Positions 1-64,000 of a stretch of DNA of 64,000 nt are shown here, piece after piece; the stretch's first letter is position 1, and every line of letters begins with the position of its first letter. A program made the position numbers and the translations under genes. The notes beneath the pieces are model-generated. The model searched no databases. It worked only from the letters and a program-made list of their open reading frames with translations, and was not told the origin of the DNA. The stretch is from Engelhardtia mirabilis (lineage in GTDB: Bacteria; Planctomycetota; UBA1135; GCA-002686595): the NCBI GenBank assembly GCA_007751255.1, contig CP036296.1:4712001-4776000 (forward strand), read 5' to 3'.

Positions 1-2
1 TC

Positions 3-230
3 GCCGCCATGGCCTTCGTCCGCGATGCGCTCCTGCGCGACCGGTTCACCCTGACCCCCGAGGGCGAGTTCGAGAACCGGCGCTGGTGGCACGAGTACTC
101 CGAGGCCTGGCTGGACGTCTGGCGGGGCCTCGGCGAGGACGGGCTCGCGGCGCTCGACGAACTCACAGGGCATCCGGACCCGCGTGTGACCGAGGCCGTC
201 GCCGCCCTGCGGCGCCGTCTCGAGGACTAG
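3..230 (+). CDS. C-terminal end of an unidentified protein (5' truncated by window edge)
   Basis: The frame is open from the first bases of the window to a TAG at 228-230, so the gene probably starts upstream. An ATG at 9 is an internal candidate start with no visible ribosome-binding site. The visible part is about 75 residues, charged and helical, with three Trp near a RRWWHEY stretch and a C-terminal run that could be a HEAT-like helix pair (HPDPRVTEAVAALRRRL). I do not recognise a family. The helix-pair reading is an inference from residue pattern only. Confidence 0.5.
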   Translation, partial: AAMAFVRDALLRDRFTLTPEGEFENRRWWHEYSEAWLDVWRGLGEDGLAALDELTGHPDPRVTEAVAALRRRLED

Positions 231-309
231 CAACCGGGCCCCGGCGGTCCTATGCAACCGGTCGAGTTTCTCGACCCCCGCCGCCGCCCCACCCCGAGGA
301 GTGCCCCCC

Positions 310-591
310 ATGACCCTGATCGAGTTCCTGATGTTGCTGCTGGTCGCCGGTGTCTGCGGCTCGATCGGCCAGTCCATCGCGGGGGTCACCAAGGGTGGCT
401 GCCTGGTCTCGATCGCCGTGGGCTTCATCGGAGCCCTGCTGGGGATGTGGGTCGCGGGCGCCCTCGGGTTGCCGGAGGTGTTCGTGATCCGCATCGATGG
501 CGAGGGCTTCCCGATCGTGTGGTCGATCGTCGGCTCGGCCCTCTTCGTGGCGCTGATCTCGTTCATCAGCCGCGGCAGCAGGCGCCGCTGA
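310..591 (+). CDS. GlsB/YeaQ/YmgE-family small membrane protein
   Basis: This 93-residue protein has three hydrophobic segments (about residues 2-20, 29-52 and 69-86) and a basic C-terminus (RGSRRR). Glycine-rich helices and the G-x-x-G-Q-x-I/G-G-x-L pattern match the transglycosylase-associated protein family, small inner-membrane proteins of uncertain role often linked to stress. The ATG at 310 is chosen over a GTG at 301 because GAGGAG at 296-301 lies 8 nt upstream of the ATG, one of the few clear Shine-Dalgarno sequences in this window. It stands alone between the partial gene and exported gene A. Confidence 0.75.
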   Translation: MTLIEFLMLLLVAGVCGSIGQSIAGVTKGGCLVSIAVGFIGALLGMWVAGALGLPEVFVIRIDGEGFPIVWSIVGSALFVALISFISRGSRRR

Positions 592-781
592 GCCCCCGGA
601 GCCCCGGGCCTGTCCACGCCAGGCGACAGGGCGTCCACAGGGTTGGTCGCCCGCGGAGGACACTCGCGGCCGAGGCCCCCGCACCGGGCGTTCAGAGGCC
701 ACTTCGCCGCTTGGCACGGGATTCGGTTGAGCCGGGGCGTCCGCATCGCCGCTCCCGGCGCTGCCAACTCCCGAAGCTGCC

Positions 782-1267
782 ATGAAGAACCTCCAAGCCC
801 TCCGGATCCTGGCCATCTCCGCCCTCGCCGCCGCCCTCGTGGCGCCCGCGGCTTCGGCCCAGCCGGCAGCCGCCGCCTACGGCCAAAAGCCCCAGGTGAC
901 CGTCGGCATCGGCGCCCACATCGGCGGCGGCAGCCACGGCACGATCGCCGTCAACATCGGCAACAAGGCCAAACTCGGCGGCCACGGCGGTGTGTCGAAC
1001 CACGGCCCGCACATCGGCTACCCCAAGCCCTACTGCGCGCCGAAGCCCACCTGGATCCCCGGCTGCTGGGTCATCGAAGCCCAGCCCGTGTGGATCCCGG
1101 CCAAGACCGTGCAGGTCTGGATCGACCCGGTCTACGCCACCAAGTGCGACTACTTCGGCCACAGCTACCAAGTGCTCGTCACGCCCGGTCACTTCGAGAC
1201 CGTCTGCGAGCCGGGCCACTGGAGCTCCCAAAGGGTGCGTGTCTGGAAGGCCGGCCACTGGGCCTGA
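782..1267 (+). CDS. Exported protein A, Trp/Pro/His-rich, function unknown
   Basis: This 161-residue protein has a clear Sec signal peptide (charged start, hydrophobic residues about 8-22, cleavage near APAASA-QP). The mature part is rich in Gly, His, Trp and Pro. It begins with a Gly/His segment and continues with repeated short W-I-P/P-G-x-W/P-G-H-F units plus four Cys (YCAPK, GCW, KCDYF, VCEPG) that could pair as disulfides. I recognise no enzyme family; a surface or periplasmic structural role is a guess. A truncated copy about 92% identical over the shared part lies at 3264-3607. A strong hairpin follows at 1361-1392. Confidence 0.7.
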   Translation: MKNLQALRILAISALAAALVAPAASAQPAAAAYGQKPQVTVGIGAHIGGGSHGTIAVNIGNKAKLGGHGGVSNHGPHIGYPKPYCAPKPTWIPGCWVIEAQPVWIPAKTVQVWIDPVYATKCDYFGHSYQVLVTPGHFETVCEPGHWSSQRVRVWKAGHWA

Positions 1268-1360
1268 TACGACGCTCCCATCGACTCCGCGCGGAAGTGA
1301 AGCAGTGTCCCGGGACGGGACACGAACCGCGGCTCCTGGGGGGGAGCCGCGGATCAGCAG

Positions 1361-1392
1361 GGGCCCGACCGCCACCACTGGCGGTCGGGCCC
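1361..1392 (+). terminator. Hairpin downstream of gene A
   Basis: A perfect 14-bp stem (1361-1374 with 1379-1392) closes on a 4-nt loop and starts with gggcccgaccgcc. There is no long U tract, so intrinsic termination is an inference. A second GC-rich hairpin precedes it at 1328-1351. A degenerate version of the same structure follows the truncated copy of gene A. Confidence 0.55.
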
Positions 1393-1411
1393 CGTTCTCG
1401 TGCAGTGGCGT

Positions 1412-1566
1412 GGGCGTGCGGTGGGGGGACGATTTTGGGCGTACGGTGGCGGGACCATTTGGCCCAAGCGGGGGCGTACCAGCCGCCTGCGGCGGCTGGT
1501 ACACCCCCGCTTGGGCCAAATGGTCCCGCCACCGTACGCCCAAAATCGTCCCCCCACCGCACGCCC
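1412..1566. repeat. Left 155-bp near-perfect palindrome (REPIN-like) of the RAYT cassette
   Basis: The two arms pair around a 3-nt centre (tgc at 1488-1490) with a single mismatch. Each arm is itself built from two related units of 24-25 bp, gggcgtgcggtggggggacg... then gggcgtacggtggcgggacc..., followed by a unique segment ending ccagccgcc. A nearly identical palindrome lies on the other side of the transposase gene at 2673-2827. Its association with a RAYT gene marks it as a REP/REPIN-type element, although it is longer than typical REPs. Confidence 0.85.
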
Positions 1567-1645
1567 TGCTCGCCCACTACCACACATCACCAAGTTCACC
1601 TGAAACCTCTGCGAAGCGACTCCGTCCTCCACGCTGGAGGTCCCC

Positions 1646-2665
1646 ATGGCTCGCAGACCCAGAAGAGACACGCCAGGCTCGTGGCACCACGTCATGAATC
1701 GAGCGTTGGCGCGACGCCCGCTGTTCGAAGATCGCGCGGACATCCGCTACTTCCTGTCGCGACTCGCCCGCCGCGTGCGAAGCGGCGAGATCGAGGTCCA
1801 CAGTTGGTGCGTCCTTACGACTCATTTCCACCTGATGATCCGCAGCGTCACCGGTGACCTTTCACCCTCGCTCGGCCTCGTTCAGAACGAGTACGTCCGC
1901 TACTTCAATCGGCGACATCGGCGCGACGGGCCTCTCGTTCGCGGCCGCTTCACCTCCCGTCTGGTCGATTCGCTCACCTATCGGCTGAGGCTCTTGCGAT
2001 ACATCGACGCCAACCCGGTCCTGGCGGGCCTTGCCGCCTGGCCCTGGGAGTACCCCTTCGGCAGCGCGCGGCAGTACGTCCTTGGAACCTCGTCGCCGTG
2101 GCTCGACAGGACTTGGGTCGAAGCAGAGATTCGCGCTCGTGGTGTCCGTAAGGGCTCCTTCGGCGACGCTTACATGGACCTCACCAGAACCAAGTCGGCG
2201 GAGGCGGATGCGGCGTTCGTGAGCAGTTGGTTGAAGCGGGGCCGGCATGGCTCGAACGACCTGGACCGGCTGGTGGCGTCGTCGCCGCCGGGCGTCCTCG
2301 ATTGGATGCTGAGGAAGTCCGCACTGGCTGATGGCCAGGTGCCCGGGTTGCCCATGTGCGACTTGCCTTCGGTTCGCGCGGAACTAGCGGAGTATCGAAC
2401 GAAGGCTACGAGTGGCGTCTCGATCGGACGGGGAAGGCTAGCTGATCACGCGCTCCTCGCGGAAGTCGGTCTCATGCGGTCGATGTGCGGCCTGACGCTC
2501 GCGCAAGTGGCGTCGATCTCTGCCCTGCCGCGAACGACGACCCAGCGCGCCGCGCAGGCCTGTCGAGAGCTGATGCAGTCGGACCCCGAGTTCGCTCGGC
2601 TGATCTCGGAGCTCGGGCGCCGAGCCTTGGACCGATGTCACGGGACGGATCGGTGGGGGGCGTGA
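1646..2665 (+). CDS. REP-associated tyrosine transposase (RAYT, Y1_Tnp family)
   Basis: This 339-residue protein carries the Y1 HUH single-strand nuclease domain in residues 1-150. The opening WHHVMNRA, the HUH motif THFHLMI, the helix EYVRYFNRRH with the candidate catalytic Tyr, and IDANPVLAGL are all hallmarks of REP-associated transposases related to IS200. The C-terminal half (about 170-339) is extra and ends with a helix-turn-helix-like stretch (GLTLAQVASISALPRTT), perhaps for DNA binding. The ATG at 1646 has GGAGG at 1636-1640, 5 nt upstream. The gene sits exactly between two 155-bp palindromes, its expected substrates. All motifs appear intact, so it may be active. Confidence 0.9.
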   Translation: MARRPRRDTPGSWHHVMNRALARRPLFEDRADIRYFLSRLARRVRSGEIEVHSWCVLTTHFHLMIRSVTGDLSPSLGLVQNEYVRYFNRRHRRDGPLVRGRFTSRLVDSLTYRLRLLRYIDANPVLAGLAAWPWEYPFGSARQYVLGTSSPWLDRTWVEAEIRARGVRKGSFGDAYMDLTRTKSAEADAAFVSSWLKRGRHGSNDLDRLVASSPPGVLDWMLRKSALADGQVPGLPMCDLPSVRAELAEYRTKATSGVSIGRGRLADHALLAEVGLMRSMCGLTLAQVASISALPRTTTQRAAQACRELMQSDPEFARLISELGRRALDRCHGTDRWGA

Positions 2666-2672
2666 TGCTTGT

Positions 2673-2827
2673 GGGCGTGCGGTGGGGGGACGATTTTGGG
2701 CGTACGGTGGCGGGACCATTTGGCCCAAGCGGGGGCGTACCAGCCGCCTACGGCGGCTGGTACGCCCCCGCTTGGGCCAAATGGTCCCGCCACCGTACGC
2801 CCAAAATCGTCCCCCCACCGCACGCCC
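2673..2827. repeat. Right 155-bp near-perfect palindrome (REPIN-like) of the RAYT cassette
   Basis: It has the same arms as 1412-1566, with centre tac at 2749-2751, and begins 8 nt after the RAYT stop codon. The outermost 12-19 bp are repeated once more on the right side (ccgcacgcccacaagcatc at about 2830-2848) and pair with gatgcttgtgggcgtgcgg on the left. The symmetry therefore extends to roughly 2662-2848 with one extra unit. Confidence 0.85.
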
Positions 2828-2846
2828 AACCGCACGCCCACAAGCA

Positions 2847-3265
2847 TCAACGCGGGTTCAGCGTCGCTCGTTGGAGGTGATCCCCAGGCGCCTCACGAGC
2901 CCGACGCCAGATCGACAGGGCGGGGGCGCCGGTGGCGCCTTCGCGCAGTCCGGTGCGCCAGACGAGCTCGAAGCCGGGGATCGAGCCTGACCCCACTTGC
3001 TCGTCGTGGATCGCCATGCGCCACAGGAGGGTCTGCAGGGCGCGCGGGCTGTAGGTCTTGCCCCGTTCCGTGCGCGTGAACAGCGAGCTGCGCTCGGGCG
3101 CGCTCCAACCCGCGGTGCGACCGAGGAAGGGGAACTCCCCCACCATGCGCGCGCCGACCACGACGTAGGCGGCGCCCAGGGCATCGACGGCGGGGCCAGC
3201 TTGGCCGGCGGGCTCGAGCAGCGCGGCCGCGGCGGCGCGGAAGTTCGCCTCGCCGACGAAGCTGC
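2847..3265 (-). pseudogene. Truncated duplicate of the 3' end of the STT3-like gene (B')
   Basis: This segment repeats 4937-5381, the last roughly 145 codons of the STT3-like gene, beginning precisely at its stop codon. By eye I count about three substitutions plus one in-frame 27-bp deletion (9 codons, corresponding to 5011-5040). The copy has no start, no catalytic part and no membrane helices, so it cannot make the enzyme. At 3264-3266 it switches without spacer into the truncated copy of gene A. Confidence 0.85.
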
Positions 3266-3607
3266 GGCGGCACCCACGGCACGATCGCCGTCAAGATCGG
3301 TAACAAGGCCAAGCTCGGCGGCCACATCGGTGTGACGAACCATGGCCCGCACATCGGCTACCCCAAGCCCTACTGCGCGCCGAAGCGCACCTGGATCCCC
3401 GGCTGCTGGGTCACCGAGGCCCAGCTGGTGTGGATCCCGGCCAAGACCGTGCAGGTCTGGATCGACCCGGTCTACGCCGCCAAGTGCGACTACTTCGGCC
3501 ACACCCACCAGGGGCTCGTCGCGCCCGGTCACTTCGAGACCGTCTGTGAGCCGGGGCGCTGGGGCTCCCAAAGGGTGCGCGTCCGGAAGGCCGGTCACTG
3601 GGCCTGA
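3266..3607 (+). pseudogene. Truncated duplicate of exported gene A (A')
   Basis: The reading frame reproduces the C-terminal about 113 residues of the exported protein at 782-1267, with roughly 27 nucleotide differences over 343 bp. It lacks the signal peptide and N-terminal Gly-rich part because the copy begins inside the gene at the junction with B'. The frame stays open to a TGA at 3605-3607, and all four Cys and the W-I-P motifs are kept. Loss of the export signal argues for a pseudogene. A GTG at 3332 could start a 91-residue product, which I consider unlikely to be functional. Confidence 0.75.
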
Positions 3608-3681
3608 CAAGACGCACCCGTCAACTCCGCGCGGAAGTGAAGCAGTGTCGCGGGACCGGATACGAACCGCGGAGCAGCAGC

Positions 3682-3711
3682 GGCCCGACTGCCACCACTG
3701 GCCGTCGGGCC
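3682..3711 (+). terminator. Hairpin downstream of A' (degenerate copy)
   Basis: This corresponds to the gene-A hairpin: an outer 8-bp stem ggcccgac/gtcgggcc and an inner 4-bp stem gcca/tggc, separated by a t/c mismatch. It was duplicated with A' and has since decayed. Confidence 0.4.
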
Positions 3712-3729
3712 CCGCTCTCGTCTGGAGCC

Positions 3730-4410
3730 TCAGCGCTCTTGGAGGGCCTGGAAGCGCCGCCGCAGGTAGTTCCATTCGTCGCGCGCGTCGTAGAGTTCGG
3801 GGTGCTCTTCGTAGCGCAGCCACGTGACCTGCGCGAATCCGTCGGGCACTGGCCCCCCGCGACGAACGACCGCATGGGGCGTCGAGCTGCCGAAACCGAC
3901 CCAGTTCGAGATCGGTATGCCATCGACGCTTATGGGAATTGGTCTCTCTTCGAAGTCACCCCGATCGAAGGCAGCCTGTCCGAGCTCCAAGGCCCGCTTC
4001 TGCCAAGCGGTCGACTTCGCCGTCCAAGCTCCGAAGAGGTCGTCGTAGGTCAGGTCCTCGGGGTAGATCTCGTCGAAGACATAGTCCTGAACCTCTACTC
4101 GCGTGAGGGAGCCAATGGTCGACCAGGACTCGAGACCGTAGGCCTCCGACGGTGTGGGGGCAGATTCGATCGCGACCTCGATGTCGGGGCGTTCGGACGT
4201 GCCGCTCTCGTCCCCAGCTCGACCGGAAACCGGCTCACGCATCTCTGACATCGTGACCTCAGCGGGCGAGTCCTTGGGCCTGCTGACCTGGCCCCTGGAG
4301 CCGGCAGTCATCGCCTCCTCGGTACTGTCTGTGAACAGAACCGGAAGCACAAGATAGACCACCAATGCGGCCACCACCGCCGCTGCGACCCCGTACACCT
4401 TCCAGTTCAT
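3730..4410 (-). CDS. Membrane-anchored protein of unknown function
   Basis: This 226-residue protein starts MNWKVYGVAAAV and has one N-terminal transmembrane helix (about residues 4-27), a Ser/Glu/Pro-rich linker (about 35-85) and a soluble C-terminal domain rich in Trp, Tyr and acidic residues. I recognise no family. Base composition is noticeably less GC-extreme than the flanking housekeeping genes, consistent with acquisition. It may be co-transcribed after the small secreted gene 15 nt upstream. Both occupy the slot between A' and gene B, where the other copy of the interval has the RAYT cassette. Confidence 0.6.
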   Translation of the reverse strand: MNWKVYGVAAAVVAALVVYLVLPVLFTDSTEEAMTAGSRGQVSRPKDSPAEVTMSEMREPVSGRAGDESGTSERPDIEVAIESAPTPSEAYGLESWSTIGSLTRVEVQDYVFDEIYPEDLTYDDLFGAWTAKSTAWQKRALELGQAAFDRGDFEERPIPISVDGIPISNWVGFGSSTPHAVVRRGGPVPDGFAQVTWLRYEEHPELYDARDEWNYLRRRFQALQER

Positions 4411-4425
4411 CGCGATTCGCGCAGC

Positions 4426-4806
4426 TCAGCAGCCGGACTGCGGAGGTGTGCAAGTGAATGCGATCACCACGATATTGCCGCCCTGTGGACAGGGCATTCG
4501 AACCCGAGTCTCGATACCACAAGCTAGATTGCCCGCGGTGGAATAGGGCAAGGTCGATTGGATAAGCACGCCAGTCTCGGGGTCGACGTAGGTACAGGCG
4601 ACAGTTCCTGCAGCTGAATAGGGACAGGGCCCACAGTTGATCCCGTCATCGATCGTGTAGGAGTAGACGGAAACGCAGTCTTCGCACGGCTTCTCGACTG
4701 GAGTCCCCGCACCCGTGCACGTCGGATCATTGGCGAACACGGAGACCGACAAGAGAGCAGCAAGAGGAGCCGAACAAGAGAGTGTCTGTCGGAGCATGGG
4801 GATCAT
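4426..4806 (-). CDS. Small secreted Cys-rich protein, unknown function
   Basis: The product is about 126 residues from the ATG at 4806. A longer frame runs back to 4905 but adds a non-signal, charged stretch. From this start there is a good signal peptide (MIPMLRQTLSC... SVSVFA-ND). The mature protein has about ten Cys, several in CEDC/CGPC/CPQGG contexts, and two repeats of a PYS-A-G-x-(V/L)-A-C unit, suggesting a small disulfide-stabilised fold. I do not recognise the family. CGPC resembles a thioredoxin-type motif, but nothing else here supports that fold. Confidence 0.6.
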   Translation of the reverse strand: MIPMLRQTLSCSAPLAALLSVSVFANDPTCTGAGTPVEKPCEDCVSVYSYTIDDGINCGPCPYSAAGTVACTYVDPETGVLIQSTLPYSTAGNLACGIETRVRMPCPQGGNIVVIAFTCTPPQSGC

Positions 4807-4936
4807 TTTCAAGTGGACGCTGTGGATCGAGTTCAAGGGCGAGAGCCGTAGCTCGTGAGCACTCTGCCGAGTCTTAGCCCGTTCATCTTGGGGGGCAAGA
4901 ACCAATCGGGAGCGTTCAGGGTCCGGTTCGTACTCT

Positions 4937-7021
4937 TCAACGCGGCTTCAGCGTCGCTCGTTGGAGGTGATCCCCAGGCGCCTCACGAGCCCGACGCCAG
5001 ATCGACAGGGCCGGGCCGGCCAGCTCGCCGGGGCGGGCGGGGGCGCCGGTGGCGCCTTCGCGCAGTCCGGTGCGCCAGACGAGCTCGAAGCCGGGGATCG
5101 AGCCTGACCCCACTTGCTCGTCGTGGATCGCCATGCGCCACAGGAGGGTCTGCAGGGCGCGCGGGCTGTAGGTCTTGCCCCGTTCCGTGCGCGTGAACAG
5201 CGAGCTGCGCTCGGGCGCGCTCCAACCCGCGGTGCGACCGAGGAAGGGGAACTCCCCCACCATGCGCGCGCCGACCACGACGTAGGCGGCGCCCAGGGCG
5301 TCGACGGCGGGGCCAGCTTGGTCGGCGGGCTCGAGCAGCGCGGCCGCGGCGGCGCGGAAGTTCGCCTCGCCGACGAAGCTGCCGAAGTTGGTGGTGATCG
5401 TGGGTCGACGCGCGTGGTACTCGATCAGGTGGCCCATGCCCCAGACCGACAGCACGCCCCAGGCCTGCGGCGCCTCGGAGCGGTACCAGAGCCCCGGCTC
5501 GGGCGTACTCGTCCGCATCCAGCGCAGGCCCTCGAGCCGCGCGGCGCGCCAGTTCGCGAGCTGGGTGTGCTCGACCGCCGGCACCGACAGGATCGTGTAG
5601 CTCGACAGGGCACAGGAAGCGACGCAGGCCGCGAGCCCGAGCACCGCGACGGTCCGGCGCCAACCCGCGGCTACCGCACCGATCCAAGACACGCTCGCCA
5701 GGGGCAGCAGAATCGCGAGCGGCACGATCAGCGAGTTCCCGAAGCGCCGTTGGGCCAGGGTCAAGACCCCCAGGATCGCGGTCAGGGTCACCAACAGCAC
5801 GAGGCCATGGCTCGGACGCCGCCAGGCGCGCACGAGCAACCAGACCACTGCCGCCAGGGCCAGGGGCGCGAGCAGGGACGCCGCGCCGAGGTCGAGCACC
5901 GCCCCCATCCAGGCCGGCCCCTGGGGCGGATCGAGCAGCGGACGGCTCTCCTCGACCACGTCCATGAACTGGTTGTTGCGGCTGGCCCAGGCGAAGCCCT
6001 CGCGCGCCCCCGACAGGAAGCCGGGCAAGAGCAGCACCGGCCCCACCACTCCCACGGCGGCTGCGAGCCAACGCGGGAGCGGCCCCTTGGCGAAGCGCGC
6101 CGCGAGCAGGATCAGCTCGAAGGGCGCGATGGCCCCCAGGAGCGCGAGAGTCACTCCGCTTGACAGGTTGATCAGCGAACCCGGCTGCACCGCGTTCCAC
6201 GGGCTCTGCTCCGCCGGGACCATCACCGTCACCGCGCACACGGCAAAGAACAACGTCCCCGCGCGGCAAGCGGCGGCGCGGTGCTCGTCGTCTGCCATCA
6301 GCGCGCGCAGGGCCAAAGCCCCACCGCAGGCACCGACCAGCAGAGCCGAGGCCAGCCACGACAGAAGGGCCACGCCGCAGGCCAACCCGCCTACCATCGC
6401 CATGGCCATGACCTCCGTGCGCTCGCGCGATTCGAGGCAACGCCCCACCGCGGCCAGAGCCAGGGCCGTGAGCAGGGCCACGAACACGTGGTGGTCGATA
6501 CGCGTGACGCCGCCGTACCAGACCGCGATCGGCGCGCTGGCGTAGATCGCGGCCGCCACCGCCGCCGCTGCGACGCGCCAACCGACAGCCACCCTTCCGG
6601 CGAGCATCAAGGTCGCCAAGAAGATCGCCGCGGTGGTCAGGGCCCCCATCGCCACGGGCGCGTGAACGAGCATGTTCTCCAGCTCCGCCTCGCCCACGCC
6701 GCGCGTGCTCGACGGCGCGCCGCCGCTGCCGTGCACCATCTGGGCGATGCGAGCCAGGAGGCCGTCGAAGGCCGGCGGCCAGGGAATCGCCGAGCCCTCC
6801 GGGTGGTTCAGGTAGCGGTCGTTGAGGGGCACCGCGCCCTCGGCGATGGCCACCTCGATGCGGCGTAGGTGGTAGGCCGCATCCGGGTCGTCGACGAGCC
6901 AGGCGCTGCCGCCTTCGAGGTTGCCGTTGGGCGCACGGTGGCCCGGGGCGGTGGCCTCGCGCAGCACGACCGACAGCAGGATCGCGCCCAACAGGGCCAG
7001 GGCACCGAGTAGGCGGGTCAA
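4937..7021 (-). CDS. STT3-like membrane glycosyltransferase (oligosaccharyltransferase family, GT66-like)
   Basis: This is a 694-residue polytopic membrane protein with about a dozen hydrophobic segments and a soluble C-terminal domain. Near the N-terminus is VDDPDAAYHLRR (about residues 43-54) followed by a HPEG/PWPP segment, resembling the first-loop DDP/YH motif of STT3 proteins. TRIDHHVF about residue 190 matches the archaeal/eukaryotic DHH motif. The position of the WWDYG acceptor-recognition motif, about residue 520, reads VWGMG, so acceptor specificity may differ. The TTG at 7021 is chosen because it overlaps the upstream stop (TTGA) and has GGAAGGCGAG just before it. It is the last gene of the hutI operon. 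Protein or surface-polymer glycosylation is an inference from family. Confidence 0.75.
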   Translation of the reverse strand: MTRLLGALALLGAILLSVVLREATAPGHRAPNGNLEGGSAWLVDDPDAAYHLRRIEVAIAEGAVPLNDRYLNHPEGSAIPWPPAFDGLLARIAQMVHGSGGAPSSTRGVGEAELENMLVHAPVAMGALTTAAIFLATLMLAGRVAVGWRVAAAAVAAAIYASAPIAVWYGGVTRIDHHVFVALLTALALAAVGRCLESRERTEVMAMAMVGGLACGVALLSWLASALLVGACGGALALRALMADDEHRAAACRAGTLFFAVCAVTVMVPAEQSPWNAVQPGSLINLSSGVTLALLGAIAPFELILLAARFAKGPLPRWLAAAVGVVGPVLLLPGFLSGAREGFAWASRNNQFMDVVEESRPLLDPPQGPAWMGAVLDLGAASLLAPLALAAVVWLLVRAWRRPSHGLVLLVTLTAILGVLTLAQRRFGNSLIVPLAILLPLASVSWIGAVAAGWRRTVAVLGLAACVASCALSSYTILSVPAVEHTQLANWRAARLEGLRWMRTSTPEPGLWYRSEAPQAWGVLSVWGMGHLIEYHARRPTITTNFGSFVGEANFRAAAAALLEPADQAGPAVDALGAAYVVVGARMVGEFPFLGRTAGWSAPERSSLFTRTERGKTYSPRALQTLLWRMAIHDEQVGSGSIPGFELVWRTGLREGATGAPARPGELAGPALSIWRRAREAPGDHLQRATLKPR

Positions 7022-8397
7022 CGCTCGCCTTCCCGTTCCGCACCCGCGCTGCCGTGCCGCTCGAGCCACCAAGCCGCTATCTCGTCCGGCAACTCGAGCT
7101 CGCCGGCGAAGGGCCACGAGGGGCCCTCGACGAACTCGAAGCGCGAGCCTTCGGCCAGCGCCCCCAGCGCGCTCGGCCCGATCAGCAGCCCTTGCAAGAT
7201 GCCGCCGCCCGGGGCCCTCGGCCCGACCCGCGTCAGCACCCAGTAGAGGTCATCGGCCACGACGCCGCCCGCGCCGAACAGGGCCAGGGCCGCGCTCGCG
7301 CCGCGGGGAACCAGCACCAACTCCCGCTCGGGGAAGGCATGACGCGCCGCGTCGACCGTGCGCGCGAAGGCGGCGCCGCCGACGACATCCGCCGGCAGGC
7401 CCACGACCGTGGCCGACAGGCGCGCGGCCGCCGAGCGCCAGGCTGCGCCGCGCAGTCCGTTGAAGACGCCGCCAGCCCCGTCGCTCGGCGCAGCGACCAC
7501 GAGCAGAACCGGTCCCGAGCCGTCGGGCTCGCCGACGGTCCAGGCCTGGAAGGTATCGATCACCAACGGCAGGGCCAGGTCCGGCCGCGCCTCGCCCTCG
7601 AGGTGTGCCAGCAGGTCCTCGACGCTCGCGCCGCGGGCCGCGCGCACCCCGGACGTCATCAGCAGCTCCAGCTCGGCTGCCAGGGTCGTTCGCACGAAGT
7701 CGTCCGTGCCGGCCGCGTCGCGCACCGCTGCCCAACGCGCGTCGAGGTCCAGGACCGCTTCCACGGGAACGCCGGCGCCGCGCGCGGTGAGCCCCTCGGC
7801 CTCCACTTCCGGCGCCAGGTACCAGGTGCCGCGTCCGCTGAGCGGCGCGCGCACGAACAACTCGAAGCCGGGGGAGCGGAAGGCCGAGGCCTCGAAGCCC
7901 GCCGTGCGGGCCAACTCGCGGCGGCCGTCGGGGTGCTCCCAATAGAGCCGCAGCTCGCCCGCCGGCGGGGCCGCCGCGCTGGCCTCGGCCCAGACCCGCA
8001 CGGTCAGCCGCGCGCGCGCGGCAGAATCGTCGGTGGCCTCGAAGGCGCCGGGCACGACCATGGTCTGGATCGCGTCGACGAAGCGCTCGATGGCGAGCAG
8101 CTCCGCGCGCTCGGGCTCCATGTAGGCGCGGCGCCAACGGTCGAGTTGACCGCGGCTGGGCGCGCTCAAGGCCGGCGGTGAGCTGCCACGCAGCCGCTCG
8201 ATCGCCGCGGCCCCGCGTGCGCGGCCCGCGTCGTCGGCCTGGGCCTGGGCCCGGTGCAGGGCGTCGACGCGCTCGGCGTAGAGCGCCTTGGCGAAGCGCG
8301 CCATGGCGGGGTGCGAATCGGGCAGGGTCTGGGCCGAGCCTGCGCCCCCGAGGAGAGCGCTGGCCCAGACGAGCATGGCCATCGCCAAGGCCCTCAC
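7018..8397 (-). CDS. Exported protein of unknown function
   Basis: The 459-residue product starts at a GTG overlapping the hutI stop (GTGA at 8394-8397). The N-terminus is a signal peptide (MRALAMAMLVWASALLGGAGSAQ). The next part is helical and Ala/Arg-rich, then comes a beta-rich middle around residues 130-230. The C-terminal third has alternating hydrophobic strands (LLVVAAPS, ATVVGLPADVVGG, ELVLVPRG) reminiscent of an alpha/beta hydrolase core, but I see no G-x-S-x-G nucleophile elbow. I cannot assign a family. Translational coupling with hutI upstream and the STT3-like gene downstream indicates one transcript. Confidence 0.7.
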   Translation of the reverse strand: MRALAMAMLVWASALLGGAGSAQTLPDSHPAMARFAKALYAERVDALHRAQAQADDAGRARGAAAIERLRGSSPPALSAPSRGQLDRWRRAYMEPERAELLAIERFVDAIQTMVVPGAFEATDDSAARARLTVRVWAEASAAAPPAGELRLYWEHPDGRRELARTAGFEASAFRSPGFELFVRAPLSGRGTWYLAPEVEAEGLTARGAGVPVEAVLDLDARWAAVRDAAGTDDFVRTTLAAELELLMTSGVRAARGASVEDLLAHLEGEARPDLALPLVIDTFQAWTVGEPDGSGPVLLVVAAPSDGAGGVFNGLRGAAWRSAAARLSATVVGLPADVVGGAAFARTVDAARHAFPERELVLVPRGASAALALFGAGGVVADDLYWVLTRVGPRAPGGGILQGLLIGPSALGALAEGSRFEFVEGPSWPFAGELELPDEIAAWWLERHGSAGAEREGER

Positions 8398-9698
8398 GAC
8401 TCCACCCCACGGCCCAGGCGCGGACTCGGGTAGTCCCCGCGCTCGTAGGCCAACTCGCCGCCGACGACCACGGCCGCCACCGGCGAGCGCCCCAGCTCGT
8501 AGCACAGGTACTTGAGGTTCGGAACGTCGAGCACCAACAGGTCGGCGCGCTTGCCCGGCTCGAGGGTGCCGCGATCCGCGCCGCGCCCCAGGGAGCAGGC
8601 GGCGTTCAAGGTCGACGCCGTCAGGCACTCCGCCGCGCTCATGCCGTAGCGCAGGGCGCTCCACGAGCAGACCTCCGCCATGGACTGCAAGTAGCACGAG
8701 CCCGGGTTGAAGTCGGTGGCGATGGCCGGGGCCAGGCCGGCGTCGATCATCGCCCGCGCCGGGGCCTCGTGGTCGTCGCGCAGGAACAGCGGCACCACCG
8801 GGCACAGCACCGGCTGTACGGCGGCCGCCGCCAGGGCCTCGATGCCCGCGCGCGTGACGCACTCCAGGTGATCGGCACTCGCCGCGCGCAGCTCGGCGGC
8901 GAGTTGGGCTCCGCCCAGGGGCGTGAGTTGGTCCACGTGCAGGCGCAGCCCGAAGCCCAGCTCGCGCGCCCGGTTCATGATGCGCCGCGACTGGTCCAGG
9001 TCGAAGACGTGGGCCTCGGTGAAGATGTCGGCGTACTCGGCCAGCCCCGACTCGGCCACCCGCGGCAGCATCTCGTCGCAGACGTGGTCGACGTAGCCGG
9101 CGCGGTCGTCGCGGTACTCGGGCGGGAAGTCGTGGGCGCCGAGGAAGGTCGAGACCAGCTCGATCGGGTGCATGCGGTTGGCCGTGTCCAAGACCCGCAG
9201 GCAACGCAGCTCGGTCTCCAGCTCGAGGCCGTAGCCGGTCTTGGCCTCGACCGTGGTCGTGCCCAGGGCGAGGAAGCGGTCCATGCGACCCAGGAGCTGG
9301 GCCACCAACTGCTCCTGCGAAGCGCCGCGCACGCCGCGCATGGTGCTGACGATGCCGCCGCCGGCCAGGGAGATCTCGACGTAGGTCTTGCCGGCGGCGC
9401 GCAGCTCGAACTCGTCCTCGCGGGTACCGGCGAAGATCGGGTGGGTGTGGGCGTCGACGAAGCCCGGCACCACGGTCCCACCGTGGGCGTCGAGGCGCCG
9501 GGCGGGCGCGAAGCTGGCCTCCAGCTCGCGCGCGGGCCCGACCGCCAACACGCGGCCGTCGTGGATCGCCACGGCACCTTCGTGAACGATCGAGATGCGT
9601 CCGAGGTCTGCCCCGCCGCGGGGGGTCGAGCCCTGGGGCGTGGCCACCTGGGCCGCGCCGTGGACGAGCAGATCGATCACTTGCGGGGCGACATTCAT
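8394..9698 (-). CDS. hutI: Imidazolonepropionase
   Basis: This 434-residue amidohydrolase hydrolyses 4-imidazolone-5-propanoate to N-formimino-L-glutamate in histidine degradation. Visible family motifs in order are: metal site DAHTHPIFAG (about 78), substrate loop AKTGYGLELETELRCL, FLGAHDFP, LHVDQ, ADHLE and ATDFNPGS near residue 330, with the usual LEPGKRADLLVLD C-terminal barrel strand. Length fits the family (400-420). The ATG at 9698 lies 9 nt after a TAGACT box, suggesting a leaderless message. No hutH, hutU or hutG is in the window, and the two genes behind it are unrelated to histidine, so the pathway must be encoded elsewhere or the operon is mixed. Confidence 0.95.
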   Translation of the reverse strand: MNVAPQVIDLLVHGAAQVATPQGSTPRGGADLGRISIVHEGAVAIHDGRVLAVGPARELEASFAPARRLDAHGGTVVPGFVDAHTHPIFAGTREDEFELRAAGKTYVEISLAGGGIVSTMRGVRGASQEQLVAQLLGRMDRFLALGTTTVEAKTGYGLELETELRCLRVLDTANRMHPIELVSTFLGAHDFPPEYRDDRAGYVDHVCDEMLPRVAESGLAEYADIFTEAHVFDLDQSRRIMNRARELGFGLRLHVDQLTPLGGAQLAAELRAASADHLECVTRAGIEALAAAAVQPVLCPVVPLFLRDDHEAPARAMIDAGLAPAIATDFNPGSCYLQSMAEVCSWSALRYGMSAAECLTASTLNAACSLGRGADRGTLEPGKRADLLVLDVPNLKYLCYELGRSPVAAVVVGGELAYERGDYPSPRLGRGVES

Positions 9699-9707
9699 GC
9701 GACCGGG

Positions 9708-9713
9708 AGTCTA
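9708..9713 (-). promoter_or_regulatory. -10-like box TAGACT upstream of hutI
   Basis: The box ends 9 nt before the hutI ATG, so a start site 6-9 nt downstream of it would put the mRNA 5' end at or next to the start codon. No clear -35 and no Shine-Dalgarno are seen. It is one of six such boxes in the window. Confidence 0.55.
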
Positions 9714-9801
9714 CCGGCCGCCCCCTGCCGCCGCGATCGCCGCGCGCCGAGAGGGGCCCGTCGCAGCGCGGCCCTGGTCGTCGCGACTCGTCCGTCGCCG
9801 C

Positions 9802-10557
9802 TCAGGCCGCCTGGGCCCGCTCCACCGCGAGCAATCCGCGCAGGTGCGCGAACAGGCGACGCCGGGCTCGGAAGACGATCATCTTCATGTTCGACGCGCG
9901 CACCTTGAGCCGCTTCGACGCCTCGGAGTAGGTCAAGCCGTCGACCTCGACCAACTCGAGGGCCAGGCGATCCCGCTCCGCGAGCTCGGACCAGGCGCTG
10001 TGGTAGGCGGCGAGCAAGAGCGGCCAAGCGGCGTCGAGCCGGCTGACGCTCTCCAACATGTCCGCCTGGACCGCGGGGCCGCAGCGGTTGTCCGCCGGCT
10101 CCAATCCACCCTCCGGCAGCTCCACGTAGCCCTCGCGCGGCAACCTGCCCCGCGCGCGGCGCACCACGTTGCCGGCGATCGTACGCACCCACACGCGGAA
10201 GCTGCCGTCGTGCTCGTCGCGGAAGCTCGCGGGGTAGCGGTACACGTTCACGAATGTGTCCTGCACCAACTCGTAGGCGTCGAGGTGAGCCGGACCCTGC
10301 CGCAACAGCGACCGAACCCAGATCAGGACCGAGTCGAAGCTCGCCCGGTAGAGGTCGTCGAACGCACCGGTGTCGCGCGAGTCACGGAAGTCCGCCATCA
10401 GGCGCGTGGTGAGCCGATCGTGGTCGTCGGCCGGTCGCCGGGACCTGGGCCCCGGCACGCGCGCGGCGGGAATCTCGGTGGTCAGGAGGCAAGCGACCGC
10501 GGGACCGGCGAGCGGCAACGCGGGTCCGGGGAGAGCGGCAGGGGGCGAGAAGGTCAT
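9802..10557 (-). CDS. ECF-type RNA polymerase sigma factor
   Basis: About 251 residues from the ATG at 10557. Region sigma-2 is visible as FDDLYRASFDSVLIWVRSLL followed by AYELVQDTFVNVYRYPASFR, and the DNA-melting segment as FRVWVRTIAGNVVRRARGR. Region sigma-4 is visible as LTYSEASKRLKVRASNMKMIVFRARRRL, a helix-turn-helix for -35 recognition. An N-terminal extension of about 50 residues precedes sigma-2; an inner ATG at 10398 would remove it. No anti-sigma gene is adjacent, so its control is not evident. It transcribes away from the divergent CorC-type gene. Confidence 0.85.
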   Translation of the reverse strand: MTFSPPAALPGPALPLAGPAVACLLTTEIPAARVPGPRSRRPADDHDRLTTRLMADFRDSRDTGAFDDLYRASFDSVLIWVRSLLRQGPAHLDAYELVQDTFVNVYRYPASFRDEHDGSFRVWVRTIAGNVVRRARGRLPREGYVELPEGGLEPADNRCGPAVQADMLESVSRLDAAWPLLLAAYHSAWSELAERDRLALELVEVDGLTYSEASKRLKVRASNMKMIVFRARRRLFAHLRGLLAVERAQAA

Positions 10558-10802
10558 GCCGGTCCCCCGAGCACACGCCGTGCCGGAGGTTCCGTTCAAT
10601 TTCGGCACTCGCCCCCAAACCCCACGTTCGCAACGGCTTGGGTTGAGCCGGGGACCGACCCGATCCATCGCCAGAGGCCCGAGCGATCGAAATCGCACTC
10701 CCCTCGGCGGTCCCCTGACGTGCGATGCGCGTTCTCGACCGGAACGCGGGCCGAGCCCCCTCGCGACTGCTTACACTCCGCCCCGACCCTTTCCTGAGCG
10801 CG

Positions 10803-12182
10803 GTGAACGACAAGGACCCAACTCCGACCCCTCCCCTATCGGGGAGCAACCTGGCCCTGGCGGCGCTCCCGCCGGCTCTGCTCGCGATCGGTCTCCCAGC
10901 GGTCCCGCTGGAGCTCGACGACCGGCTGATCTGGATCATCCTGCCCCTGGTGCTGGTCCTGTCCGGCGCCCTGTCGACCTTCCGCATGGCCCTCCTGCGC
11001 TCGGTGCCCGAGCGGGTCCTGGGCCTGGTCGACGACGAGGCCCGGCGCGAGCGCCTCGGACCGCTGCTCGAGCGCGCGGACGTGCTGGCCTCGACGGCAG
11101 GCCTCTTGCGCTTGGGTCTGGACCTGGGCTTCGCGGTTCTGATGCTCACGGCCACCGCGGCCGGGGAGCCCCTGTCCTGGGGCGTCGTCGCCTCCACCAT
11201 CGCCCTGGCCGTGCCGCTCCTGGTGGTCGCCGGCGAGCTGATGCCCTCGGTTTGGGTCGGCACCCGCGGGGACCAGTTGCTCGCCGCGCGCCTGCCCCTG
11301 TTCGCCCTGCTGCTCGGGCCCCTCTCGCCCCTGGGCTCCGCCATCGAGCGCACGCGCAAATTCGTGCGCCGCGTCGCCGGCCTCGAGGACGACCCGGCCA
11401 CCACCCGCCGCATCGTCGAGGGTCTGCGCGAGGCCATCGTCGACGCCGAGCTCGAGCGCGACCTGGACGAGACCGAGCGCGAGATCATCGGCAACGTGAT
11501 GGAGTTCCACGACGTGGACGTGGCGGCGGTGATGACCCCGCGCACCGAGATCTGCGGCGTGGAGGTCGGCAGCCCCGTGCGCGAGGCGGTCAAGCTGGCC
11601 GCCGACAGCGGGCACAGCCGCATCCCGGTCTTCGACCGCAGCCTGGACGCGATCATCGGCGTGCTGTCGATCAAGGACGTGGTGCGCAAGGTCGAGCCCG
11701 ACCAGATGGACCAGGCCAACCTCTCTGAGCTGTTGCGCCCGCCCTACTTCGTGCCCGAGACCAAGCGCGTCAGCGAGCTCTTGGCCGAGTTCCGCCGCGA
11801 GCGCGCCAAGATGGCGATCGTGCTCGACGAGTACGGCGGCACCGCCGGCCTGGTCTCCATGGGCGACGTCATCGGCGAGCTGGTCGGCGACCTGCACGAC
11901 GAGCACGACGACGTGCAACCCGAGCAACTGCGCCAGATCGACGAGAACACCTGGGAGCTCGACGCGACCCTGCACGTCACCGAGGCCAACGAGGAGCTCG
12001 ACATCGAGCTGCCCGAGGAAGCCGACTACGAGACCGTCGGCGGCTTCGTCCTGGCCCAGCTCGGGCATTTCCCCAAGCGCGGGGAGACGGTGCTGTTCGA
12101 CGAGCTGGAGATCGTGGTGACCGAGTCGAGCGACCGGCGCGTGCTGAAGCTGCTGCTGCGTCGCTTGGCTCCGCGGAGCTAG
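10803..12182 (+). CDS. CNNM/CorC-HlyC family membrane protein with CBS pair
   Basis: 459 residues in the standard order: N-terminal transmembrane (DUF21/CNNM) domain with about four helices to residue 170, a CBS-domain pair about 210-330 (VMTPRTEI, SGHSRIPVFDRSLDAIIGVLSI, KMAIVLDEYGGTAGLVSMGDVIGEL), and a CorC_HlyC C-terminal domain. Family members transport or sense Mg2+/Co2+ or act in membrane stress. The GTG at 10803 is preferred over an ATG at 10725 because the extra 26 residues look untranslated and contain a TACACT box at 10772-10777, which would place transcription start between the two. There is no Shine-Dalgarno. Confidence 0.85.
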   Translation: MNDKDPTPTPPLSGSNLALAALPPALLAIGLPAVPLELDDRLIWIILPLVLVLSGALSTFRMALLRSVPERVLGLVDDEARRERLGPLLERADVLASTAGLLRLGLDLGFAVLMLTATAAGEPLSWGVVASTIALAVPLLVVAGELMPSVWVGTRGDQLLAARLPLFALLLGPLSPLGSAIERTRKFVRRVAGLEDDPATTRRIVEGLREAIVDAELERDLDETEREIIGNVMEFHDVDVAAVMTPRTEICGVEVGSPVREAVKLAADSGHSRIPVFDRSLDAIIGVLSIKDVVRKVEPDQMDQANLSELLRPPYFVPETKRVSELLAEFRRERAKMAIVLDEYGGTAGLVSMGDVIGELVGDLHDEHDDVQPEQLRQIDENTWELDATLHVTEANEELDIELPEEADYETVGGFVLAQLGHFPKRGETVLFDELEIVVTESSDRRVLKLLLRRLAPRS

Positions 12183-12363
12183 GGAACTTGAGAGCCCCCG
12201 AGCCGCCGAACCAGCACCTCACGACCCTCTCGCAACGCTCAGTCTCAATCCTGCATCGCAGGCGTCGATCGGCCAGGTGCAACCCCGCGGCGTCTTCACG
12301 ACGGACCTCCTCCCCAAGTCAGGGCCAGGGGCTACTGCGATCGGCGGGGGTTGGTGGACAGGG

Positions 12364-13254
12364 TTAGAGCGGCCGCGAGGCCGCAGGGGTCGGGGCGAGC
12401 AGGCTGGCCGGAGGTAAGGCCCGGAGGGCCGAGCCGGAGCCCAGCCTGCGGTCGTACTCGGCGGGCGTCATGCCGCCGAGAGAGCTGTGGGGTCGGACAT
12501 CGTTGCAATCACGCTGCCATGCCGCGATGACATCGCGGGCATGGCGGAGGTCGGTGAACCAGTTCTCGTTGAGGCACTCGTCTCGGACCTTCCCGTTGAA
12601 GCTCTCGGCGAATGCGTTCTGCACCGGCTTACCTGGCTGGATGAAGTGCAGCCGGACGCCACGAGCCCACGCCCACTGGTCGAGAGCCTTGCTGGTGAAT
12701 TCTGGGCCATTGTCGACGACGATGACCTCTGGCCAGCCGTAGCGGGCAGCCGCCCGGTCGAGGACTCGGCCGACGTACTCACCCGAGATCGACAGGGCGA
12801 CTTCCATGGCGACGGCCAACCTGCCGCAGTCGTCGACGACGTTGAGCACGCGAAAGCTCCGCCCGTCCATGAGCGAATCGCCCATGAAGTCCATCGACCA
12901 GCGCTGGTGCGCCCGGTCGGAGACGGGGATCGCTTCACGAGGGGCCGCCGCGACCCGTTTCCGGCGCCTACGGCGCACCTGGAGCTGTTCTTCCGTGTAG
13001 ATCCGATAGGTCAGCTTGTGGTTCTGCCGGAAGCCGTCACGGCGAAGCAGGATGTGCAGGCGTTGGTATCCGAAGCGGGGTCTTGCCGCGGCGAGCTCGA
13101 GGATTCGGTCTCGAAGGCCCTTGGCCTCACGGCGGACACTCCGATACCTAGCAACCGACCTGGCTAGCCCCACGAGCCTGCAGGCTCGTCGCTCGCTCAT
13201 GTTCCTGGCGGTCTGCAAGTACGTCGCAGCAGACCGGCGGCTCGCGGGGCTCAC
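12364..13254 (-). CDS. IS3-family transposase OrfB (DDE integrase)
   Basis: 296 residues. The rve-type catalytic core shows the triad as D in [14 protein letters not shown] in [15 protein letters not shown] and E in [16 protein letters not shown], followed by [17 protein letters not shown], typical of the family. An N-terminal HTH_21-like segment ([17 protein letters not shown]) precedes the core. The start is taken as the GTG at 13254, overlapping the orfA stop as GTGA, which gives translational coupling and not the programmed -1 frameshift of many IS3 members. An open frame runs back to 13386 but that part only shadows orfA. All catalytic residues are present. Confidence 0.9.
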
Positions 13255-13517
13255 CACTTCTCTGACAGGACGTCCCTCAGCCCTGCGATGTCTAGCTGTT
13301 GGTCGGCGACGATCTGCTTCAGCCGCCGGTTCTCCTCCTCGAGCTGCCTGAGTTTCTTGGCCCCGCTCACCTCGAGGCCGCCGCACTTGCGGCGCCAGTT
13401 GTAGATCGTGTTCAGGCAGACGCCGTGGCGCCTTGAGAGTTCTGCCGTCGGCGTTCCCGCCTCGGCCTCTTTCGAGATCGCGACGATCTGTTCCTCAATG
13501 AATCGGCTCTTTCGCAT
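13251..13517 (-). CDS. IS3-family OrfA (helix-turn-helix)
   Basis: 88 residues starting [14 protein letters not shown], the classic orfA opening. A helix-turn-helix lies at about residues 20-45 ([22 protein letters not shown]). A leucine-zipper-like coiled coil follows ([20 protein letters not shown]), and the protein ends [13 protein letters not shown] two codons earlier (13523) is a possible alternative start. It binds the element ends and pairs with OrfB. Confidence 0.9.
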
Positions 13518-13690
13518 CTCCACTCCTCGGTGTCGATTCTAGCGCCGATCGCATTATCCCCCGGACCGGATCTAGGGGAGGAGGTCAGGGACAACGCACT
13601 GACCTCAATGGCTACCAACAGCGAGCGGATGAAGCATCCATCCCAAACGGGATGTGTCACCACCCTCCACTTGCCAAAATCAATCCACCG

Positions 13691-14749
13691 TCACCATCCC
13701 GCAACAGAACCTGTCGATATCGAATCGGGCTCCAGCTGCGCTCCGCCTACCGCACTATCCGGATCATGGCGATACTCAACCCGCGCAGATTGCTCATCAT
13801 CAACGGATACAACAACTAGCGACACGTACTCCCAAGAGGACGACTGAAAATACCGCAAAAACCCAGAGCCATCAAACCGAAGGACTCTACCTGGTGAGGC
13901 CACCGAGCCTCTACCACCAAAGAAGGATCTCGATTCGCCGAAGTTGACCCGAGCGGCAGACTCCCCCCACAGCATCAAACTAGAAGCTACGAGCCCCCGA
14001 GTAGAGTCGCGATATCGTACCTGACCGTGCGGCACCCCTTCCTGCATCGGGCAAATCAAAGACCGACCTGGCGCCAAATCAACCCTCACATCGCCGAAGA
14101 GACGCCCGAATCCATCGATTCCAGTATATGACAGGCCCCCAGCATCGCTCACTGCGCTCGATCGTGTCAGCCGAGTCTCAGCCGGAATGAGCGGACTCGC
14201 CCCTGCATCTGCGCGACGCCTACAGCTGCCGCACTTCTCGACATTTGCGCAAACTGAAATCGACCTCCAGTACGGGATTCCAGCTACGACATCAAACCAC
14301 CCAGCAAAGGCAACGAGCAGACTCTTAGATTCGGCATCCGCAAAAACTCCCCAGGAGGTAACCCAGATGCGCTCGGCGCCCGCACCCTCTCTTGGCAGAA
14401 TCACCGAATACTCTCCTCTAACCAAATCAACGACGAACTCGCCGTCGCCACGCTCCATCGCGCTGCCGCCGCCCCCCTGGCTACCAGCACAATGCAACAC
14501 TGTGCAATGAGCATCACCACTTCCCCCACAGCTAATAGTCAGGCCCGCCGATGACCGTGCCGGCGCTGCTAACAGATACGTTCCGAGCCAATCGACATCA
14601 ATTGCGCGAGTCATCAACAGCGCTCGACGCTCCAAGCACTCCGCAGACGCGGCACCTCCACCTACTGGCCTGGCGGATGTGGGGCTGACACAACCGACCA
14701 AGAGATGCGAGAGTAGGAGCAGTCTTGCAATCCAGGCGCGCTGCTGCAC
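13691..14749 (-). CDS. Putative lipoprotein of unknown function
   Basis: About 352 residues from the GTG at 14749. The N-terminus QQRAWIARLLLLSHLLVGC fits a lipoprotein signal with Cys about residue 20. A GTG at 14782 would add 11 residues that overlap the IS66 target site. The body is beta-rich with Ser/Gly and scattered Cys (SVCANVEKCGSCRRR). I recognise no domain. GC content is clearly lower than in the flanking core genes, suggesting horizontal acquisition. Before the IS66 insertion this gene started 11 nt after the stop of the 60-residue Cys-rich gene (see 17235-17398), so the two were probably an operon. Confidence 0.6.
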   Translation of the reverse strand: MQQRAWIARLLLLSHLLVGCVSPTSARPVGGGAASAECLERRALLMTRAIDVDWLGTYLLAAPARSSAGLTISCGGSGDAHCTVLHCAGSQGGGGSAMERGDGEFVVDLVRGEYSVILPREGAGAERIWVTSWGVFADAESKSLLVAFAGWFDVVAGIPYWRSISVCANVEKCGSCRRRADAGASPLIPAETRLTRSSAVSDAGGLSYTGIDGFGRLFGDVRVDLAPGRSLICPMQEGVPHGQVRYRDSTRGLVASSLMLWGESAARVNFGESRSFFGGRGSVASPGRVLRFDGSGFLRYFQSSSWEYVSLVVVSVDDEQSARVEYRHDPDSAVGGAQLEPDSISTGSVAGW

Positions 14750-14843
14750 TAGGTCGCCGCTATTCGAACTGGGGACAGTCACATGCGTACGTGTCCGGCC
14801 GTCCCATCTCGCCGCAAGGCGGAAGATCGAGTAGGAGCGGTCC

Positions 14844-16430
14844 TCAGGAATTCGCCTGAGCTTCGACGTCGGCCGCCTGACGAGCCTTCCAGCCCCACGG
14901 TGTCAGCTCAGCGATGCGCTCCTGCGGCGTTGTCGAGACCCGCTGGATCACGTCCTCGATGTAGGCGTCGGGCGGTACCTCGGCGAGCTTGCAGCTCATG
15001 GTGAGCGAGTAGAGCCGCGCGGCGACCTCGCCGCCACGTTGGCTGCCGAAGATCCCCCAGTTCTTCCTCCCGACGGCGACGTGGCGCAGGGCCCGCTCGG
15101 TGTCGTTGTTGTGGATCGGGAGGCGGCCGTCGCGAAGCATGGCCGTCAGCGGCTCGCGCTGATTGATGACGTAGCGGGCGGCTTTGCCGAGGCTGCCGCG
15201 CGCGCCGATCGATGCGTCCTCGTCGAGGGCGAAGACGACCTCGAAGATCGTCTCGAGTACGTGACGCGACCGCCGATCGCGGACCGTCGCGCGCAGTTGG
15301 GCGAGTCCGCCCAGCTCCAGACCGTCACGCTGCGCCCTGGCCACGACGGCGCGTTCGATCCAGAAGAGTCTCTGGATCGGTCGAAGCACGGCCGCGGCCT
15401 TCTTTTGGTTCGAGTCGAGCGCGTCGACGAATTTCCGTCGCGCATGGGCCCAGCAGCCCGCGCGCACGATGCCGTTGCGATCCGCGACCGGATTCACTCC
15501 GTCGTACCCGTCGGTCAGCAGCGTTCCGGACCAGTCACCGAGGAAGGCCGCGGGTTCTTTCGCCGACCGGTCGGGCCAGAAGTCGGCGAGGACCTTCTCC
15601 TCGGGACTGCCGCGAACGTTGCGCCAGGCCCAGAGCTGTCCTCGGCGGGTCCCCTTCTGGCCCTCCGTCTGGACCGCGATCGGCGTCTCGTCGGCCTGCA
15701 GGACCTCTTCTTCGAGGAGCTGGCGGCGCATCTCGCGCAGGACCGGCCGCGCGACGATCTCGTCGAGCCGCACCATGAGGTCCCACATCGTCTGCCGCGC
15801 GAAGTGGACGCCGTCGCGTTTGAAGATCGACTGGATCCGATTGAGCGGCAGGTGATCGGCGTACTTCGAAGTCGCCACGTGGGCGTAGACCGACGCCTCG
15901 TACTTGCCACCGTCGATGACGCCATCGGGCAGCGGCGCGACCTTGACGGTGTGGCCGTCCTTGCAAGCGTACTTCCGACGCTCGTAACGTTTCACGACGA
16001 AGCGCGCCGGGATCAGGTGGCCGCGCTCGGTTACCTCGACGCCAATCTCGTGCAGAGGTCCACTGCAGTCCGGGCAGCTGCGGTCCGCTTCGGGGACGTC
16101 GAGCGTCACCGTCTGGCGCGGGAGGTCCTCCGGGAAAGGCGCACGTCCGTGTCCCTTGGCGGGCTCGCGCTTCGGCTTGCGAGGCATCGCTGCCACTTCC
16201 TCCTCGAGCTTGGTCAGGAGGGCCTGGCTCGTCTCGAAGAGCCGCAGCTGGTTCGGGTCGATCGTTTCGCGGCGACGACCGAAGAGGTGTCGCTGCAGGT
16301 GGGCGAGTTGCTCCCGCAGCACGGCGATCTCTTCGCTCTTCGCGTCGATCGCCCGCTGCTGCTCCTCGACGGTGGAGTGCAGCGTCTGAAGCTGGGCATT
16401 CGCTTCGTCGATGTCCGTCAGCGGCGTCAC
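14844..16430 (-). CDS. IS66-family transposase TnpC
   Basis: 528 residues. Order of domains: leucine-zipper-like coiled coil (about 10-50), a zinc-finger segment CPDCSGPL (about 118) paired with a downstream C-x-H region, then the DDE core with D in LQADETPIAV, D in LLTDGYDGV and E in NNDTERALRHVAVGRKNWGIF, the last being the family signature. A C-terminal IS66_C segment (PPDAYIEDVIQRVSTTPQ) completes it. It lies downstream of tnpB. All key residues are kept, so the element may be able to move. Confidence 0.95.
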   Translation of the reverse strand: MTPLTDIDEANAQLQTLHSTVEEQQRAIDAKSEEIAVLREQLAHLQRHLFGRRRETIDPNQLRLFETSQALLTKLEEEVAAMPRKPKREPAKGHGRAPFPEDLPRQTVTLDVPEADRSCPDCSGPLHEIGVEVTERGHLIPARFVVKRYERRKYACKDGHTVKVAPLPDGVIDGGKYEASVYAHVATSKYADHLPLNRIQSIFKRDGVHFARQTMWDLMVRLDEIVARPVLREMRRQLLEEEVLQADETPIAVQTEGQKGTRRGQLWAWRNVRGSPEEKVLADFWPDRSAKEPAAFLGDWSGTLLTDGYDGVNPVADRNGIVRAGCWAHARRKFVDALDSNQKKAAAVLRPIQRLFWIERAVVARAQRDGLELGGLAQLRATVRDRRSRHVLETIFEVVFALDEDASIGARGSLGKAARYVINQREPLTAMLRDGRLPIHNNDTERALRHVAVGRKNWGIFGSQRGGEVAARLYSLTMSCKLAEVPPDAYIEDVIQRVSTTPQERIAELTPWGWKARQAADVEAQANS

Positions 16431-16461
16431 GTCCGCAAACTTAGCCCAGCGAGTCTCGCGG

Positions 16462-16839
16462 TCAAGCGCCGATTAGCTCCTTCACCTCCGCTCTTTGCAT
16501 CACCCGCCGGGCGCCGCGAAGATCGATGCCGTCGAGCACCAGCGCAAGCTCATGGCTCGCGAGCTCGTAGCTCGTCGCGTTGCCCGATGCACGATCGAAG
16601 ACCTGGAAGCGACCACCCTCGAGTCGCTTCGAGAGCACCCAATAGCCTGAAGCCTCCCAGACCAGCGCCTTCATCATCGAGCGGCGCTTGTTGAAGAAGA
16701 GGAACAGGTGCCCCGATTGCGGGTCCTGGTCCACGACGTCGATCACCGCTCCGCTGAGCCCGTCAAAGCTCTTTCTCATGTCCACCGGCGTGCGACACAC
16801 GAAGATCCGCACCTGCGGTGAGGGCGGAAAGCTCAGCAT
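16462..16839 (-). CDS. IS66-family accessory protein TnpB (Orf2)
   Basis: 125 residues with the IS66 Orf2 pattern: VRIFVCRTPVDMRKSFDGLSG at the start and GHLFLFFNKRRSMMKALVWE in the middle, both nearly diagnostic. It is needed for transposition in this family, though its biochemical role is unclear. Its start overlaps the end of tnpA by 7 nt. Confidence 0.93.
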   Translation of the reverse strand: MLSFPPSPQVRIFVCRTPVDMRKSFDGLSGAVIDVVDQDPQSGHLFLFFNKRRSMMKALVWEASGYWVLSKRLEGGRFQVFDRASGNATSYELASHELALVLDGIDLRGARRVMQRAEVKELIGA

Positions 16840-17177
16840 GACCCGAGCACGCCGAGCAGGCGACGAAGCGCAACCTCGTCGAAGTCACGCCGCACGCGCA
16901 GCGACAGACCAGAGGGCAGCACGAGCTCGATCAGGGTTGCGTCGGCGCCCTCCGTTGGGGCCGGCTCCTCGAGCCGAAGCTCGAAGAAGGGCTCCGGTCG
17001 AGGACGCATTGCCCGGCGACGTTCGGCCGCCCGAGCGTTGTAGAGGCTCCAGGGCTTCACTCCCTTGGAGCGGGCGAACGCGGCCAAGCTGACATCGGAC
17101 CTGGAGTGCTCCTTCAGCAGCGCGAGTGCCTCCTCGGCCGGGACTGAACGGGGCACGGAGTTCGAGTTGGGGTTCAT
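16833..17177 (-). CDS. IS66-family accessory protein TnpA (Orf1)
   Basis: 114 residues with an N-terminal helix-turn-helix (SLAAFARSKGVKPWSLYNAR) and a C-terminal strand segment (VLPSGLSLRVRRDFDEVALRRLL) typical of the IS66 Orf1 family. The ATG at 17177 lies 57 nt inside the right terminal repeat. It is the first gene of the three-gene element. Confidence 0.88.
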   Translation of the reverse strand: MNPNSNSVPRSVPAEEALALLKEHSRSDVSLAAFARSKGVKPWSLYNARAAERRRAMRPRPEPFFELRLEEPAPTEGADATLIELVLPSGLSLRVRRDFDEVALRRLLGVLGSC

Positions 17178-17234
17178 CCCGCGCAGCCTCCCGTCTCCCC
17201 ACGGACGCGCAAGATGGGCTCACCGGACACGTAC

Positions 17235-17398
17235 TCACATGCATCCTCGGCCCCATTGCCTTTCCACTCTTCGAGCAAATGTCCCGCCAGATTGCCCAGG
17301 CCCAACCCCTTCGCGCAAATGCTCCAGCACTCGTCTCCGACGCTGCACACAAAGTCGCATTTCGCCTTCCTCTTGATCCAGTCATGATGCGCACCCAC
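17235..17398 (-). pseudogene. Small Cys-rich gene cut by the IS66 element near its 3' end
   Basis: The GTG at 17398 has GGGAGGAG 6 nt upstream. The frame encodes 54 residues with Cys in KCDFVC, DECWSIC and EDAC before the IS boundary. Joining across the element at the tcacatgc duplication restores the frame: it continues D-C-P-Q-F-E and stops at the TAG at 14760-14762. The original product was therefore 60 residues with seven Cys. With the IS in place the frame instead reads about 20 codons into the element. I recognise no family. Confidence 0.65.
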
Positions 17399-17534
17399 AG
17401 TAAACTCCTCCCAGAGCGGTTGGAGCATCAAGACACCTGGAGCTGCATGGCGCTCGGGGAGCCGAATCGGAAGCCACTAAGGAAACGGCCAAACCCCTGC
17501 TCGCCCGCCCCTGGCTCCAGCGCCTCCGACCCGG

Positions 17535-18806
17535 CTAGGGCACGAGAACTGGGGCGAGCACAACCCGGAAGCCGTAGTAGTTGTTGTGGACGAGGCCGGG
17601 ATCGACGTAGTACCGGTCCGCGGAGCGGCAGTAGGTCGAGTTGAAGGCCCAGCTGCCGCCCCGGAGGACCCGGTAGAGGCCGCCAGAGACGTAAGGGTCC
17701 GTCTTGGCCGAGGCCGTGTAGCTGCTGAAGCCGTCCATGCACCACTCCCACACGTTGCCGTGCATGTCGTAAAGGCCCCAGGCGTTCGGCGCGTAGCTGC
17801 CCACCGGCACGGTGCCGAGGGGGTTCTGGCAACTCGCGGGCGGCGACGAGTGGTCGGAGTAAGAAAACCTCGCTTGGTTGCAAAAGAGCGCAGGCCCGTA
17901 GTGGAACTCCGTCGTCGTCCCCGCGCGGCAGCCGTACTCCCACTCCGCCTCCGTGGGCAAGCGATACTGGTAGCCCGCAGGCACCTTGCCAAGGGCAGTC
18001 TGTTGGGCATTCAAGGCGTCGCAGTACGCCACCGCGTTGAACCAGATCACAGTTTCCACCGGCTTGTCAGCGCCCAGGTAGCCCGAAGGGTTGGTACCCA
18101 TCAACCCTTGGTACTCCGCCTGGGTCACCTCGTACCGGCCCATCCAGTACGGCTGGCTGATCGTGACTTGGTGGACGGGCTGCTCGGTGCTCGATCCGTA
18201 GTAGGGTGCCCCGCCCGCCGCATTCGACCCCATCTGGAACGTGCCCGCCGGAATCGGCACCAGCCCTGAGAAGCTCGGCTCGGACAACGTGACCGCCAGG
18301 CCGTTGGTCAGACCCAGCGACGGAAATCCGACCGACTGCAGCAGCGATCCCTGCAAGTAGATCGTCAGTCCCGAAAGGGCGGGATCGAGCGGTACTGCGA
18401 GGTCGAAGCTGGCCGGCGCGGCCGCGCCTCCGTCCCAAGCGACGGGACCCAAGGTCGTGAACGGGTCGGGAGCAGCGAGGCTGAGCAGCACTTCCCCGAG
18501 CGCCCCCGGGAAGGCGAGCCCGAAGCCCGGCAGGACCGTGCCCGCGGGGAACGCCGGATCGGGCGCGGTAGCGAGGCTCAGGAACGCGATGGACGCGGGC
18601 GCGCTGGCCGAAGCGGTGTTCGACACCCCGACGCTGAAGCTCTCCCCCACCACGGGGAGCCCTGAGGTCACCACCAAACTGCCCGGCGGGTTGAGACCTG
18701 CGCCGTAGGGCATCACCTGGAATGCGGCCGCTTGGGTTGTGGCCAGGGCGCAAGACACGAACCCAAAGGCCGCGGCGCGGCCGAGGGCGGGGAATGGTCG
18801 AGTCAT
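17535..18806 (-). CDS. Exported SUMF1/formylglycine-generating-enzyme-like protein with N-terminal PYG module
   Basis: 423 residues. After a signal peptide (residues 1-27) comes a module about 28-155 starting VMPYGAGLNPPGSLVV and containing VLPGFG and LDPALSG. The same kind of module opens the subtilase at 26601 and closes the beta-helix protein at 55818. Residues 165-423 are a SUMF1 domain: TFQMGSN, MGRYEVTQAEYQGLMG, RLPTEAEWEYGCRAGT, DMHGNVWEWC, RVLRGGSW and YCRSADRYY. Only part of the Cys pair used by true FGE is evident, so a non-FGE ligand-binding role is as likely as sulfatase activation. No sulfatase gene is nearby. Confidence 0.85.
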   Translation of the reverse strand: MTRPFPALGRAAAFGFVSCALATTQAAAFQVMPYGAGLNPPGSLVVTSGLPVVGESFSVGVSNTASASAPASIAFLSLATAPDPAFPAGTVLPGFGLAFPGALGEVLLSLAAPDPFTTLGPVAWDGGAAAPASFDLAVPLDPALSGLTIYLQGSLLQSVGFPSLGLTNGLAVTLSEPSFSGLVPIPAGTFQMGSNAAGGAPYYGSSTEQPVHQVTISQPYWMGRYEVTQAEYQGLMGTNPSGYLGADKPVETVIWFNAVAYCDALNAQQTALGKVPAGYQYRLPTEAEWEYGCRAGTTTEFHYGPALFCNQARFSYSDHSSPPASCQNPLGTVPVGSYAPNAWGLYDMHGNVWEWCMDGFSSYTASAKTDPYVSGGLYRVLRGGSWAFNSTYCRSADRYYVDPGLVHNNYYGFRVVLAPVLVP

Positions 18807-19020
18807 CGGGAAATCGCTCCGCGGAAGGGAAGCCGAGGGCCGTTCAGCCGGGGGCGACAGTAGCACCCCCAATCCCATGCAACCATGAACTGCAGGTTTA
18901 CAGGCTGCCTGGTCTGGCTCGCCCTTGCGGGGGTAACCGTCCCTTGAAGCCCGCATGCTGCATCGGCGGCCCAGCGTCGAGAGTAGGCGTACGCTGCAGT
19001 GTGTCACGCGAGAGCTAGGC

Positions 19021-19500
19021 TCAGAGCCCGGCGAAGTAGGCCATCGCGGCCCGGCGCGCCACTTCGACCTCCGCTGCGAAGTGCACCTTCGGGCCGAGCG
19101 GGGTCAGCTTCGATACGTCGGGCTCCCGGCCGATGCGCAGCAGCACGTCGCGCAGGAGGCTCTGCACGTTCAGCCCGATCGCCCTGGTGGTCATCACCAG
19201 GCTCAGCATCACCTCGGCGGTCTCTCCGCCGCCCTCGGCCGGGAAGAACATCCAGTTCTTCCTCCCCACGGCGACGGGTCGCATTCCGCGCTCTGCGCGG
19301 TTGTTGTCGATCTCCAGGCACCCGTCGCTGGCGTAGACTCGCAGGGCGGCCCCGAGCTTCAAGCTGCACCTCAGCACAGTTGCCATCGGGCCAGCCGGGA
19401 GGACCTCGCCCTCCTTCAGCGCCATCCACGCGAACAGCTCGTCGAGCAGGGGCACGGTGTGCTTCCGGCGCACCTCGAGCCGAAGTTCGTCGCTCTGCTC
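19021..19500 (-). pseudogene. IS66-family TnpC remnant (C-terminal part)
   Basis: About 155 residues match only the C-terminal end of an IS66 TnpC: PLLDELFAWM, LEIDNNRAERGMRPVAVGRKNWMFFPAEGGGE and LLRDVLLRIG. The N-terminal two thirds, tnpA and tnpB are missing. Sequence differs clearly from the complete IS66 at 14787-17234, so it is an independent, older, degraded insertion. The left break is near 19500; up to 19680 I see no intact gene. Confidence 0.85.
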
Positions 19501-19680
19501 GGCTCCCCTGAGGGTCAAGGGTCGTCTTGGTGAAGCTGGCCTTGGCACCCTTCGCGTGCTGAAGGGGAGCGTTCCGCCGCAGATGCTACGGCACGCACAC
19601 CTCTACGATCTCGGCCCTGCGCTGGGCCAACAAGCGTGGGGGGACATCAGGCGGTGCCCGGCTCGAGCCGTGCCCGCTGC

Positions 19681-21423
19681 TCAGCGCCCGTTGCCCAGGA
19701 CCACGACCTCGCGCCAGCGGTTCTTGTCCTCGATCCAGCACCTGCGTTCCCAGAGCACCTCGGCGCCCTCGGGCAGGGTCGTCGTCTCGAGAGCTTCGTC
19801 CAGCGTTCTGCGCGGGATGACGACGACCGCGGGGTCGGGGCCGTCGAAGAAAGCGGTGATCTGCGTGGCTTGGACCTTCGACGTGTTGGGCGAGTCGAGG
19901 TAGTAGAGCAGCGCGAACTGGCTGTAGTCGGACAGGCCGATCTGCAAGCTGTCCAGCCGGTCGGCGTAGCGCTCGCGCAGCAGCTCGGCGATCGCTTGGG
20001 GCGACTTGCCGGCGTCGAGTCGGCCTAGAGCGAAGGGCGTGAGCAGGGCCAGTGTCGCGAGGACCAGAGTCCCTGCGCCCGCCAGGGCCGGCACGTCGCG
20101 GCCGGCGCGGGCCGCGCGGTGGACGAGGAAGGCGCCGAGGGCCGCGACCGCGCCCGGGGCGAGGAAGGCCCAGGTGGCGATGGGCGCTCCAAGGAGGGAC
20201 GGGCCGGCGATGATCACGGCCGCGGAGAAGAGGCCTCCGCCGAGCAGGTAGTTCGACCGCCAGCCGGTCCACAGGCGTTCGCCTCGCTCGAGGGCTCCGT
20301 CGATCCAAACGCCGATCAGGATCGCGAGGGCCGGGAAGAAGGGCAGCACGTAGTGCGCCAGCTTGGTCGAGACCAGGCTGAAGGCCACCAGCATCGAGAC
20401 CACCCAGCCCAAGAGGAACTGCCGACGACGTCGCGCACGCTCGTCCTGGCCCCGCGCGCGCAGGGCCGGCACGAGGAACGGCGCCCAGACGCCGAGGCCG
20501 AGCCAGACGATCGGCAGGTAGACCGGCAAGAGCGCCAGGTAGGCCAGGGTGTTCCCGCCGCCGTGGCCCTGGAGCGGCGAGAAGATCGGTTGGATCGTGC
20601 GCACCCACACCAGCTCGTGCAGGTACGCGCCGTCGGTCTGGATCGTCGCCGGCACGGCCCACAGGGCGACCACCGCCAGGGCCAGGGCCGCGCTGGCCAG
20701 GGGCCGCATGCGTCGCAAGAGTCCGAAGTCGCGGGAGGCGACCACGTAGCCCACGAGCGCGAAGATCGGCAGGGCGGCGCCGAGCGGTCCCTTGGCGATC
20801 ACGCCGAGCCCGGTTCCCAGGGCGAAGAGCCACCAGCCGCGCCGCTCGCGCCCGTCGATCGACTCCCACAGGCCGGTCATGGCGAGCACGACGCAGGCCA
20901 AGAGGGACGCGTCGAGCAGGGCGATCCGCATGGCGAGGGCGGGCAGCAGGCTCGTCGCCAGGGCGAAGCCCGCGAGCCACGCCGCGCGCGCGCTCACCAT
21001 CCGCCGCGCCAGGGCCACGGTGAGTCCGATCGCGAGCAGGCCGAACAGGGCCGCGGGCAGCCTGGCGGCGAACTCGGTGCGACCCAGGCTGCCGATCGAC
21101 GCCATCATCGCCCAGAAGGTGAGCGGCGGCTTCTCGAGCCAGGCCTCGCCCGCGACGACGGGCACGAACAGGTCGTGGCGCTCGAGCATGGAGCGCGCCG
21201 ACTCCGCGTAGTAGCCCTCGTCGCGGTCGAGCAGCGACCAGCCGTAGAGGCAGGGCAGGGTCGCGCCGGCGAGGAGCAACAGGAAGGTCAGAGTCCGCGC
21301 GACAGGGCGCCCCGAAACCTGCGACGCATCGGAATCGACCGCCAGACGCCGCTGGGCGAGTCGTCCGAGCGCCACGGCGAAGGCGAGAGCCACGAGGCTC
21401 GCGAGTGCCACGCTCCAGATCAT
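19681..21423 (-). CDS. ArnT/PMT-like membrane glycosyltransferase (GT39/GT83 type)
   Basis: 580 residues, polytopic. The signature is near the N-terminus: LLDRDEGYYAESARSMLERHDLFVP (acidic pair DE in the first periplasmic loop) followed by EKPPLTFW, as in 4-amino-arabinose and dolichyl/undecaprenyl-phosphate-dependent transferases. KGPLG and about a dozen hydrophobic helices follow, with a soluble C-terminal part. It likely moves a sugar from a lipid carrier to a periplasmic acceptor, substrate unknown. The start ATG at 21423 is chosen over 21435 because TATGCT at 21431-21436 ends 7 nt before it. It is divergent from the EEP-hydrolase/xylA side. Confidence 0.85.
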   Translation of the reverse strand: MIWSVALASLVALAFAVALGRLAQRRLAVDSDASQVSGRPVARTLTFLLLLAGATLPCLYGWSLLDRDEGYYAESARSMLERHDLFVPVVAGEAWLEKPPLTFWAMMASIGSLGRTEFAARLPAALFGLLAIGLTVALARRMVSARAAWLAGFALATSLLPALAMRIALLDASLLACVVLAMTGLWESIDGRERRGWWLFALGTGLGVIAKGPLGAALPIFALVGYVVASRDFGLLRRMRPLASAALALAVVALWAVPATIQTDGAYLHELVWVRTIQPIFSPLQGHGGGNTLAYLALLPVYLPIVWLGLGVWAPFLVPALRARGQDERARRRRQFLLGWVVSMLVAFSLVSTKLAHYVLPFFPALAILIGVWIDGALERGERLWTGWRSNYLLGGGLFSAAVIIAGPSLLGAPIATWAFLAPGAVAALGAFLVHRAARAGRDVPALAGAGTLVLATLALLTPFALGRLDAGKSPQAIAELLRERYADRLDSLQIGLSDYSQFALLYYLDSPNTSKVQATQITAFFDGPDPAVVVIPRRTLDEALETTTLPEGAEVLWERRCWIEDKNRWREVVVLGNGR

Positions 21424-21430
21424 CGCGGGG

Positions 21431-21436
21431 AGCATA
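21431..21436 (-). promoter_or_regulatory. -10-like box TATGCT upstream of the ArnT-like gene
   Basis: It ends 7 nt before the ATG at 21423 in otherwise GC-rich DNA. The spacing would give a leaderless transcript and supports the inner start codon. Confidence 0.5.
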
Positions 21437-21720
21437 GCCAGGGAGGACTCGTGCCGGAGGCACCGCGTGGAATCGGCGGAGCCGATCGAATCCCGTGTGC
21501 CACTGCCCCCCCGCCCCTGGGAACACCGAGCGCGGACGTCCGTCGTCCGGCCCCAGCGGGTTCACATTCCCGAACGCGCCCGCTGCGCCGGCGCGAGTCG
21601 CCGCGGGCGCAGTTGCTAGACTCCCGGCCGCCCAACCCCGACCACGACACCGACGCGCGCCTGGAACCGCACCCGCCGGGCCACGCTGAGGTCGCGATTC
21701 AAACCGCCACGAGCCATACC

Positions 21721-22734
21721 TTGACTCAGCCGATAGACGCGGGCCCCCAGGCGGATCCGTCGCAAGCCTCTCCCCTCCCGCGGCTGATCAAGCGGCTGCT
21801 GCGAGGGGTCGCCCTCGCCCTCGCGGCGCTCGTCGCCTTCGCCGGCGCGTGGTACTTCAACCTGCCGCAGCACCTCTTGCGGATCGTCGGCTCGAGCGAG
21901 GTGCAGGCGCGGCCCCAGAGCGCCGCGACCCTCGCGCCGTCGCCTGCCTCCCTGGCTCTGCGCGTGGTCAGCGCGAATGTGGAGTGCTTCTACTGCGAGG
22001 CGAACTGGGACGAGCGCTCCGCCTCCACCGCCGGCTACCTGGGCGGGCTCGCAGCCGACCTGATCGGTCTGCAGGAGCTCGTCACCGACCGGGACCTCGA
22101 AGCGGTGGTCCCCACCACCGGCGACTACGAGCTCGTCGTGCCCCGCATCTTCGGCCAGGCCTACGGGGACGCCGCGATCCTGTTCCGCGCCTCGCGCTTC
22201 GAGCTGCTCGAGTCCGGGGTCGTCTGGCTCGGCCGCAACCAGGGCCTGCCCCTCTCGGCGGGCTGGACCGTAGGCCTGCCGCGCTACGTGAACTGGGTCC
22301 TGTTGCGCGAGCGCGACAGCGGCGCCGAGCTGATCTTCGTCAACACCCACTTCGACCCGAATCGCCCCAACAAGGACGCCTCCGCGCCGATCTTCCACGA
22401 GGTCGTGACCGCCCTCTCGGCCCGCGCGCCGGTGATCGCCACCGGCGACTTCAACACCTGCACCGACGCGGAGCGCTTCGCGATCGTCTGCGCGCCGCCG
22501 ATCCGCGACACCCACGCCATCGCCTCGGCCCAGGGCGGCGAGGTCGACGCCGGCGGTTGGAGCGATGCCCTCGACATCGACCTGATCGACCACGTGCTGG
22601 TCGCCGCCGACGCGGTCCAGGTCGTCGCGTGGCGGGTGGACGACTCGGACCCCGATCGTTCCGACCACCCCTACGTGATGGTCGACCTTGTGCTGGGCAC
22701 CGAGCGCGCGTCCGGACCGAGCTCGCAGGACTGA
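21721..22734 (+). CDS. Exported endonuclease/exonuclease/phosphatase (EEP)-fold hydrolase
   Basis: About 337 residues from a TTG at 21721, the best in-frame start; a CTG at 21661 is the alternative. One transmembrane helix (about residues 22-45) anchors or exports it. The EEP fold shows [23 protein letters not shown] (Glu for metal), VNTHFDP (catalytic His region), IATGDFNT (DxN) and IDHVLV with [10 protein letters not shown] (final DH pair). DNA, phosphoinositide or other phosphodiesters are possible substrates; the sequence does not decide. A TAGACT box at 21617-21622 may be its promoter. The gene lies upstream of xylA but is separated from it by a second promoter-like box. Confidence 0.75.
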
Positions 22735-22793
22735 GCCGAGTCCACGATCGGAGCTCAGCCGCTCGGGCGTGCCCCACCGCCACCCGTCGGCCC

Positions 22794-22799
22794 TACCAT
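22794..22799 (+). promoter_or_regulatory. -10-like box TACCAT upstream of xylA
   Basis: It ends 6 nt before the xylA ATG at 22806, with no Shine-Dalgarno between them, consistent with a leaderless xylAB message. Confidence 0.5.
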
Positions 22800-22805
22800 C
22801 TCCCC

Positions 22806-23978
<1,173 letters not shown>

Positions 23979-23979
23979 C

Positions 23980-25491
23980 GTGGGGGGCCAGGGCCTCACG
24001 ATCGGAATCGACGTCGGCACCCAAGGCACCAAGGGCTTGGTCCTGAACCTCGCCAGCGGCGAGGTCCTGGTGCGCGCGAGTGCGTCCTACGGCTTGATCG
24101 AGGGCTTGGCGCCCGGCGCGGCCGAGCAACATCCCGACACCTGGCTGAAGGCGACCCAGGTCGTCGTGGCCAGGCTGCTCGAGAGCGTGGATCCGGGGCG
24201 CATCGTGGGCATCGGCGTGTCTGGACAGCAGCACGGCTTCGTGCCGCTCGACGCGCGGGGCGAGGTGATCCGGCCGGCGAAGCTGTGGTGCGACACCGCG
24301 ACCACGGTCGAGGCGCGCGAGCTGTCCGAGCGCTTCGGGCACCACCTCCCGGTGGGCTACACGGCCTCGAAGATCCTGTGGCTCGCTCGCCACGAGCCCG
24401 AGCACTTCGCGCGCCTGGCCCACGTGCTGCTCCCCCACGACTGGATCAACTTCCAGCTCACCGGACGCATGACCATGGAGGCCGGCGACGCTTCGGGGAC
24501 CGGGCTGTTCGATCCGCGCGAGCGCCGCTTCGCGTCGCAGGCCCTGGAGGCGTTGGGCGAGCTGTGCGAGTCGCGATCCTCCATCGCCGATCTGCTCCCG
24601 CCCTTGATCGGCCCCTCCGACCTGGCCGGCGAGGTCGATCGGCGCGGCGCGCGGACCTTCGGCTTGGAGCCCGGCGTGCCCGTGTCCGCGGGCGGCGGCG
24701 ACAACATGATGAGCGCCATCGGCAGTGGCGCCACGCGGCCCGGCATCGTCGTCGCGAGCCTGGGGACCTCCGGCACCGTGTTCACCCACGCGACCGAGCC
24801 GATCGTCGACCCCGAGGGCCTGATCGCGCCCTTCTGCGACTCGACCGGCGGCTGGCTGCCGCTCTTGTGCGTGATGAACGCGACCGGCGTCACCGAAGAG
24901 GTGCGCACCGCGTTCGGCTACGACGGCGCCGAGGGCCTGGCTCGGATCACTCGAGAAGCCGAGCGCGTCCCGATCGGCTGCGACGGGGTCACCTTCCTGC
25001 CCTACCTCGCGGGCGAGCGCGTGCCCGACCTGCCCCACGCCAGGGGAAGTCTGCTCGGCCTGCGCCCGGGCTCCCTGCGCCCCGGCGTGTTGTTCCGTGC
25101 CGCCCTCGAAGGCACGAGCCTCAACCTGGCCTGGGGCGTCGAGCGCATGCGCGCCCTCGGCGTGCCCGTCGACACCGTGCGGCTCGTCGGCGGCGGCGCG
25201 AACTCGCCCCTGTGGCGCCAGATCCTCGCCGACGTGCTCGACGCGCCGGTCACGGCCCTGGCCGAGCCCGAATCCGCCGCCCTCGGCGCTGCGATCCAGG
25301 CGGGGTGTTCGAACGACCGATCGGGCACTGCGCCGAATGGCGTCGACGCCCTGGCCAGCGCCCTGGTGCGCGTCGCCGACGCAACGACCGAGCCCGCGCC
25401 GGCCTCGGTCGCGCGCTACCGCGAGCTGGGCGTGGCCTTCAGGGCTCGGGTGCTCGAGGTCAACGCGCCACCCGGGTCCCCGTCAGCGTGA
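23980..25491 (+). CDS. xylB: Xylulokinase
   Basis: 503-residue FGGY-family kinase phosphorylating D-xylulose to xylulose 5-phosphate. Seen are the ATP-binding opening TIGIDVGTQGTKGLVL, substrate motif GVSGQQHGFVPLD, LWCDTAT, ASLGTSGTVF, YLAGERVPDLP and the C-terminal RLVGGGANSPLWRQILADVL. The start is a GTG immediately after the xylA stop. Its 3' end overlaps the convergent potassium channel gene by 9 bp. Confidence 0.95.
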   Translation: MGGQGLTIGIDVGTQGTKGLVLNLASGEVLVRASASYGLIEGLAPGAAEQHPDTWLKATQVVVARLLESVDPGRIVGIGVSGQQHGFVPLDARGEVIRPAKLWCDTATTVEARELSERFGHHLPVGYTASKILWLARHEPEHFARLAHVLLPHDWINFQLTGRMTMEAGDASGTGLFDPRERRFASQALEALGELCESRSSIADLLPPLIGPSDLAGEVDRRGARTFGLEPGVPVSAGGGDNMMSAIGSGATRPGIVVASLGTSGTVFTHATEPIVDPEGLIAPFCDSTGGWLPLLCVMNATGVTEEVRTAFGYDGAEGLARITREAERVPIGCDGVTFLPYLAGERVPDLPHARGSLLGLRPGSLRPGVLFRAALEGTSLNLAWGVERMRALGVPVDTVRLVGGGANSPLWRQILADVLDAPVTALAEPESAALGAAIQAGCSNDRSGTAPNGVDALASALVRVADATTEPAPASVARYRELGVAFRARVLEVNAPPGSPSA

Positions 25492-26214
25492 TCTGGCCTC
25501 CACCTCCTCGTCGCGCGCCTGTCCCAGGGCGCTGGACACGAGGCCCGTGGGCACCGCGACCACGCCCAGGCCGAGCATCAGCACGATCACGGCGAAGAGC
25601 CGCCCGCCGGCGGTGACGGGGTAGACGTCGCCGTAGCCGACCGTGGTCAGGGTCGCGACGGCCCACCACAGGCCGTCGAAGACCGAGGCGAACACCTCGG
25701 GCTGGACCGGGTTCTCGAAGTAGTAGATCCCAACCGCGGCGAAGTAGATCAGGATCGCCGCGGCGAACAGGAACAGGACCAGCTCCTCGCGCGCGATGGC
25801 GAAGGCCCGGTGCATGCGCTTGAGCGCCCGGCTGTAGCGCAGCAGCTTGAAGGCCCGCAGGAGGCGGAACAGGCGCAGGGCCCGCAGCGAGCGCATGTCC
25901 ACGCCCAGCGACAGGTAGAAGGGCAGGATCGCGAGCAGGTCGATCACGCCGTAGAAGCTCGTCGCGAAGCGCAGCCGGGGCTTCGCGACTGCCAGGCGCA
26001 GGGCGTACTCGAAGGTGAAGACGGCCACCGAGCCCGCTTCGATCCAGTCCAGGATCCGCTGGGCGCGAGGCGTGAGGTCGGGCAGGGTCTCGATCGAGAA
26101 GGTCACCAGCGAGATCAGGATCAGCGCCTGGATCACGAGGTCGAAGATCCGACCGGCGCCGGTCTCGTTGTGCTCGACGAGGTGCGCGAGGCGCGAGGTG
26201 CGGTTCGGGGTCAC
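25483..26214 (-). CDS. Voltage-gated-type potassium channel
   Basis: 243 residues with six transmembrane segments. S4 is strongly marked by regularly spaced Arg/Lys (RSLRALRLFRLLRAFKLLRYSRALKRM). The pore loop holds the K+ selectivity filter TTVGYGDVYP, followed by S6 (LFAVIVLMLGLGVVAVPTGLV). There is no C-terminal RCK domain, only a short charged tail. The GTG at 26214 has AGGAG 6-7 nt upstream, an unusual clear Shine-Dalgarno for this genome. It is monocistronic, convergent with xylB. Confidence 0.93.
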   Translation of the reverse strand: MTPNRTSRLAHLVEHNETGAGRIFDLVIQALILISLVTFSIETLPDLTPRAQRILDWIEAGSVAVFTFEYALRLAVAKPRLRFATSFYGVIDLLAILPFYLSLGVDMRSLRALRLFRLLRAFKLLRYSRALKRMHRAFAIAREELVLFLFAAAILIYFAAVGIYYFENPVQPEVFASVFDGLWWAVATLTTVGYGDVYPVTAGGRLFAVIVLMLGLGVVAVPTGLVSSALGQARDEEVEARSR

Positions 26215-26600
26215 GTCTGCTCCTGAGTCACGCTGGGATGCTTCGTGGTCCGGCGCAGCGAGCCGGGAGCCGCGCGGGCGAAGGGCGCGATGATCCTGGC
26301 GTTCGCGCCGGCTGCGGTCGACGGTGAAGATCGGGCGGGCGAGTCGCGCCCCTTCGACGGTGATCCGCGGACCGGCCGCCAGCCCCGTGTCGACCTCCGA
26401 GCCGAGGGGTCAGGTCGGAGGCGCGCCCGATGAAGCCTCCACCTCCCGGTGCCCGACTCCGCGGCCGCCGGCTCCGCACAGCCCGATCCGAAACTTCGCG
26501 TTTCACCCGTGCGCCCGTCCCCGACGGGTCTCTCCGGAAGGCATCGGCCCCACCGCGGGCCTACAGTCCATTCCAGAGCACGAGCGAATCGAGAAGCGTG
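26215..26600. other. Divergent intergenic region between channel and subtilase genes
   Basis: 386 bp with no convincing gene in either direction. It must hold both promoters. On the subtilase side a TACAGT box lies at 26572-26577, 23 nt before the ATG. Long open frames crossing this region are shadows of the subtilase or lack starts. Confidence 0.5.
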
Positions 26601-29234
26601 ATGAGAGCAAAGAACATCGTGGCCGCGGCCCTGGCGCTGGGTGCGCCGGCCCTGGCCCAGAGCGGACAGGTCACCCCCTACGGCTGCGGCACCAACCCGG
26701 CCGGTTCCCTGAAGGTCACCGCCGGAGCTCCGGCCGTGGGCCAGAGCTTCGAGCTGACCGCCCTCGACGCGGCGGGCTCCCTGCCGCCCGGGTCGGTGGC
26801 GTCGATCCTGCTGTCGGGCGCGCCCCTGGCCCTGCCCTGCGGCGTGAGCCTGCCGGGCTTCGGTCCCGGCGACACGGCGGGCGCCCTGTTGATCGGCCTG
26901 GGCGGCAACATCCTGGCCAGCTCCGGCCCCCTGCCGATGGTCGGCGGCGACGCGGCGGTGTACCCGTTCGCGGTCCCCGGCAACCCGGCCCTGGCCGGCT
27001 TCAAGGTCTACGCCCAGGCGCTGATGTTCGACCCGGCGGGATCGGACCAGTACCTCAGCGAAGCCCTGGCGATCACCCTCGGGGGGACCGCCCAGCCGAA
27101 CCTGACCCTGCGCTCGGTCAGCACATCCGACCACGTGATCGCCCCGGGCGAGAGCACGGTGCTGCACGTGGTGGTCCGCAACGAAGGCGGAGCACCCAGC
27201 GCCCCGACCACCGTCGAGGTCTGCAACGCGGCGGGCAAGTGCGTCAGCGGCGACGTGCCCGCCCTTCCGGCGGGGACGTCGCTGGTGCTGAACCTCTCGG
27301 TGGGCTGGAACCTCTTCGAGCCCTCGAACAACCCCAACTTCTTCACCGCCGTCATCGACCCCGACGGGAAGGTCGCCGAGTCCGACGAGTCCGACAACGC
27401 TCACACCGCGGTCAAGCCGCTCATGGTCGTCGAGCCGATCCTGGTCTCGCCGGTGGTCGAGATCGACCACGACGAAGTGCTCACGATCGAGAACGGCGTG
27501 CTCACCAGCTACCAGCGCAAGGACTACCCCCAGGGTGCTCCGGTGGAGCTGGACGTCCCGGTCGACCCGAACAAGGGCGGCACGAACCCCGCCAACGGGC
27601 TGATGGAAGCCCTGGGCCAGGGGCCCGCGCCGGCGCCCAAGGTCGATCCGAAGTTGCAACAGCTCGAGCAAGCCCTCGAGCAGGGCCAGCAGATCGACTA
27701 CGTGGTCAAGTACCGCCACCAGGTGCCGATGCCGCGGCTGCCCGACTTGACCGCCGAGCTGGAGCGCTTCGGTCCCGACAACATGGCCGCCTTCGAGCTG
27801 CGTGCCGCCATGTTCGAGGGTGTGCGCCGGGCCCGGCGCAACGCCGCCGCGGAGCTGGTCCAAACCATTCAAGGCCAGTTCGGCGCCCAGGTGCTCGAGC
27901 ACTACGCCCTCTGCGGTTCGATGCTGGTGCGCGCGCCCAAGGGCCTGTTGCAGTTCCTGAACCAGTCCGACGACGTGCTCCACGTCGAGCGCGTGCTGGA
28001 GGACGAGTCGACGCCGCCCGACAGCGTGGCCGACGGCCGCGACCTGATCGACACCGACGCCTACTTCAACGGCGGCGCCACGGGTGTCAACTACACCGCC
28101 CTGCTCGACTCGGGCATCCGCTCCAGCCACACCCTGTTCACCGGCCCCGACCACATCTACTTCGAGGAGGACTGCGTCTATGGCAACTCCAGTTGCGCCG
28201 ACACGGGCAACGCCAGTTACGACCCCGACGACGACTTCTGGGACCACGGCACCTCCACCGCGGCGATCCTGACCGGCAACTCCGACCTGGGCAACGACAG
28301 CCGCGGCGTCACCGCCGGTTGGGTCGACTCCTGGAAGGTCTACAACTCGGCGGGCCTCAACACGACGGCCGTGCTGCGCGGCTTCGACGAGGCGGTCTAC
28401 TGGGGCGACAAGGTGATCGTGTGCGAGATCCAGTCGACCCAGAGCGAGACCGGCTCGATCGCCGATGCAGCGGACGATGCCTTCGAGGCCGGCTGCTGCG
28501 TGATCGCGGCCAACGGCAACTACGGGCCCGGCCTGGGTACCGTGGCTTCGCCGGCCAATGCCCACAAGGCGATCGGCGTGGGCGCCTACGACGTGGACTC
28601 GCTCGTGAACGAGAGCTACGTCAGCCAGGGTCCGACCGGCGACGACCGCTACAAGCCCGACCTGCAAGCGCCGACCAACACGGACACGGCCTCGAACATC
28701 AGCTCGACGACGATCAACAACTTCGGCGGGACTTCGGGCGCCACGCCCTACGCCGCCGGAGCCGCGTCGATCTTCGCCGACTGGTTCGGTCTGGGCGCCC
28801 TGACCGAGGTCGCCGCCGGCAAGGTCTACGCCGGCTTGCTGGTGGGCGGCACCAGGGAGTGGGACACGCCCTTCAACAACACCGAAGGCGTGGGTCGCTT
28901 CGCCCTGCCGCTGAACGGGACCCTCTACACCGGCTCGCGGACCCTCTCCAACGGTGACAACGCCTACGTCACGATCAACGTGCCCTCGACCGCCGACACG
29001 GTCGAGGTGGCCATCTGGTGGGCCGAGAAGCCCGGCTGGACCCACCGCGACATGGACGTCTACATCCAGCGCCCCGACGGGACGACCTCCGACTCGAGCC
29101 TCTCGGTGCCGTCGGTGTTCGAGCGGGTCAAGGTCAACAACGCGTCCTCGGGCAACCGCGACATTCGCATCCACGCCTACAGCGTCCCGTGGTTGAAGAA
29201 CCAGACGGTGTACTACGCGATCCACGTGCACTGA
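26601..29234 (+). CDS. Exported subtilisin-like serine protease (S8) with PYG module and CARDB domain
   Basis: 877 residues. A short signal peptide (MRAKNIVAAALALGAPALA-QS) is followed by the module shared with the SUMF1 and beta-helix proteins (about 25-160, VTPYGCGTNPAGSLKV ... SLPGFG). A CARDB-type adhesion domain follows (about 165-275, VVRNEGGAPSAPTTVEV, DESDNAHT). Then comes a propeptide-like part and the protease: Asp in ALLDSGIRSSH (about 503), His in DHGTSTAAIL (about 549), oxyanion Asn in VIAANGNYGPG and Ser in GGTSGATPYAAG (about 712). A C-terminal beta domain ends the protein. HGTS and GTSGATP deviate from canonical HGTHVAG and GTSMATP. Probably a secreted or surface degradative enzyme. 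Confidence 0.9.
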   Translation: MRAKNIVAAALALGAPALAQSGQVTPYGCGTNPAGSLKVTAGAPAVGQSFELTALDAAGSLPPGSVASILLSGAPLALPCGVSLPGFGPGDTAGALLIGLGGNILASSGPLPMVGGDAAVYPFAVPGNPALAGFKVYAQALMFDPAGSDQYLSEALAITLGGTAQPNLTLRSVSTSDHVIAPGESTVLHVVVRNEGGAPSAPTTVEVCNAAGKCVSGDVPALPAGTSLVLNLSVGWNLFEPSNNPNFFTAVIDPDGKVAESDESDNAHTAVKPLMVVEPILVSPVVEIDHDEVLTIENGVLTSYQRKDYPQGAPVELDVPVDPNKGGTNPANGLMEALGQGPAPAPKVDPKLQQLEQALEQGQQIDYVVKYRHQVPMPRLPDLTAELERFGPDNMAAFELRAAMFEGVRRARRNAAAELVQTIQGQFGAQVLEHYALCGSMLVRAPKGLLQFLNQSDDVLHVERVLEDESTPPDSVADGRDLIDTDAYFNGGATGVNYTALLDSGIRSSHTLFTGPDHIYFEEDCVYGNSSCADTGNASYDPDDDFWDHGTSTAAILTGNSDLGNDSRGVTAGWVDSWKVYNSAGLNTTAVLRGFDEAVYWGDKVIVCEIQSTQSETGSIADAADDAFEAGCCVIAANGNYGPGLGTVASPANAHKAIGVGAYDVDSLVNESYVSQGPTGDDRYKPDLQAPTNTDTASNISSTTINNFGGTSGATPYAAGAASIFADWFGLGALTEVAAGKVYAGLLVGGTREWDTPFNNTEGVGRFALPLNGTLYTGSRTLSNGDNAYVTINVPSTADTVEVAIWWAEKPGWTHRDMDVYIQRPDGTTSDSSLSVPSVFERVKVNNASSGNRDIRIHAYSVPWLKNQTVYYAIHVH

Positions 29235-29370
29235 TCGCAGCGCACGGATCGAGGTTGCCCGCCTCGGCGGCCAGCCACCAGCCGGCCCGGATCGCCCCGC
29301 GCGATTCGGGCCGAGCTCGTTCAAGGGGCCGGGTCCATCGCGCCCAGCGGGGGCGGGTCGGTTCGAGCGC

Positions 29371-29398
29371 TTGGACGGAGGCCCGCGGGGGGTAGAGT
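29371..29398 (+). promoter_or_regulatory. Promoter of recO with -35 TTGGAC and -10 TAGAGT
   Basis: TTGGAC (29371-29376) and TAGAGT (29393-29398) are 16 nt apart, and the -10 ends 8 nt before the ATG at 29407. It is the most complete promoter of the leaderless group. Confidence 0.6.
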
Positions 29399-29406
29399 CC
29401 GCGCGG

Positions 29407-30258
29407 ATGGCTGTCTCGACCTCGAGCCGCGCGCTGCTCCTGAAGCGCTCGCCCTACGGCGAGACCTCGCTGGTGGTCCAGGTCCTGACCCGCGACCACG
29501 GCCTGGTCTCGCTGCTGGCGCGCGGGGCCTACCGGCCGACTTCGCGGTTCTTCGCGGTGCTCGACCTGTTCGACACCCTCGAGTTGGAGTGGCGGCCGCG
29601 GCGCTCGAGCGATCTGGCCCTGCTCGTGTCCGGTGACCGACGCGTCCTGCGCCGATCCATCCCCCGCGACCTGGAGGCCTACCGCGCCGGGCTCGCCGCC
29701 CTGGAGGCCGGCCAGTTCGGGGGCCGCGCCGGCGCGCGGGACCACGAGCTCTACGACCTGCTCGAGTCGACCCTCGATCGCCTCGACGCGGCCCCCGTCC
29801 GGGCGGACCTCGAGTTGATCGTGTTCGACCTGCGCTTCCTCGCCTCCCAGGGGCTGGCTCCGGCCCTCGAGGCCTGTGCCGCCTGCGGGCGACCGGCGCC
29901 GGTGCCCCACGATCCGCGCGAGAAGACCGCCTTCTCCGCCGAGCGCGGCGGGCGCCTCTGCCGCCACTGCGCGCTGGCGGCGCGGGCCGAGGGCGCGCGG
30001 GTGGGCCTGCTTCCGGCCCAGGTCCTGGTCGCCGCGGCGCTGATGGGACGCGAGGGCGCGGACGCTCTCCGCGACCGGGGGCTGGAGTCGTTACGGGCCG
30101 CCGTGCGAGACTTCGTGGAGCGCTTCCTCGAGTACCACCTCGAACGCAGGCCCAAGGCCAGGCGCCGACTCCCCCGCCCCAGGCGCCGGTCGGGCGCCCT
30201 CGCCGCGCCGACCGCTGACGACCATGCCGAGCGTTCCCACGATCTCCCCCCGTCTTGA
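29407..30258 (+). CDS. recO: DNA repair protein RecO
   Basis: 283 residues. The N-terminal OB-fold opening RALLLKRSPYGETSLVVQVLTRDHG and LLARGAYRPTSRF is typical, as is the helical middle and the zinc finger CAACGRPAP...CRHCALA (about residues 155-190, four Cys). RecO helps load RecA with RecR/RecF and anneals SSB-coated strands. A basic C-terminal tail (RRPKARRRLPRPRRRSG) is longer than usual and may bind DNA. The downstream lipoprotein gene starts 35 nt inside it. Confidence 0.92.
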   Translation: MAVSTSSRALLLKRSPYGETSLVVQVLTRDHGLVSLLARGAYRPTSRFFAVLDLFDTLELEWRPRRSSDLALLVSGDRRVLRRSIPRDLEAYRAGLAALEAGQFGGRAGARDHELYDLLESTLDRLDAAPVRADLELIVFDLRFLASQGLAPALEACAACGRPAPVPHDPREKTAFSAERGGRLCRHCALAARAEGARVGLLPAQVLVAAALMGREGADALRDRGLESLRAAVRDFVERFLEYHLERRPKARRRLPRPRRRSGALAAPTADDHAERSHDLPPS

Positions 30259-31435
30259 CCGGGCCGGCTGCCCGCGCCCCGCGAAGACCCTCCCGTCCGC
30301 CGCCCTGTGGGCCGTCGTGGGTCTGTTCATGCTGGCCAGTTGCGCCGGTCCGGGCCGCATCAAGGGCAGCAGCAGCGACCTGCCGCGGCCGACCGGCAAC
30401 CTCGACCAGGACCTGGTCCAGCCCCAGATCGACGCCATCGGCTCCGACCTCCAAAACGGCGCCGCCTGGGCCGCCGCGCGGCGCGCCGCCGCCCTGCGCC
30501 GCTCCCAGGTCCTGAGCCCGGACGACCGGGACGTGGTCGAGGGCCTCTTGGAGGTCTCCCTGGAGACCGCCGCGGCGGTCACGGACGACTCCGACATCTT
30601 CGACGCCTTCGACGACCGCGAACTGTCGCGCCGCGCGAAGGCGATCCTGGTCATCGGCGAGGCGCGGGCCCTGTTGGGCGAGGACGAGCCCAATGAGGCC
30701 TTCATGGCGGTGCGACGCTTCGAGAAGCAGTCCCCCGGTCACCACCTGCGCTCCGAGGCCGGCGACATCATCTACGAGGCCGGCATCCGCCTGTCGACCT
30801 CGAAGAAGCGCACCCTGTTCTTCTTCAAGAAGTCGGGCTACGCACCGCAGATCCTCGAGTACCTGGTGCTCAACCATCCCTCGCACCCCGCCTGCGGCGA
30901 CGCCTACGCGACCCTGGCGAACATCTACGAGAAGAACGGCTCGACCGAGCTCGCCATCGCGCGCTACGAGGACCTGCTGCTCTACCACCCCAAGAACTCC
31001 GAGGCGCCGCGGGCCGAGGCCACCATTCCGCGGCTACGCCTGGGCCTGCACCTGCGCGACGACTACGACCGCAACAGCCTCAAGCGCGCCCGGCGGGAGC
31101 TGGAGCAGTGGTTGGCGCGCTACGCCCAGAGCGGGATCGACCCGTCGATGTTGGCGCAGGTCCAGGACGACCTGGCCGACTGCCTCGGGCGCCTGGTCCA
31201 CAACGACCTGATCGTGTCGCGCTTCTACCGCCGCGTCGACGAGCCCTACGGCGCGAGGTTGCACGCCCTGCGGGCCCTGGGCCTATCGCGCGAGGTCGGC
31301 GCCCAGGACTACACCACCCAGGCCGAGGAACTGATCGCCTGGGCCGACGCCGAGCTGGCCGAGCGCAACCTGCCGGCCCCGGCCGAGGCCGAGAGCGAAG
31401 CCCTCGCCACGGAGAATCCGGACCTCGAACCGTGA
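30224..31435 (+). CDS. BamD-like TPR outer-membrane lipoprotein
   Basis: 403 residues. A lipobox LFMLASC (Cys about residue 40) follows a long basic N-region, so a later start is possible. Several TPR-like helix pairs fill the body (AWAAARRAAALRRSQ, HPACGDAYATLANIYEKNGSTELAIARYEDLLLYHP). The last is a good TPR of the BamD/YfiO kind, which presents outer-membrane proteins to BamA. Length is larger than E. coli BamD (about 245). The ATG overlaps recO, and the 3' end overlaps the LptE-like gene (GTGA), making a small envelope operon. Confidence 0.7.
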   Translation: MPSVPTISPRLDRAGCPRPAKTLPSAALWAVVGLFMLASCAGPGRIKGSSSDLPRPTGNLDQDLVQPQIDAIGSDLQNGAAWAAARRAAALRRSQVLSPDDRDVVEGLLEVSLETAAAVTDDSDIFDAFDDRELSRRAKAILVIGEARALLGEDEPNEAFMAVRRFEKQSPGHHLRSEAGDIIYEAGIRLSTSKKRTLFFFKKSGYAPQILEYLVLNHPSHPACGDAYATLANIYEKNGSTELAIARYEDLLLYHPKNSEAPRAEATIPRLRLGLHLRDDYDRNSLKRARRELEQWLARYAQSGIDPSMLAQVQDDLADCLGRLVHNDLIVSRFYRRVDEPYGARLHALRALGLSREVGAQDYTTQAEELIAWADAELAERNLPAPAEAESEALATENPDLEP

Positions 31436-32004
31436 GACAGCCGATCACCCTCCTCTTGGCCGCCATCGCCAGCCTGGCCCTGACCGCTTGTGGCTGGCGG
31501 GCGGGCCTGCCGACCCCCGACGGGGCGCGAACCCTCGGCGTCGCCTTTCCGGGCAACGATTCTTGGGTCCGCGACATCGAGGTCGACCTCGGGCTCGCCC
31601 TCTCGGAGGCCGCCCTCGAGCGACTGTCCTTGGAGCCGGCCGCCGCCGACCGGGCCGATCTGGTCATCAGCGGTCGCGTCGACGAGGTGCGTGGCCGCGC
31701 CGGCATCCGCAGCCAGGACAACGTGCTGCTCGAGACCGGGACCGAGATCCTGGTCAGCTTCGAGCTGCGCGATCGCCGCAGCGGCGAGCTGCTGGGCCGC
31801 TCGGACCGGTCCATCGAGGCGGGTTTCCTCGTGCCCGAGGCCACCAGCCCCCTGCGCGCCCCCGAGTTGCCCGAGTCGCGTTCGCGGGTGATTCGCAACC
31901 TGGCGGAGGGCCTGATCCTGGATCTGTTCGCGCCGCCGTCCTACGAGGATGAGGCTTCGTCGGGCCAGTCCGGCCCCGAGCCCACATCACCTTCGTCCGA
32001 CTAG
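31432..32004 (+). CDS. LptE-like lipopolysaccharide-assembly lipoprotein
   Basis: 190 residues from a GTG overlapping the previous stop. Lipobox LALTACGW sits at about residue 21, followed by GARTLGVAFPGNDS, a helix rich in Leu/Glu, VISGRVDEV, a VSFELRDRRSGELLGRS strand pair and a C-terminal helix ending in a low-complexity Ser/Pro/Glu tail. This order (CGY/W, 'tiaVp.F', amphipathic helix, beta-sandwich) matches the LptE/LptE-like family that plugs the LptD barrel. Identification rests on pattern and its lipoprotein neighbour, so it is moderate. Confidence 0.6.
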   Translation: MRQPITLLLAAIASLALTACGWRAGLPTPDGARTLGVAFPGNDSWVRDIEVDLGLALSEAALERLSLEPAAADRADLVISGRVDEVRGRAGIRSQDNVLLETGTEILVSFELRDRRSGELLGRSDRSIEAGFLVPEATSPLRAPELPESRSRVIRNLAEGLILDLFAPPSYEDEASSGQSGPEPTSPSSD

Positions 32005-32273
32005 TCGAGCGTCCCCGGGGTCCTCCCACGTCGGCCCGCGGCACGGGGTCATCCCAGCGGGGGTGATTCCTGGGCCCGGACCTGCGAAGATCCGTGGCGT
32101 CGATCGAAGACGGCGCCCATCCCCGTCGGCGCCTCTCACAGGCTTCTGAGTCCCCCGGGCCCAAATGACCCGTATCGGGGACCCCTGTAGCCCTGAGGGC
32201 GCCCCTGAGGCGGCGATGGGCCCAAGTCTGACGCCGTGTGCGACGATCGACCGACGGGGCACGCCCCTCCACC

Positions 32274-34664
<2,391 letters not shown>

Positions 34665-34673
34665 TCGAGAGCG

Positions 34674-35786
34674 ATGACGGCGGACACGGCACGGTCGGGA
34701 AGGGTCCACGGCGCGCGAGCCCTGCGACTCGCCCCCCGCGCCGTGGGCCGCGACCTGTCGCAACTCGCGAGCGAGGGCCTGGTGCGCCTGTCCTTCGACG
34801 AAGCGGGGCTCGAGCCCTCGGCCCGTCGCGCCCTCGAGGTCGCCGCCCTGGCGCGCCGCGACGGCCCCGGGACGCGGCGCACGCTGCTGTTGCCGCGCGC
34901 CCGACTGGAGCGGGAGGACGCTGCCGACGAGGGTCTCGACGAGCTGCTCGCCGCCTGGGACGCCGCGGCCTCCCCCTGCCCCGCTCCGCAACTCGTCGGC
35001 GTCTTGAACCTGACCCCGGACAGCTTCTCGGACGGTGGCGAACTCGACGGGCCCGCGGCCGCCGTCGCGCGCGCGCGGGCGCTGCTCGAGGCCGGCGCCG
35101 ACCTGCTGGACCTTGGCGGTGAGTCGACGCGCCCGGGCGCCGAGCCGATCTCGACCGAGGTCGAGCTGGAGCGCGTCCTGCCCACCCTGCGCGCCCTGGC
35201 CGACGCGGGCCTGGGCCCGATCTCGATCGACACGCGCCGCGCTCCCGTGGCCGCCGCCGCCCTCGCGGAGGGCGCCACGATCGTCAACGACGTCGAGGCC
35301 GGGACCCGCGACCGCGAGATGCTGCCCCTGGTAGCCGAGTCGGGCTGCGGCTACGTGGCCATGCACATGCGCGGGGATCCGCGGGACATGCAGCAGGCGC
35401 CGCGTTACACCGACGTGGTGGCGGAGGTGACCGAATTTCTGCGCGCGCGCCTGGCCGCCTGTGACGAGGCCGGCATCGACACCGAGCGCGTGTGGCTCGA
35501 CCCCGGCATCGGGTTCGGCAAGACCCTGGAACACAACTTGGCCCTGTTGGCCCGCCTGAACGAGCTGCGCTCCCTGGGGCGACCCCTGTTCGTGGGCGTG
35601 TCGCGCAAGCGCTTCATCGGAGTGCTGACTGACGAGCGCGAACCCGCGCGACGGGCCTTCGGCACGGCCGGGGCCATCGCGGCCTGCGTCGCCGGCGGGG
35701 CCCAGTGGCTGCGCGTGCACGACGTCGCGCCGATGCGCGCGGCCGCGCGCGTGGCGGCCGCCGTTGTCGGGAGGTCTGCGCCGTGA
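34674..35786 (+). CDS. folP: Dihydropteroate synthase with N-terminal extension
   Basis: 370 residues. The DHPS barrel starts at about residue 105 with VGVLNLTPDSFSDGGEL, then DLLDLGGESTRPGAEPIS, ISIDTRRA, IVNDVEAG, MHMRGDPRDMQ, WLDPGIGFGKT and FVGVSRKRFIG, all substrate-binding motifs for pterin pyrophosphate and p-aminobenzoate. The first about 100 residues form an extra Arg/Leu/Ala-rich domain I cannot name; the catalytic domain alone would be a normal-length FolP. The stop overlaps the start of the c-di-AMP synthase gene. Confidence 0.95.
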   Translation: MTADTARSGRVHGARALRLAPRAVGRDLSQLASEGLVRLSFDEAGLEPSARRALEVAALARRDGPGTRRTLLLPRARLEREDAADEGLDELLAAWDAAASPCPAPQLVGVLNLTPDSFSDGGELDGPAAAVARARALLEAGADLLDLGGESTRPGAEPISTEVELERVLPTLRALADAGLGPISIDTRRAPVAAAALAEGATIVNDVEAGTRDREMLPLVAESGCGYVAMHMRGDPRDMQQAPRYTDVVAEVTEFLRARLAACDEAGIDTERVWLDPGIGFGKTLEHNLALLARLNELRSLGRPLFVGVSRKRFIGVLTDEREPARRAFGTAGAIAACVAGGAQWLRVHDVAPMRAAARVAAAVVGRSAP

Positions 35787-37756
35787 GCTTGACGGCCTCC
35801 TGGATCCTCGAGCTGGTGCTGGTCGGCGCGGCGATCTACCTGTTCCTGCGCGTGGTGCGTCGCAGCCGCGGCAACCGCCTGGCGCGCGGGTTGATCGTCG
35901 CCTTCCTGCTGGGGGCGGTGGGCCTGTTCGGACTGACCGAGCTGCTCGAGCTGGAGGAGCTCGGCTTCCTGCTCGGCCACGTGACCGGCTACGTCTTGGT
36001 CGCCCTCGCCATCGTCTTCCAGCCGGAACTGCGGCGCGCGATCTCCCAGCTCGGCGAGAGCCACTTCCTGGTCGGACCCAGCGCGCGCCTCGCCCATCAG
36101 ACCGTCGACGACCTGGCCGCCGCCGCGCGCGGCCTGGCCAAGCGCCGTCACGGCGGCCTGATCGCGGTGCAGTGCGAGTCGTCCCTGCGCCCCTGGTTCG
36201 AGAAGGCGGTGGCCGTGGACGCGCCGGTGTCGCGCGCGCTCTTGCAGAGCATCTTCCAACCCGGGGGCATGCTGCACGACGGCGGCGTGGTGATCCGCGA
36301 GGACCGCATCGTGGCGGCCCAGTGCATCTTCCCCCTGTCCGAGAGCTCCGGCCTCTCCGCCTTCAGCGGCACGCGTCACCGCGCGGGGCTCGGCCTCTCC
36401 GAGGAGACGGACGCGCTCGCGATCGTGATCTCGGAAGAGACCGGCCGCATCACCCTGTTCCGCAACGGGCAGCGCGTCGGCCCGGTTCCGCCCCAGGAGC
36501 TCGACCACGTCCTGCGCGACCTCCTGGGTCTGGGCGCTTCCGGTGAGGCGGCCGCGGGTCAGCGCTTCGGCCTGGCCCCGATCTTCGCGGCCCTACGCGG
36601 TGACCTCACCTGGCTGGCCCTCTCGACCGCCGTCGCCGCCGCCATCCTGTGGGTCGTGCACGGGCAACTCGAGAGCAGCCAGCCCCTGTCCATGACCCTG
36701 CGATTGGCCGGTCCCACCGACACCTCTCCGGCCAGTTCGGGCGAGCTTGTGCTGCGGATGCCGGACGAAGGCTGGCTGCTCTCGACGGGCGGCGATGCGC
36801 CCACGGTGAACCTGACCCTGGGCGGTACCCGGCGTCAGATCGACCGCAGCGGCGTGCGCCTGGCCGGGGAGTGGAAGGTCCCCTCCCCCACGCCCGAGCA
36901 GCTGCCCCTGGATCTGCGACTGGTGAACTGGCGCGGGCGCGAACCCGGCCTGGAGCTCGAATGGACCGACGGGGAGCCACCGGTCGCCGAGCTCGAGCGC
37001 GTCCGCAGCCAGACCTTCGACCTGAGCCCCGAGCACCTGCCGATCGACGCCAGCGGCCTCGACCGGCGCTTCACCTGGGACCTGGCCGCCACGCAGATCC
37101 GGCCGCGTCAGGTGACCCTGCGCGGACCGGAGAGTGCCCTGGCGGAGCTGCTCGACGATCCCGACGCCGACCTCCTGGCGCCCCTGACCCTGCCCGCCGA
37201 CAGCCGCGGCGAGGTGACCCTGCGGATGGTCCTGTCGCCCGAGTTGGTGGCGCGCGGGGTGCTCCTGGCCAACGCCGAGGAAGTCGAGGTCGAGCTGCTG
37301 ATCCGCCCCTCGACCCGCGACGCGGGCACGGTCGAACGGGAGATCGCCGTGGGTTGCCTGGACCCCACCGTCGCCGCGCAGATCGACGAGTGGGCCATCG
37401 AGCTGCACGCGCGCACTGCCCGCCTGCGGATCGAGACCACGGGGCTGGTCCCGGCCGACACCAGCCCCGGCTCCGCCGCCGAGCTGGAGCGGGTCCAAGC
37501 CATCCGACGCTTCGTCGAGGACGCCGTCCACGTGTACGTCGACCTGGCGGAGTTGCCCGACGACGGCAGCAGCCAGAGCCTGCCCGTGCGCGTCACTTTG
37601 CGCCGAAACTGGCGCGACTCGCTTGCCGAGCTGGGGCTCGACGACGCTAGGCTCACGGGCGAGGAAGACCTCGTCTTGAAACTCGAAAGCGACCCCTACG
37701 TGTTCCTGACCCCCGTTGCCGGCACCGCCGGTGAGTCCGACAGCGACGACAGTTGA
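35783..37756 (+). CDS. cdaA: Diadenylate cyclase (CdaA-type) fused to YbbR/CdaR-like region
   Basis: 657 residues from a GTG overlapping the folP stop (GTGA). Residues 1-80 form about three membrane helices, as in CdaA. The DisA_N cyclase domain follows, with LHDGGVVI (about 166, normally DGA), the RHR motif TRHRAGLGLSEETDALAIVISEE (about 197) and an end near 255. Another membrane helix (about 275-295) leads into a large extracytoplasmic part resembling repeated YbbR domains (DRRFTWDLAATQIRPRQVTLRGP). CdaA and its regulator CdaR/YbbR are usually separate neighbouring genes, so a single fused polypeptide is notable. Makes c-di-AMP from two ATP. glmM follows directly, the classical context. Confidence 0.85.
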   Translation: MSLTASWILELVLVGAAIYLFLRVVRRSRGNRLARGLIVAFLLGAVGLFGLTELLELEELGFLLGHVTGYVLVALAIVFQPELRRAISQLGESHFLVGPSARLAHQTVDDLAAAARGLAKRRHGGLIAVQCESSLRPWFEKAVAVDAPVSRALLQSIFQPGGMLHDGGVVIREDRIVAAQCIFPLSESSGLSAFSGTRHRAGLGLSEETDALAIVISEETGRITLFRNGQRVGPVPPQELDHVLRDLLGLGASGEAAAGQRFGLAPIFAALRGDLTWLALSTAVAAAILWVVHGQLESSQPLSMTLRLAGPTDTSPASSGELVLRMPDEGWLLSTGGDAPTVNLTLGGTRRQIDRSGVRLAGEWKVPSPTPEQLPLDLRLVNWRGREPGLELEWTDGEPPVAELERVRSQTFDLSPEHLPIDASGLDRRFTWDLAATQIRPRQVTLRGPESALAELLDDPDADLLAPLTLPADSRGEVTLRMVLSPELVARGVLLANAEEVEVELLIRPSTRDAGTVEREIAVGCLDPTVAAQIDEWAIELHARTARLRIETTGLVPADTSPGSAAELERVQAIRRFVEDAVHVYVDLAELPDDGSSQSLPVRVTLRRNWRDSLAELGLDDARLTGEEDLVLKLESDPYVFLTPVAGTAGESDSDDS

Positions 37757-39151
37757 ATGGGTGGTCGCAACGCTGATGGTCGCCCGAGGCTGTTCGGGAC
37801 CGACGGGATCCGTGGCCGCGCCGGCGAGGGCTGGCTGCGCGAGGATCGTGCCGCGGTGCTCGGTCGGGCCGTGGCCGCGGTGCTGGGCGAGTCCCTACCC
37901 GGCACGCCGCGCGCGCTGATCGGCCACGACGGCCGGCGCTCCGGGCCCGGCCTCCTGGCGGCGATCGGCCACGGCATGGCCGAAGCGGGATTCCATGTGG
38001 ACGGCGTCGGCCTGATCACGACTCCTGGGCTGGCGGTGCTGACCCGCGACGGCGACTACGCCGTCGGCGTGATGATCAGCGCCTCCCACAATCCGGCCCA
38101 CGACAACGGCATCAAGATCTTCGACGAACACGGGGGCAAGCTCGGCGACGACGTCGAGGACGCGATCCAGCGCTACGTCGAAGCCCACGGCGAGCCCGTG
38201 CGGGAACGACGGGGAGCGCGGCACGGCGAGGCCGTGCTCGAGTCGAAGTACGTCGAGTACCTGCTGCGGATCGCGTCGGACCTGGACCTGAGTGGTCTGC
38301 GGATCGTCCTGGACTGCGCCAACGGCGGCGGCAGCCACGTGGCGCCGCGGACCCTCGAGGCCCTGGGCGCCGACCTGACCCTGATCGCCGCCGATCCGGA
38401 CGGGGACAACATCAACCGCGACTGCGGATCGACCAAGCCCCAGGCCCTGCAGGCCGCGGTGATCGAGCTCGGCGCCGACCTGGGCGTGGCCCTGGACGGC
38501 GACGGCGACCGCTGCGTGCTGGTCGACGAGCGCGGTGAGCTGGTCGACGGCGACGCGATGCTGACGCTGCTCGCCATCGACGCCAAGCAACGCCGCCTGC
38601 TCACGGGCGACGCGATCGTGGCGACCGTGATGAGCAACAAGGGACTGCACAAGGCCCTTTCTGAAGCGGGCGTCGGCGTGCACACCGTGGGCGTCGGCGA
38701 CCGGCGCGTGGTCGAGGGTCTGCGCCAGCACGGCCTCAGCCTGGGCGGCGAGCAGTCCGGCCACGTCCTGTTCGAGGTCGATCAGGATCCCGGTGACCAG
38801 CGGCCCTCGGCCCTGATCGGCGACGGGACCCTGACGGCCCTGCGGGTGATGGCGGCCATGCGTCGCGCCGGTACGTCCCTTTCGACCCTGGCCGGCACCT
38901 TCCGGGCCTTCCCCCAGGTGCTCGTCAACCAGGTGGTGGCCGACAAGCCGCCCTTCGAGGAGCTGCCAGGGGTCCTGGACGAGGTGCGCCGGATCGAGAG
39001 CGAGTTGGGCGACGAGGGCCGCGTTCTGCTGCGCTACTCGGGCACCGAGTCCCTCGCTCGGGTGATGGTCGAGGGCCCCGATGAGGCGCTGATCCTGTCC
39101 TACGCCGACGGCCTGGCCGCGATCATCGCCGCTCGAATCGCGGACCGATGA
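37757..39151 (+). CDS. glmM: Phosphoglucosamine mutase
   Basis: 464 residues. It interconverts glucosamine 6- and 1-phosphate for UDP-GlcNAc, hence peptidoglycan and LPS. Visible: LFGTDGIRG near the N-terminus, phosphoserine loop GVMISASHNPAHDNGIKIF (Ser about 112), metal loop ALDGDGDRC, sugar-binding GEQSGHVLF and phosphate-binding RYSGTESLARVM near the C-terminus. The ATG directly follows the cdaA stop, so the two are co-translated, consistent with the known cdaA-cdaR-glmM arrangement in which CdaA/CdaR contact GlmM. Confidence 0.97.
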   Translation: MGGRNADGRPRLFGTDGIRGRAGEGWLREDRAAVLGRAVAAVLGESLPGTPRALIGHDGRRSGPGLLAAIGHGMAEAGFHVDGVGLITTPGLAVLTRDGDYAVGVMISASHNPAHDNGIKIFDEHGGKLGDDVEDAIQRYVEAHGEPVRERRGARHGEAVLESKYVEYLLRIASDLDLSGLRIVLDCANGGGSHVAPRTLEALGADLTLIAADPDGDNINRDCGSTKPQALQAAVIELGADLGVALDGDGDRCVLVDERGELVDGDAMLTLLAIDAKQRRLLTGDAIVATVMSNKGLHKALSEAGVGVHTVGVGDRRVVEGLRQHGLSLGGEQSGHVLFEVDQDPGDQRPSALIGDGTLTALRVMAAMRRAGTSLSTLAGTFRAFPQVLVNQVVADKPPFEELPGVLDEVRRIESELGDEGRVLLRYSGTESLARVMVEGPDEALILSYADGLAAIIAARIADR

Positions 39152-39909
39152 GCGGCCCGAACTTTGGGCCCGATGCGGGCTCGTCCATGGGTCGCTCGAG
39201 CGACCCACAGGGCGGCGACCCCGAGCTACTGATCGCATTCGAGACGTCGACCCGCGCCCCCAGCGTGGCCGTCGCACGCAGGGGCGGTGAGATCCACACT
39301 GCTTCGCTCGAGGGCCAGCGCGCCCATGCGCGCGACCTCTTGCCGACCCTGGCGCGGCTGCTCGAGTCCATCGACGCAAAGGTGGGCGATGTCACCGCCA
39401 TCGGCGTGGGCCTGGGCCCCGGGAGCTTCACCGGTCTGCGCGTGGGTCTCGCCACGGTGCTCGGTCTCGAGCGTGCCCTGGGAGTGCCCACGGTCGGCGT
39501 GGCGTCCATGGCCGCGGCGGTCTTCGACCACCTGGCACCCGGCGCCGTCGGCGGACAGCTACTCGATGCCCGCGGCGGTCGCGTCTACCTCGGTGCCTTC
39601 CGTCGTCAGGGTGACGGCTTGGCCACGGTGCAGGAGGTCTGCGCGCCGAAGCCGGCGGAGCTGCGGACGCTGCTCGCCGCCGAGCCCTGGTGCGCCACCG
39701 ATCCGCGGCCGACGCTGTTCATCGACGACGACGCGCGGCGCGCCGCCGGCGACGCACTCGGGGACGGCGAGTCGGGGCCCCGCGTCGCCACAGGAATCGC
39801 GCCACGCGCCGAAGCCGTCCTGAGACTCGCCCGCGACGAACTCGTCCGCGGGACCGCCGCTCCTGCTGGCAGTCTGCGGCCGCTGTACTTGGCTCGATTC
39901 GGCGAATAG
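39148..39909 (+). CDS. tsaB: tRNA threonylcarbamoyladenosine biosynthesis protein TsaB
   Basis: 253 residues. After a 25-residue Gly/Ser-rich leader come the ASKHA-type motifs LLIAFETSTRAPSVAVARR, the conserved IGVGLGPGSFTGLRVGLATVLGL and DARGGRVYLGAF. TsaB pairs with TsaD and TsaE to make t6A37 in ANN-decoding tRNAs. The ATG overlaps the glmM stop (ATGA). It is the last gene of the ftsH-folP-cdaA-glmM-tsaB run and ends before the bidirectional terminator at 40107. Confidence 0.93.
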   Translation: MSGPNFGPDAGSSMGRSSDPQGGDPELLIAFETSTRAPSVAVARRGGEIHTASLEGQRAHARDLLPTLARLLESIDAKVGDVTAIGVGLGPGSFTGLRVGLATVLGLERALGVPTVGVASMAAAVFDHLAPGAVGGQLLDARGGRVYLGAFRRQGDGLATVQEVCAPKPAELRTLLAAEPWCATDPRPTLFIDDDARRAAGDALGDGESGPRVATGIAPRAEAVLRLARDELVRGTAAPAGSLRPLYLARFGE

Positions 39910-40106
39910 ACGCCCAGGACAGGCCCGGTAGCCCTCGGACGCTGCGGGTGGAGATCCGTCGAGCCGTCCTGCGCGCAGCCTCGAATTCGCTCCGAACTCG
40001 GCCCCGAGCGAAACGCTGCCCAATCGGATCGGGGCCACGACGGTTGTTGCGAACGAAGGCCGCTGCCTACGAAGATTGCCGCGAACGAAGACTGCTGCGA
40101 AAGAAG

Positions 40107-40137
40107 AGAGCCCGCCACGCGATGCGCGGCGGGCTCT
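40107..40137. terminator. Bidirectional terminator between tsaB and the histone gene
   Basis: A perfect 10-bp stem agagcccgcc/ggcgggctct closes on an 11-nt loop that can itself pair partly. On the minus strand it is followed by CTCTTCTTTC, a good U-rich tail. On the plus strand the tail is weak (cttgattc). It can therefore serve the convergent tsaB and histone transcripts. Confidence 0.65.
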
Positions 40138-40234
40138 TGATTCACTGGCAACGGACGAACCCACTGAGGCTCGGACGTCTCCAGTCCACTCGCTCCGGAG
40201 CGCGCTCCCGAAGGTCCAGTACCCGAAGGTCCCG

Positions 40235-40304
40235 GCCCCGAGGGCACAGCCCCGAGGGCGCAGCGCCGAGGGCGCAGCCCCGAGGGCACAGCGCCGAAGG
40301 ACGG
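40235..40304. repeat. Tandem 14-bp repeats (about five units)
   Basis: Units such as gccccgagggcaca and gcgccgagggcgca follow head to tail from 40235 and decay at gcgccgaaggacgg (40291-40304), directly before the histone stop codon complement at 40306. Looser GAAGGTCC-type units precede them (40208-40234). They lie in the 3' untranslated region of the histone gene. Confidence 0.7.
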
Positions 40305-40305
40305 C

Positions 40306-40575
40306 CTACAGGTCGTGCGGACGGAGGGTCTTGCGACCGTTGTCGACAGCGCGCTGCTCGGCACCCGCGATCAGGCCGCGAACGGCCGCGTCGAGGGCGG
40401 CGTAGAACTCGCCGGAGACGTTGATACCAGCGGCCGCCTTGGTGCGGCTCTTGCTGATGATGAAGTCAGCGGCGGAGGCCTTCGTGCGGCGGCCGGCAGC
40501 CTTCTTGGTGGAGCGCTTGGCGCCGCGGGCCGGAGCCTTGCGGGCGACTTTTTTCTTGGCTTTCTTCTTGGCCAT
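40306..40575 (-). CDS. Bacterial histone-fold protein with lysine-rich N-terminal tail
   Basis: 89 residues. Residues 1-36 form a disordered basic tail (16 Lys/Arg in the first 32; KKKAKKK, KRSTKKAAGRR) like histone H1/Hc1 tails. Residues 37-89 match a histone fold: short helix 1 (ISKSRTKAAAG), loop INVSG, long helix 2 (EFYAALDAAVRGLIAGAEQRA) and loop 2 with GRKTLRPHDL, the same position and pattern as GRKTIKAEDI of archaeal histones. The chain ends right after this motif, so helix 3 is nearly absent, as in the short bacterial histones described from Bdellovibrio and Leptospira. It probably binds and bends or coats DNA as a dimer. It is monocistronic and convergent to tsaB. Confidence 0.8.
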   Translation of the reverse strand: MAKKKAKKKVARKAPARGAKRSTKKAAGRRTKASAADFIISKSRTKAAAGINVSGEFYAALDAAVRGLIAGAEQRAVDNGRKTLRPHDL

Positions 40576-40939
40576 GATCGATCTGATGATTTTCGCAGCG
40601 AGTTGCCCTCGAGGGCGATTCGGCCTGTCCCGTCGGCAAGCTCAATGAGGTTGCGTCCGGGGCGTGTCGTCCACGAGGGACGTTCACGAGGGTCGTCGGC
40701 GAGTCGGCGTCGAGGGGGGATGCTGCGAGTGGTGTCGGACGAGAGAAGTGATGAGGCTGCCCTCGAACCGTATGACGCGCCCAGAGAATGGGAGTCCGCA
40801 CAGGCGATGTCAACGACGCTATTTGGCGGCTCCCCTCCGAATTCGCCCTTTCCCGCCCCGTCGTTCCGGTCGCGGTACCCGCGGCGCCCGCCCCTTTGAC
40901 GATCGGCGCTGACTGCATGCCTGGTCGCCGACCAGGAGC
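40576..40939. other. Divergent intergenic region between histone and alr genes
   Basis: 364 bp without a supported gene. The histone start is preceded by an AT-richer run (gaaaatcatcagatcg on the minus strand) and no Shine-Dalgarno. Near alr lies the small inverted repeat at 40921-40935. Confidence 0.5.
40921..40935. promoter_or_regulatory. Inverted repeat just upstream of the alr -10 box
   Basis: ctggtc-gcc-gaccag is a perfect 6-bp dyad ending 4 nt before the TACCCT box. Its position would suit an operator, but it is short and could be chance. Confidence 0.25.
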
Positions 40940-40945
40940 TACCCT
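40940..40945 (+). promoter_or_regulatory. -10-like box TACCCT upstream of alr
   Basis: It ends 6 nt before the GTG at 40952 and abuts another GTG at 40946. The spacing seen at other genes of this window favours 40952 as the start. Confidence 0.4.
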
Positions 40946-40951
40946 GTGGCG

Positions 40952-42202
40952 GTGAACGTCCCCCGCGTCTGGGCCGAGATCGACCTCGCGGCTCTCGAGC
41001 ACAACCTGCGCGCGATCCGCGCGCGGATCGGACCCGCGGTGGAGCTGATCCTGGTGGTCAAGGCCGATGCCTATGGCCACGGCGCCGTCGCCATCGCGCG
41101 GCGAGCGGCGGCCCTGGGCGTGATCGCCTTCGGCGTGGGAACGGTCGAGGAGGCCCTCGAACTGGGCGCTGCGGGCATCCGCGGACGAATGATCGTCCTG
41201 GGGACGATCGTCGACGAGGAGGCCGAACCGGCCCTGCGGGGCGGGGTCGAGTTGGGTGTTCACTCCGCCGATCGCGTGCGAATGCTTTCGGCCCTGGCGG
41301 TGAAGCTGGGACTCACCGCACGGGTGCACCTCAACGTCGACACCGGCATGGGGCGCCTGGGCTCCGGGCCCGCGCGGGCCCTCGAGTTGCTCGAGGAGAT
41401 CCACGCCAGCCCCGGCCTCGAGCTCGCCGGCAGCATGACCCACGTGGCCTCCTCGCGGGGCGCGGACGACCCCGGTACAGCGGCGCAACTGCGCTCCTTC
41501 GACCAGTACCTCGGGCCCGCGCGCGAACGCGGCCTCTTGCGCGGTTGGACCCACGTGGCCAACTCGGCCTGCATCTTCACCGGACTCGAACCGCGCTTCG
41601 ACGCCGTGCGGCCCGGGATCGCCGCCCTGGGCATGCTTCCGGCGGAGATGGGCGTGATTCCCGCCGGGGGCGGCCGCCTCGAGGCCCTGCGCCCGGTGCT
41701 CTCGCTGCGCAGCCAGGTGGTGTTCTTCAAGGACGTCGAACCGGGCACGCCGATCGGCTACGGCGGCACCTGGAGGGCCACGCGGCGCTCGCGCATCGCG
41801 ACCCTGCCGGTGGGCTACAACGACGGTGTGCCGTGGCGACTGGGCAACCGCGGACGGGCCCTGATCCGCGGCTGCGAGGTGCCCATCGTCGGTCGCGTCT
41901 CGATGGACTACACCACCATCGACATCACCGACGCACCCGGCGCTGACGTCGGCGACGTGGTGACCCTGATCGGACGCGACGGCGAGCGCGAGCTCTCGGC
42001 CAGTTGCCTCGCCGACGAGGCCGGCACGATCCCCTACGAGATCACCTGCTCGATCGGTCGGCGGGTGCCGCGCATGATCGTGGAGGGCGACGCGCGTCCA
42101 TTCGCGGGCCGTTCGGCCAGCAGCGCGGACCAGGATCCCTCCAACGCGGATCGGAGCGGCGCGGCCGCCGAATCGACAGTTGCACCGGGGGCGACGCCGT
42201 GA
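40952..42202 (+). CDS. alr: Alanine racemase
   Basis: 416 residues; fold-type III PLP enzyme making D-alanine for peptidoglycan. PLP-Lys lies in LILVVKADAYGHGA (Lys about 37), the glycine-rich and dimer region follow (HLNVDTGMGRLG), and the catalytic Tyr sits in PIGYGGTWRATRRSRIATLPVGYNDG. Then come VPIVGRVSMDYTTIDIT and VTLIGRDGE. A poorly conserved Ala/Ser-rich tail of about 35 residues extends past the usual C-terminus. A GTG at 40946 would add two residues. Its stop overlaps the start of the AsmA-like gene (GTGA). Confidence 0.96.
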   Translation: MNVPRVWAEIDLAALEHNLRAIRARIGPAVELILVVKADAYGHGAVAIARRAAALGVIAFGVGTVEEALELGAAGIRGRMIVLGTIVDEEAEPALRGGVELGVHSADRVRMLSALAVKLGLTARVHLNVDTGMGRLGSGPARALELLEEIHASPGLELAGSMTHVASSRGADDPGTAAQLRSFDQYLGPARERGLLRGWTHVANSACIFTGLEPRFDAVRPGIAALGMLPAEMGVIPAGGGRLEALRPVLSLRSQVVFFKDVEPGTPIGYGGTWRATRRSRIATLPVGYNDGVPWRLGNRGRALIRGCEVPIVGRVSMDYTTIDITDAPGADVGDVVTLIGRDGERELSASCLADEAGTIPYEITCSIGRRVPRMIVEGDARPFAGRSASSADQDPSNADRSGAAAESTVAPGATP

Positions 42203-45200
42203 GGCGAATCCTGCGCCTGCTCGAGATCGCCGTCTTCGTCGGCTGCGTCGTGTTGGTGGTTGGAACCCTGGCCCTGTTCCCGTTGGAGCGCAGCGGAGCC
42301 CTTCGCGACGCGCTCCAGGCGGAGCTCGATGCCGTGCTCGGCGAGGGCGCCCACATCGGCTCGGTGCGCTTCCACTGGAGCGATCCCGGCCTGCGGCTGC
42401 GCGATCTGACCATCGCCAGCATCCCGGACGAGAACGGCGGCGAGACGATCGAGTTGATCCGCCTGGACGAGGTGCGCGTGCAGCTCGGACTCTTCCCCCC
42501 GCGGGTGCGGCGCGTGGCCGTGCTCGGCGGCGTCGTTGCGGCGGGGCCGGCCCTGGGCCAACGGGCCTTGGCCCTCGACGCGAGCATCGGCCGGAATGAG
42601 GCCGACGAGGATCCCGGAGCCGAGCGCGCCGCCTGGTTCGCCGAGGATCTGCCGCAGATCCTGGTGCGCGACCTCGAGGTCCTGGTGGCCCTCGACCCGT
42701 CCGCGCCGGCCCGCCCCCTGGGCCGCGTCGAGCTGCGCGTCGAACCGACGGCCGGTGGCACGCCGAGCGTCGAGGGCAGCATCACGCCTCGCTTGGGACC
42801 TCCGGATTCGCCCGGCGCACCGGTGCGTTTCGTCGGGGGCGTCGACGACAGGGGCGAACTCGTCATCTCGACCGCGGCCACAGCCGTGCCGATCGCGACC
42901 GCTGCACTCCCGGACCAACTGCGCGCCGGAGCCGAAGCCCTGGGCGCATGGATCGCCGCGGTGGACCTCGAGGGCAGCGCCCACTTCGAACCGGGGGCCC
43001 TGATCCCCGCCCGCACCGAGCTGCGCGCGCGCGCCTCGGGGCTGCGCGGCGAGGCCGTCGACTCCGGCCACCTGCCCGAGGGCGCGCAGGTCGATCTGCA
43101 AGCTCGGTTGTTGGCGCCGTCCGACGGCGAGTTGCTCTGGGCTCGGGACCTGGGCTGCCTGAGCGAGCTGCGCTGCGAGTGGCGCGGAGCGCAGATCCTG
43201 GTCCGCGGCGCCCTGGGCGCCGATGCCCCCCCGGGCATTGCCGCGATGCTCCAACTCGACGCCGACCAACTTCCGATCGGACGCGGCGCCCAGACCCAGG
43301 CCCTCAGCTACCTGGAGTCGGCACCCTACGTGGCGGAGGAGATCGAGCGGGTCTTCGCAGCCCTCGACCCCCGCGGCACCCTCGACCTGCGCGCGGCAAT
43401 GATCCTCGACCGGCGCAACGATCCGGATCTGCCGGTCGAGCCGCGCGTCGTGCTCGTGGCCGATCCCGCCGGCGACGCGCAGCTCGCCTACCGCGGCTTC
43501 GAGGACCAGATGGGCGCGCGCCACGGCTTCCCGATCCGCGCCAGCGAGATCCACGGCCGGGCGATCCACCTGCACGATCCGCTGCGCTCGCCCAACGACG
43601 TGACGGCTCTGATCGGGCTCCGAGCCAACCATCCCAGCGGCACGGTGACCGCCGACCTCGGCATCGTCGGGTCGACGCCCGACACGGGGCCTTGGCCTCG
43701 GGTTCTGTTGGACCTGCGCGTGCCGCGGATCGACGTGCCGACCGACATGGTCAGGGGCGTCGAAGGGCTGGGGCTCGAGTTCGACCTGACCGAGGTCTTC
43801 GCTCCCCGCGCCGGCACCGCCATCGGGCGCTTGCAGTTGGACCAGCCCCACGAGCGGGTGCCGCCGGTGATGGCCATCGACCTGGAGGTCCAGGGCGCCG
43901 CCGCCACCTGGGACGTCTTCCCCGCTCCCCTGGACCAGGTCGACGGCAGCCTGCACCTGCGTTGGAGCGGCGAGACCGTGGTCGCCCAGGGGACCGAGGA
44001 GGACGAGCGGCCCTTGAGTCGCCGAGCCTTCGGCCTGGGCTTCGCCTTCGAGGCGCGCGCCGCCGATGGCTCGTCGATCGACATCGCCGGCGCACTGCGG
44101 GATCCCGAGCTGGCCCAGCTCGAGTCGCCCCTGCGCTACCCGCCGGGTCAGTTCGCCATGCTGCGGACTGCCGCGGTCAGCCTGCGCGGTGTGATGGCGG
44201 GCGGACCGGTGGTCGACGTCGCGCGTCAGAAGTTCCCGGAGCTGGCCGAACTCCTGGACCAGGTCGTCGCCGAGGGCGCCGCGACGGTGCACCTGAGTCA
44301 TGGGATCGTCGATCGGTCCGGACCTGCGCGGACCTCGATCGAGGTCCTGCCCGACGGGCTGCGCGCGGCTCCACAGGGACTGCTGATCGACGAGCTCGAG
44401 GGTTGGGTCCGGGTCGTGGCCGAGAATCCACCGCCCGCCGCCGTGGCCGTCGCCAGCGGCGATTCGATCGAGGGCGAGACGGCGGCCGCGGACGCGGCGC
44501 CGCGTCCCATGGTCTACGCCGGCTTGGACGCGCAGCTGATCGCTGTGGGACCTGCGGCCGAAGCCCTGGCGAGTGCGGTGCCGATCGCACTGGACCTGCG
44601 CCCCGCCGCGGCGGGCCTGCACGCCGCGGGCCTGGAGCTCGACGATCGCACTCTGTTGGATCAACTCGCGCGGTCGGGCGGCGCCGCTGTGGCCGAAGCG
44701 CTCCTCGCCGCGCGGGCCCGAGGTCCCGTCGACGTCAACGCCGCCGTGCGCTTGGGCGTCGAGGGCGAGACCTTCGGCGACCCCCGCGCGGCCCTGCACC
44801 TGCGCGACGACCGCTTCACGATCGGCGGCCTCGAGGCCAAGACCCTGCGCGGGACCCTGCGCACGGACGGCTCGCGGGTCGACGCACCGTGGATCCGGGG
44901 CGAGGTCGGCGGCGTCGCGATCGAGCTGCGCGACGGCCTGGCCGGAACCGCGGCCGACCTCGTGCGCAGTGACCCGGGCGCGGCGGAGCTGTTGCGCTAC
45001 GCGGACCCCGAGGGCCTGGCCGAGTACGCCTTCGGCGGCAACCTCAGCTTCGACGACGCCGAGCTGTCGCCGCGCATCCTGGCCGACTACGGGTGGGGCG
45101 AGCCCGTCACCGACCCGGTCCTGCGCGCTCCCTGGGAGCGGTCGATCGCCCCTCCCGCGTGGCAGCTGCGACTGGACGCCGAACGCGCCCGGTTCGTCGC

Positions 45201-46146
45201 GGCCCTGCCCCGGGACCGCGAACCGTCGGTGGCCGTCGCCGGTCGCTTCGTGCCCCACGACGTGCGCGTGGGCGTCGGGCTGCCCCTCACGATCTCGAGC
45301 GCCGAGCTGGTCGTGCCCCACGCGGTGATCGAAGGCGGGCGCATGCGCGCCCTGGCCGAACTCAGCGAGGCCTACGGCCGCCTGGGAAGCTGGTCCCTGG
45401 CAGGGCTCTCATCGACCGTCAGCTACGTGGAGGGGCGCCTGACCCTCGACGGCTTGCAGGGTGGCTTCGCCGGCGGCCTCGTGGGCTCTCCCGACGCCCT
45501 CGCGCCCGAGGCCCTGCCCGGCGGTCGGGCCTTCTCGATCGAGCTCGGCGAACCCCACCGCTTCGACCTGGCCCTGGGCTTCACCGAGCTCGACGTGCGT
45601 CAACTGCTCGAGAGCGCCCTCGCCGGCGGTGGTGCGGACCGCGGCAAGCTGCGCGGCTACCTGCGCCTGACCGGCGACCCGGGCGACCCCATGGGCCTGG
45701 AGGGCAACGGCTTCGTCGCCCTCGAGGACGCGCGCCTGTGGTCGATCCCCGTGGTCCGGGAGGTCTTCTCGCAGCTCGGCTTCGAGAACACCGGGACCTT
45801 CGACTGGATGCGCACGCGCCTGGCCCTGCGCGACGGGGAGCTGCGGATGACCGACGCCGTGGCCCACAGCCCGCTGCTCAAGTTGGTCGGCGAGGGCACT
45901 CTCGGCCTGGATGGTCGCCTCGAACACGAATTCGACATCAACTACAGCCTGTTCGACGGCCTGGGGGTGATCGCGCGGGTCTTCTATTGGTTCCAAAGCC
46001 GCGTGGTGCGCCTGAAGGTGCGCGGCGAGATGACCCGCCCGCGGGTGATCGTGACCAACCCGATCATCGACCTCTTCGGGCTCTCCGCCCGCCAGCCCCC
46101 GCGGCTGCCCTTCCCGTCGATGGCGGACGTCCCCGAGCGGTTCTGA
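42199..46146 (+). CDS. Large AsmA/YhdP-like envelope protein
   Basis: 1315 residues from a GTG overlapping the alr stop. One N-terminal transmembrane helix (about 7-30, LLEIAVFVGCVVLVVGTLALF) is followed by a very long beta-strand-rich periplasmic part with repeating LDLR/VDL patterns. The C-terminal region is typical AsmA_2: GNGFVALEDARLWSIPVVREVF, FDWMRTRLALRDGELRMTDAVA, LVGEGTLGLDGRLEHEFDI and VRLKVRGEMTRPRVIVTNPI. Such RBG-like proteins form grooves that carry phospholipids between inner and outer membrane. The exact subfamily is not certain. A 73-bp gap with its own TAGACT box separates it from manC. Confidence 0.8.
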   Translation: MRRILRLLEIAVFVGCVVLVVGTLALFPLERSGALRDALQAELDAVLGEGAHIGSVRFHWSDPGLRLRDLTIASIPDENGGETIELIRLDEVRVQLGLFPPRVRRVAVLGGVVAAGPALGQRALALDASIGRNEADEDPGAERAAWFAEDLPQILVRDLEVLVALDPSAPARPLGRVELRVEPTAGGTPSVEGSITPRLGPPDSPGAPVRFVGGVDDRGELVISTAATAVPIATAALPDQLRAGAEALGAWIAAVDLEGSAHFEPGALIPARTELRARASGLRGEAVDSGHLPEGAQVDLQARLLAPSDGELLWARDLGCLSELRCEWRGAQILVRGALGADAPPGIAAMLQLDADQLPIGRGAQTQALSYLESAPYVAEEIERVFAALDPRGTLDLRAAMILDRRNDPDLPVEPRVVLVADPAGDAQLAYRGFEDQMGARHGFPIRASEIHGRAIHLHDPLRSPNDVTALIGLRANHPSGTVTADLGIVGSTPDTGPWPRVLLDLRVPRIDVPTDMVRGVEGLGLEFDLTEVFAPRAGTAIGRLQLDQPHERVPPVMAIDLEVQGAAATWDVFPAPLDQVDGSLHLRWSGETVVAQGTEEDERPLSRRAFGLGFAFEARAADGSSIDIAGALRDPELAQLESPLRYPPGQFAMLRTAAVSLRGVMAGGPVVDVARQKFPELAELLDQVVAEGAATVHLSHGIVDRSGPARTSIEVLPDGLRAAPQGLLIDELEGWVRVVAENPPPAAVAVASGDSIEGETAAADAAPRPMVYAGLDAQLIAVGPAAEALASAVPIALDLRPAAAGLHAAGLELDDRTLLDQLARSGGAAVAEALLAARARGPVDVNAAVRLGVEGETFGDPRAALHLRDDRFTIGGLEAKTLRGTLRTDGSRVDAPWIRGEVGGVAIELRDGLAGTAADLVRSDPGAAELLRYADPEGLAEYAFGGNLSFDDAELSPRILADYGWGEPVTDPVLRAPWERSIAPPAWQLRLDAERARFVAALPRDREPSVAVAGRFVPHDVRVGVGLPLTISSAELVVPHAVIEGGRMRALAELSEAYGRLGSWSLAGLSSTVSYVEGRLTLDGLQGGFAGGLVGSPDALAPEALPGGRAFSIELGEPHRFDLALGFTELDVRQLLESALAGGGADRGKLRGYLRLTGDPGDPMGLEGNGFVALEDARLWSIPVVREVFSQLGFENTGTFDWMRTRLALRDGELRMTDAVAHSPLLKLVGEGTLGLDGRLEHEFDINYSLFDGLGVIARVFYWFQSRVVRLKVRGEMTRPRVIVTNPIIDLFGLSARQPPRLPFPSMADVPERF

Positions 46147-46190
46147 CGCCGTCGCCGGTCTCGGAGCGGCGGTGCGCCGGGGCAGCCCGT

Positions 46191-46196
46191 TAGACT
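46191..46196 (+). promoter_or_regulatory. -10-like box TAGACT upstream of manC
   Basis: It ends 23 nt before the ATG at 46220, giving a short leader of about 15 nt. No convincing -35 is seen. Confidence 0.45.
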
Positions 46197-46219
46197 GCGG
46201 CGCCCTGGCCACGCTCCCC

Positions 46220-47302
46220 ATGCCCCACTCCGATCTCTACGCCGTGATCATGGCCGGCGGCTCCGGCACCCGCTTCTGGCCGGCCAGCCGCACCGCCCGC
46301 CCGAAACAGTTCCTGCCGATCGCGGGGGCCCGGCCGATGCTGGCCGAGACCGCGGCGCGGATGGAGGGGCTGGTGCCCTTCGAGCGGATCCTGGTGGTCA
46401 CCGCCGCCGACCAGGCGCAACTGGTGCGCGACTGCCTGCCCGAACTGCCGGCCGAGAACCTGATCGCCGAGCCGGTGGCGCGCAACACCGCCGCCGCTGT
46501 GGCCCTCGGCGCGTTCGAAGTCGCCCGGCGCGATCCCCGCGCGGTGCAAGTCGTGCTGCCCGCGGACCACCACATCACGCCGGTGGCGGACTTCCGCGCG
46601 ACCCTGTCGGCGGGCGCCGACGAGGTACGTGAGCACGGGGGTCTGTTGACCTTCGGCATCCAGCCCGACCACCCGGCCACCGGCTACGGCTACATCGAGG
46701 TCGGCGAGGGCCTGCGCGGCAAGGGAGCCCACCGCGTGAGCGCGGTCAGCCGCTTCTTCGAGAAGCCCGACCTCGAACGGGCGCGGGAGTTCCTGGGCTC
46801 CGGTCGCTTCCTGTGGAACGCGGGCATCTTCTGCTGGCGGGTCGACACGATCCTCGAGGCCTTCGCGCGCTACATGCCGGACATGCACGCGACCCTCTCG
46901 GACGTGGCGGCCAGCGATCCGCGCATCACCGAGGTCTACCCCGGGCTCGAGTCCGCGCCGGTGGACGTGGCCATCCTCGAGCGCTCCGACCAGGTGCGCA
47001 CGATGCCGATCGCCTACACCTGGAACGACGTGGGCTCCTGGGCGGCCCTTCCGGACCTCTCGGCGGCGGACTCGGACGGGAATTGGCGCCGATTGGTGGA
47101 GGGCGCGGAGCTGATCTCGGCCGACTCGACGGGCTGCCTGGCCTATGCCGAGGAGCCCGAGTTGATCGCCCTGGTGGGCTGCGAGGACCTGGTGGTGGTG
47201 CGCTCGGGCAAGACCACCCTGGTGTGCCCGCGCGAGCGGGCCCAGGACGTCAAGTTGATCGTCGAGGCCCTGCGCGCGCGGGGCTCGAAGGAGTTCCTCT
47301 GA
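46220..47302 (+). CDS. manC: Mannose-1-phosphate guanylyltransferase
   Basis: 360 residues; makes GDP-mannose from mannose 1-phosphate and GTP. The nucleotidyltransferase signature is VIMAGGSGTRFWPASRTARPKQFLPI. Then come LIAEPVARNTAAAVALGAFE, VVLPADHHI, YGYIEVGEGLRG, FFEKPDLERAREFL and FLWNAGIFCWRVDTILEAF. The downstream isomerase half of bifunctional enzymes is absent; it is the short monofunctional form. The ATG at 46220 is preferred over a GTG at 46172. GDP-mannose would feed lipid-linked sugars or surface polymers, fitting the membrane glycosyltransferases elsewhere in the window. Confidence 0.93.
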   Translation: MPHSDLYAVIMAGGSGTRFWPASRTARPKQFLPIAGARPMLAETAARMEGLVPFERILVVTAADQAQLVRDCLPELPAENLIAEPVARNTAAAVALGAFEVARRDPRAVQVVLPADHHITPVADFRATLSAGADEVREHGGLLTFGIQPDHPATGYGYIEVGEGLRGKGAHRVSAVSRFFEKPDLERAREFLGSGRFLWNAGIFCWRVDTILEAFARYMPDMHATLSDVAASDPRITEVYPGLESAPVDVAILERSDQVRTMPIAYTWNDVGSWAALPDLSAADSDGNWRRLVEGAELISADSTGCLAYAEEPELIALVGCEDLVVVRSGKTTLVCPRERAQDVKLIVEALRARGSKEFL

Positions 47303-47340
47303 GCGCGGCCGCCCAGGGCGCCGGCCGGCGCAGCGGCGGC

Positions 47341-47793
47341 GTGCTGGCCGTGGACCACGGGGCCTCGAAGACCGGCCTCGCGGCCTGCGACGCCCTGCGA
47401 ATCACCACGCGGGTGCTGGAGACGGCGCGCCTGGACGGGGACGCCCCGGGCCTGGTCGAGCACGTGGCCGAGCTCGCCGACGAGCGCGACGCGGCCACGG
47501 TGTTGATTGGCCTACCGCGCCTGGCGAGCGGCGACGAGGGCGCGCGCGCGGTGCCCACGCGGGCCTTCGCCGGCCGCCTGGCCTCGCGCCTGGCCGATCG
47601 CCAGGTGCTGCTCTACGACGAGAGCCTGACCACCAAGGCCGCCGAAGAACGCATGCGCGACGACGACGTCCCGCGCGAACGGCGGCGCGAGCTGCGCGAC
47701 AGCTACGCAGCGTTGGTGCTGCTCGAGGACTGGCTCGAGGGCGGCGGCGTGGGCGGCGAGCGGGTGCGCGCCGACGCGGAGGCCGAGCGATGA
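47341..47793 (+). CDS. yqgF: Putative pre-16S rRNA nuclease / Holliday-junction resolvase-like YqgF
   Basis: About 150 residues from the GTG at 47341 (VLAVDHGASKTGLAACD). A CTG at 47299 overlapping the manC stop would add 14 residues. RNase-H-like fold motifs: first Asp in AVDHG, strand ATVLIGLPRLASGDEG, DESLTTKAAEERM (Glu) and C-terminal DSYAALVLLEDWLEGG (Asp). In other bacteria YqgF processes the 16S rRNA 5' end. Its stop overlaps the GMC gene start (ATGA). Confidence 0.8.
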   Translation: MLAVDHGASKTGLAACDALRITTRVLETARLDGDAPGLVEHVAELADERDAATVLIGLPRLASGDEGARAVPTRAFAGRLASRLADRQVLLYDESLTTKAAEERMRDDDVPRERRRELRDSYAALVLLEDWLEGGGVGGERVRADAEAER

Positions 47794-49466
47794 TCGTCGA
47801 CCTCGCCACGGACGATCGGCGCGAGCTGCCCGAGTACGACGTGTGCGTGATCGGCTCGGGCCCGGCGGGCGGGACCGTCGCCTCCGAGCTGGCGGACTCC
47901 GGCCTGCGCGTGTGCGTGGTCGAGAGCGGCCGCAGGAAGAACACGCGCTACGCCGACGAGCTCAAGCGCGTGGTCAGCGACGGCCTGCCGATCAAGGACT
48001 ACAGCCGCGAGCGCGTGCTCGGCGGCGCGTCGACCACCTGGGCGGGTCTCTCCGCGCCTCTCGATCCGATCGACATGCAGCGCCGCGAGTGGCTCCGCCT
48101 GGCGGGCTGGCCGATCGAGCGGGAGCAGCTCGAGCCGTACTGGGAGGCCGCCGCCGCGCGCTTCGCCTTCCCCACCGCCGAGTTCTTCGGACCGTCGGGC
48201 TTCGGACGCTTCCGCGCCGAGAGCGAGGTCCGCGCCCGGTGGGACCAGCTCGAAGAGAAGGTCTTCCTGGCCCTCGACCCACCCCAGCGTTTCGGCAAGT
48301 TGCTGCGCTCGATCTACGAGAGCGAGCGGGTCGACCTGTACCTGGACGCCAGCGTCTCGCGCCTGGCCGCCGGCGGCGACGGCCCGCGGGTGACCCACGC
48401 GGAGCTGCGCCCCTCCGACGGCCGCACCCTCCTTCTGCGCGCGAAGCGCTTCGTGGTGGCCTGCGGCGGGATCGAGAACGCGCGGCTGCTGCTGCTCTCG
48501 ACGGACCTGCACCCGGCGGGCCTGGGCAACGACCGAGATCAGGTCGGGCGCTGCCTGATGAACCATCCGAAGAACTACCACGGCATGCTGCACCTGCGCG
48601 CGCCGGTGAAGCGCGCCGCGTACTTCTTCGGCTGCCTGTTCGAGGGCTTCGCCGGCTACGCGGGCCTGCGCCTGACCGAAGACGAGCAGCGCCGGCGCGG
48701 CCTGCTCAACAGCTACGTGCGCTTCGAGCCCATGTTCCCCTGGTCGGGCAACGACGGGGTCGAGTCGGCGGTGCTCCTCGCCAAGCGCAGCGCGGGCCTG
48801 CTGCAGGCCTGGAAGCGGCGCCAGAAGGGTCCCGTCGAGCTGCGCGACTACTCGGAGACGGGCGACGACTCCGACCTGCAGAACGCGCGCAAGGGCCTGG
48901 CTGGCTGGGCCGGCGTCGGTTGGAACGTGGTGCGCCACTCCCCCAGCGTGGCCAACTACACCTTCCACCGCCTGAGCAAGGCCGCCCCCGCCATCCGCCG
49001 CGTGCGGCTGCGGAACTTCATGGAGATGGAGCCCGATCCCCAGAACCGCGTGACCCTCGCCGAGGAGCGCGACGCGGCCGGCAACCCGATCCCGCGCGTG
49101 GCCCACCGCTGCACGGAGCTGGACCAGCGCTCGCTGGTGGAGCTGCACCGAGTCCTGGCCGACGAGCTCGAGCGCAGCGGCGTCGGCCACCTCGAGACGA
49201 CCCTCGCCGACGAGACCGAGTGGCCCATCACCCAGGACGCCTCGCACCACATCGGCACCACGCGCATGGGCACGGACCCCTCGAGCTCCGTGGTCGACGC
49301 GAACCAGCGCGTGCACGGCGTCGACAACGTCTACCTGGCCGGCGCCTCGGTCTTCCCCACCAGCGGCTGCGCCAACCCGACCTTCACCATCGTGGCCCTG
49401 TCGATCCGCCTGGCCGAGCACCTGCGCTCGAGCCTCGCAAGCCCCCGGGAGGTGGCACGCCCGTGA
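47790..49466 (+). CDS. GMC-family FAD-dependent oxidoreductase
   Basis: 558 residues. The FAD-binding Rossmann motif is CVIGSGPAGGTVASELADSGLRVCVVESG (about 20-48), then GGASTTWAGLSAPLDPID, a middle substrate domain, and the GMC C-terminal part with SHHIGTTRMGTDPSSSVVDANQRVHGVDNVYLAGASVFPTSG and ANPTFTIVALSIRLAEHL. It resembles glucose/choline or sugar 3-dehydrogenase-type flavoenzymes; the substrate cannot be told. No signal peptide is seen. It overlaps yqgF before and the Gfo/Idh gene after, so it is translationally coupled to both. Confidence 0.9.
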   Translation: MIVDLATDDRRELPEYDVCVIGSGPAGGTVASELADSGLRVCVVESGRRKNTRYADELKRVVSDGLPIKDYSRERVLGGASTTWAGLSAPLDPIDMQRREWLRLAGWPIEREQLEPYWEAAAARFAFPTAEFFGPSGFGRFRAESEVRARWDQLEEKVFLALDPPQRFGKLLRSIYESERVDLYLDASVSRLAAGGDGPRVTHAELRPSDGRTLLLRAKRFVVACGGIENARLLLLSTDLHPAGLGNDRDQVGRCLMNHPKNYHGMLHLRAPVKRAAYFFGCLFEGFAGYAGLRLTEDEQRRRGLLNSYVRFEPMFPWSGNDGVESAVLLAKRSAGLLQAWKRRQKGPVELRDYSETGDDSDLQNARKGLAGWAGVGWNVVRHSPSVANYTFHRLSKAAPAIRRVRLRNFMEMEPDPQNRVTLAEERDAAGNPIPRVAHRCTELDQRSLVELHRVLADELERSGVGHLETTLADETEWPITQDASHHIGTTRMGTDPSSSVVDANQRVHGVDNVYLAGASVFPTSGCANPTFTIVALSIRLAEHLRSSLASPREVARP

Positions 49467-50524
49467 CCCGCAGCCGCATCGCGATCGTCGGCGCCGGACA
49501 GCGGGTGGTACAGACCGCCCTGCCGGTGCTGCGTACCCTGACCGCCGAGTTCGAACTCGCGGGCATCTTCTCGCGCACGCCGCGCACCCTCGAAGCCGCC
49601 GGCGCCAGGCACGAGGTCGAGCCCCTCGAGAAGCTCGACGCGGCGCGGGTGCGCGAGCTCGACGCCCTCTACGTCGTCGTCGCCAAGTCGGCCGTGCCCG
49701 ACGTGATCGAGCGCCTGGCCGGGCTCGAGCCGCGCAACGTCGACCTGTTGATCGAGACGCCGGTGATGCTGCCCAAGCACCTGCACCGCGCCGGGGCCCT
49801 GGGCGCCTTCCGCACCGCGTCGGTGACCGAGGACTGCCTGACCCTGCCCTTCGTCGAGGCCATCGGAGACTGCGTCCGCACGGGCGCCATCGGCGAGCTG
49901 CGCTCGGCGGTGCTGTCCCACGCCGCCTACGCCTACCACGGCATCGCGACCTTCAAAGCCCTGCTCGGCGCCCGCCACGTGGTCTCCGCCCGCCGCCGCC
50001 ACCTGGGCGGCCCCTTCCACCTGCGCGAGTACAGCTTCGACCGCGGCCTGCGCGGCGTCGCCATCGATCCCCGCGACTACTCCGCCGGCCGCGTGATGGT
50101 CGTCGGCAGCCGCGGCAGCATCGCCGATCACGCGCACCGTGAGGACGGCCACATCGAGCTCGAGACCCTGCGCGAGGGCTCGCGCTGCGCCGGCTTCAAG
50201 GTCGGCGACGCGGTGCGCCGCCTGAACGACGCCGAGCAGGACTTGATGGGCGAACCGCGCCCCGGTGACGGCGTGTGGGTCTGGATGGACGGCTGCAAGC
50301 GCGTCGGCTTCCGACAGCTCCTGCTGGGCCTGTGCCGCAGCGTGCCGGCGTATCCGGTGCAGAACGCCCTCGAAGACGCCCTGGTGGACTACCACCTGGA
50401 GAAGTTCGGCGGCTACGTCCGCAACCCCCTGACCTCCGCCGGCGGCCTGGTCGTCGGCACGATCCTGCGCAGCGTCCGGCCCCGCCCCCGCGAATGGCCG
50501 GGGCCGGTGGGCGGCGGGCGGTGA
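49463..50524 (+). CDS. Gfo/Idh/MocA-family oxidoreductase
   Basis: 353 residues from a GTG overlapping the GMC stop (GTGA). The N-terminal Rossmann fold reads RIAIVGAGQRVVQTALPVLRTL, followed by LAGIFSRTPRTLEAAGA, ALYVVVAKSAVPDVIERLAG and LLIETPVML. The last sits where E-K-P is normally found, so the usual catalytic Lys is replaced by Thr (ETP). The C-terminal beta domain follows. Coupling to a GMC flavoenzyme suggests the two act on one sugar or cyclitol substrate; this is inference. It ends the operon. Confidence 0.78.
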   Translation: MTRSRIAIVGAGQRVVQTALPVLRTLTAEFELAGIFSRTPRTLEAAGARHEVEPLEKLDAARVRELDALYVVVAKSAVPDVIERLAGLEPRNVDLLIETPVMLPKHLHRAGALGAFRTASVTEDCLTLPFVEAIGDCVRTGAIGELRSAVLSHAAYAYHGIATFKALLGARHVVSARRRHLGGPFHLREYSFDRGLRGVAIDPRDYSAGRVMVVGSRGSIADHAHREDGHIELETLREGSRCAGFKVGDAVRRLNDAEQDLMGEPRPGDGVWVWMDGCKRVGFRQLLLGLCRSVPAYPVQNALEDALVDYHLEKFGGYVRNPLTSAGGLVVGTILRSVRPRPREWPGPVGGGR

Positions 50525-50935
50525 GGCGGAACGCCAGAGGACGGCAGCAGTCCTTCGCCGGTTCGCAACCGCTACCCTCCCCGGCTTCCAGCTACGCCCC
50601 CCTCGGGCCGAGAACCCGACCAGGATGACCCTTGGGGTCGACCCTGGAGTGGCCCGCGTTCGCGCCCCCGTGACTCTCCACGGGGCCGAGCGACTCGCCT
50701 GCCGGCTCCTCGGAGCAGGGACCTAACTTGGGGCGGGGTGGCGGCGCGAACGAAGGCAACCGGTTCAGACTCCACTCAGAGCGACTGGTTCGATGGCAAC
50801 GAGCCACTGGACGGGCCAACAGAGCAAGCCGCTCGCCTATCGCCACTCCACCGCGTCGACTCCTGCGCCAATGGAACTCCCCTTGAGCGCATCGACGGGA
50901 GCGACTCACTCTCTCCCCGAGTCATGACGAGGCCG
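50525..50935. other. Intergenic region with one possible 33-codon ORF
   Basis: 411 bp between the Gfo/Idh gene and a convergent exported-protein gene. The only candidate is ATG 50625 to TAA 50726 (33 codons, MTLGVDPGVARVR...), with a TACCCT box at 50573-50578 upstream. It matches nothing I recognise and is not called as a gene. Confidence 0.35.
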
Positions 50936-51766
50936 TCACGAACCGAAGGTGCCTTCCAGTTGAAGCCGAGTCTCAGGCCGCCCAGTGGAACTGTCGAGGA
51001 GCACGACCACTTGAACCACCGTCCCAGCAGCCACGGACGAGTAGGGAGCGATCGTAAAGGTGCTGCCAGAGACCGCGATGGACGATGAGACTGGGGTTCC
51101 GTCCGTGGTCTGCAACTCGACGTCGACCAGATTTCGCGCCCCACCATTGGGGAACGAGAGTTCGCCGTCGATCTGCACGAGATCCCGGCTGCTGTCGTCG
51201 TTCCTGACGAACGCAACCCCGCCTGCATGGTCCATGAACGCGATCGCGGTCCGCTGAAGGTCTCGGCTCTCCTCGAGTTCGAAGAGAGGAAAGACATTGA
51301 CCTCGACGCTACCGCTGTTGATCGATTCAGACCGGGACGGCGTCGCGTAGATCTCGATATTCTTGCCGGAACCATCCGGGGCGATGTCGTCGATCTCGAG
51401 CTCCATCGATTCGTCGGGACCTACACTCTCGCCGAAGCTGACATTGAAGGAGCTGCTCCCCGACGAGGCCCCCGACGACGTCCCGTCGACTGTTACACCC
51501 CCGGCTGTCGCATTGGTCACGTCGATCGTGACGTCGGTCATCGAGGCCCCAGCGGGCAGCTTGTTGTAGAGCGTTCCCGCAGCGTCTGGCCCCGACCCCG
51601 TGACACCGCCGGGGGTCAGTGTGTCGACTTTGTCGCTGCCACCATCGAGATTCTTGGTCCCGAGCGGGATCGTTCCGAAGATGCCTCGACTCTCGGCCAG
51701 TGCCAATGCGGCGCAGCCAACGACTGCGAGCGATGCCCAGGCGGCCCGGTACTTTCCGTTCTTCAT
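50936..51766 (-). CDS. Exported protein of unknown function
   Basis: 276 residues from the ATG at 51766; the frame is open further upstream but that part includes a homopolymer and reads as noncoding. The signal peptide (MKNGKYRAAWASLAVVGCAALALA-ES) is good. The mature protein is acidic, rich in Ser, Gly, Thr, Val and Asp, without Cys, and looks like a beta-sandwich surface protein. I recognise no domain. Base composition is less GC-rich than the core genes. A 15-C tract lies 141 bp upstream of the start. Confidence 0.6.
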   Translation of the reverse strand: MKNGKYRAAWASLAVVGCAALALAESRGIFGTIPLGTKNLDGGSDKVDTLTPGGVTGSGPDAAGTLYNKLPAGASMTDVTIDVTNATAGGVTVDGTSSGASSGSSSFNVSFGESVGPDESMELEIDDIAPDGSGKNIEIYATPSRSESINSGSVEVNVFPLFELEESRDLQRTAIAFMDHAGGVAFVRNDDSSRDLVQIDGELSFPNGGARNLVDVELQTTDGTPVSSSIAVSGSTFTIAPYSSVAAGTVVQVVVLLDSSTGRPETRLQLEGTFGS

Positions 51767-52155
51767 GCTTCGTCTGTTCCTCGCGTCCTTATCACCGACA
51801 TCAAATTGATTCTGCCGAGTCCGGCGGCAAGACCGTCGCCCAGCGTAGTCGCAGAAACGGATCTGTCGGATCGATCGGCGGAACTTAACTGAAAACCTGT
51901 AGCCCAGCCCCCCCCCCCCCCCGTCGCCCCAAACCATTGCCGGATAACCCGTTAGCCAGGACCACCCAATTGTCTTCCAGATGGCGCGTCGGTCGCGCTC
52001 GCACAGGAGAGAGGACACTCGGATCTTCGGGCGGGTCAATCGCGTCGATGAGCGGATTGTGAGCGATCCGGCCGTTCAGAGCGCGTCAAGCGTGGGGCTG
52101 GAGACACCGCGCGAACCTGAACGGGCCGCCGATGATGCAGGGGCTGAGGCAACAA
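51767..52155. other. Intergenic region containing a C15 homopolymer
   Basis: 389 bp with no supported gene, between the exported-protein gene and the 3' end of the HEAT/PQQ gene, both on the minus strand. It must hold the promoter of the former. Confidence 0.5.
51908..51922. repeat. Homopolymeric C15 tract
   Basis: Fifteen consecutive C (G on the strand of the downstream exported gene) at 141 bp from its start codon. It is by far the longest mononucleotide run I see in the window. Length could be affected by sequencing error. Confidence 0.9.
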
Positions 52156-53871
52156 TCAGCAGTCCGACGCCTTCGGGGTCAGCGTGATCACATCGACCTG
52201 AGCCCCACGCATCACGGCGAGTGCCAGACGAGAGTCTCCGAATCGCCCGGCTGAGACCATCCGCACATGCCCAGCGGACTGCACGAGCCGCGCCACGATC
52301 TCGGGTGGGGTTCCACTCGGCAAGTCCAGAGGCTCTGTGGGGCCCAACTCGAGGCGCGCCATCAGCGCACCCTTGTCATCGACAACGACCTGCTCGCCCG
52401 ACTCGAGCCCGACGACGGCGAGTGGACCCAGAGGAGTGTCCTCCAGAAGCGTTAGCCGCGAGACTCGCTCGGGAAGGTCGACACACCACCGCTCTTCCCC
52501 GGTCGAGGTCAGGCGGACCAAGACAAAGCTCTTGCCCTCTGAGGTGCCCGCCACCACGAGTGCCGCTCGTCCATCGACGTCAGGATAGAGAAGGACATCG
52601 GCGGCATACATCCGGTCTTCTAGCCAGCGTTCTGCCAGAGCCGTGTCCGGAGGGAATGTGCGATGGACATGCAGTCGTCCGAAGCACTCGACGAGCAGCC
52701 CCGGAAGCCGCTCATGCGTGTGAATGCCATAGCGCCCCCATAGCTGATCCGATCGCCAACGCTCTCGTCCCTCGAGGTCGACGCAGACGATGCCGCGGGC
52801 ACTTTCGGGCGAAAGGGCAACTCCGCCGAGGAGAACTCCGCCCTCCCCTTCCGGAGTGCGGCACCGCATCGGAGGCAAGAAGGTGTGGTTGCCGTTGTCA
52901 AGCGCCCAACGGACAGCTCCTCCGGCGTCGATGCACGCGAGCCGATTCGGACCGCTGTGTTGCAGCCCGAGTCCGACCAAGAGCAGGAAGCGACCATCCT
53001 CGGCTGGGATCGACCAAGCGTTCTGAGCCAGGCCCGTGGACCTCGTCCGATCGCCGAACTCGACCGGATCGGGCAAGGGCACGGAATCGAGCAGGACACC
53101 GTCGTGGTCCCGCAGCTCCACCTTGCTCCCGAGACCAAGCAGCAGACCCACTCGGCCATCGAACCAGCGCCCGAATGAGGCGAATGTGGGCTGCGGAGCG
53201 AGGGGCCCAATCGGTGAGAGGAATCTCGGTGTCAGCACCCGTGCGCTTCCAAACTCCAGCATCTCCGATCGATCCGCCGTCGGCCGAAGCGGGTCTGGCC
53301 GCGCGATGCACGGTTCGCCGGTCAGCTTCGAAAGGGCGTCGGCTGCAGCCCTGCGAAGCGACCCACGATCGCTCGTCAACAGCTCGCGCGCCGGTCCCAC
53401 CGCGTCCTGTATTCCGGCGTCGGCGGCGAACTGAAGCGCCCTTTCTTGGGCGAACCAGCCTCCCCCTCCGAACTGCGACATGACGAACCGAGGCCAGCGG
53501 GGGTCGTCCGCGATCGCGCGCTCGACGACCGACCGCGGATTCTCGAGATCGGCTACCAGGTCACCGAGAGCGGGCGTGAACGCCAGTGTCACGAAGAAGT
53601 CGCGACTCCGAATGCTCCCGTACCCTTCGAGGACATCCAAGATGACCTTGGCGGCGTCCGCCGCGCCGGTCTCGAAGAGCGCCGCCTGGAACTGGATCGT
53701 GTTCGATCGGGCCTCAGGACGCAGCATTAGCGCTTGAATCGCCGGGAGCGCCAGCTCCCCCCAAGCTCTCAACTGCTGGCGAGATGCCTCAGCCCTGGGG
53801 CCGAGGCCGACGCAGGACTCGACCGCACGGGCGACTTCCTCGAGTCCGGCTTTCCCCTGTTCGTGATCCAT
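52156..53871 (-). CDS. HEAT-repeat/PQQ-like beta-propeller protein
   Basis: About 571 residues from the ATG at 53871; a GTG at 53895 would add eight. Residues 1-175 are helical with HEAT-like pairs (AIQALMLRPEARSN, FAQERALQFAADAGIQDAVGPARELL). Residues 230-571 show propeller-type strand repeats, each with a W- or R-containing motif near GGAVRWALDNGNH, CVDLEGRERWRSD, TSTGEERWCVDLPER and DDKGALMARL, the PQQ-blade pattern. No signal peptide is visible, so it may be cytoplasmic. The ligand is unknown. GC content is below the core average. Confidence 0.65.
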   Translation of the reverse strand: MDHEQGKAGLEEVARAVESCVGLGPRAEASRQQLRAWGELALPAIQALMLRPEARSNTIQFQAALFETGAADAAKVILDVLEGYGSIRSRDFFVTLAFTPALGDLVADLENPRSVVERAIADDPRWPRFVMSQFGGGGWFAQERALQFAADAGIQDAVGPARELLTSDRGSLRRAAADALSKLTGEPCIARPDPLRPTADRSEMLEFGSARVLTPRFLSPIGPLAPQPTFASFGRWFDGRVGLLLGLGSKVELRDHDGVLLDSVPLPDPVEFGDRTRSTGLAQNAWSIPAEDGRFLLLVGLGLQHSGPNRLACIDAGGAVRWALDNGNHTFLPPMRCRTPEGEGGVLLGGVALSPESARGIVCVDLEGRERWRSDQLWGRYGIHTHERLPGLLVECFGRLHVHRTFPPDTALAERWLEDRMYAADVLLYPDVDGRAALVVAGTSEGKSFVLVRLTSTGEERWCVDLPERVSRLTLLEDTPLGPLAVVGLESGEQVVVDDKGALMARLELGPTEPLDLPSGTPPEIVARLVQSAGHVRMVSAGRFGDSRLALAVMRGAQVDVITLTPKASDC

Positions 53872-54452
53872 GTAAGTCCTCAAAGCAGCAGTCACAACAC
53901 CGGTTTGTCGCCCACTGATCGCGGCCGCGACGATCCATTCCCTCGCTGTTGGTCTCTACCCCGCCAGCTGTCAGTCATCGACCCCCTTTGGCCTTCACTG
54001 TCGGGATCGAGGCTAACGGGTGCCGACTGGGCGAGGGACGCCGTCCACTCGAGAATCTCGAGTCGCCGCATCCGACGGCTCGCCTATCCCGACGACGGCG
54101 CCGGCGCCCCGCACTCGCGCCCGAACTTCCGCCCGCAGCGCAGCCGGCAGAGCTTGCAGGAGGCCGAGAGGACCTCGATGCTCGCAGCGGACCGCCGCAT
54201 CGAGCACGGGTGGACGGAGGTCCTGCGACGCAGGGAATCGAGACTCTGGCGGGGGGTGAGGTCCAGGCGCTCGATCAGTTCGGTGTTGCTCGACCAGCGC
54301 CCAATCCTCTCGTCCTCCCGATCCCAGGGTCGGTGTGGTGAGGTCGGCCCGCCTGAGCGGAATCGGGGGTGCGCGAGTGCACCCGTCCCCGGAGCGCGAG
54401 ACTGGATTAGATTCCCACGGCTTCCGATCTGCCGATCTGAACCGCGCGCCAG
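53872..54452. other. Region without a convincing gene
   Basis: About 580 bp. Open frames exist on both strands (for example minus 54084-54473, with a Cys-containing end CKLCRLRCGRKFG) but their composition resembles chance GC-rich translation and none has a signal peptide, domain or promoter. It may contain decayed genes. Confidence 0.4.
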
Positions 54453-54890
54453 ATGCAACTTCAGACACGTCAACTCATCGCGGCGATAGCCGTCGTCGTC
54501 CTGGCATCAGGGGTCTACTGGACCCAGGTACGGAGCGGCGGCTCGGGTAAGGGGATCGGGTCGGTTGGCAAGGTAGCGATGGAGACGCCCCCCGAGGGGG
54601 GAGTGCTCATCCCTGAGACCGCACCGTTGTCGTCGGGAAGGTCGAGAGAGACCGGATCGGTCGGGGGAGCGAGTCGGCGGCAAGAGTCCCTTCCAGCGGT
54701 ACGAACCGAGGTAGCGGTGAGCTTCGACTTCACCCCCGAGGATGGGCTCCTGCGGCCCGAGCTACCGCCGACCGCACAATCCATGGGGTCGAGGACCACC
54801 TCGGCGCGGGTGCAGCCTGCGGCCGCACGGTCCGACCTCGCGGTCGCGCGACCGTCGATCGCCGGAGAACGGGCGCTGGCGCGGTCTTGA
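54453..54890 (+). CDS. Small membrane-anchored protein, possibly frameshifted at its 3' end
   Basis: 145 residues: one N-terminal transmembrane helix (about 7-24, LIAAIAVVVLASGVYW) followed by a disordered Gly/Pro/Ser-rich tail. After the TGA at 54888-54890 the +1 frame reads on as a coding-like stretch (PLTLGLEGLDLLLIPP ... DWIVRVGE) to a TAG at 55024-55026. The intact gene may therefore have been about 190 residues, broken by a one-base shift near 54883-54890 (or a sequencing error). Family unknown. Confidence 0.45.
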   Translation: MQLQTRQLIAAIAVVVLASGVYWTQVRSGGSGKGIGSVGKVAMETPPEGGVLIPETAPLSSGRSRETGSVGGASRRQESLPAVRTEVAVSFDFTPEDGLLRPELPPTAQSMGSRTTSARVQPAAARSDLAVARPSIAGERALARS

Positions 54891-55076
54891 GCTCCGGCCC
54901 TTGACGCTGGGCCTCGAGGGCCTGGATCTACTCTTGATCCCACCGCACCGGGCCCTTCCGAACGGGCTCATCGTCGAACTCTCGGGCGCCCAGGCACCCG
55001 ATTGGATCGTCCGCGTCGGAGAGTAGTTAGGCTCTGGGGCCGGCTGCGACCGATGCTCGGTCCCCGGAAACCACCC

Positions 55077-55643
55077 ATGAAGCACGCCTGCCTGCTCCCC
55101 CTCCTCCTGCTCGCCACGCTCACCTCGACCGGCTGCCTGTTCGGCGGTCGTCACGTGAAGCTCGAATACCCCGCGATGGCCGCCGTGGAGCCCGCCGAGG
55201 GCGTCACCGCCGGCCCGAAGATCACGATCAAGTCCTTCGTCGATGCGCGCAGCCGCAAGGTGATCGGCGAGGTGCGCGGGCCGGACTCGATGCCCACGGA
55301 CAAGGTCAAGTCGGACGGTTCGGTGATCAAGTGGGTGCGGGCGGGGCTCGAGGCGGAGCTGGCCAAGGCCGGGCTCACGCCGGTCGCCAAGCCGGGGCCG
55401 GGCACGCCGGTGCTGCAGGGCAAGCTGATCTCGGCCTACTGCAACGCCCTGGCGAGCTACGACGCGGAGGTCTCCTTCCTGGCGAGCCTGGAGCGCAACG
55501 GGGTGCGGATCTTCGATCGGCTCTACACGGGTTCGGCCAGCATTCCGCTGGACTTCGGTGCGACCGAGGATCCCTACGCGGAGGCCCTCAACGCGGCCCT
55601 GGGCGACGCTCTCTCCAAGCTGATCGTCGACCTGCCCCGCTAG
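55077..55643 (+). CDS. YajG-like lipoprotein
   Basis: 188 residues. Lipobox LTSTGC (Cys about residue 20) after a short signal. The body reads PKITIKSFVDARSRKVIGEVRG, IKWVRAGLEAELAKAGL, VLQGKLISAYC and a C-terminal helix (YAEALNAALGDALSKLIVDLP). This order (strand with 'F.D.R', amphipathic helix, strands, C-terminal helix) resembles YajG and related outer-membrane lipoproteins of unknown role. A TAGGCT box lies at 55028-55033, 43 nt upstream. It is separate from the beta-helix gene that follows. Confidence 0.6.
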   Translation: MKHACLLPLLLLATLTSTGCLFGGRHVKLEYPAMAAVEPAEGVTAGPKITIKSFVDARSRKVIGEVRGPDSMPTDKVKSDGSVIKWVRAGLEAELAKAGLTPVAKPGPGTPVLQGKLISAYCNALASYDAEVSFLASLERNGVRIFDRLYTGSASIPLDFGATEDPYAEALNAALGDALSKLIVDLPR

Positions 55644-55817
55644 CCGACGGCGGACTGACGGCCGCCGGGCGCGATCGATCGGATCCCCCGCGATCTGGCG
55701 GGCGGGCTAGGATCCCTCGGGGAGGTGGAACGAGGGGCGGACGCGGTTCGTCCTAGCTTCTTCGTAGGCGGCCCACCTGGACGCCGACTCTCCGCGACGC
55801 CCACCTCCGTGCTCCCG

Positions 55818-57521
55818 ATGCCCCAGCTCCCGCTCGCCCGGTCCCGCTCCCTGGCACTCCTCGCCGCCCTGACCCTCGGGCTCGGCCCCCTGGCCGCCGC
55901 CCAGACGATCTATGTCGACGCCGGCCTGGCCACGGGCGCGAACGACGGCTCGAGCTGGGCCGACGCCTTCCAGGGCCCGGACGGCCTGCAGGCCGCCCTG
56001 CTCTCGGCGACGCCGGGCGAGCAGGTCTTCGCGGCCCAGGGCTCCTACCTGCCGACCAGCGGCACGAGCCGCACGGCGTCCTTCGTGCTGCAGAGCGGCG
56101 TGGAGGTCTACGGCGGGTTCCTGGGCGGCGAAGCCACGGTCGACGAGCGCCCGCCGATCGGCACGGCGCCCTCGATCCTGACCGGCGACTTGGCCGGCAA
56201 CGACGGGAGCGGGATGTTCGGCGAGAACAGCTTCCACGTGGTCACGGCCCCCGGCGCGGACCTGACCGCGGTACTCGACGGCTTCACCGTGACCAGCGGC
56301 ACGGCCAACGGCAGCGGCAACAACAACAAGGGCGGCGGGATCATCTGCACGGGCGGCGACAGTCCCCTGATCCGCAACTGCCGCTTCGTGGCGAACCGCT
56401 GCACCTTCGGGGGCGCGGCCGGCTACATCAACACCGGCAGCGCGCCGCGCTTCATCGCGTGCAGCTTCGAGGAGGGCAACGGCGGCTCCTTCGGCGGCGC
56501 CTTCGACATCGCCGGCGGCGGCGCGGTCTGGTACGACCGCTGCCTGTTCCTGAACAACACCGCGAACCGCGCCGGCGCCCTGGAGGTTTTCTCCACCAAC
56601 GGCGTGCGCGTGCGCAACTGCGTGTTCCGCGGCAACGTGGCCACGGGCGGCGACGGCGGCGGCGCGATCTGGGTCGGCTCCGGCGGCAACACGCGCATCC
56701 AGAACTGCACGATCGTCGAGAACTCGTCCACCAACCAGGCCGCCGGCGGACTGCGCAACCAGGGCGCGAACAACACCTCGGTGGTGAACTGCATCTTCTG
56801 GGACAACTCGGGCCCGGGCGGTGCCCAGGGGCCGAACAACCAGCTCACCGCGGGCATGAACGCCACCTACACCATCGTCGAGGGTGGCTATGCGGGGACG
56901 GGCAACCTCGCCGGTGATCCCCAGTTGGTGAATGTGGCCGGCGGCGACTTCACGCCCGGGGCCAGCTCCCCCGCCGTGGACGCGGGCGACAACTCGGCCC
57001 TGCCGGCAACGCTGCTCCAGGACTACGTCGGCAACCCGCGCTACGTGGACGCGCCCGCGGTGGTCGACACGGGCTCGGGCACGGCGCCCTTGATCGACAT
57101 CGGCGCGGTGGAGCTGCAGGTCGCGGGCCTCGCCAGCGTCAGCGGCTGCTTCGGCAACCCGGCCACCCTCAGCTCGTCGACCGCGCTCCAGTCGGGCCAG
57201 AGCTTGAACCTGCAACTGGACGCCTCCGCGATCGTCTCCGGTCTGACGTTCTTCTACGTCGGCGTCGACGGCAGCGACGCCTCGGGCTGCGGCCTGTTCC
57301 TGCCCGGCCTTGGTGAGATCCTGCTCTCGCTGGCGCCCTTCCCGTCGACCCTGGGCTCGCCCCCGATGGTCGCGGGCCAGGCGATCTTCTCGGCACCGGT
57401 GCCCGCCGATCCGGGCCTCGTCGGTGCGACCCTGGCTTTCCAGGCGGCCGCGATCGATCTGCTGACCACGGGCTCCCCGATCGAGTTCAGCAACATGCTG
57501 GTCGGTACCGTCGCGCCCTGA
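55818..57521 (+). CDS. Exported right-handed beta-helix protein with C-terminal PYG-type module
   Basis: 567 residues from the ATG at 55818. Signal peptide about 1-28 (LAALTLGLGPLAAAQ). TIYVDAGLATGANDGSSWADAF is the common opening of bacterial parallel beta-helix/pectin-lyase-fold proteins. Strand repeats follow (GGGIICTGGDSPLIRNCRF, GGAFDIAGGGAVWYDRCLF, GGAIWVGSGGNTRIQNCTI), then DYVGNPRYVDAPAVVDTG...DIGAVEL, usual at the end of such helices. Residues about 434-567 form a module related to the N-terminal module of the subtilase and SUMF1 proteins (LFLPGLGEILLSLAP, VPADPGLVGATLAFQ). Probably a surface adhesin or polysaccharide-binding protein. Confidence 0.8.
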   Translation: MPQLPLARSRSLALLAALTLGLGPLAAAQTIYVDAGLATGANDGSSWADAFQGPDGLQAALLSATPGEQVFAAQGSYLPTSGTSRTASFVLQSGVEVYGGFLGGEATVDERPPIGTAPSILTGDLAGNDGSGMFGENSFHVVTAPGADLTAVLDGFTVTSGTANGSGNNNKGGGIICTGGDSPLIRNCRFVANRCTFGGAAGYINTGSAPRFIACSFEEGNGGSFGGAFDIAGGGAVWYDRCLFLNNTANRAGALEVFSTNGVRVRNCVFRGNVATGGDGGGAIWVGSGGNTRIQNCTIVENSSTNQAAGGLRNQGANNTSVVNCIFWDNSGPGGAQGPNNQLTAGMNATYTIVEGGYAGTGNLAGDPQLVNVAGGDFTPGASSPAVDAGDNSALPATLLQDYVGNPRYVDAPAVVDTGSGTAPLIDIGAVELQVAGLASVSGCFGNPATLSSSTALQSGQSLNLQLDASAIVSGLTFFYVGVDGSDASGCGLFLPGLGEILLSLAPFPSTLGSPPMVAGQAIFSAPVPADPGLVGATLAFQAAAIDLLTTGSPIEFSNMLVGTVAP

Positions 57522-57530
57522 GAGCGGGGC

Positions 57531-57561
57531 TTGAATCGCCATGGCGGGATCGCAGTAGGAT
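57531..57561 (+). promoter_or_regulatory. Promoter with -35 TTGAAT and -10 TAGGAT
   Basis: TTGAAT at 57531-57536 and TAGGAT at 57556-57561 are 19 nt apart. The -10 ends 6 nt before the ATG at 57568, again implying a leaderless start. Confidence 0.45.
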
Positions 57562-57571
57562 CCCGCCATGG
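57539..57571. promoter_or_regulatory. Perfect 13-bp inverted repeat overlapping promoter and start codon
   Basis: ccatggcgggatc (57539-57551) and gatcccgccatgg (57559-57571) are separated by gcagtag. The right arm contains the ATG of the next gene at 57568, and the loop/right arm contains the TAGGAT box at 57556-57561. It could be an operator, an mRNA hairpin that hides the start, or a terminator for the beta-helix gene 18 bp upstream. Confidence 0.55.
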
Positions 57572-57903
57572 GACTCAGCGAATTCCTCCTCAGCGGACGG
57601 GCGGTCTACGGGCACGAGCTGGACGACGTGGTCAAGTCGGGGCGGCGCTTTCGGCGCACCCACCGGCGCTTCAGCAAGGAGACGTCCAAGCGCCTCGACG
57701 CACTCGAGCACGACGTCGGCTACCTGACCCTGGTGCTCGGCACCTTGCTGGCCAAGGCCAATGACAAGGGCCTGGTAACCCTGGACGAGATCAGGGGCAC
57801 CCTCGGCGAGTTGGACGAGGTCGACGGGGTCCGGGACGGTCGCCTGAGCGTGGAGGTCTTGCGCGACCTCGCGAGCGGTGTGGGCGGGGCGGACGACGCC
57901 TGA
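57568..57903 (+). CDS. Small cytoplasmic helical protein, unknown function
   Basis: 111 residues, strongly charged. A basic segment (KSGRRFRRTHRRFSKETSKRLDALEHDVGYL) is followed by a Leu-rich helix (LTLVLGTLLAKANDKG) and an acidic part (TLDEIRGTLGELDEVDG). No signal or membrane helix, no family recognised. Its start codon lies inside the palindrome described above, so it may be tightly controlled or autoregulated. Confidence 0.6.
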   Translation: MGLSEFLLSGRAVYGHELDDVVKSGRRFRRTHRRFSKETSKRLDALEHDVGYLTLVLGTLLAKANDKGLVTLDEIRGTLGELDEVDGVRDGRLSVEVLRDLASGVGGADDA

Positions 57904-57964
57904 CACGATCGGCGCGGGCCCTGTAGGTTGGCGGGAGGAGCCGACTGAGCGTCGGACCCTCCCC

Positions 57965-58774
57965 ATGCAGCCCTCGGATCCCTTGCCGCGCTACCGAGCC
58001 CTGGCCCGCTGGGCCCTGCCCGTCGCCGCCGCGCGCTTCGCGGTGCTGTGGTGGCTGTGGATCTCGGCCGATCAGCGCATGGTCGCGTTCGCACCGACAT
58101 CGGGGGTCGTCAGTCTGCTGGTGCTGGTCGAGCTGCTGTTCTTGACCACCACCGTGTCGGCCATCGCCGACGCGCACCGGGCCATGGGATTGCAGGAGCG
58201 CTTTTCTCGGCACGCCCTCGGGCTCTTGTTCGCCGCCCTCGCGCTGCCGCTCCTGGTGTCGGCCTACTGGCGCAGCGAGATCGCAGAGTTGGTGGGCACC
58301 TCCAGCACCTGGCTGCGCACCGTCCACGAGCCAGAGCCGATCAACCCGGTATGGGACCCCTGGGCCGAGGAGAAGCTCGCCCAGGCCGATTGGCTGGTGC
58401 GTTGGCGGCGAGGCGAGATCCTGGCGGTGGAGTTGGTCTTCGCCTTCGGGCTGGCCCTGAACCACGTGGCCTGGGCTCGGGCAGCGGGCCGAACTCCTGT
58501 CGCCTCGGCCCTCTTCGCCGCCATCGGCGGGTGGGTGCTGGCCCTGGTGACCGTGGCGGTCTTCGGCCTCTACGAAATGACCTTCGACTTCATCCACCAC
58601 GGAATCCTCGCCGCCCCGCTGCTGGTGGACTGGACCACGCTGCCCTTCCCCTGGGGTACCGAGGCCCTGGTGACGACGCCCTTCGTGCTCGCCTTCCTCC
58701 TGGCGCTGCGGGTGATCGCGCGACGGCCGGTCAGTGGCTCTGGTTGGTCAGGTCCAGCTTCCAGTCGTTCGTGA
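57965..58774 (+). CDS. Multi-pass membrane protein, unknown function
   Basis: 269 residues from the ATG at 57965, with about five hydrophobic helices (first at about 17-35; others at LLVLVELLFLTTTVSAIA, HALGLLFAALALPLLVSA, ILAVELVFAFGLALNHVAW and LFAAIGGWVLALVTVAVFGLY) and two large aromatic loops. I recognise no family. TAGGTT at 57924-57929 may be its -10. Its last 44 bp overlap the convergent hydrolase gene. Confidence 0.6.
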   Translation: MQPSDPLPRYRALARWALPVAAARFAVLWWLWISADQRMVAFAPTSGVVSLLVLVELLFLTTTVSAIADAHRAMGLQERFSRHALGLLFAALALPLLVSAYWRSEIAELVGTSSTWLRTVHEPEPINPVWDPWAEEKLAQADWLVRWRRGEILAVELVFAFGLALNHVAWARAAGRTPVASALFAAIGGWVLALVTVAVFGLYEMTFDFIHHGILAAPLLVDWTTLPFPWGTEALVTTPFVLAFLLALRVIARRPVSGSGWSGPASSRS

Positions 58775-61358
58775 AGAAGCCGGCCACGGACACGCCGCCG
58801 TCGCCGGAGCTGAGCACGGCGCTCGAGAACACCGCGTAGTCCGGAATGCCGACACCCGAGACGAAATGGTTGCCGATCGCGTGCAGGCGCGAGCCCGCGG
58901 CACCGGTGTCGGCGAAGACGCCGGCCAGGGCCACGTCGCTGCCCAGGCGCGGGTAGCAGAAGACCGCCGCGTGGTCGGGCCCGCGGAACTGGGCCTCCCC
59001 CACCAGGGCGAAGCCGCGGCGCATCTGGATCGGGCAGTCGCGGCCGAGCACCTGGAACCAGGCGGCGTTGGTCTCGGAGTTGCCGTAGAGGATCACGTTG
59101 TGGTGCGCGAGCTCGGGCCGCGCGAGCAGGTCGCGGTCGGTGATCACCGGCGCGCGGCCATTGCCGCGGTACCACCAGGATTGAGCGTCGCGCAGGGCCA
59201 GTTGGGCCAAAGCGTCGGTCTCGGCCGGGGTGCCGGCGGTGCCGCGCACGAGCAGGAACTCGCGGTCGAAGGCGCGCTTGAAGGGGCCGGAGCGCTCGGG
59301 GCGGCGTTCGCCGGCGGGGATCGCCGTCGCGACCGGGTCCCAATCGCCCGCGTCGCGCACGAACTCGAGTGCCGCGCCCGTCGCGATCGGATCCTCGCTC
59401 AGCTCCTGCGCCTGGCCGTCGAGCACCACCTCGGTCGCCCGCGCGCTCGGCAGCAGCGCCAGGCGGCGCACGTTCTCGGTCACGACCTCGACGCGCCCGT
59501 CGTTCCAGCTCGCCCGGGCCCGCGCGCGGTCGCCGATCCGGGTGACCTGGTCCACACGCAGCCAGTGGTGCTGGCTGTCGACGGCCGGGTCCACGGTCAC
59601 GAAGTGCAGCTCGCGCGGCTCGGGCGCCGCGCCTTCCGCCGCTGTCGCGCGCCGATGCTCGCCGAAGAGCTCGAAGATGCCGCGCCACTGGACGCAGTCC
59701 GCGCCGGCGGCGTTGTCGCCGTTCCACCAGTGTCCCGCCCCGGGTTGGAAGTGCGAGCGCAGGTCGACCGCGCCCGCGGCCTCGAGCCGCTCGAGCATCG
59801 ACCGCGCCTCGCTGGCCGGCACCGTCTCGTCCGCGTCGCCGTGCAACACGAAGGTCGGCACCTGGGCCAGGTTCTCGAGCAGCGTCTCGGTCAAGCTGGC
59901 GGCGTCCGCGCGCTGCCACAGCTCGGCGAGCTGGCCGTCGGGCCGACCGCCGTAGGTGTCGAAGCTGCGCCAACCGGCGCTCGGAGCGATCGCCACCCAA
60001 CCGTCCGGATCGTTAGCGCCCAGGTGCCAGGTGCCGTGCCCGCCCATGGAGTGCCCGGTCAGGTACAGGCGCGTCGGATCGATGGCCACGCGCCCGCGGA
60101 AGGCGTCGCGCACCTCGTAGGCGTCGGCGCGACCCCAGTCCTGCCAGTCGAAGCCGTAGGGACGCCGGTTCGTGGCGGCGACGATCCACAGGCCCGGCTC
60201 GGGCGCATAGGCGCCCATCTGGTTGCGCGGCGCCACCGACGCGCCGTGCAAGCTGACGACCAGGCCCGGAAGTTCGGCAGCGCCGGCGTTCTCGTCGCCG
60301 CCCTTGTCCGAGGCGCTTGCGACCTCGTCCGCGCCCTCGGCGTCTTCGCCACGGCCGCCGCTGTTCGAGCTGGCCCCAGCGTTCGCGTCAGCCGCGTTCT
60401 CAGCGCTCTCGGCCCGCTCGGCCCGGCCGCGCAGCTCCGCGGCAGGCGGCGGAACCTCACCCCAGACCTGGGTCGAGCCGTCGATTCTCGAGCGGAAGCT
60501 GCGCAGGCGCCGGCTGTCCGGCGCCACGACCCGCACCGTCTTGCGCGTGGTCGCGAGCTGGGTGCCGTCCGCCGCGCACACGCGGAACTCGACGGTCAAG
60601 TCCCCGGGCTCGGCCGCCGCGGCGGCGTCGCGCAGCGCGGCCTCGATCGCCACCGTCCGCGTCTCGAGCGGCTGCATCGACAGCAGCGACACGCCGCCCT
60701 CGAAGTCGCCACCGAGCTCCAGCCGCGCGCCGACCAGGGGCACGCGCGAGGTGCGGTGCAGGGTCAAGCCGATATCGATCGAGCCGCCCTCGCCCGCAAC
60801 GATGTCCGGCAGGGTCACGTCCCGCTTGGCGAAGGTCACCGGCGCCTCGGCGCGGGTGAACTCCAGCCCGAAACCGCCGCGTGAGCCCGAGACCATGACC
60901 TGATTCAGGCCCTCCTCGAGCAGCACCGGCACCCCGCCGAAGCCGTAGCGGTAAGCGTCTCCCACGTGCGCCCGGCCGCCCACCCACAGCTCCCAGGCTC
61001 CGCCGAGCTTGGCCATCCAGACCCCGCCCTGGCCCGCCTCGACCGGCACCAGGGCCGCGCTCCAGCTGCCGGCCTGCTCGGGACCACCGTTGTCCTTGGA
61101 CGGTGTCCAAGCCCAGGTCTCGCTGCCGCGCTCGCCGGTCATCCGCTGGCCCTCGACCGGGAAGTCTTCGGCACCCGGCGTGGCCAGGAACTGCGCGAAG
61201 ACGGCATCGGGCCGGAAGGGCCGCCGCCCGCGCCCGTCCACGGCGCCCAACACCAACCAGCCGTCCGCGCGCGGCGCGGAGGGCGCCGCTGCGACCTCCG
61301 GTGCGGCGTCCTGGTTGGGGAGAAGGAGCAGAGCGAGGAGCAGCGGGAGGGTCGGCAT
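58731..61358 (-). CDS. Exported alpha/beta-hydrolase (S9/PHB-depolymerase-like)
   Basis: 875 residues with a short signal peptide (MPTLPLLLALLLLPNQDA). A beta-rich N-terminal half precedes a low-complexity Ala/Glu/Asp/Ser linker (about 310-360). The hydrolase core follows: LPGLVVSLHGASV, nucleophile in LYLTGHSMGGHGTWHLG, Asp in FVLHGDADETVPASEAR and His in FQPGAGHWW, a complete Ser-Asp-His triad. The C-terminal part (about 640-875) contains NVILYGNSETN. Peptide or ester bonds are both possible. A TAACCT box lies 40 nt upstream of the start (61399-61404). Confidence 0.8.
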   Translation of the reverse strand: MPTLPLLLALLLLPNQDAAPEVAAAPSAPRADGWLVLGAVDGRGRRPFRPDAVFAQFLATPGAEDFPVEGQRMTGERGSETWAWTPSKDNGGPEQAGSWSAALVPVEAGQGGVWMAKLGGAWELWVGGRAHVGDAYRYGFGGVPVLLEEGLNQVMVSGSRGGFGLEFTRAEAPVTFAKRDVTLPDIVAGEGGSIDIGLTLHRTSRVPLVGARLELGGDFEGGVSLLSMQPLETRTVAIEAALRDAAAAAEPGDLTVEFRVCAADGTQLATTRKTVRVVAPDSRRLRSFRSRIDGSTQVWGEVPPPAAELRGRAERAESAENAADANAGASSNSGGRGEDAEGADEVASASDKGGDENAGAAELPGLVVSLHGASVAPRNQMGAYAPEPGLWIVAATNRRPYGFDWQDWGRADAYEVRDAFRGRVAIDPTRLYLTGHSMGGHGTWHLGANDPDGWVAIAPSAGWRSFDTYGGRPDGQLAELWQRADAASLTETLLENLAQVPTFVLHGDADETVPASEARSMLERLEAAGAVDLRSHFQPGAGHWWNGDNAAGADCVQWRGIFELFGEHRRATAAEGAAPEPRELHFVTVDPAVDSQHHWLRVDQVTRIGDRARARASWNDGRVEVVTENVRRLALLPSARATEVVLDGQAQELSEDPIATGAALEFVRDAGDWDPVATAIPAGERRPERSGPFKRAFDREFLLVRGTAGTPAETDALAQLALRDAQSWWYRGNGRAPVITDRDLLARPELAHHNVILYGNSETNAAWFQVLGRDCPIQMRRGFALVGEAQFRGPDHAAVFCYPRLGSDVALAGVFADTGAAGSRLHAIGNHFVSGVGIPDYAVFSSAVLSSGDGGVSVAGFFTNDWKLDLTNQSH

Positions 61359-61485
61359 GGGGCGTTGGGAGGTCCGGGGGTCCTGGGGTGGGCCCGCCAG
61401 GTTACGGGCCGACGGCGCGACGCGCGCGGGCGCGGGCGACGGTCATCGCTAGGATGACGCGCCCCCACTCCACCGAGCCCCCACC

Positions 61486-62841
61486 ATGAAGACTCTCCTC
61501 GCATCCCTCGTCGGCGTGGCCGCCCTGGCCCTGGCCGTGCGGCCCAGCCCCGCCCTGGAGCACGGCCAGGAGCCCGGCCCTGACACTGCCTCGGCCCAGC
61601 CCGAGAACCTCGTGGCCTTCGTCGGCGCGACCCTGCTGCCGATCACCGCTCCCGCCATCGACGACGGCGTGATCGTCGTGCGCGACGGTCGCATCGCCGC
61701 CATCGGCGCGCGCGGCGAGGTCGAGATCCCCGCGGGAGCCGAGCTGATCGACGCCACCGGCCGCACGATCATGCCCGGGCTGATCTGCACCCACAGCCAC
61801 GTGGGCGCGCCCTTCGCGGCGGACTCGTCCGACCCGATCCAGCCCGAGGCGCGCTCCCTCGACAGCATGGACGTGCGCGCCTCGTCCGTGCACCGCGCCC
61901 GCGCCGGCGGCCTCACCACGCTCAACTGCATGCCCGGCTCGGGGCACCTGATGAGCGGGCAGACGGTCTACCTGAAGCTGCGCCTGGCGGTGACCGTGGA
62001 GGAGTTGGCCTACCGCTTCGAAGACGGCTCGATCATGGGCGGGCTGAAGATGGCCAACGGCACCAACCCCCAGGGCGACAAGCCCTTCCCGGGCACCCGC
62101 GCCAAGTCGGCGGCCCTGGTGCGGCAGAAGTTCATCGACGCGGTGGCCTACCGCGACAAGCTGCGCGCTGCGGCGGACGACCCGGAGGTCGACGCGCCTG
62201 CCCGCGACCTGGGGCTCGAGGCCCTGGTCGAGGTCCTGGACGGCAAACGCATCGTCCACCACCACACCCACCGCCACGACGACATCCTGACCGTGCTGCG
62301 GCTGGCCGAGGAGTTCGGTTTCCGCGTCGTGCTGCACCACGTCTCCGAGGGCTGGCGCGTGGCGGACGAGATCGCGGCAGCGGGCGTGCCCTGCTCGGTG
62401 ATCGTGGTCGACTCGCCCGGCGGCAAGCAGGAGGCCACGCGCCTGTCCTTCGACACCTGCCGCGTGCTCGACGAGGCCGGCGTGCGGGTGGCCCTGCACA
62501 CCGACGACTACATCACCGACTCGCGCCTGTTCCTGCGCTCGGGCGCCCTGGCGGTGCGCGCGGGGCTGTCGGAGCAGAAGGCCCTCGAAGCCCTGACCAT
62601 CGCGGGGGCCGAGATGCTCGACCTGGACGGGCGCGTGGGCAGCCTCGAGGTCGGCAAGGACGCCGACCTGGCGGTGCTCGACGGTCACCCCTTCTCGGTC
62701 TACACCCAGGTGCTCGAGACCTGGGTCGAGGGCGAGCGGGTCTTCGACCTGTCCGACCCCGATGACCTGATCTACTCGATCGGCGGACCCGGCGCGGGCG
62801 ACGACGTGCCTTTCACCCAGTGCTGCGCCAACGTCCGATGA
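61486..62841 (+). CDS. Exported amidohydrolase (imidazolonepropionase-like) 1
   Basis: 451 residues with a signal peptide (MKTLLASLVGVAALALAVRPSPA). The amidohydrolase barrel shows DGVIVVRDGRIAAIGARGEVEIP, MPGLICTHSHVGAP with both metal His (HSH), GTRAKSAALVRQKF, HHHTHRHDDI, VVLHHVSEGWRVADEI, ALHTDDYITDSRLF (Asp ligand) and GSLEVGKDADLAVLDGHPFSVYTQV. This periplasmic group acts on unknown cyclic amides or N-acyl amino acids. TAGGAT at 61450-61455 is a likely -10. The next gene overlaps its stop (ATGA). Confidence 0.85.
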   Translation: MKTLLASLVGVAALALAVRPSPALEHGQEPGPDTASAQPENLVAFVGATLLPITAPAIDDGVIVVRDGRIAAIGARGEVEIPAGAELIDATGRTIMPGLICTHSHVGAPFAADSSDPIQPEARSLDSMDVRASSVHRARAGGLTTLNCMPGSGHLMSGQTVYLKLRLAVTVEELAYRFEDGSIMGGLKMANGTNPQGDKPFPGTRAKSAALVRQKFIDAVAYRDKLRAAADDPEVDAPARDLGLEALVEVLDGKRIVHHHTHRHDDILTVLRLAEEFGFRVVLHHVSEGWRVADEIAAAGVPCSVIVVDSPGGKQEATRLSFDTCRVLDEAGVRVALHTDDYITDSRLFLRSGALAVRAGLSEQKALEALTIAGAEMLDLDGRVGSLEVGKDADLAVLDGHPFSVYTQVLETWVEGERVFDLSDPDDLIYSIGGPGAGDDVPFTQCCANVR

Positions 62842-64000
62842 GGTCTTCTGCGATGAACCACGTGATCACGAATCGACGGGGCCTGGGCGCGATGGCGTTG
62901 GCGGTGGCGACCCTCGCCGCGACTGCCGGTGCGACCTCGAACGAGGGCGGGGGCCGAATCGCCATCAAGGCCGGCCTGATCCACACCGCGGCCGGCGAGC
63001 CGATCCGCGACGGGGTGATCCTGATCGACGAGGGTCGGATCACGGCCATCGGACCGGCTGCGCTGCTGACCGTTCCCGACGGCTGGACCGTGCGCGAAGC
63101 CGCGGTCGCCACGCCGGGCCTGGTCGACGCCCACACCTGCGTGGGCCTGGCGGGCTTCCTCAACACCGATCGTGTCAACGACGAGCTCGACCGCTCCGAG
63201 TCCGTGCAGCCGGAGTTGCGGGCCCTCGACGCCTACAACCTCGACGACCCGTTGATCGAGTGGGTGCGCAGCTTCGGCGTGACCACGGTCCACACCGGCC
63301 ACGCCCCGGGCGCCCTGGTCTCGGGTCAGTCGATGGTCGCCAAGACCACGGGCTCGTCGGTCGAGGAGGCGGTCATGGTGCCCGCGGCGATGGTCACCGC
63401 GAGCCTGTCCGACGCGGGGCGCGGCGGAGCCGGCAACCCCGGCACCCGCTCGAAGTCCGCGGCGGTGCTGCGCGCCAAGCTCTACGAGGGTCTGGAGTAC
63501 TCGAAGAAGCTCGCGGGCGAGGAAGCGCCGCCGCGCAACCTGCGCAGCGAGGCCCTGGCCCAGGTGGTCACCGGCGAGTTGCCGCTCCTGGTCACCGCGC
63601 ACACGAGCCAGGACATCGTCACCGCCCTGCGGATCGCGGCGGAGTTCCCCCACCTGCGCCTGGTGCTCGACGGCGCCGCGGAAGCCCCGCGGGTGATCGA
63701 CGAGATCCTGGCCGCCGGCGTGCCGGTGATCGTGCACCCGACCATGCAGCGCTCCGGCGGCGAGGCCGAGGAGCTCTCCATGGGCACGGCTCGCAGGCTG
63801 GTCGAGGCCGGCGTGACGGTGGCGCTGCAGACCGGCTACGAGGGCTACGTCCCCCGCGCGCGGGTGCTGTTGTTCGAAGCGGCGGTCGCGGCGCGCTACG
63901 GCTTGGACCGCGAGCGGGCCTTGGCCCTGGTGACGATCGAGGCCGCCAAGCTGTGCGGCGTGGGCGATCGCGTGGGCTCGCTGGAGGTGGGCAAGGACGG
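62838..64000 (+). CDS. Exported amidohydrolase 2 (3' end beyond window)
   Basis: At least 387 residues, still open at the window edge. The ATG at 62838 overlaps the previous stop; an ATG at 62853 is an alternative. A hydrophobic N-terminus (LGAMALAVATLAATAGATS) looks like a signal peptide. The barrel order parallels its neighbour (AGEPIRDGVILIDEGRITAIGP, PGLVDAHTCVG, GNPGTRSKSAAVLRAKLYEG, GDRVGSLEVGKDG). The second metal His is Cys here (HTC, not HSH), and no clear replacement for the HxH pair is visible. It may be a degenerate partner of amidohydrolase 1. Confidence 0.8.
   Translation, partial: MRSSAMNHVITNRRGLGAMALAVATLAATAGATSNEGGGRIAIKAGLIHTAAGEPIRDGVILIDEGRITAIGPAALLTVPDGWTVREAAVATPGLVDAHTCVGLAGFLNTDRVNDELDRSESVQPELRALDAYNLDDPLIEWVRSFGVTTVHTGHAPGALVSGQSMVAKTTGSSVEEAVMVPAAMVTASLSDAGRGGAGNPGTRSKSAAVLRAKLYEGLEYSKKLAGEEAPPRNLRSEALAQVVTGELPLLVTAHTSQDIVTALRIAAEFPHLRLVLDGAAEAPRVIDEILAAGVPVIVHPTMQRSGGEAEELSMGTARRLVEAGVTVALQTGYEGYVPRARVLLFEAAVAARYGLDRERALALVTIEAAKLCGVGDRVGSLEVGKD

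Follow-up and report, generated by a model that had tools for sequence, protein, structure and literature searches.

Is a small, strongly basic protein encoded in a planctomycete genome a histone, to which class of histones does it belong, and does it stand in for HU or beside it? The question arises from a 64,000-nucleotide stretch of Engelhardtia mirabilis DNA (assembly GCA_007751255.1, contig CP036296.1, positions 4,712,001 to 4,776,000; hereafter the window), in which a minus-strand open reading frame runs from an ATG at 40575 to a stop codon ending at 40306. Its product of 89 amino acids has a calculated pI of 11.5 and closes with the ten residues GRKTLRPHDL. A reading made from the sequence alone had described a tailed histone with hardly any helix 3 in a probable planctomycete. 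The host assignment was borne out, the closest named record being the complete genome of Planctomycetes bacterium Pla163 (L001; 79% identity over aa 17-89). In the literature that we searched, with subscription journals and preprints outside its scope, bench work on bacterial face-to-face (FtF) histones has Leptospira as its subject, whose histone is described as probably essential and from which HU is reported to be missing (PMC12701072, PMC10627809); no such study of an FtF histone from a planctomycete was found. The features of the locus are collected in Table 1.

Table 1. Features of the histone locus, in window coordinates
Feature	Coordinates	Strand	Evidence
tsaB-like gene (Pfam TsaD domain), convergent neighbour	39148..39909	+	Pfam PF00814, E 4e-20
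Terminator-like hairpin, ~170 bp past the histone stop, between convergent histone and tsaB	40107..40137	-	Pattern scan and inverted repeat; consensus match only
Histone gene, 89 aa, ATG start	40306..40575	-	Translation; third-position bias; match in 46/61 genomes searched, own included
FtF signature and loop 2, aa 75-89: R75, N79, R81, T83, D88, C-terminal L89	40309..40353	-	Spacing as in D4GZE0
Histone-fold core, aa 37-89	40309..40467	-	Profile match to HLp 9qt0 and HTkC 9f2c; 9qt1 as nearest fold of the core model
Helix alpha2 (dimer helix), aa 55-78	40342..40413	-	AlphaFold2, aa 51-80 with pLDDT block means of 80-94
Basic N-terminal tail, aa 1-36, predicted disordered	40468..40575	-	Composition (16 K/R, no D/E); AlphaFold2
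alr, alanine racemase, divergent neighbour	40946..42202	+	Pfam PF01168, PF00842

Relationship to FtF histones

Queried as a single sequence, the protein matched no Pfam family at E <= 10, and Pfam and NCBIfam together returned nothing useful, a match to Rv3852 being sub-threshold (E 0.39); against the Protein Data Bank it found HTkC (9f2c) at E 0.0012. The histone fold put forward in the sequence-only reading was upheld when we used a profile of 36 sequences (profile A2, comprising the window protein, L001-L009 and 26 further relatives). Histones came out best, with HLp (9qt0) of Leptospira perolatii at E 2.2e-9 and HTkC of Thermococcus kodakarensis at E 3.5e-9, followed after a gap by HmvA (8bdk, 0.011), a histone H2A (8ua7, 0.019) and HBb (0.028). 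Across the same 36 aligned proteins, Pfam matches were all weak: one to the archaeal-histone family (E 0.00029), three to the core-histone family and seven to DUF1931, while the unrelated DUF6465 was matched by nine (best E 0.0028). Four weak matches elsewhere in the same genome (L011-L014) were considered as further histones and rejected, their translations lacking a histone look.

The residues described in PMC11390915 as the most strongly conserved of FtF histones (R41, N45, R47, T49 and D54 in D4GZE0 numbering) recur with identical spacing as R75, N79, R81, T83 and D88; R75 is present in 35 of the 36 aligned proteins and each of the other four in all 36. The chain ends at L89, one residue after D88, as FtF histones do, and the exposed alpha1 lysine that is conserved in FtF histones has its counterpart at the sequence level in K46, which is found in 36/36 proteins and aligns with K17 of HLp. 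In the profile alignment, R75, N79 and R81 fall on R49, N53 and R55 of HLp, the residues that hold its tetramer together and are called conserved among predicted tetrameric bacterial FtF histones (PMC12701072), and HLp D62 corresponds to D88. At the places of R75 and N79, HBb has Ser and Asp and HTkC has Arg and Glu; N79 is not strictly diagnostic, because HTkC is itself an FtF histone. Since the signature residues, their spacing and the C-terminal end match, the tested features fit an FtF histone, and by these features the protein very probably belongs to that class.

AlphaFold2 modelled the whole protein with a mean pLDDT of 67.9 and a pTM of 0.44, with a good helix 2 and a disordered tail (pLDDT under 50 at aa 1-6, 8-22 and 24-26); the core modelled alone reached a mean pLDDT of 81.8 and a pTM of 0.58. 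In the core model, helix 2 is long (aa 55-78), helix 1 is short and poorly predicted (aa 44-47; the weak part of the model, with block means of 57 and 72), and helix 3 has only three residues, in agreement with the earlier description of that helix as almost missing. With alpha2 at 55-78, a three-residue alpha3 and the end at L89, the prediction contains the truncated alpha3 at the very C-terminus that is a trait of FtF histones. The full-length alpha3 and longer alpha2 of archaeal nucleosomal histones (HMf/HTk) are absent from a chain that ends one residue after the RD-clamp Asp, and HMfA stands at fold rank 39. Foldseek placed the HLp-DNA structure 9qt1 first and HTkC 9f2c second for both the whole and the core model (probability 1.00), at modest E-values of which none was under 0.001 (about 0.04 for the whole model and 0.0089 for the core against 9qt1); the core model matched 9qt1 with a TM of 0.80 on the query.

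HLp, the best match by profile and by fold, is described as having the same single short histone fold and a one-turn C-terminal helix 3 (9qt0, 9qt1, 9qt2; PMC12701072). It differs in that its 63 aa include only a short N-terminal extension, against the 36-residue basic tail here, the helix 1/loop 1 region is three residues shorter here, and no residue here corresponds to K21 of HLp, which contacts DNA (PMC12701072). HTkC, second by both measures, has the same core fold (9f2c; PMC11390915); it is archaeal, its 59-aa chain has no long basic tail, and E stands in the place of N79.

The basic tail

The first 36 residues had been called a lysine/arginine tail, and so they proved: they hold 16 K/R and no D/E, and the core (aa 37-89) holds 8 K/R and 6 D/E. 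All 35 relatives extracted carry a basic N-terminal stretch of 11-48 aa, without D/E and variable in sequence, when the start codon is set to the closest in-frame ATG lying over 10 residues upstream of the core, a rule that cannot yield a tail-less start and does not weigh GTG or TTG. An ATG nearer than the chosen start exists in only two rows (L009 and L039). Apart from L009, a Bacteriovoracaceae record, the remaining 34 are planctomycete relatives of the same family and order; the count omits L016, L019 and L028, whose gene repeats that of another genome, and L010, which is the window gene itself. Elsewhere in the phylum the basic tail is not universal: members L065, L068 and L069 begin with a very short N-terminal segment in which acidic residues occur.

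The resemblance to eukaryotic H1 or chlamydial Hc1 proposed earlier holds in composition only. As a family relationship it did not stand, for among the 36 aligned proteins a single one gave a weak HC2 match (E 0.023), and no linker-histone family occurred among the 25/26 families listed. The tail might still do most of the work as an H1/Hc1-like cationic condenser of DNA, with the core serving as a dimerising or tetramerising clip, which would be compatible with the FtF explanation. Such a role would suit a protein in which 16 of 24 K/R sit in the tail and the core has a low net charge (+2 in the query, +1 to +5 in the 35 relatives), but it is the core that is far better conserved in the 36-sequence alignment, its loop-2 and tetramer residues being nearly invariant, whereas tail length ranges from 11 to 48 aa within the family and order and the three phylum members above have very short, partly acidic N-termini. 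We consider this reading possible but unlikely.

The fold of HupB-type HU is unrelated to the histone fold. HupB-type HU with a basic tail and the protein described here are alike in being small nucleoid proteins with a basic, Lys-rich tail; the former is named in PMC10919886 and in the reference list of PMC11317129. The proposal that a tailed, helix-3-less histone constitutes a new architecture had to be abandoned, because both features are known for bacterial FtF histones: published descriptions give HLp, and also the dimer histone HBb, a truncated helix 3 (PMC11390915; PMC12701072), and positively charged tails are reported for most bacterial FtF histones, with Planctomycetota among the phyla named (PMC11390915). 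The protein is a further member of the described FtF family, and its tail is real but expected.

Proposed assembly on DNA

Taken as a whole, the best explanation, and one that we regard as distinctly probable, is an FtF nucleoid histone that works beside HU; its basis is family resemblance, fold, signature residues, tail composition, a conserved place in two families and the presence of HU in the genome. Two monomers would pair through helix 2, and two dimers would join at both ends through R75, N79, R81 and C-terminal residues to give a closed tetramer of about 38 kDa, the predicted structure by which the FtF family is defined. Roughly 50-70 bp of DNA would wrap around this tetramer, or the tetramer would bridge two duplexes, and the disordered Lys/Arg tails, four per tetramer, could make further contacts of a non-specific kind, through which nearby DNA would be neutralised or bridged. 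A function in the nucleoid is very probable, and tetramer formation with DNA wrapping, by homology with HLp and HTkC, is fairly likely, an MNase ladder of 35-72 bp being reported for HLp (PMC12701072); the case for a bridging role of the tail is about evenly balanced. The same two proteins suggest that the histone may be highly abundant.

The protein could instead remain a dimer and bend or coat DNA without wrapping it, as in the case of HBb (Bd0055) of Bdellovibrio (8cmp, 8fvx, 9ezz), which is described as having the short helix 2, one-turn helix 3 and RD clamp that are also present here (PMC10627809, PMC11317129). The core model fits HBb with a TM of 0.75-0.77 on the query, the RKT...D motif is common to both, and bacterial dimers are also reported in Planctomycetota (PMC11390915). 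The same source, however, says that bacterial dimers lack the dimer-dimer Arg and Asn, and HBb indeed has S and D in the places where the present family keeps both residues, in 35/36 and 36/36 proteins; the profile match to HBb is likewise weak, at E 0.028 against 2e-9 to 4e-9 for FtF histones. A permanently dimeric histone is thus quite improbable here.

Distribution and genomic site

A single-sequence search (E <= 0.001) covered 61 genomes, namely the own genome and those of the same family and the same order, and found a histone match in 46. The 15 genomes without the gene indicate that the histone is dispensable in the group, an absence that rests on the single-sequence search, the more sensitive profile having been run on only some of them; with the profile, G018, G024 and G043 were also without a match. 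In a sample of the phylum, the profile gave a match at E 0.001 or better in 116 of 294 genomes. A pattern requiring R.T and D recovered 11 of the 12 phylum loci L061-L072 (not L064), and all 11 also have Asn at N79 and Arg at R75, although these loci, being among the best-scoring matches, need not be representative of all 116.

The sequence-only reading had placed the gene next to core genes, and Pfam domains nearby agree: a CdaA-like cyclase, a GlmM-type phosphomutase, TsaD/TsaB and alanine racemase. The convergent neighbour has a lone TsaD-type domain and is presumably tsaB, the name used here. In all 33 distinct loci for which both neighbours were fetched, the histone gene sits in the tsaB-alr interval and is encoded on the other strand, the two neighbours being 492-2556 bp (median 712) apart; these loci come from families f1 and f5 or are the named records L001-L008. 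Both neighbours were present in 33 of 54 distinct loci, one in 7 and none in 14, a count that omits L009 (Bacteriovoracaceae), loci with identical cores and any that gave no tblastn hit at 1e-4 (e.g., L062, L064, L070). Some of the 14 neighbour-less loci are at contig ends, but most are complete +-1.5 kb stretches belonging to different families within the order or phylum (e.g., L055, L058, L060), in which the gene has another location; conservation of the site is thus confined to f1 and f5. The neighbourhood also differs from that in many Leptospira, for which smc, map and DUF350 are reported (PMC12701072).

Among the 15 histone-less genomes, alr was found in 14 and tsaB beside it in 13, with a tsaB-alr gap of about 27-124 bp as extrapolated from tblastn ends. 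Such gaps make the absence at the site real, with no assembly gap, and both loss and never having had the gene fit. A RecA tree was drawn from 46 of the 61 genomes and comprises 43, as G003, G008 and G017 gave no RecA; on it, presence and absence require six changes, at least three of which are forced by well-supported branches. Eight loci (L003, L017, L018, L041, L042, L056, L057 and L059) have a tsaB-alr gap of 1.2-2.6 kb, far longer than the median of 712 bp, and may therefore contain something in addition to the histone gene.

The intergenic stretch between tsaB and the histone contains two short tandem arrays, at 40037-40116 (period 16) and 40227-40300 (period 14), the latter starting 5-8 bases past the histone stop codon along the histone strand. 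The terminator pattern scan found 2 sites against 0.7 expected. No sigma-70-like promoter was found by pattern scan in 39850-41000, a consensus that says little in a planctomycete, and Rfam gave nothing in the window at gathering thresholds. A 683-aa ORF at 35705-37756 begins with a diadenylate cyclase part of CdaA type (DAC, E 3.9e-34, with CdaA_N short of its cut-off at E 0.0011) and continues for about 430 residues without a Pfam family at E <= 1; its position before glmM suggests a CdaA-CdaR fusion.

Codon-by-codon comparison with five relatives identified the minus frame of the histone as the conserved one, because the differences fall mainly at third codon positions (12 to 28 of the 52 core codons differ there, compared with 4 to 8 at the first and second positions). 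That the ORF is spurious and lies opposite a real gene, as a 194-aa plus-strand ORF overlapping it in a window of 70% GC might suggest, is a negligible prospect in view of this third-position bias, homologues in 46 of the 61 genomes, the same place in 33/33 testable loci, the fold match, and a frame kept in close relatives with no internal stop in any match of the 61-genome search.

Coexistence with HU

A single HU-family gene (L015, G000:C1:5224048-5224311) is present in the 6.95 Mb of the E. mirabilis genome (2 contigs), and an HU-family gene was found in 60 of the 61 genomes, the exception (G019) being 67% complete. The suggestion of a chromatin distinct from HU-based ones fails because the genome has HU, as do the others of those 60. 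In this respect E. mirabilis differs from L. interrogans and L. perolatii, in which HU is reported absent (PMC12701072). The L015 product carries a C-terminal extension with many Pro and Glu.

In G004, G006, G012, G018, G024, G025, G026 and G030 (L073-L080) and in G007, G023 and G056 (L081-L083), an HU-like protein of divergent sequence shares a conserved NPFT...AKPA motif. These 11 copies were selected by eye among the HU matches, on a length of 285-288 bp and E-values from 1.6e-17 to 7.5e-11; further HU matches that were short or weak did not enter the count. A Lys-rich N-terminal stretch, again judged by eye, is present in 10 of the 11. So defined, it is commoner where the histone is missing, in 8/15 histone-less genomes versus 3/46 carriers (Fisher p 0.00025) and, within family f1, in 8/12 versus 2/25. 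On the RecA tree of 43 genomes the association comprises few events, with three independent pairs on well-supported branches, and relatedness may be behind it. In this planctomycete family, the tailed FtF histone and the divergent HU-like protein could be interchangeable architectural proteins, with lineages that lose the histone cleanly from the tsaB-alr gap keeping or gaining the HU-like one, a tentative idea to which we give a low probability.

What is new here is the fixed tsaB-alr site in two families together with the histone/HU pattern, and the finding leaves knowledge of the kinds of chromatin unchanged. In this group a tailed FtF histone is found alongside HU, and close relatives, the named genome Pla163 among them, show its presence or absence at a single fixed site. 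Together, the tail, the coexistence with HU and the presence or absence at a fixed site make the role of a tailed bacterial histone, and its replacement, testable.
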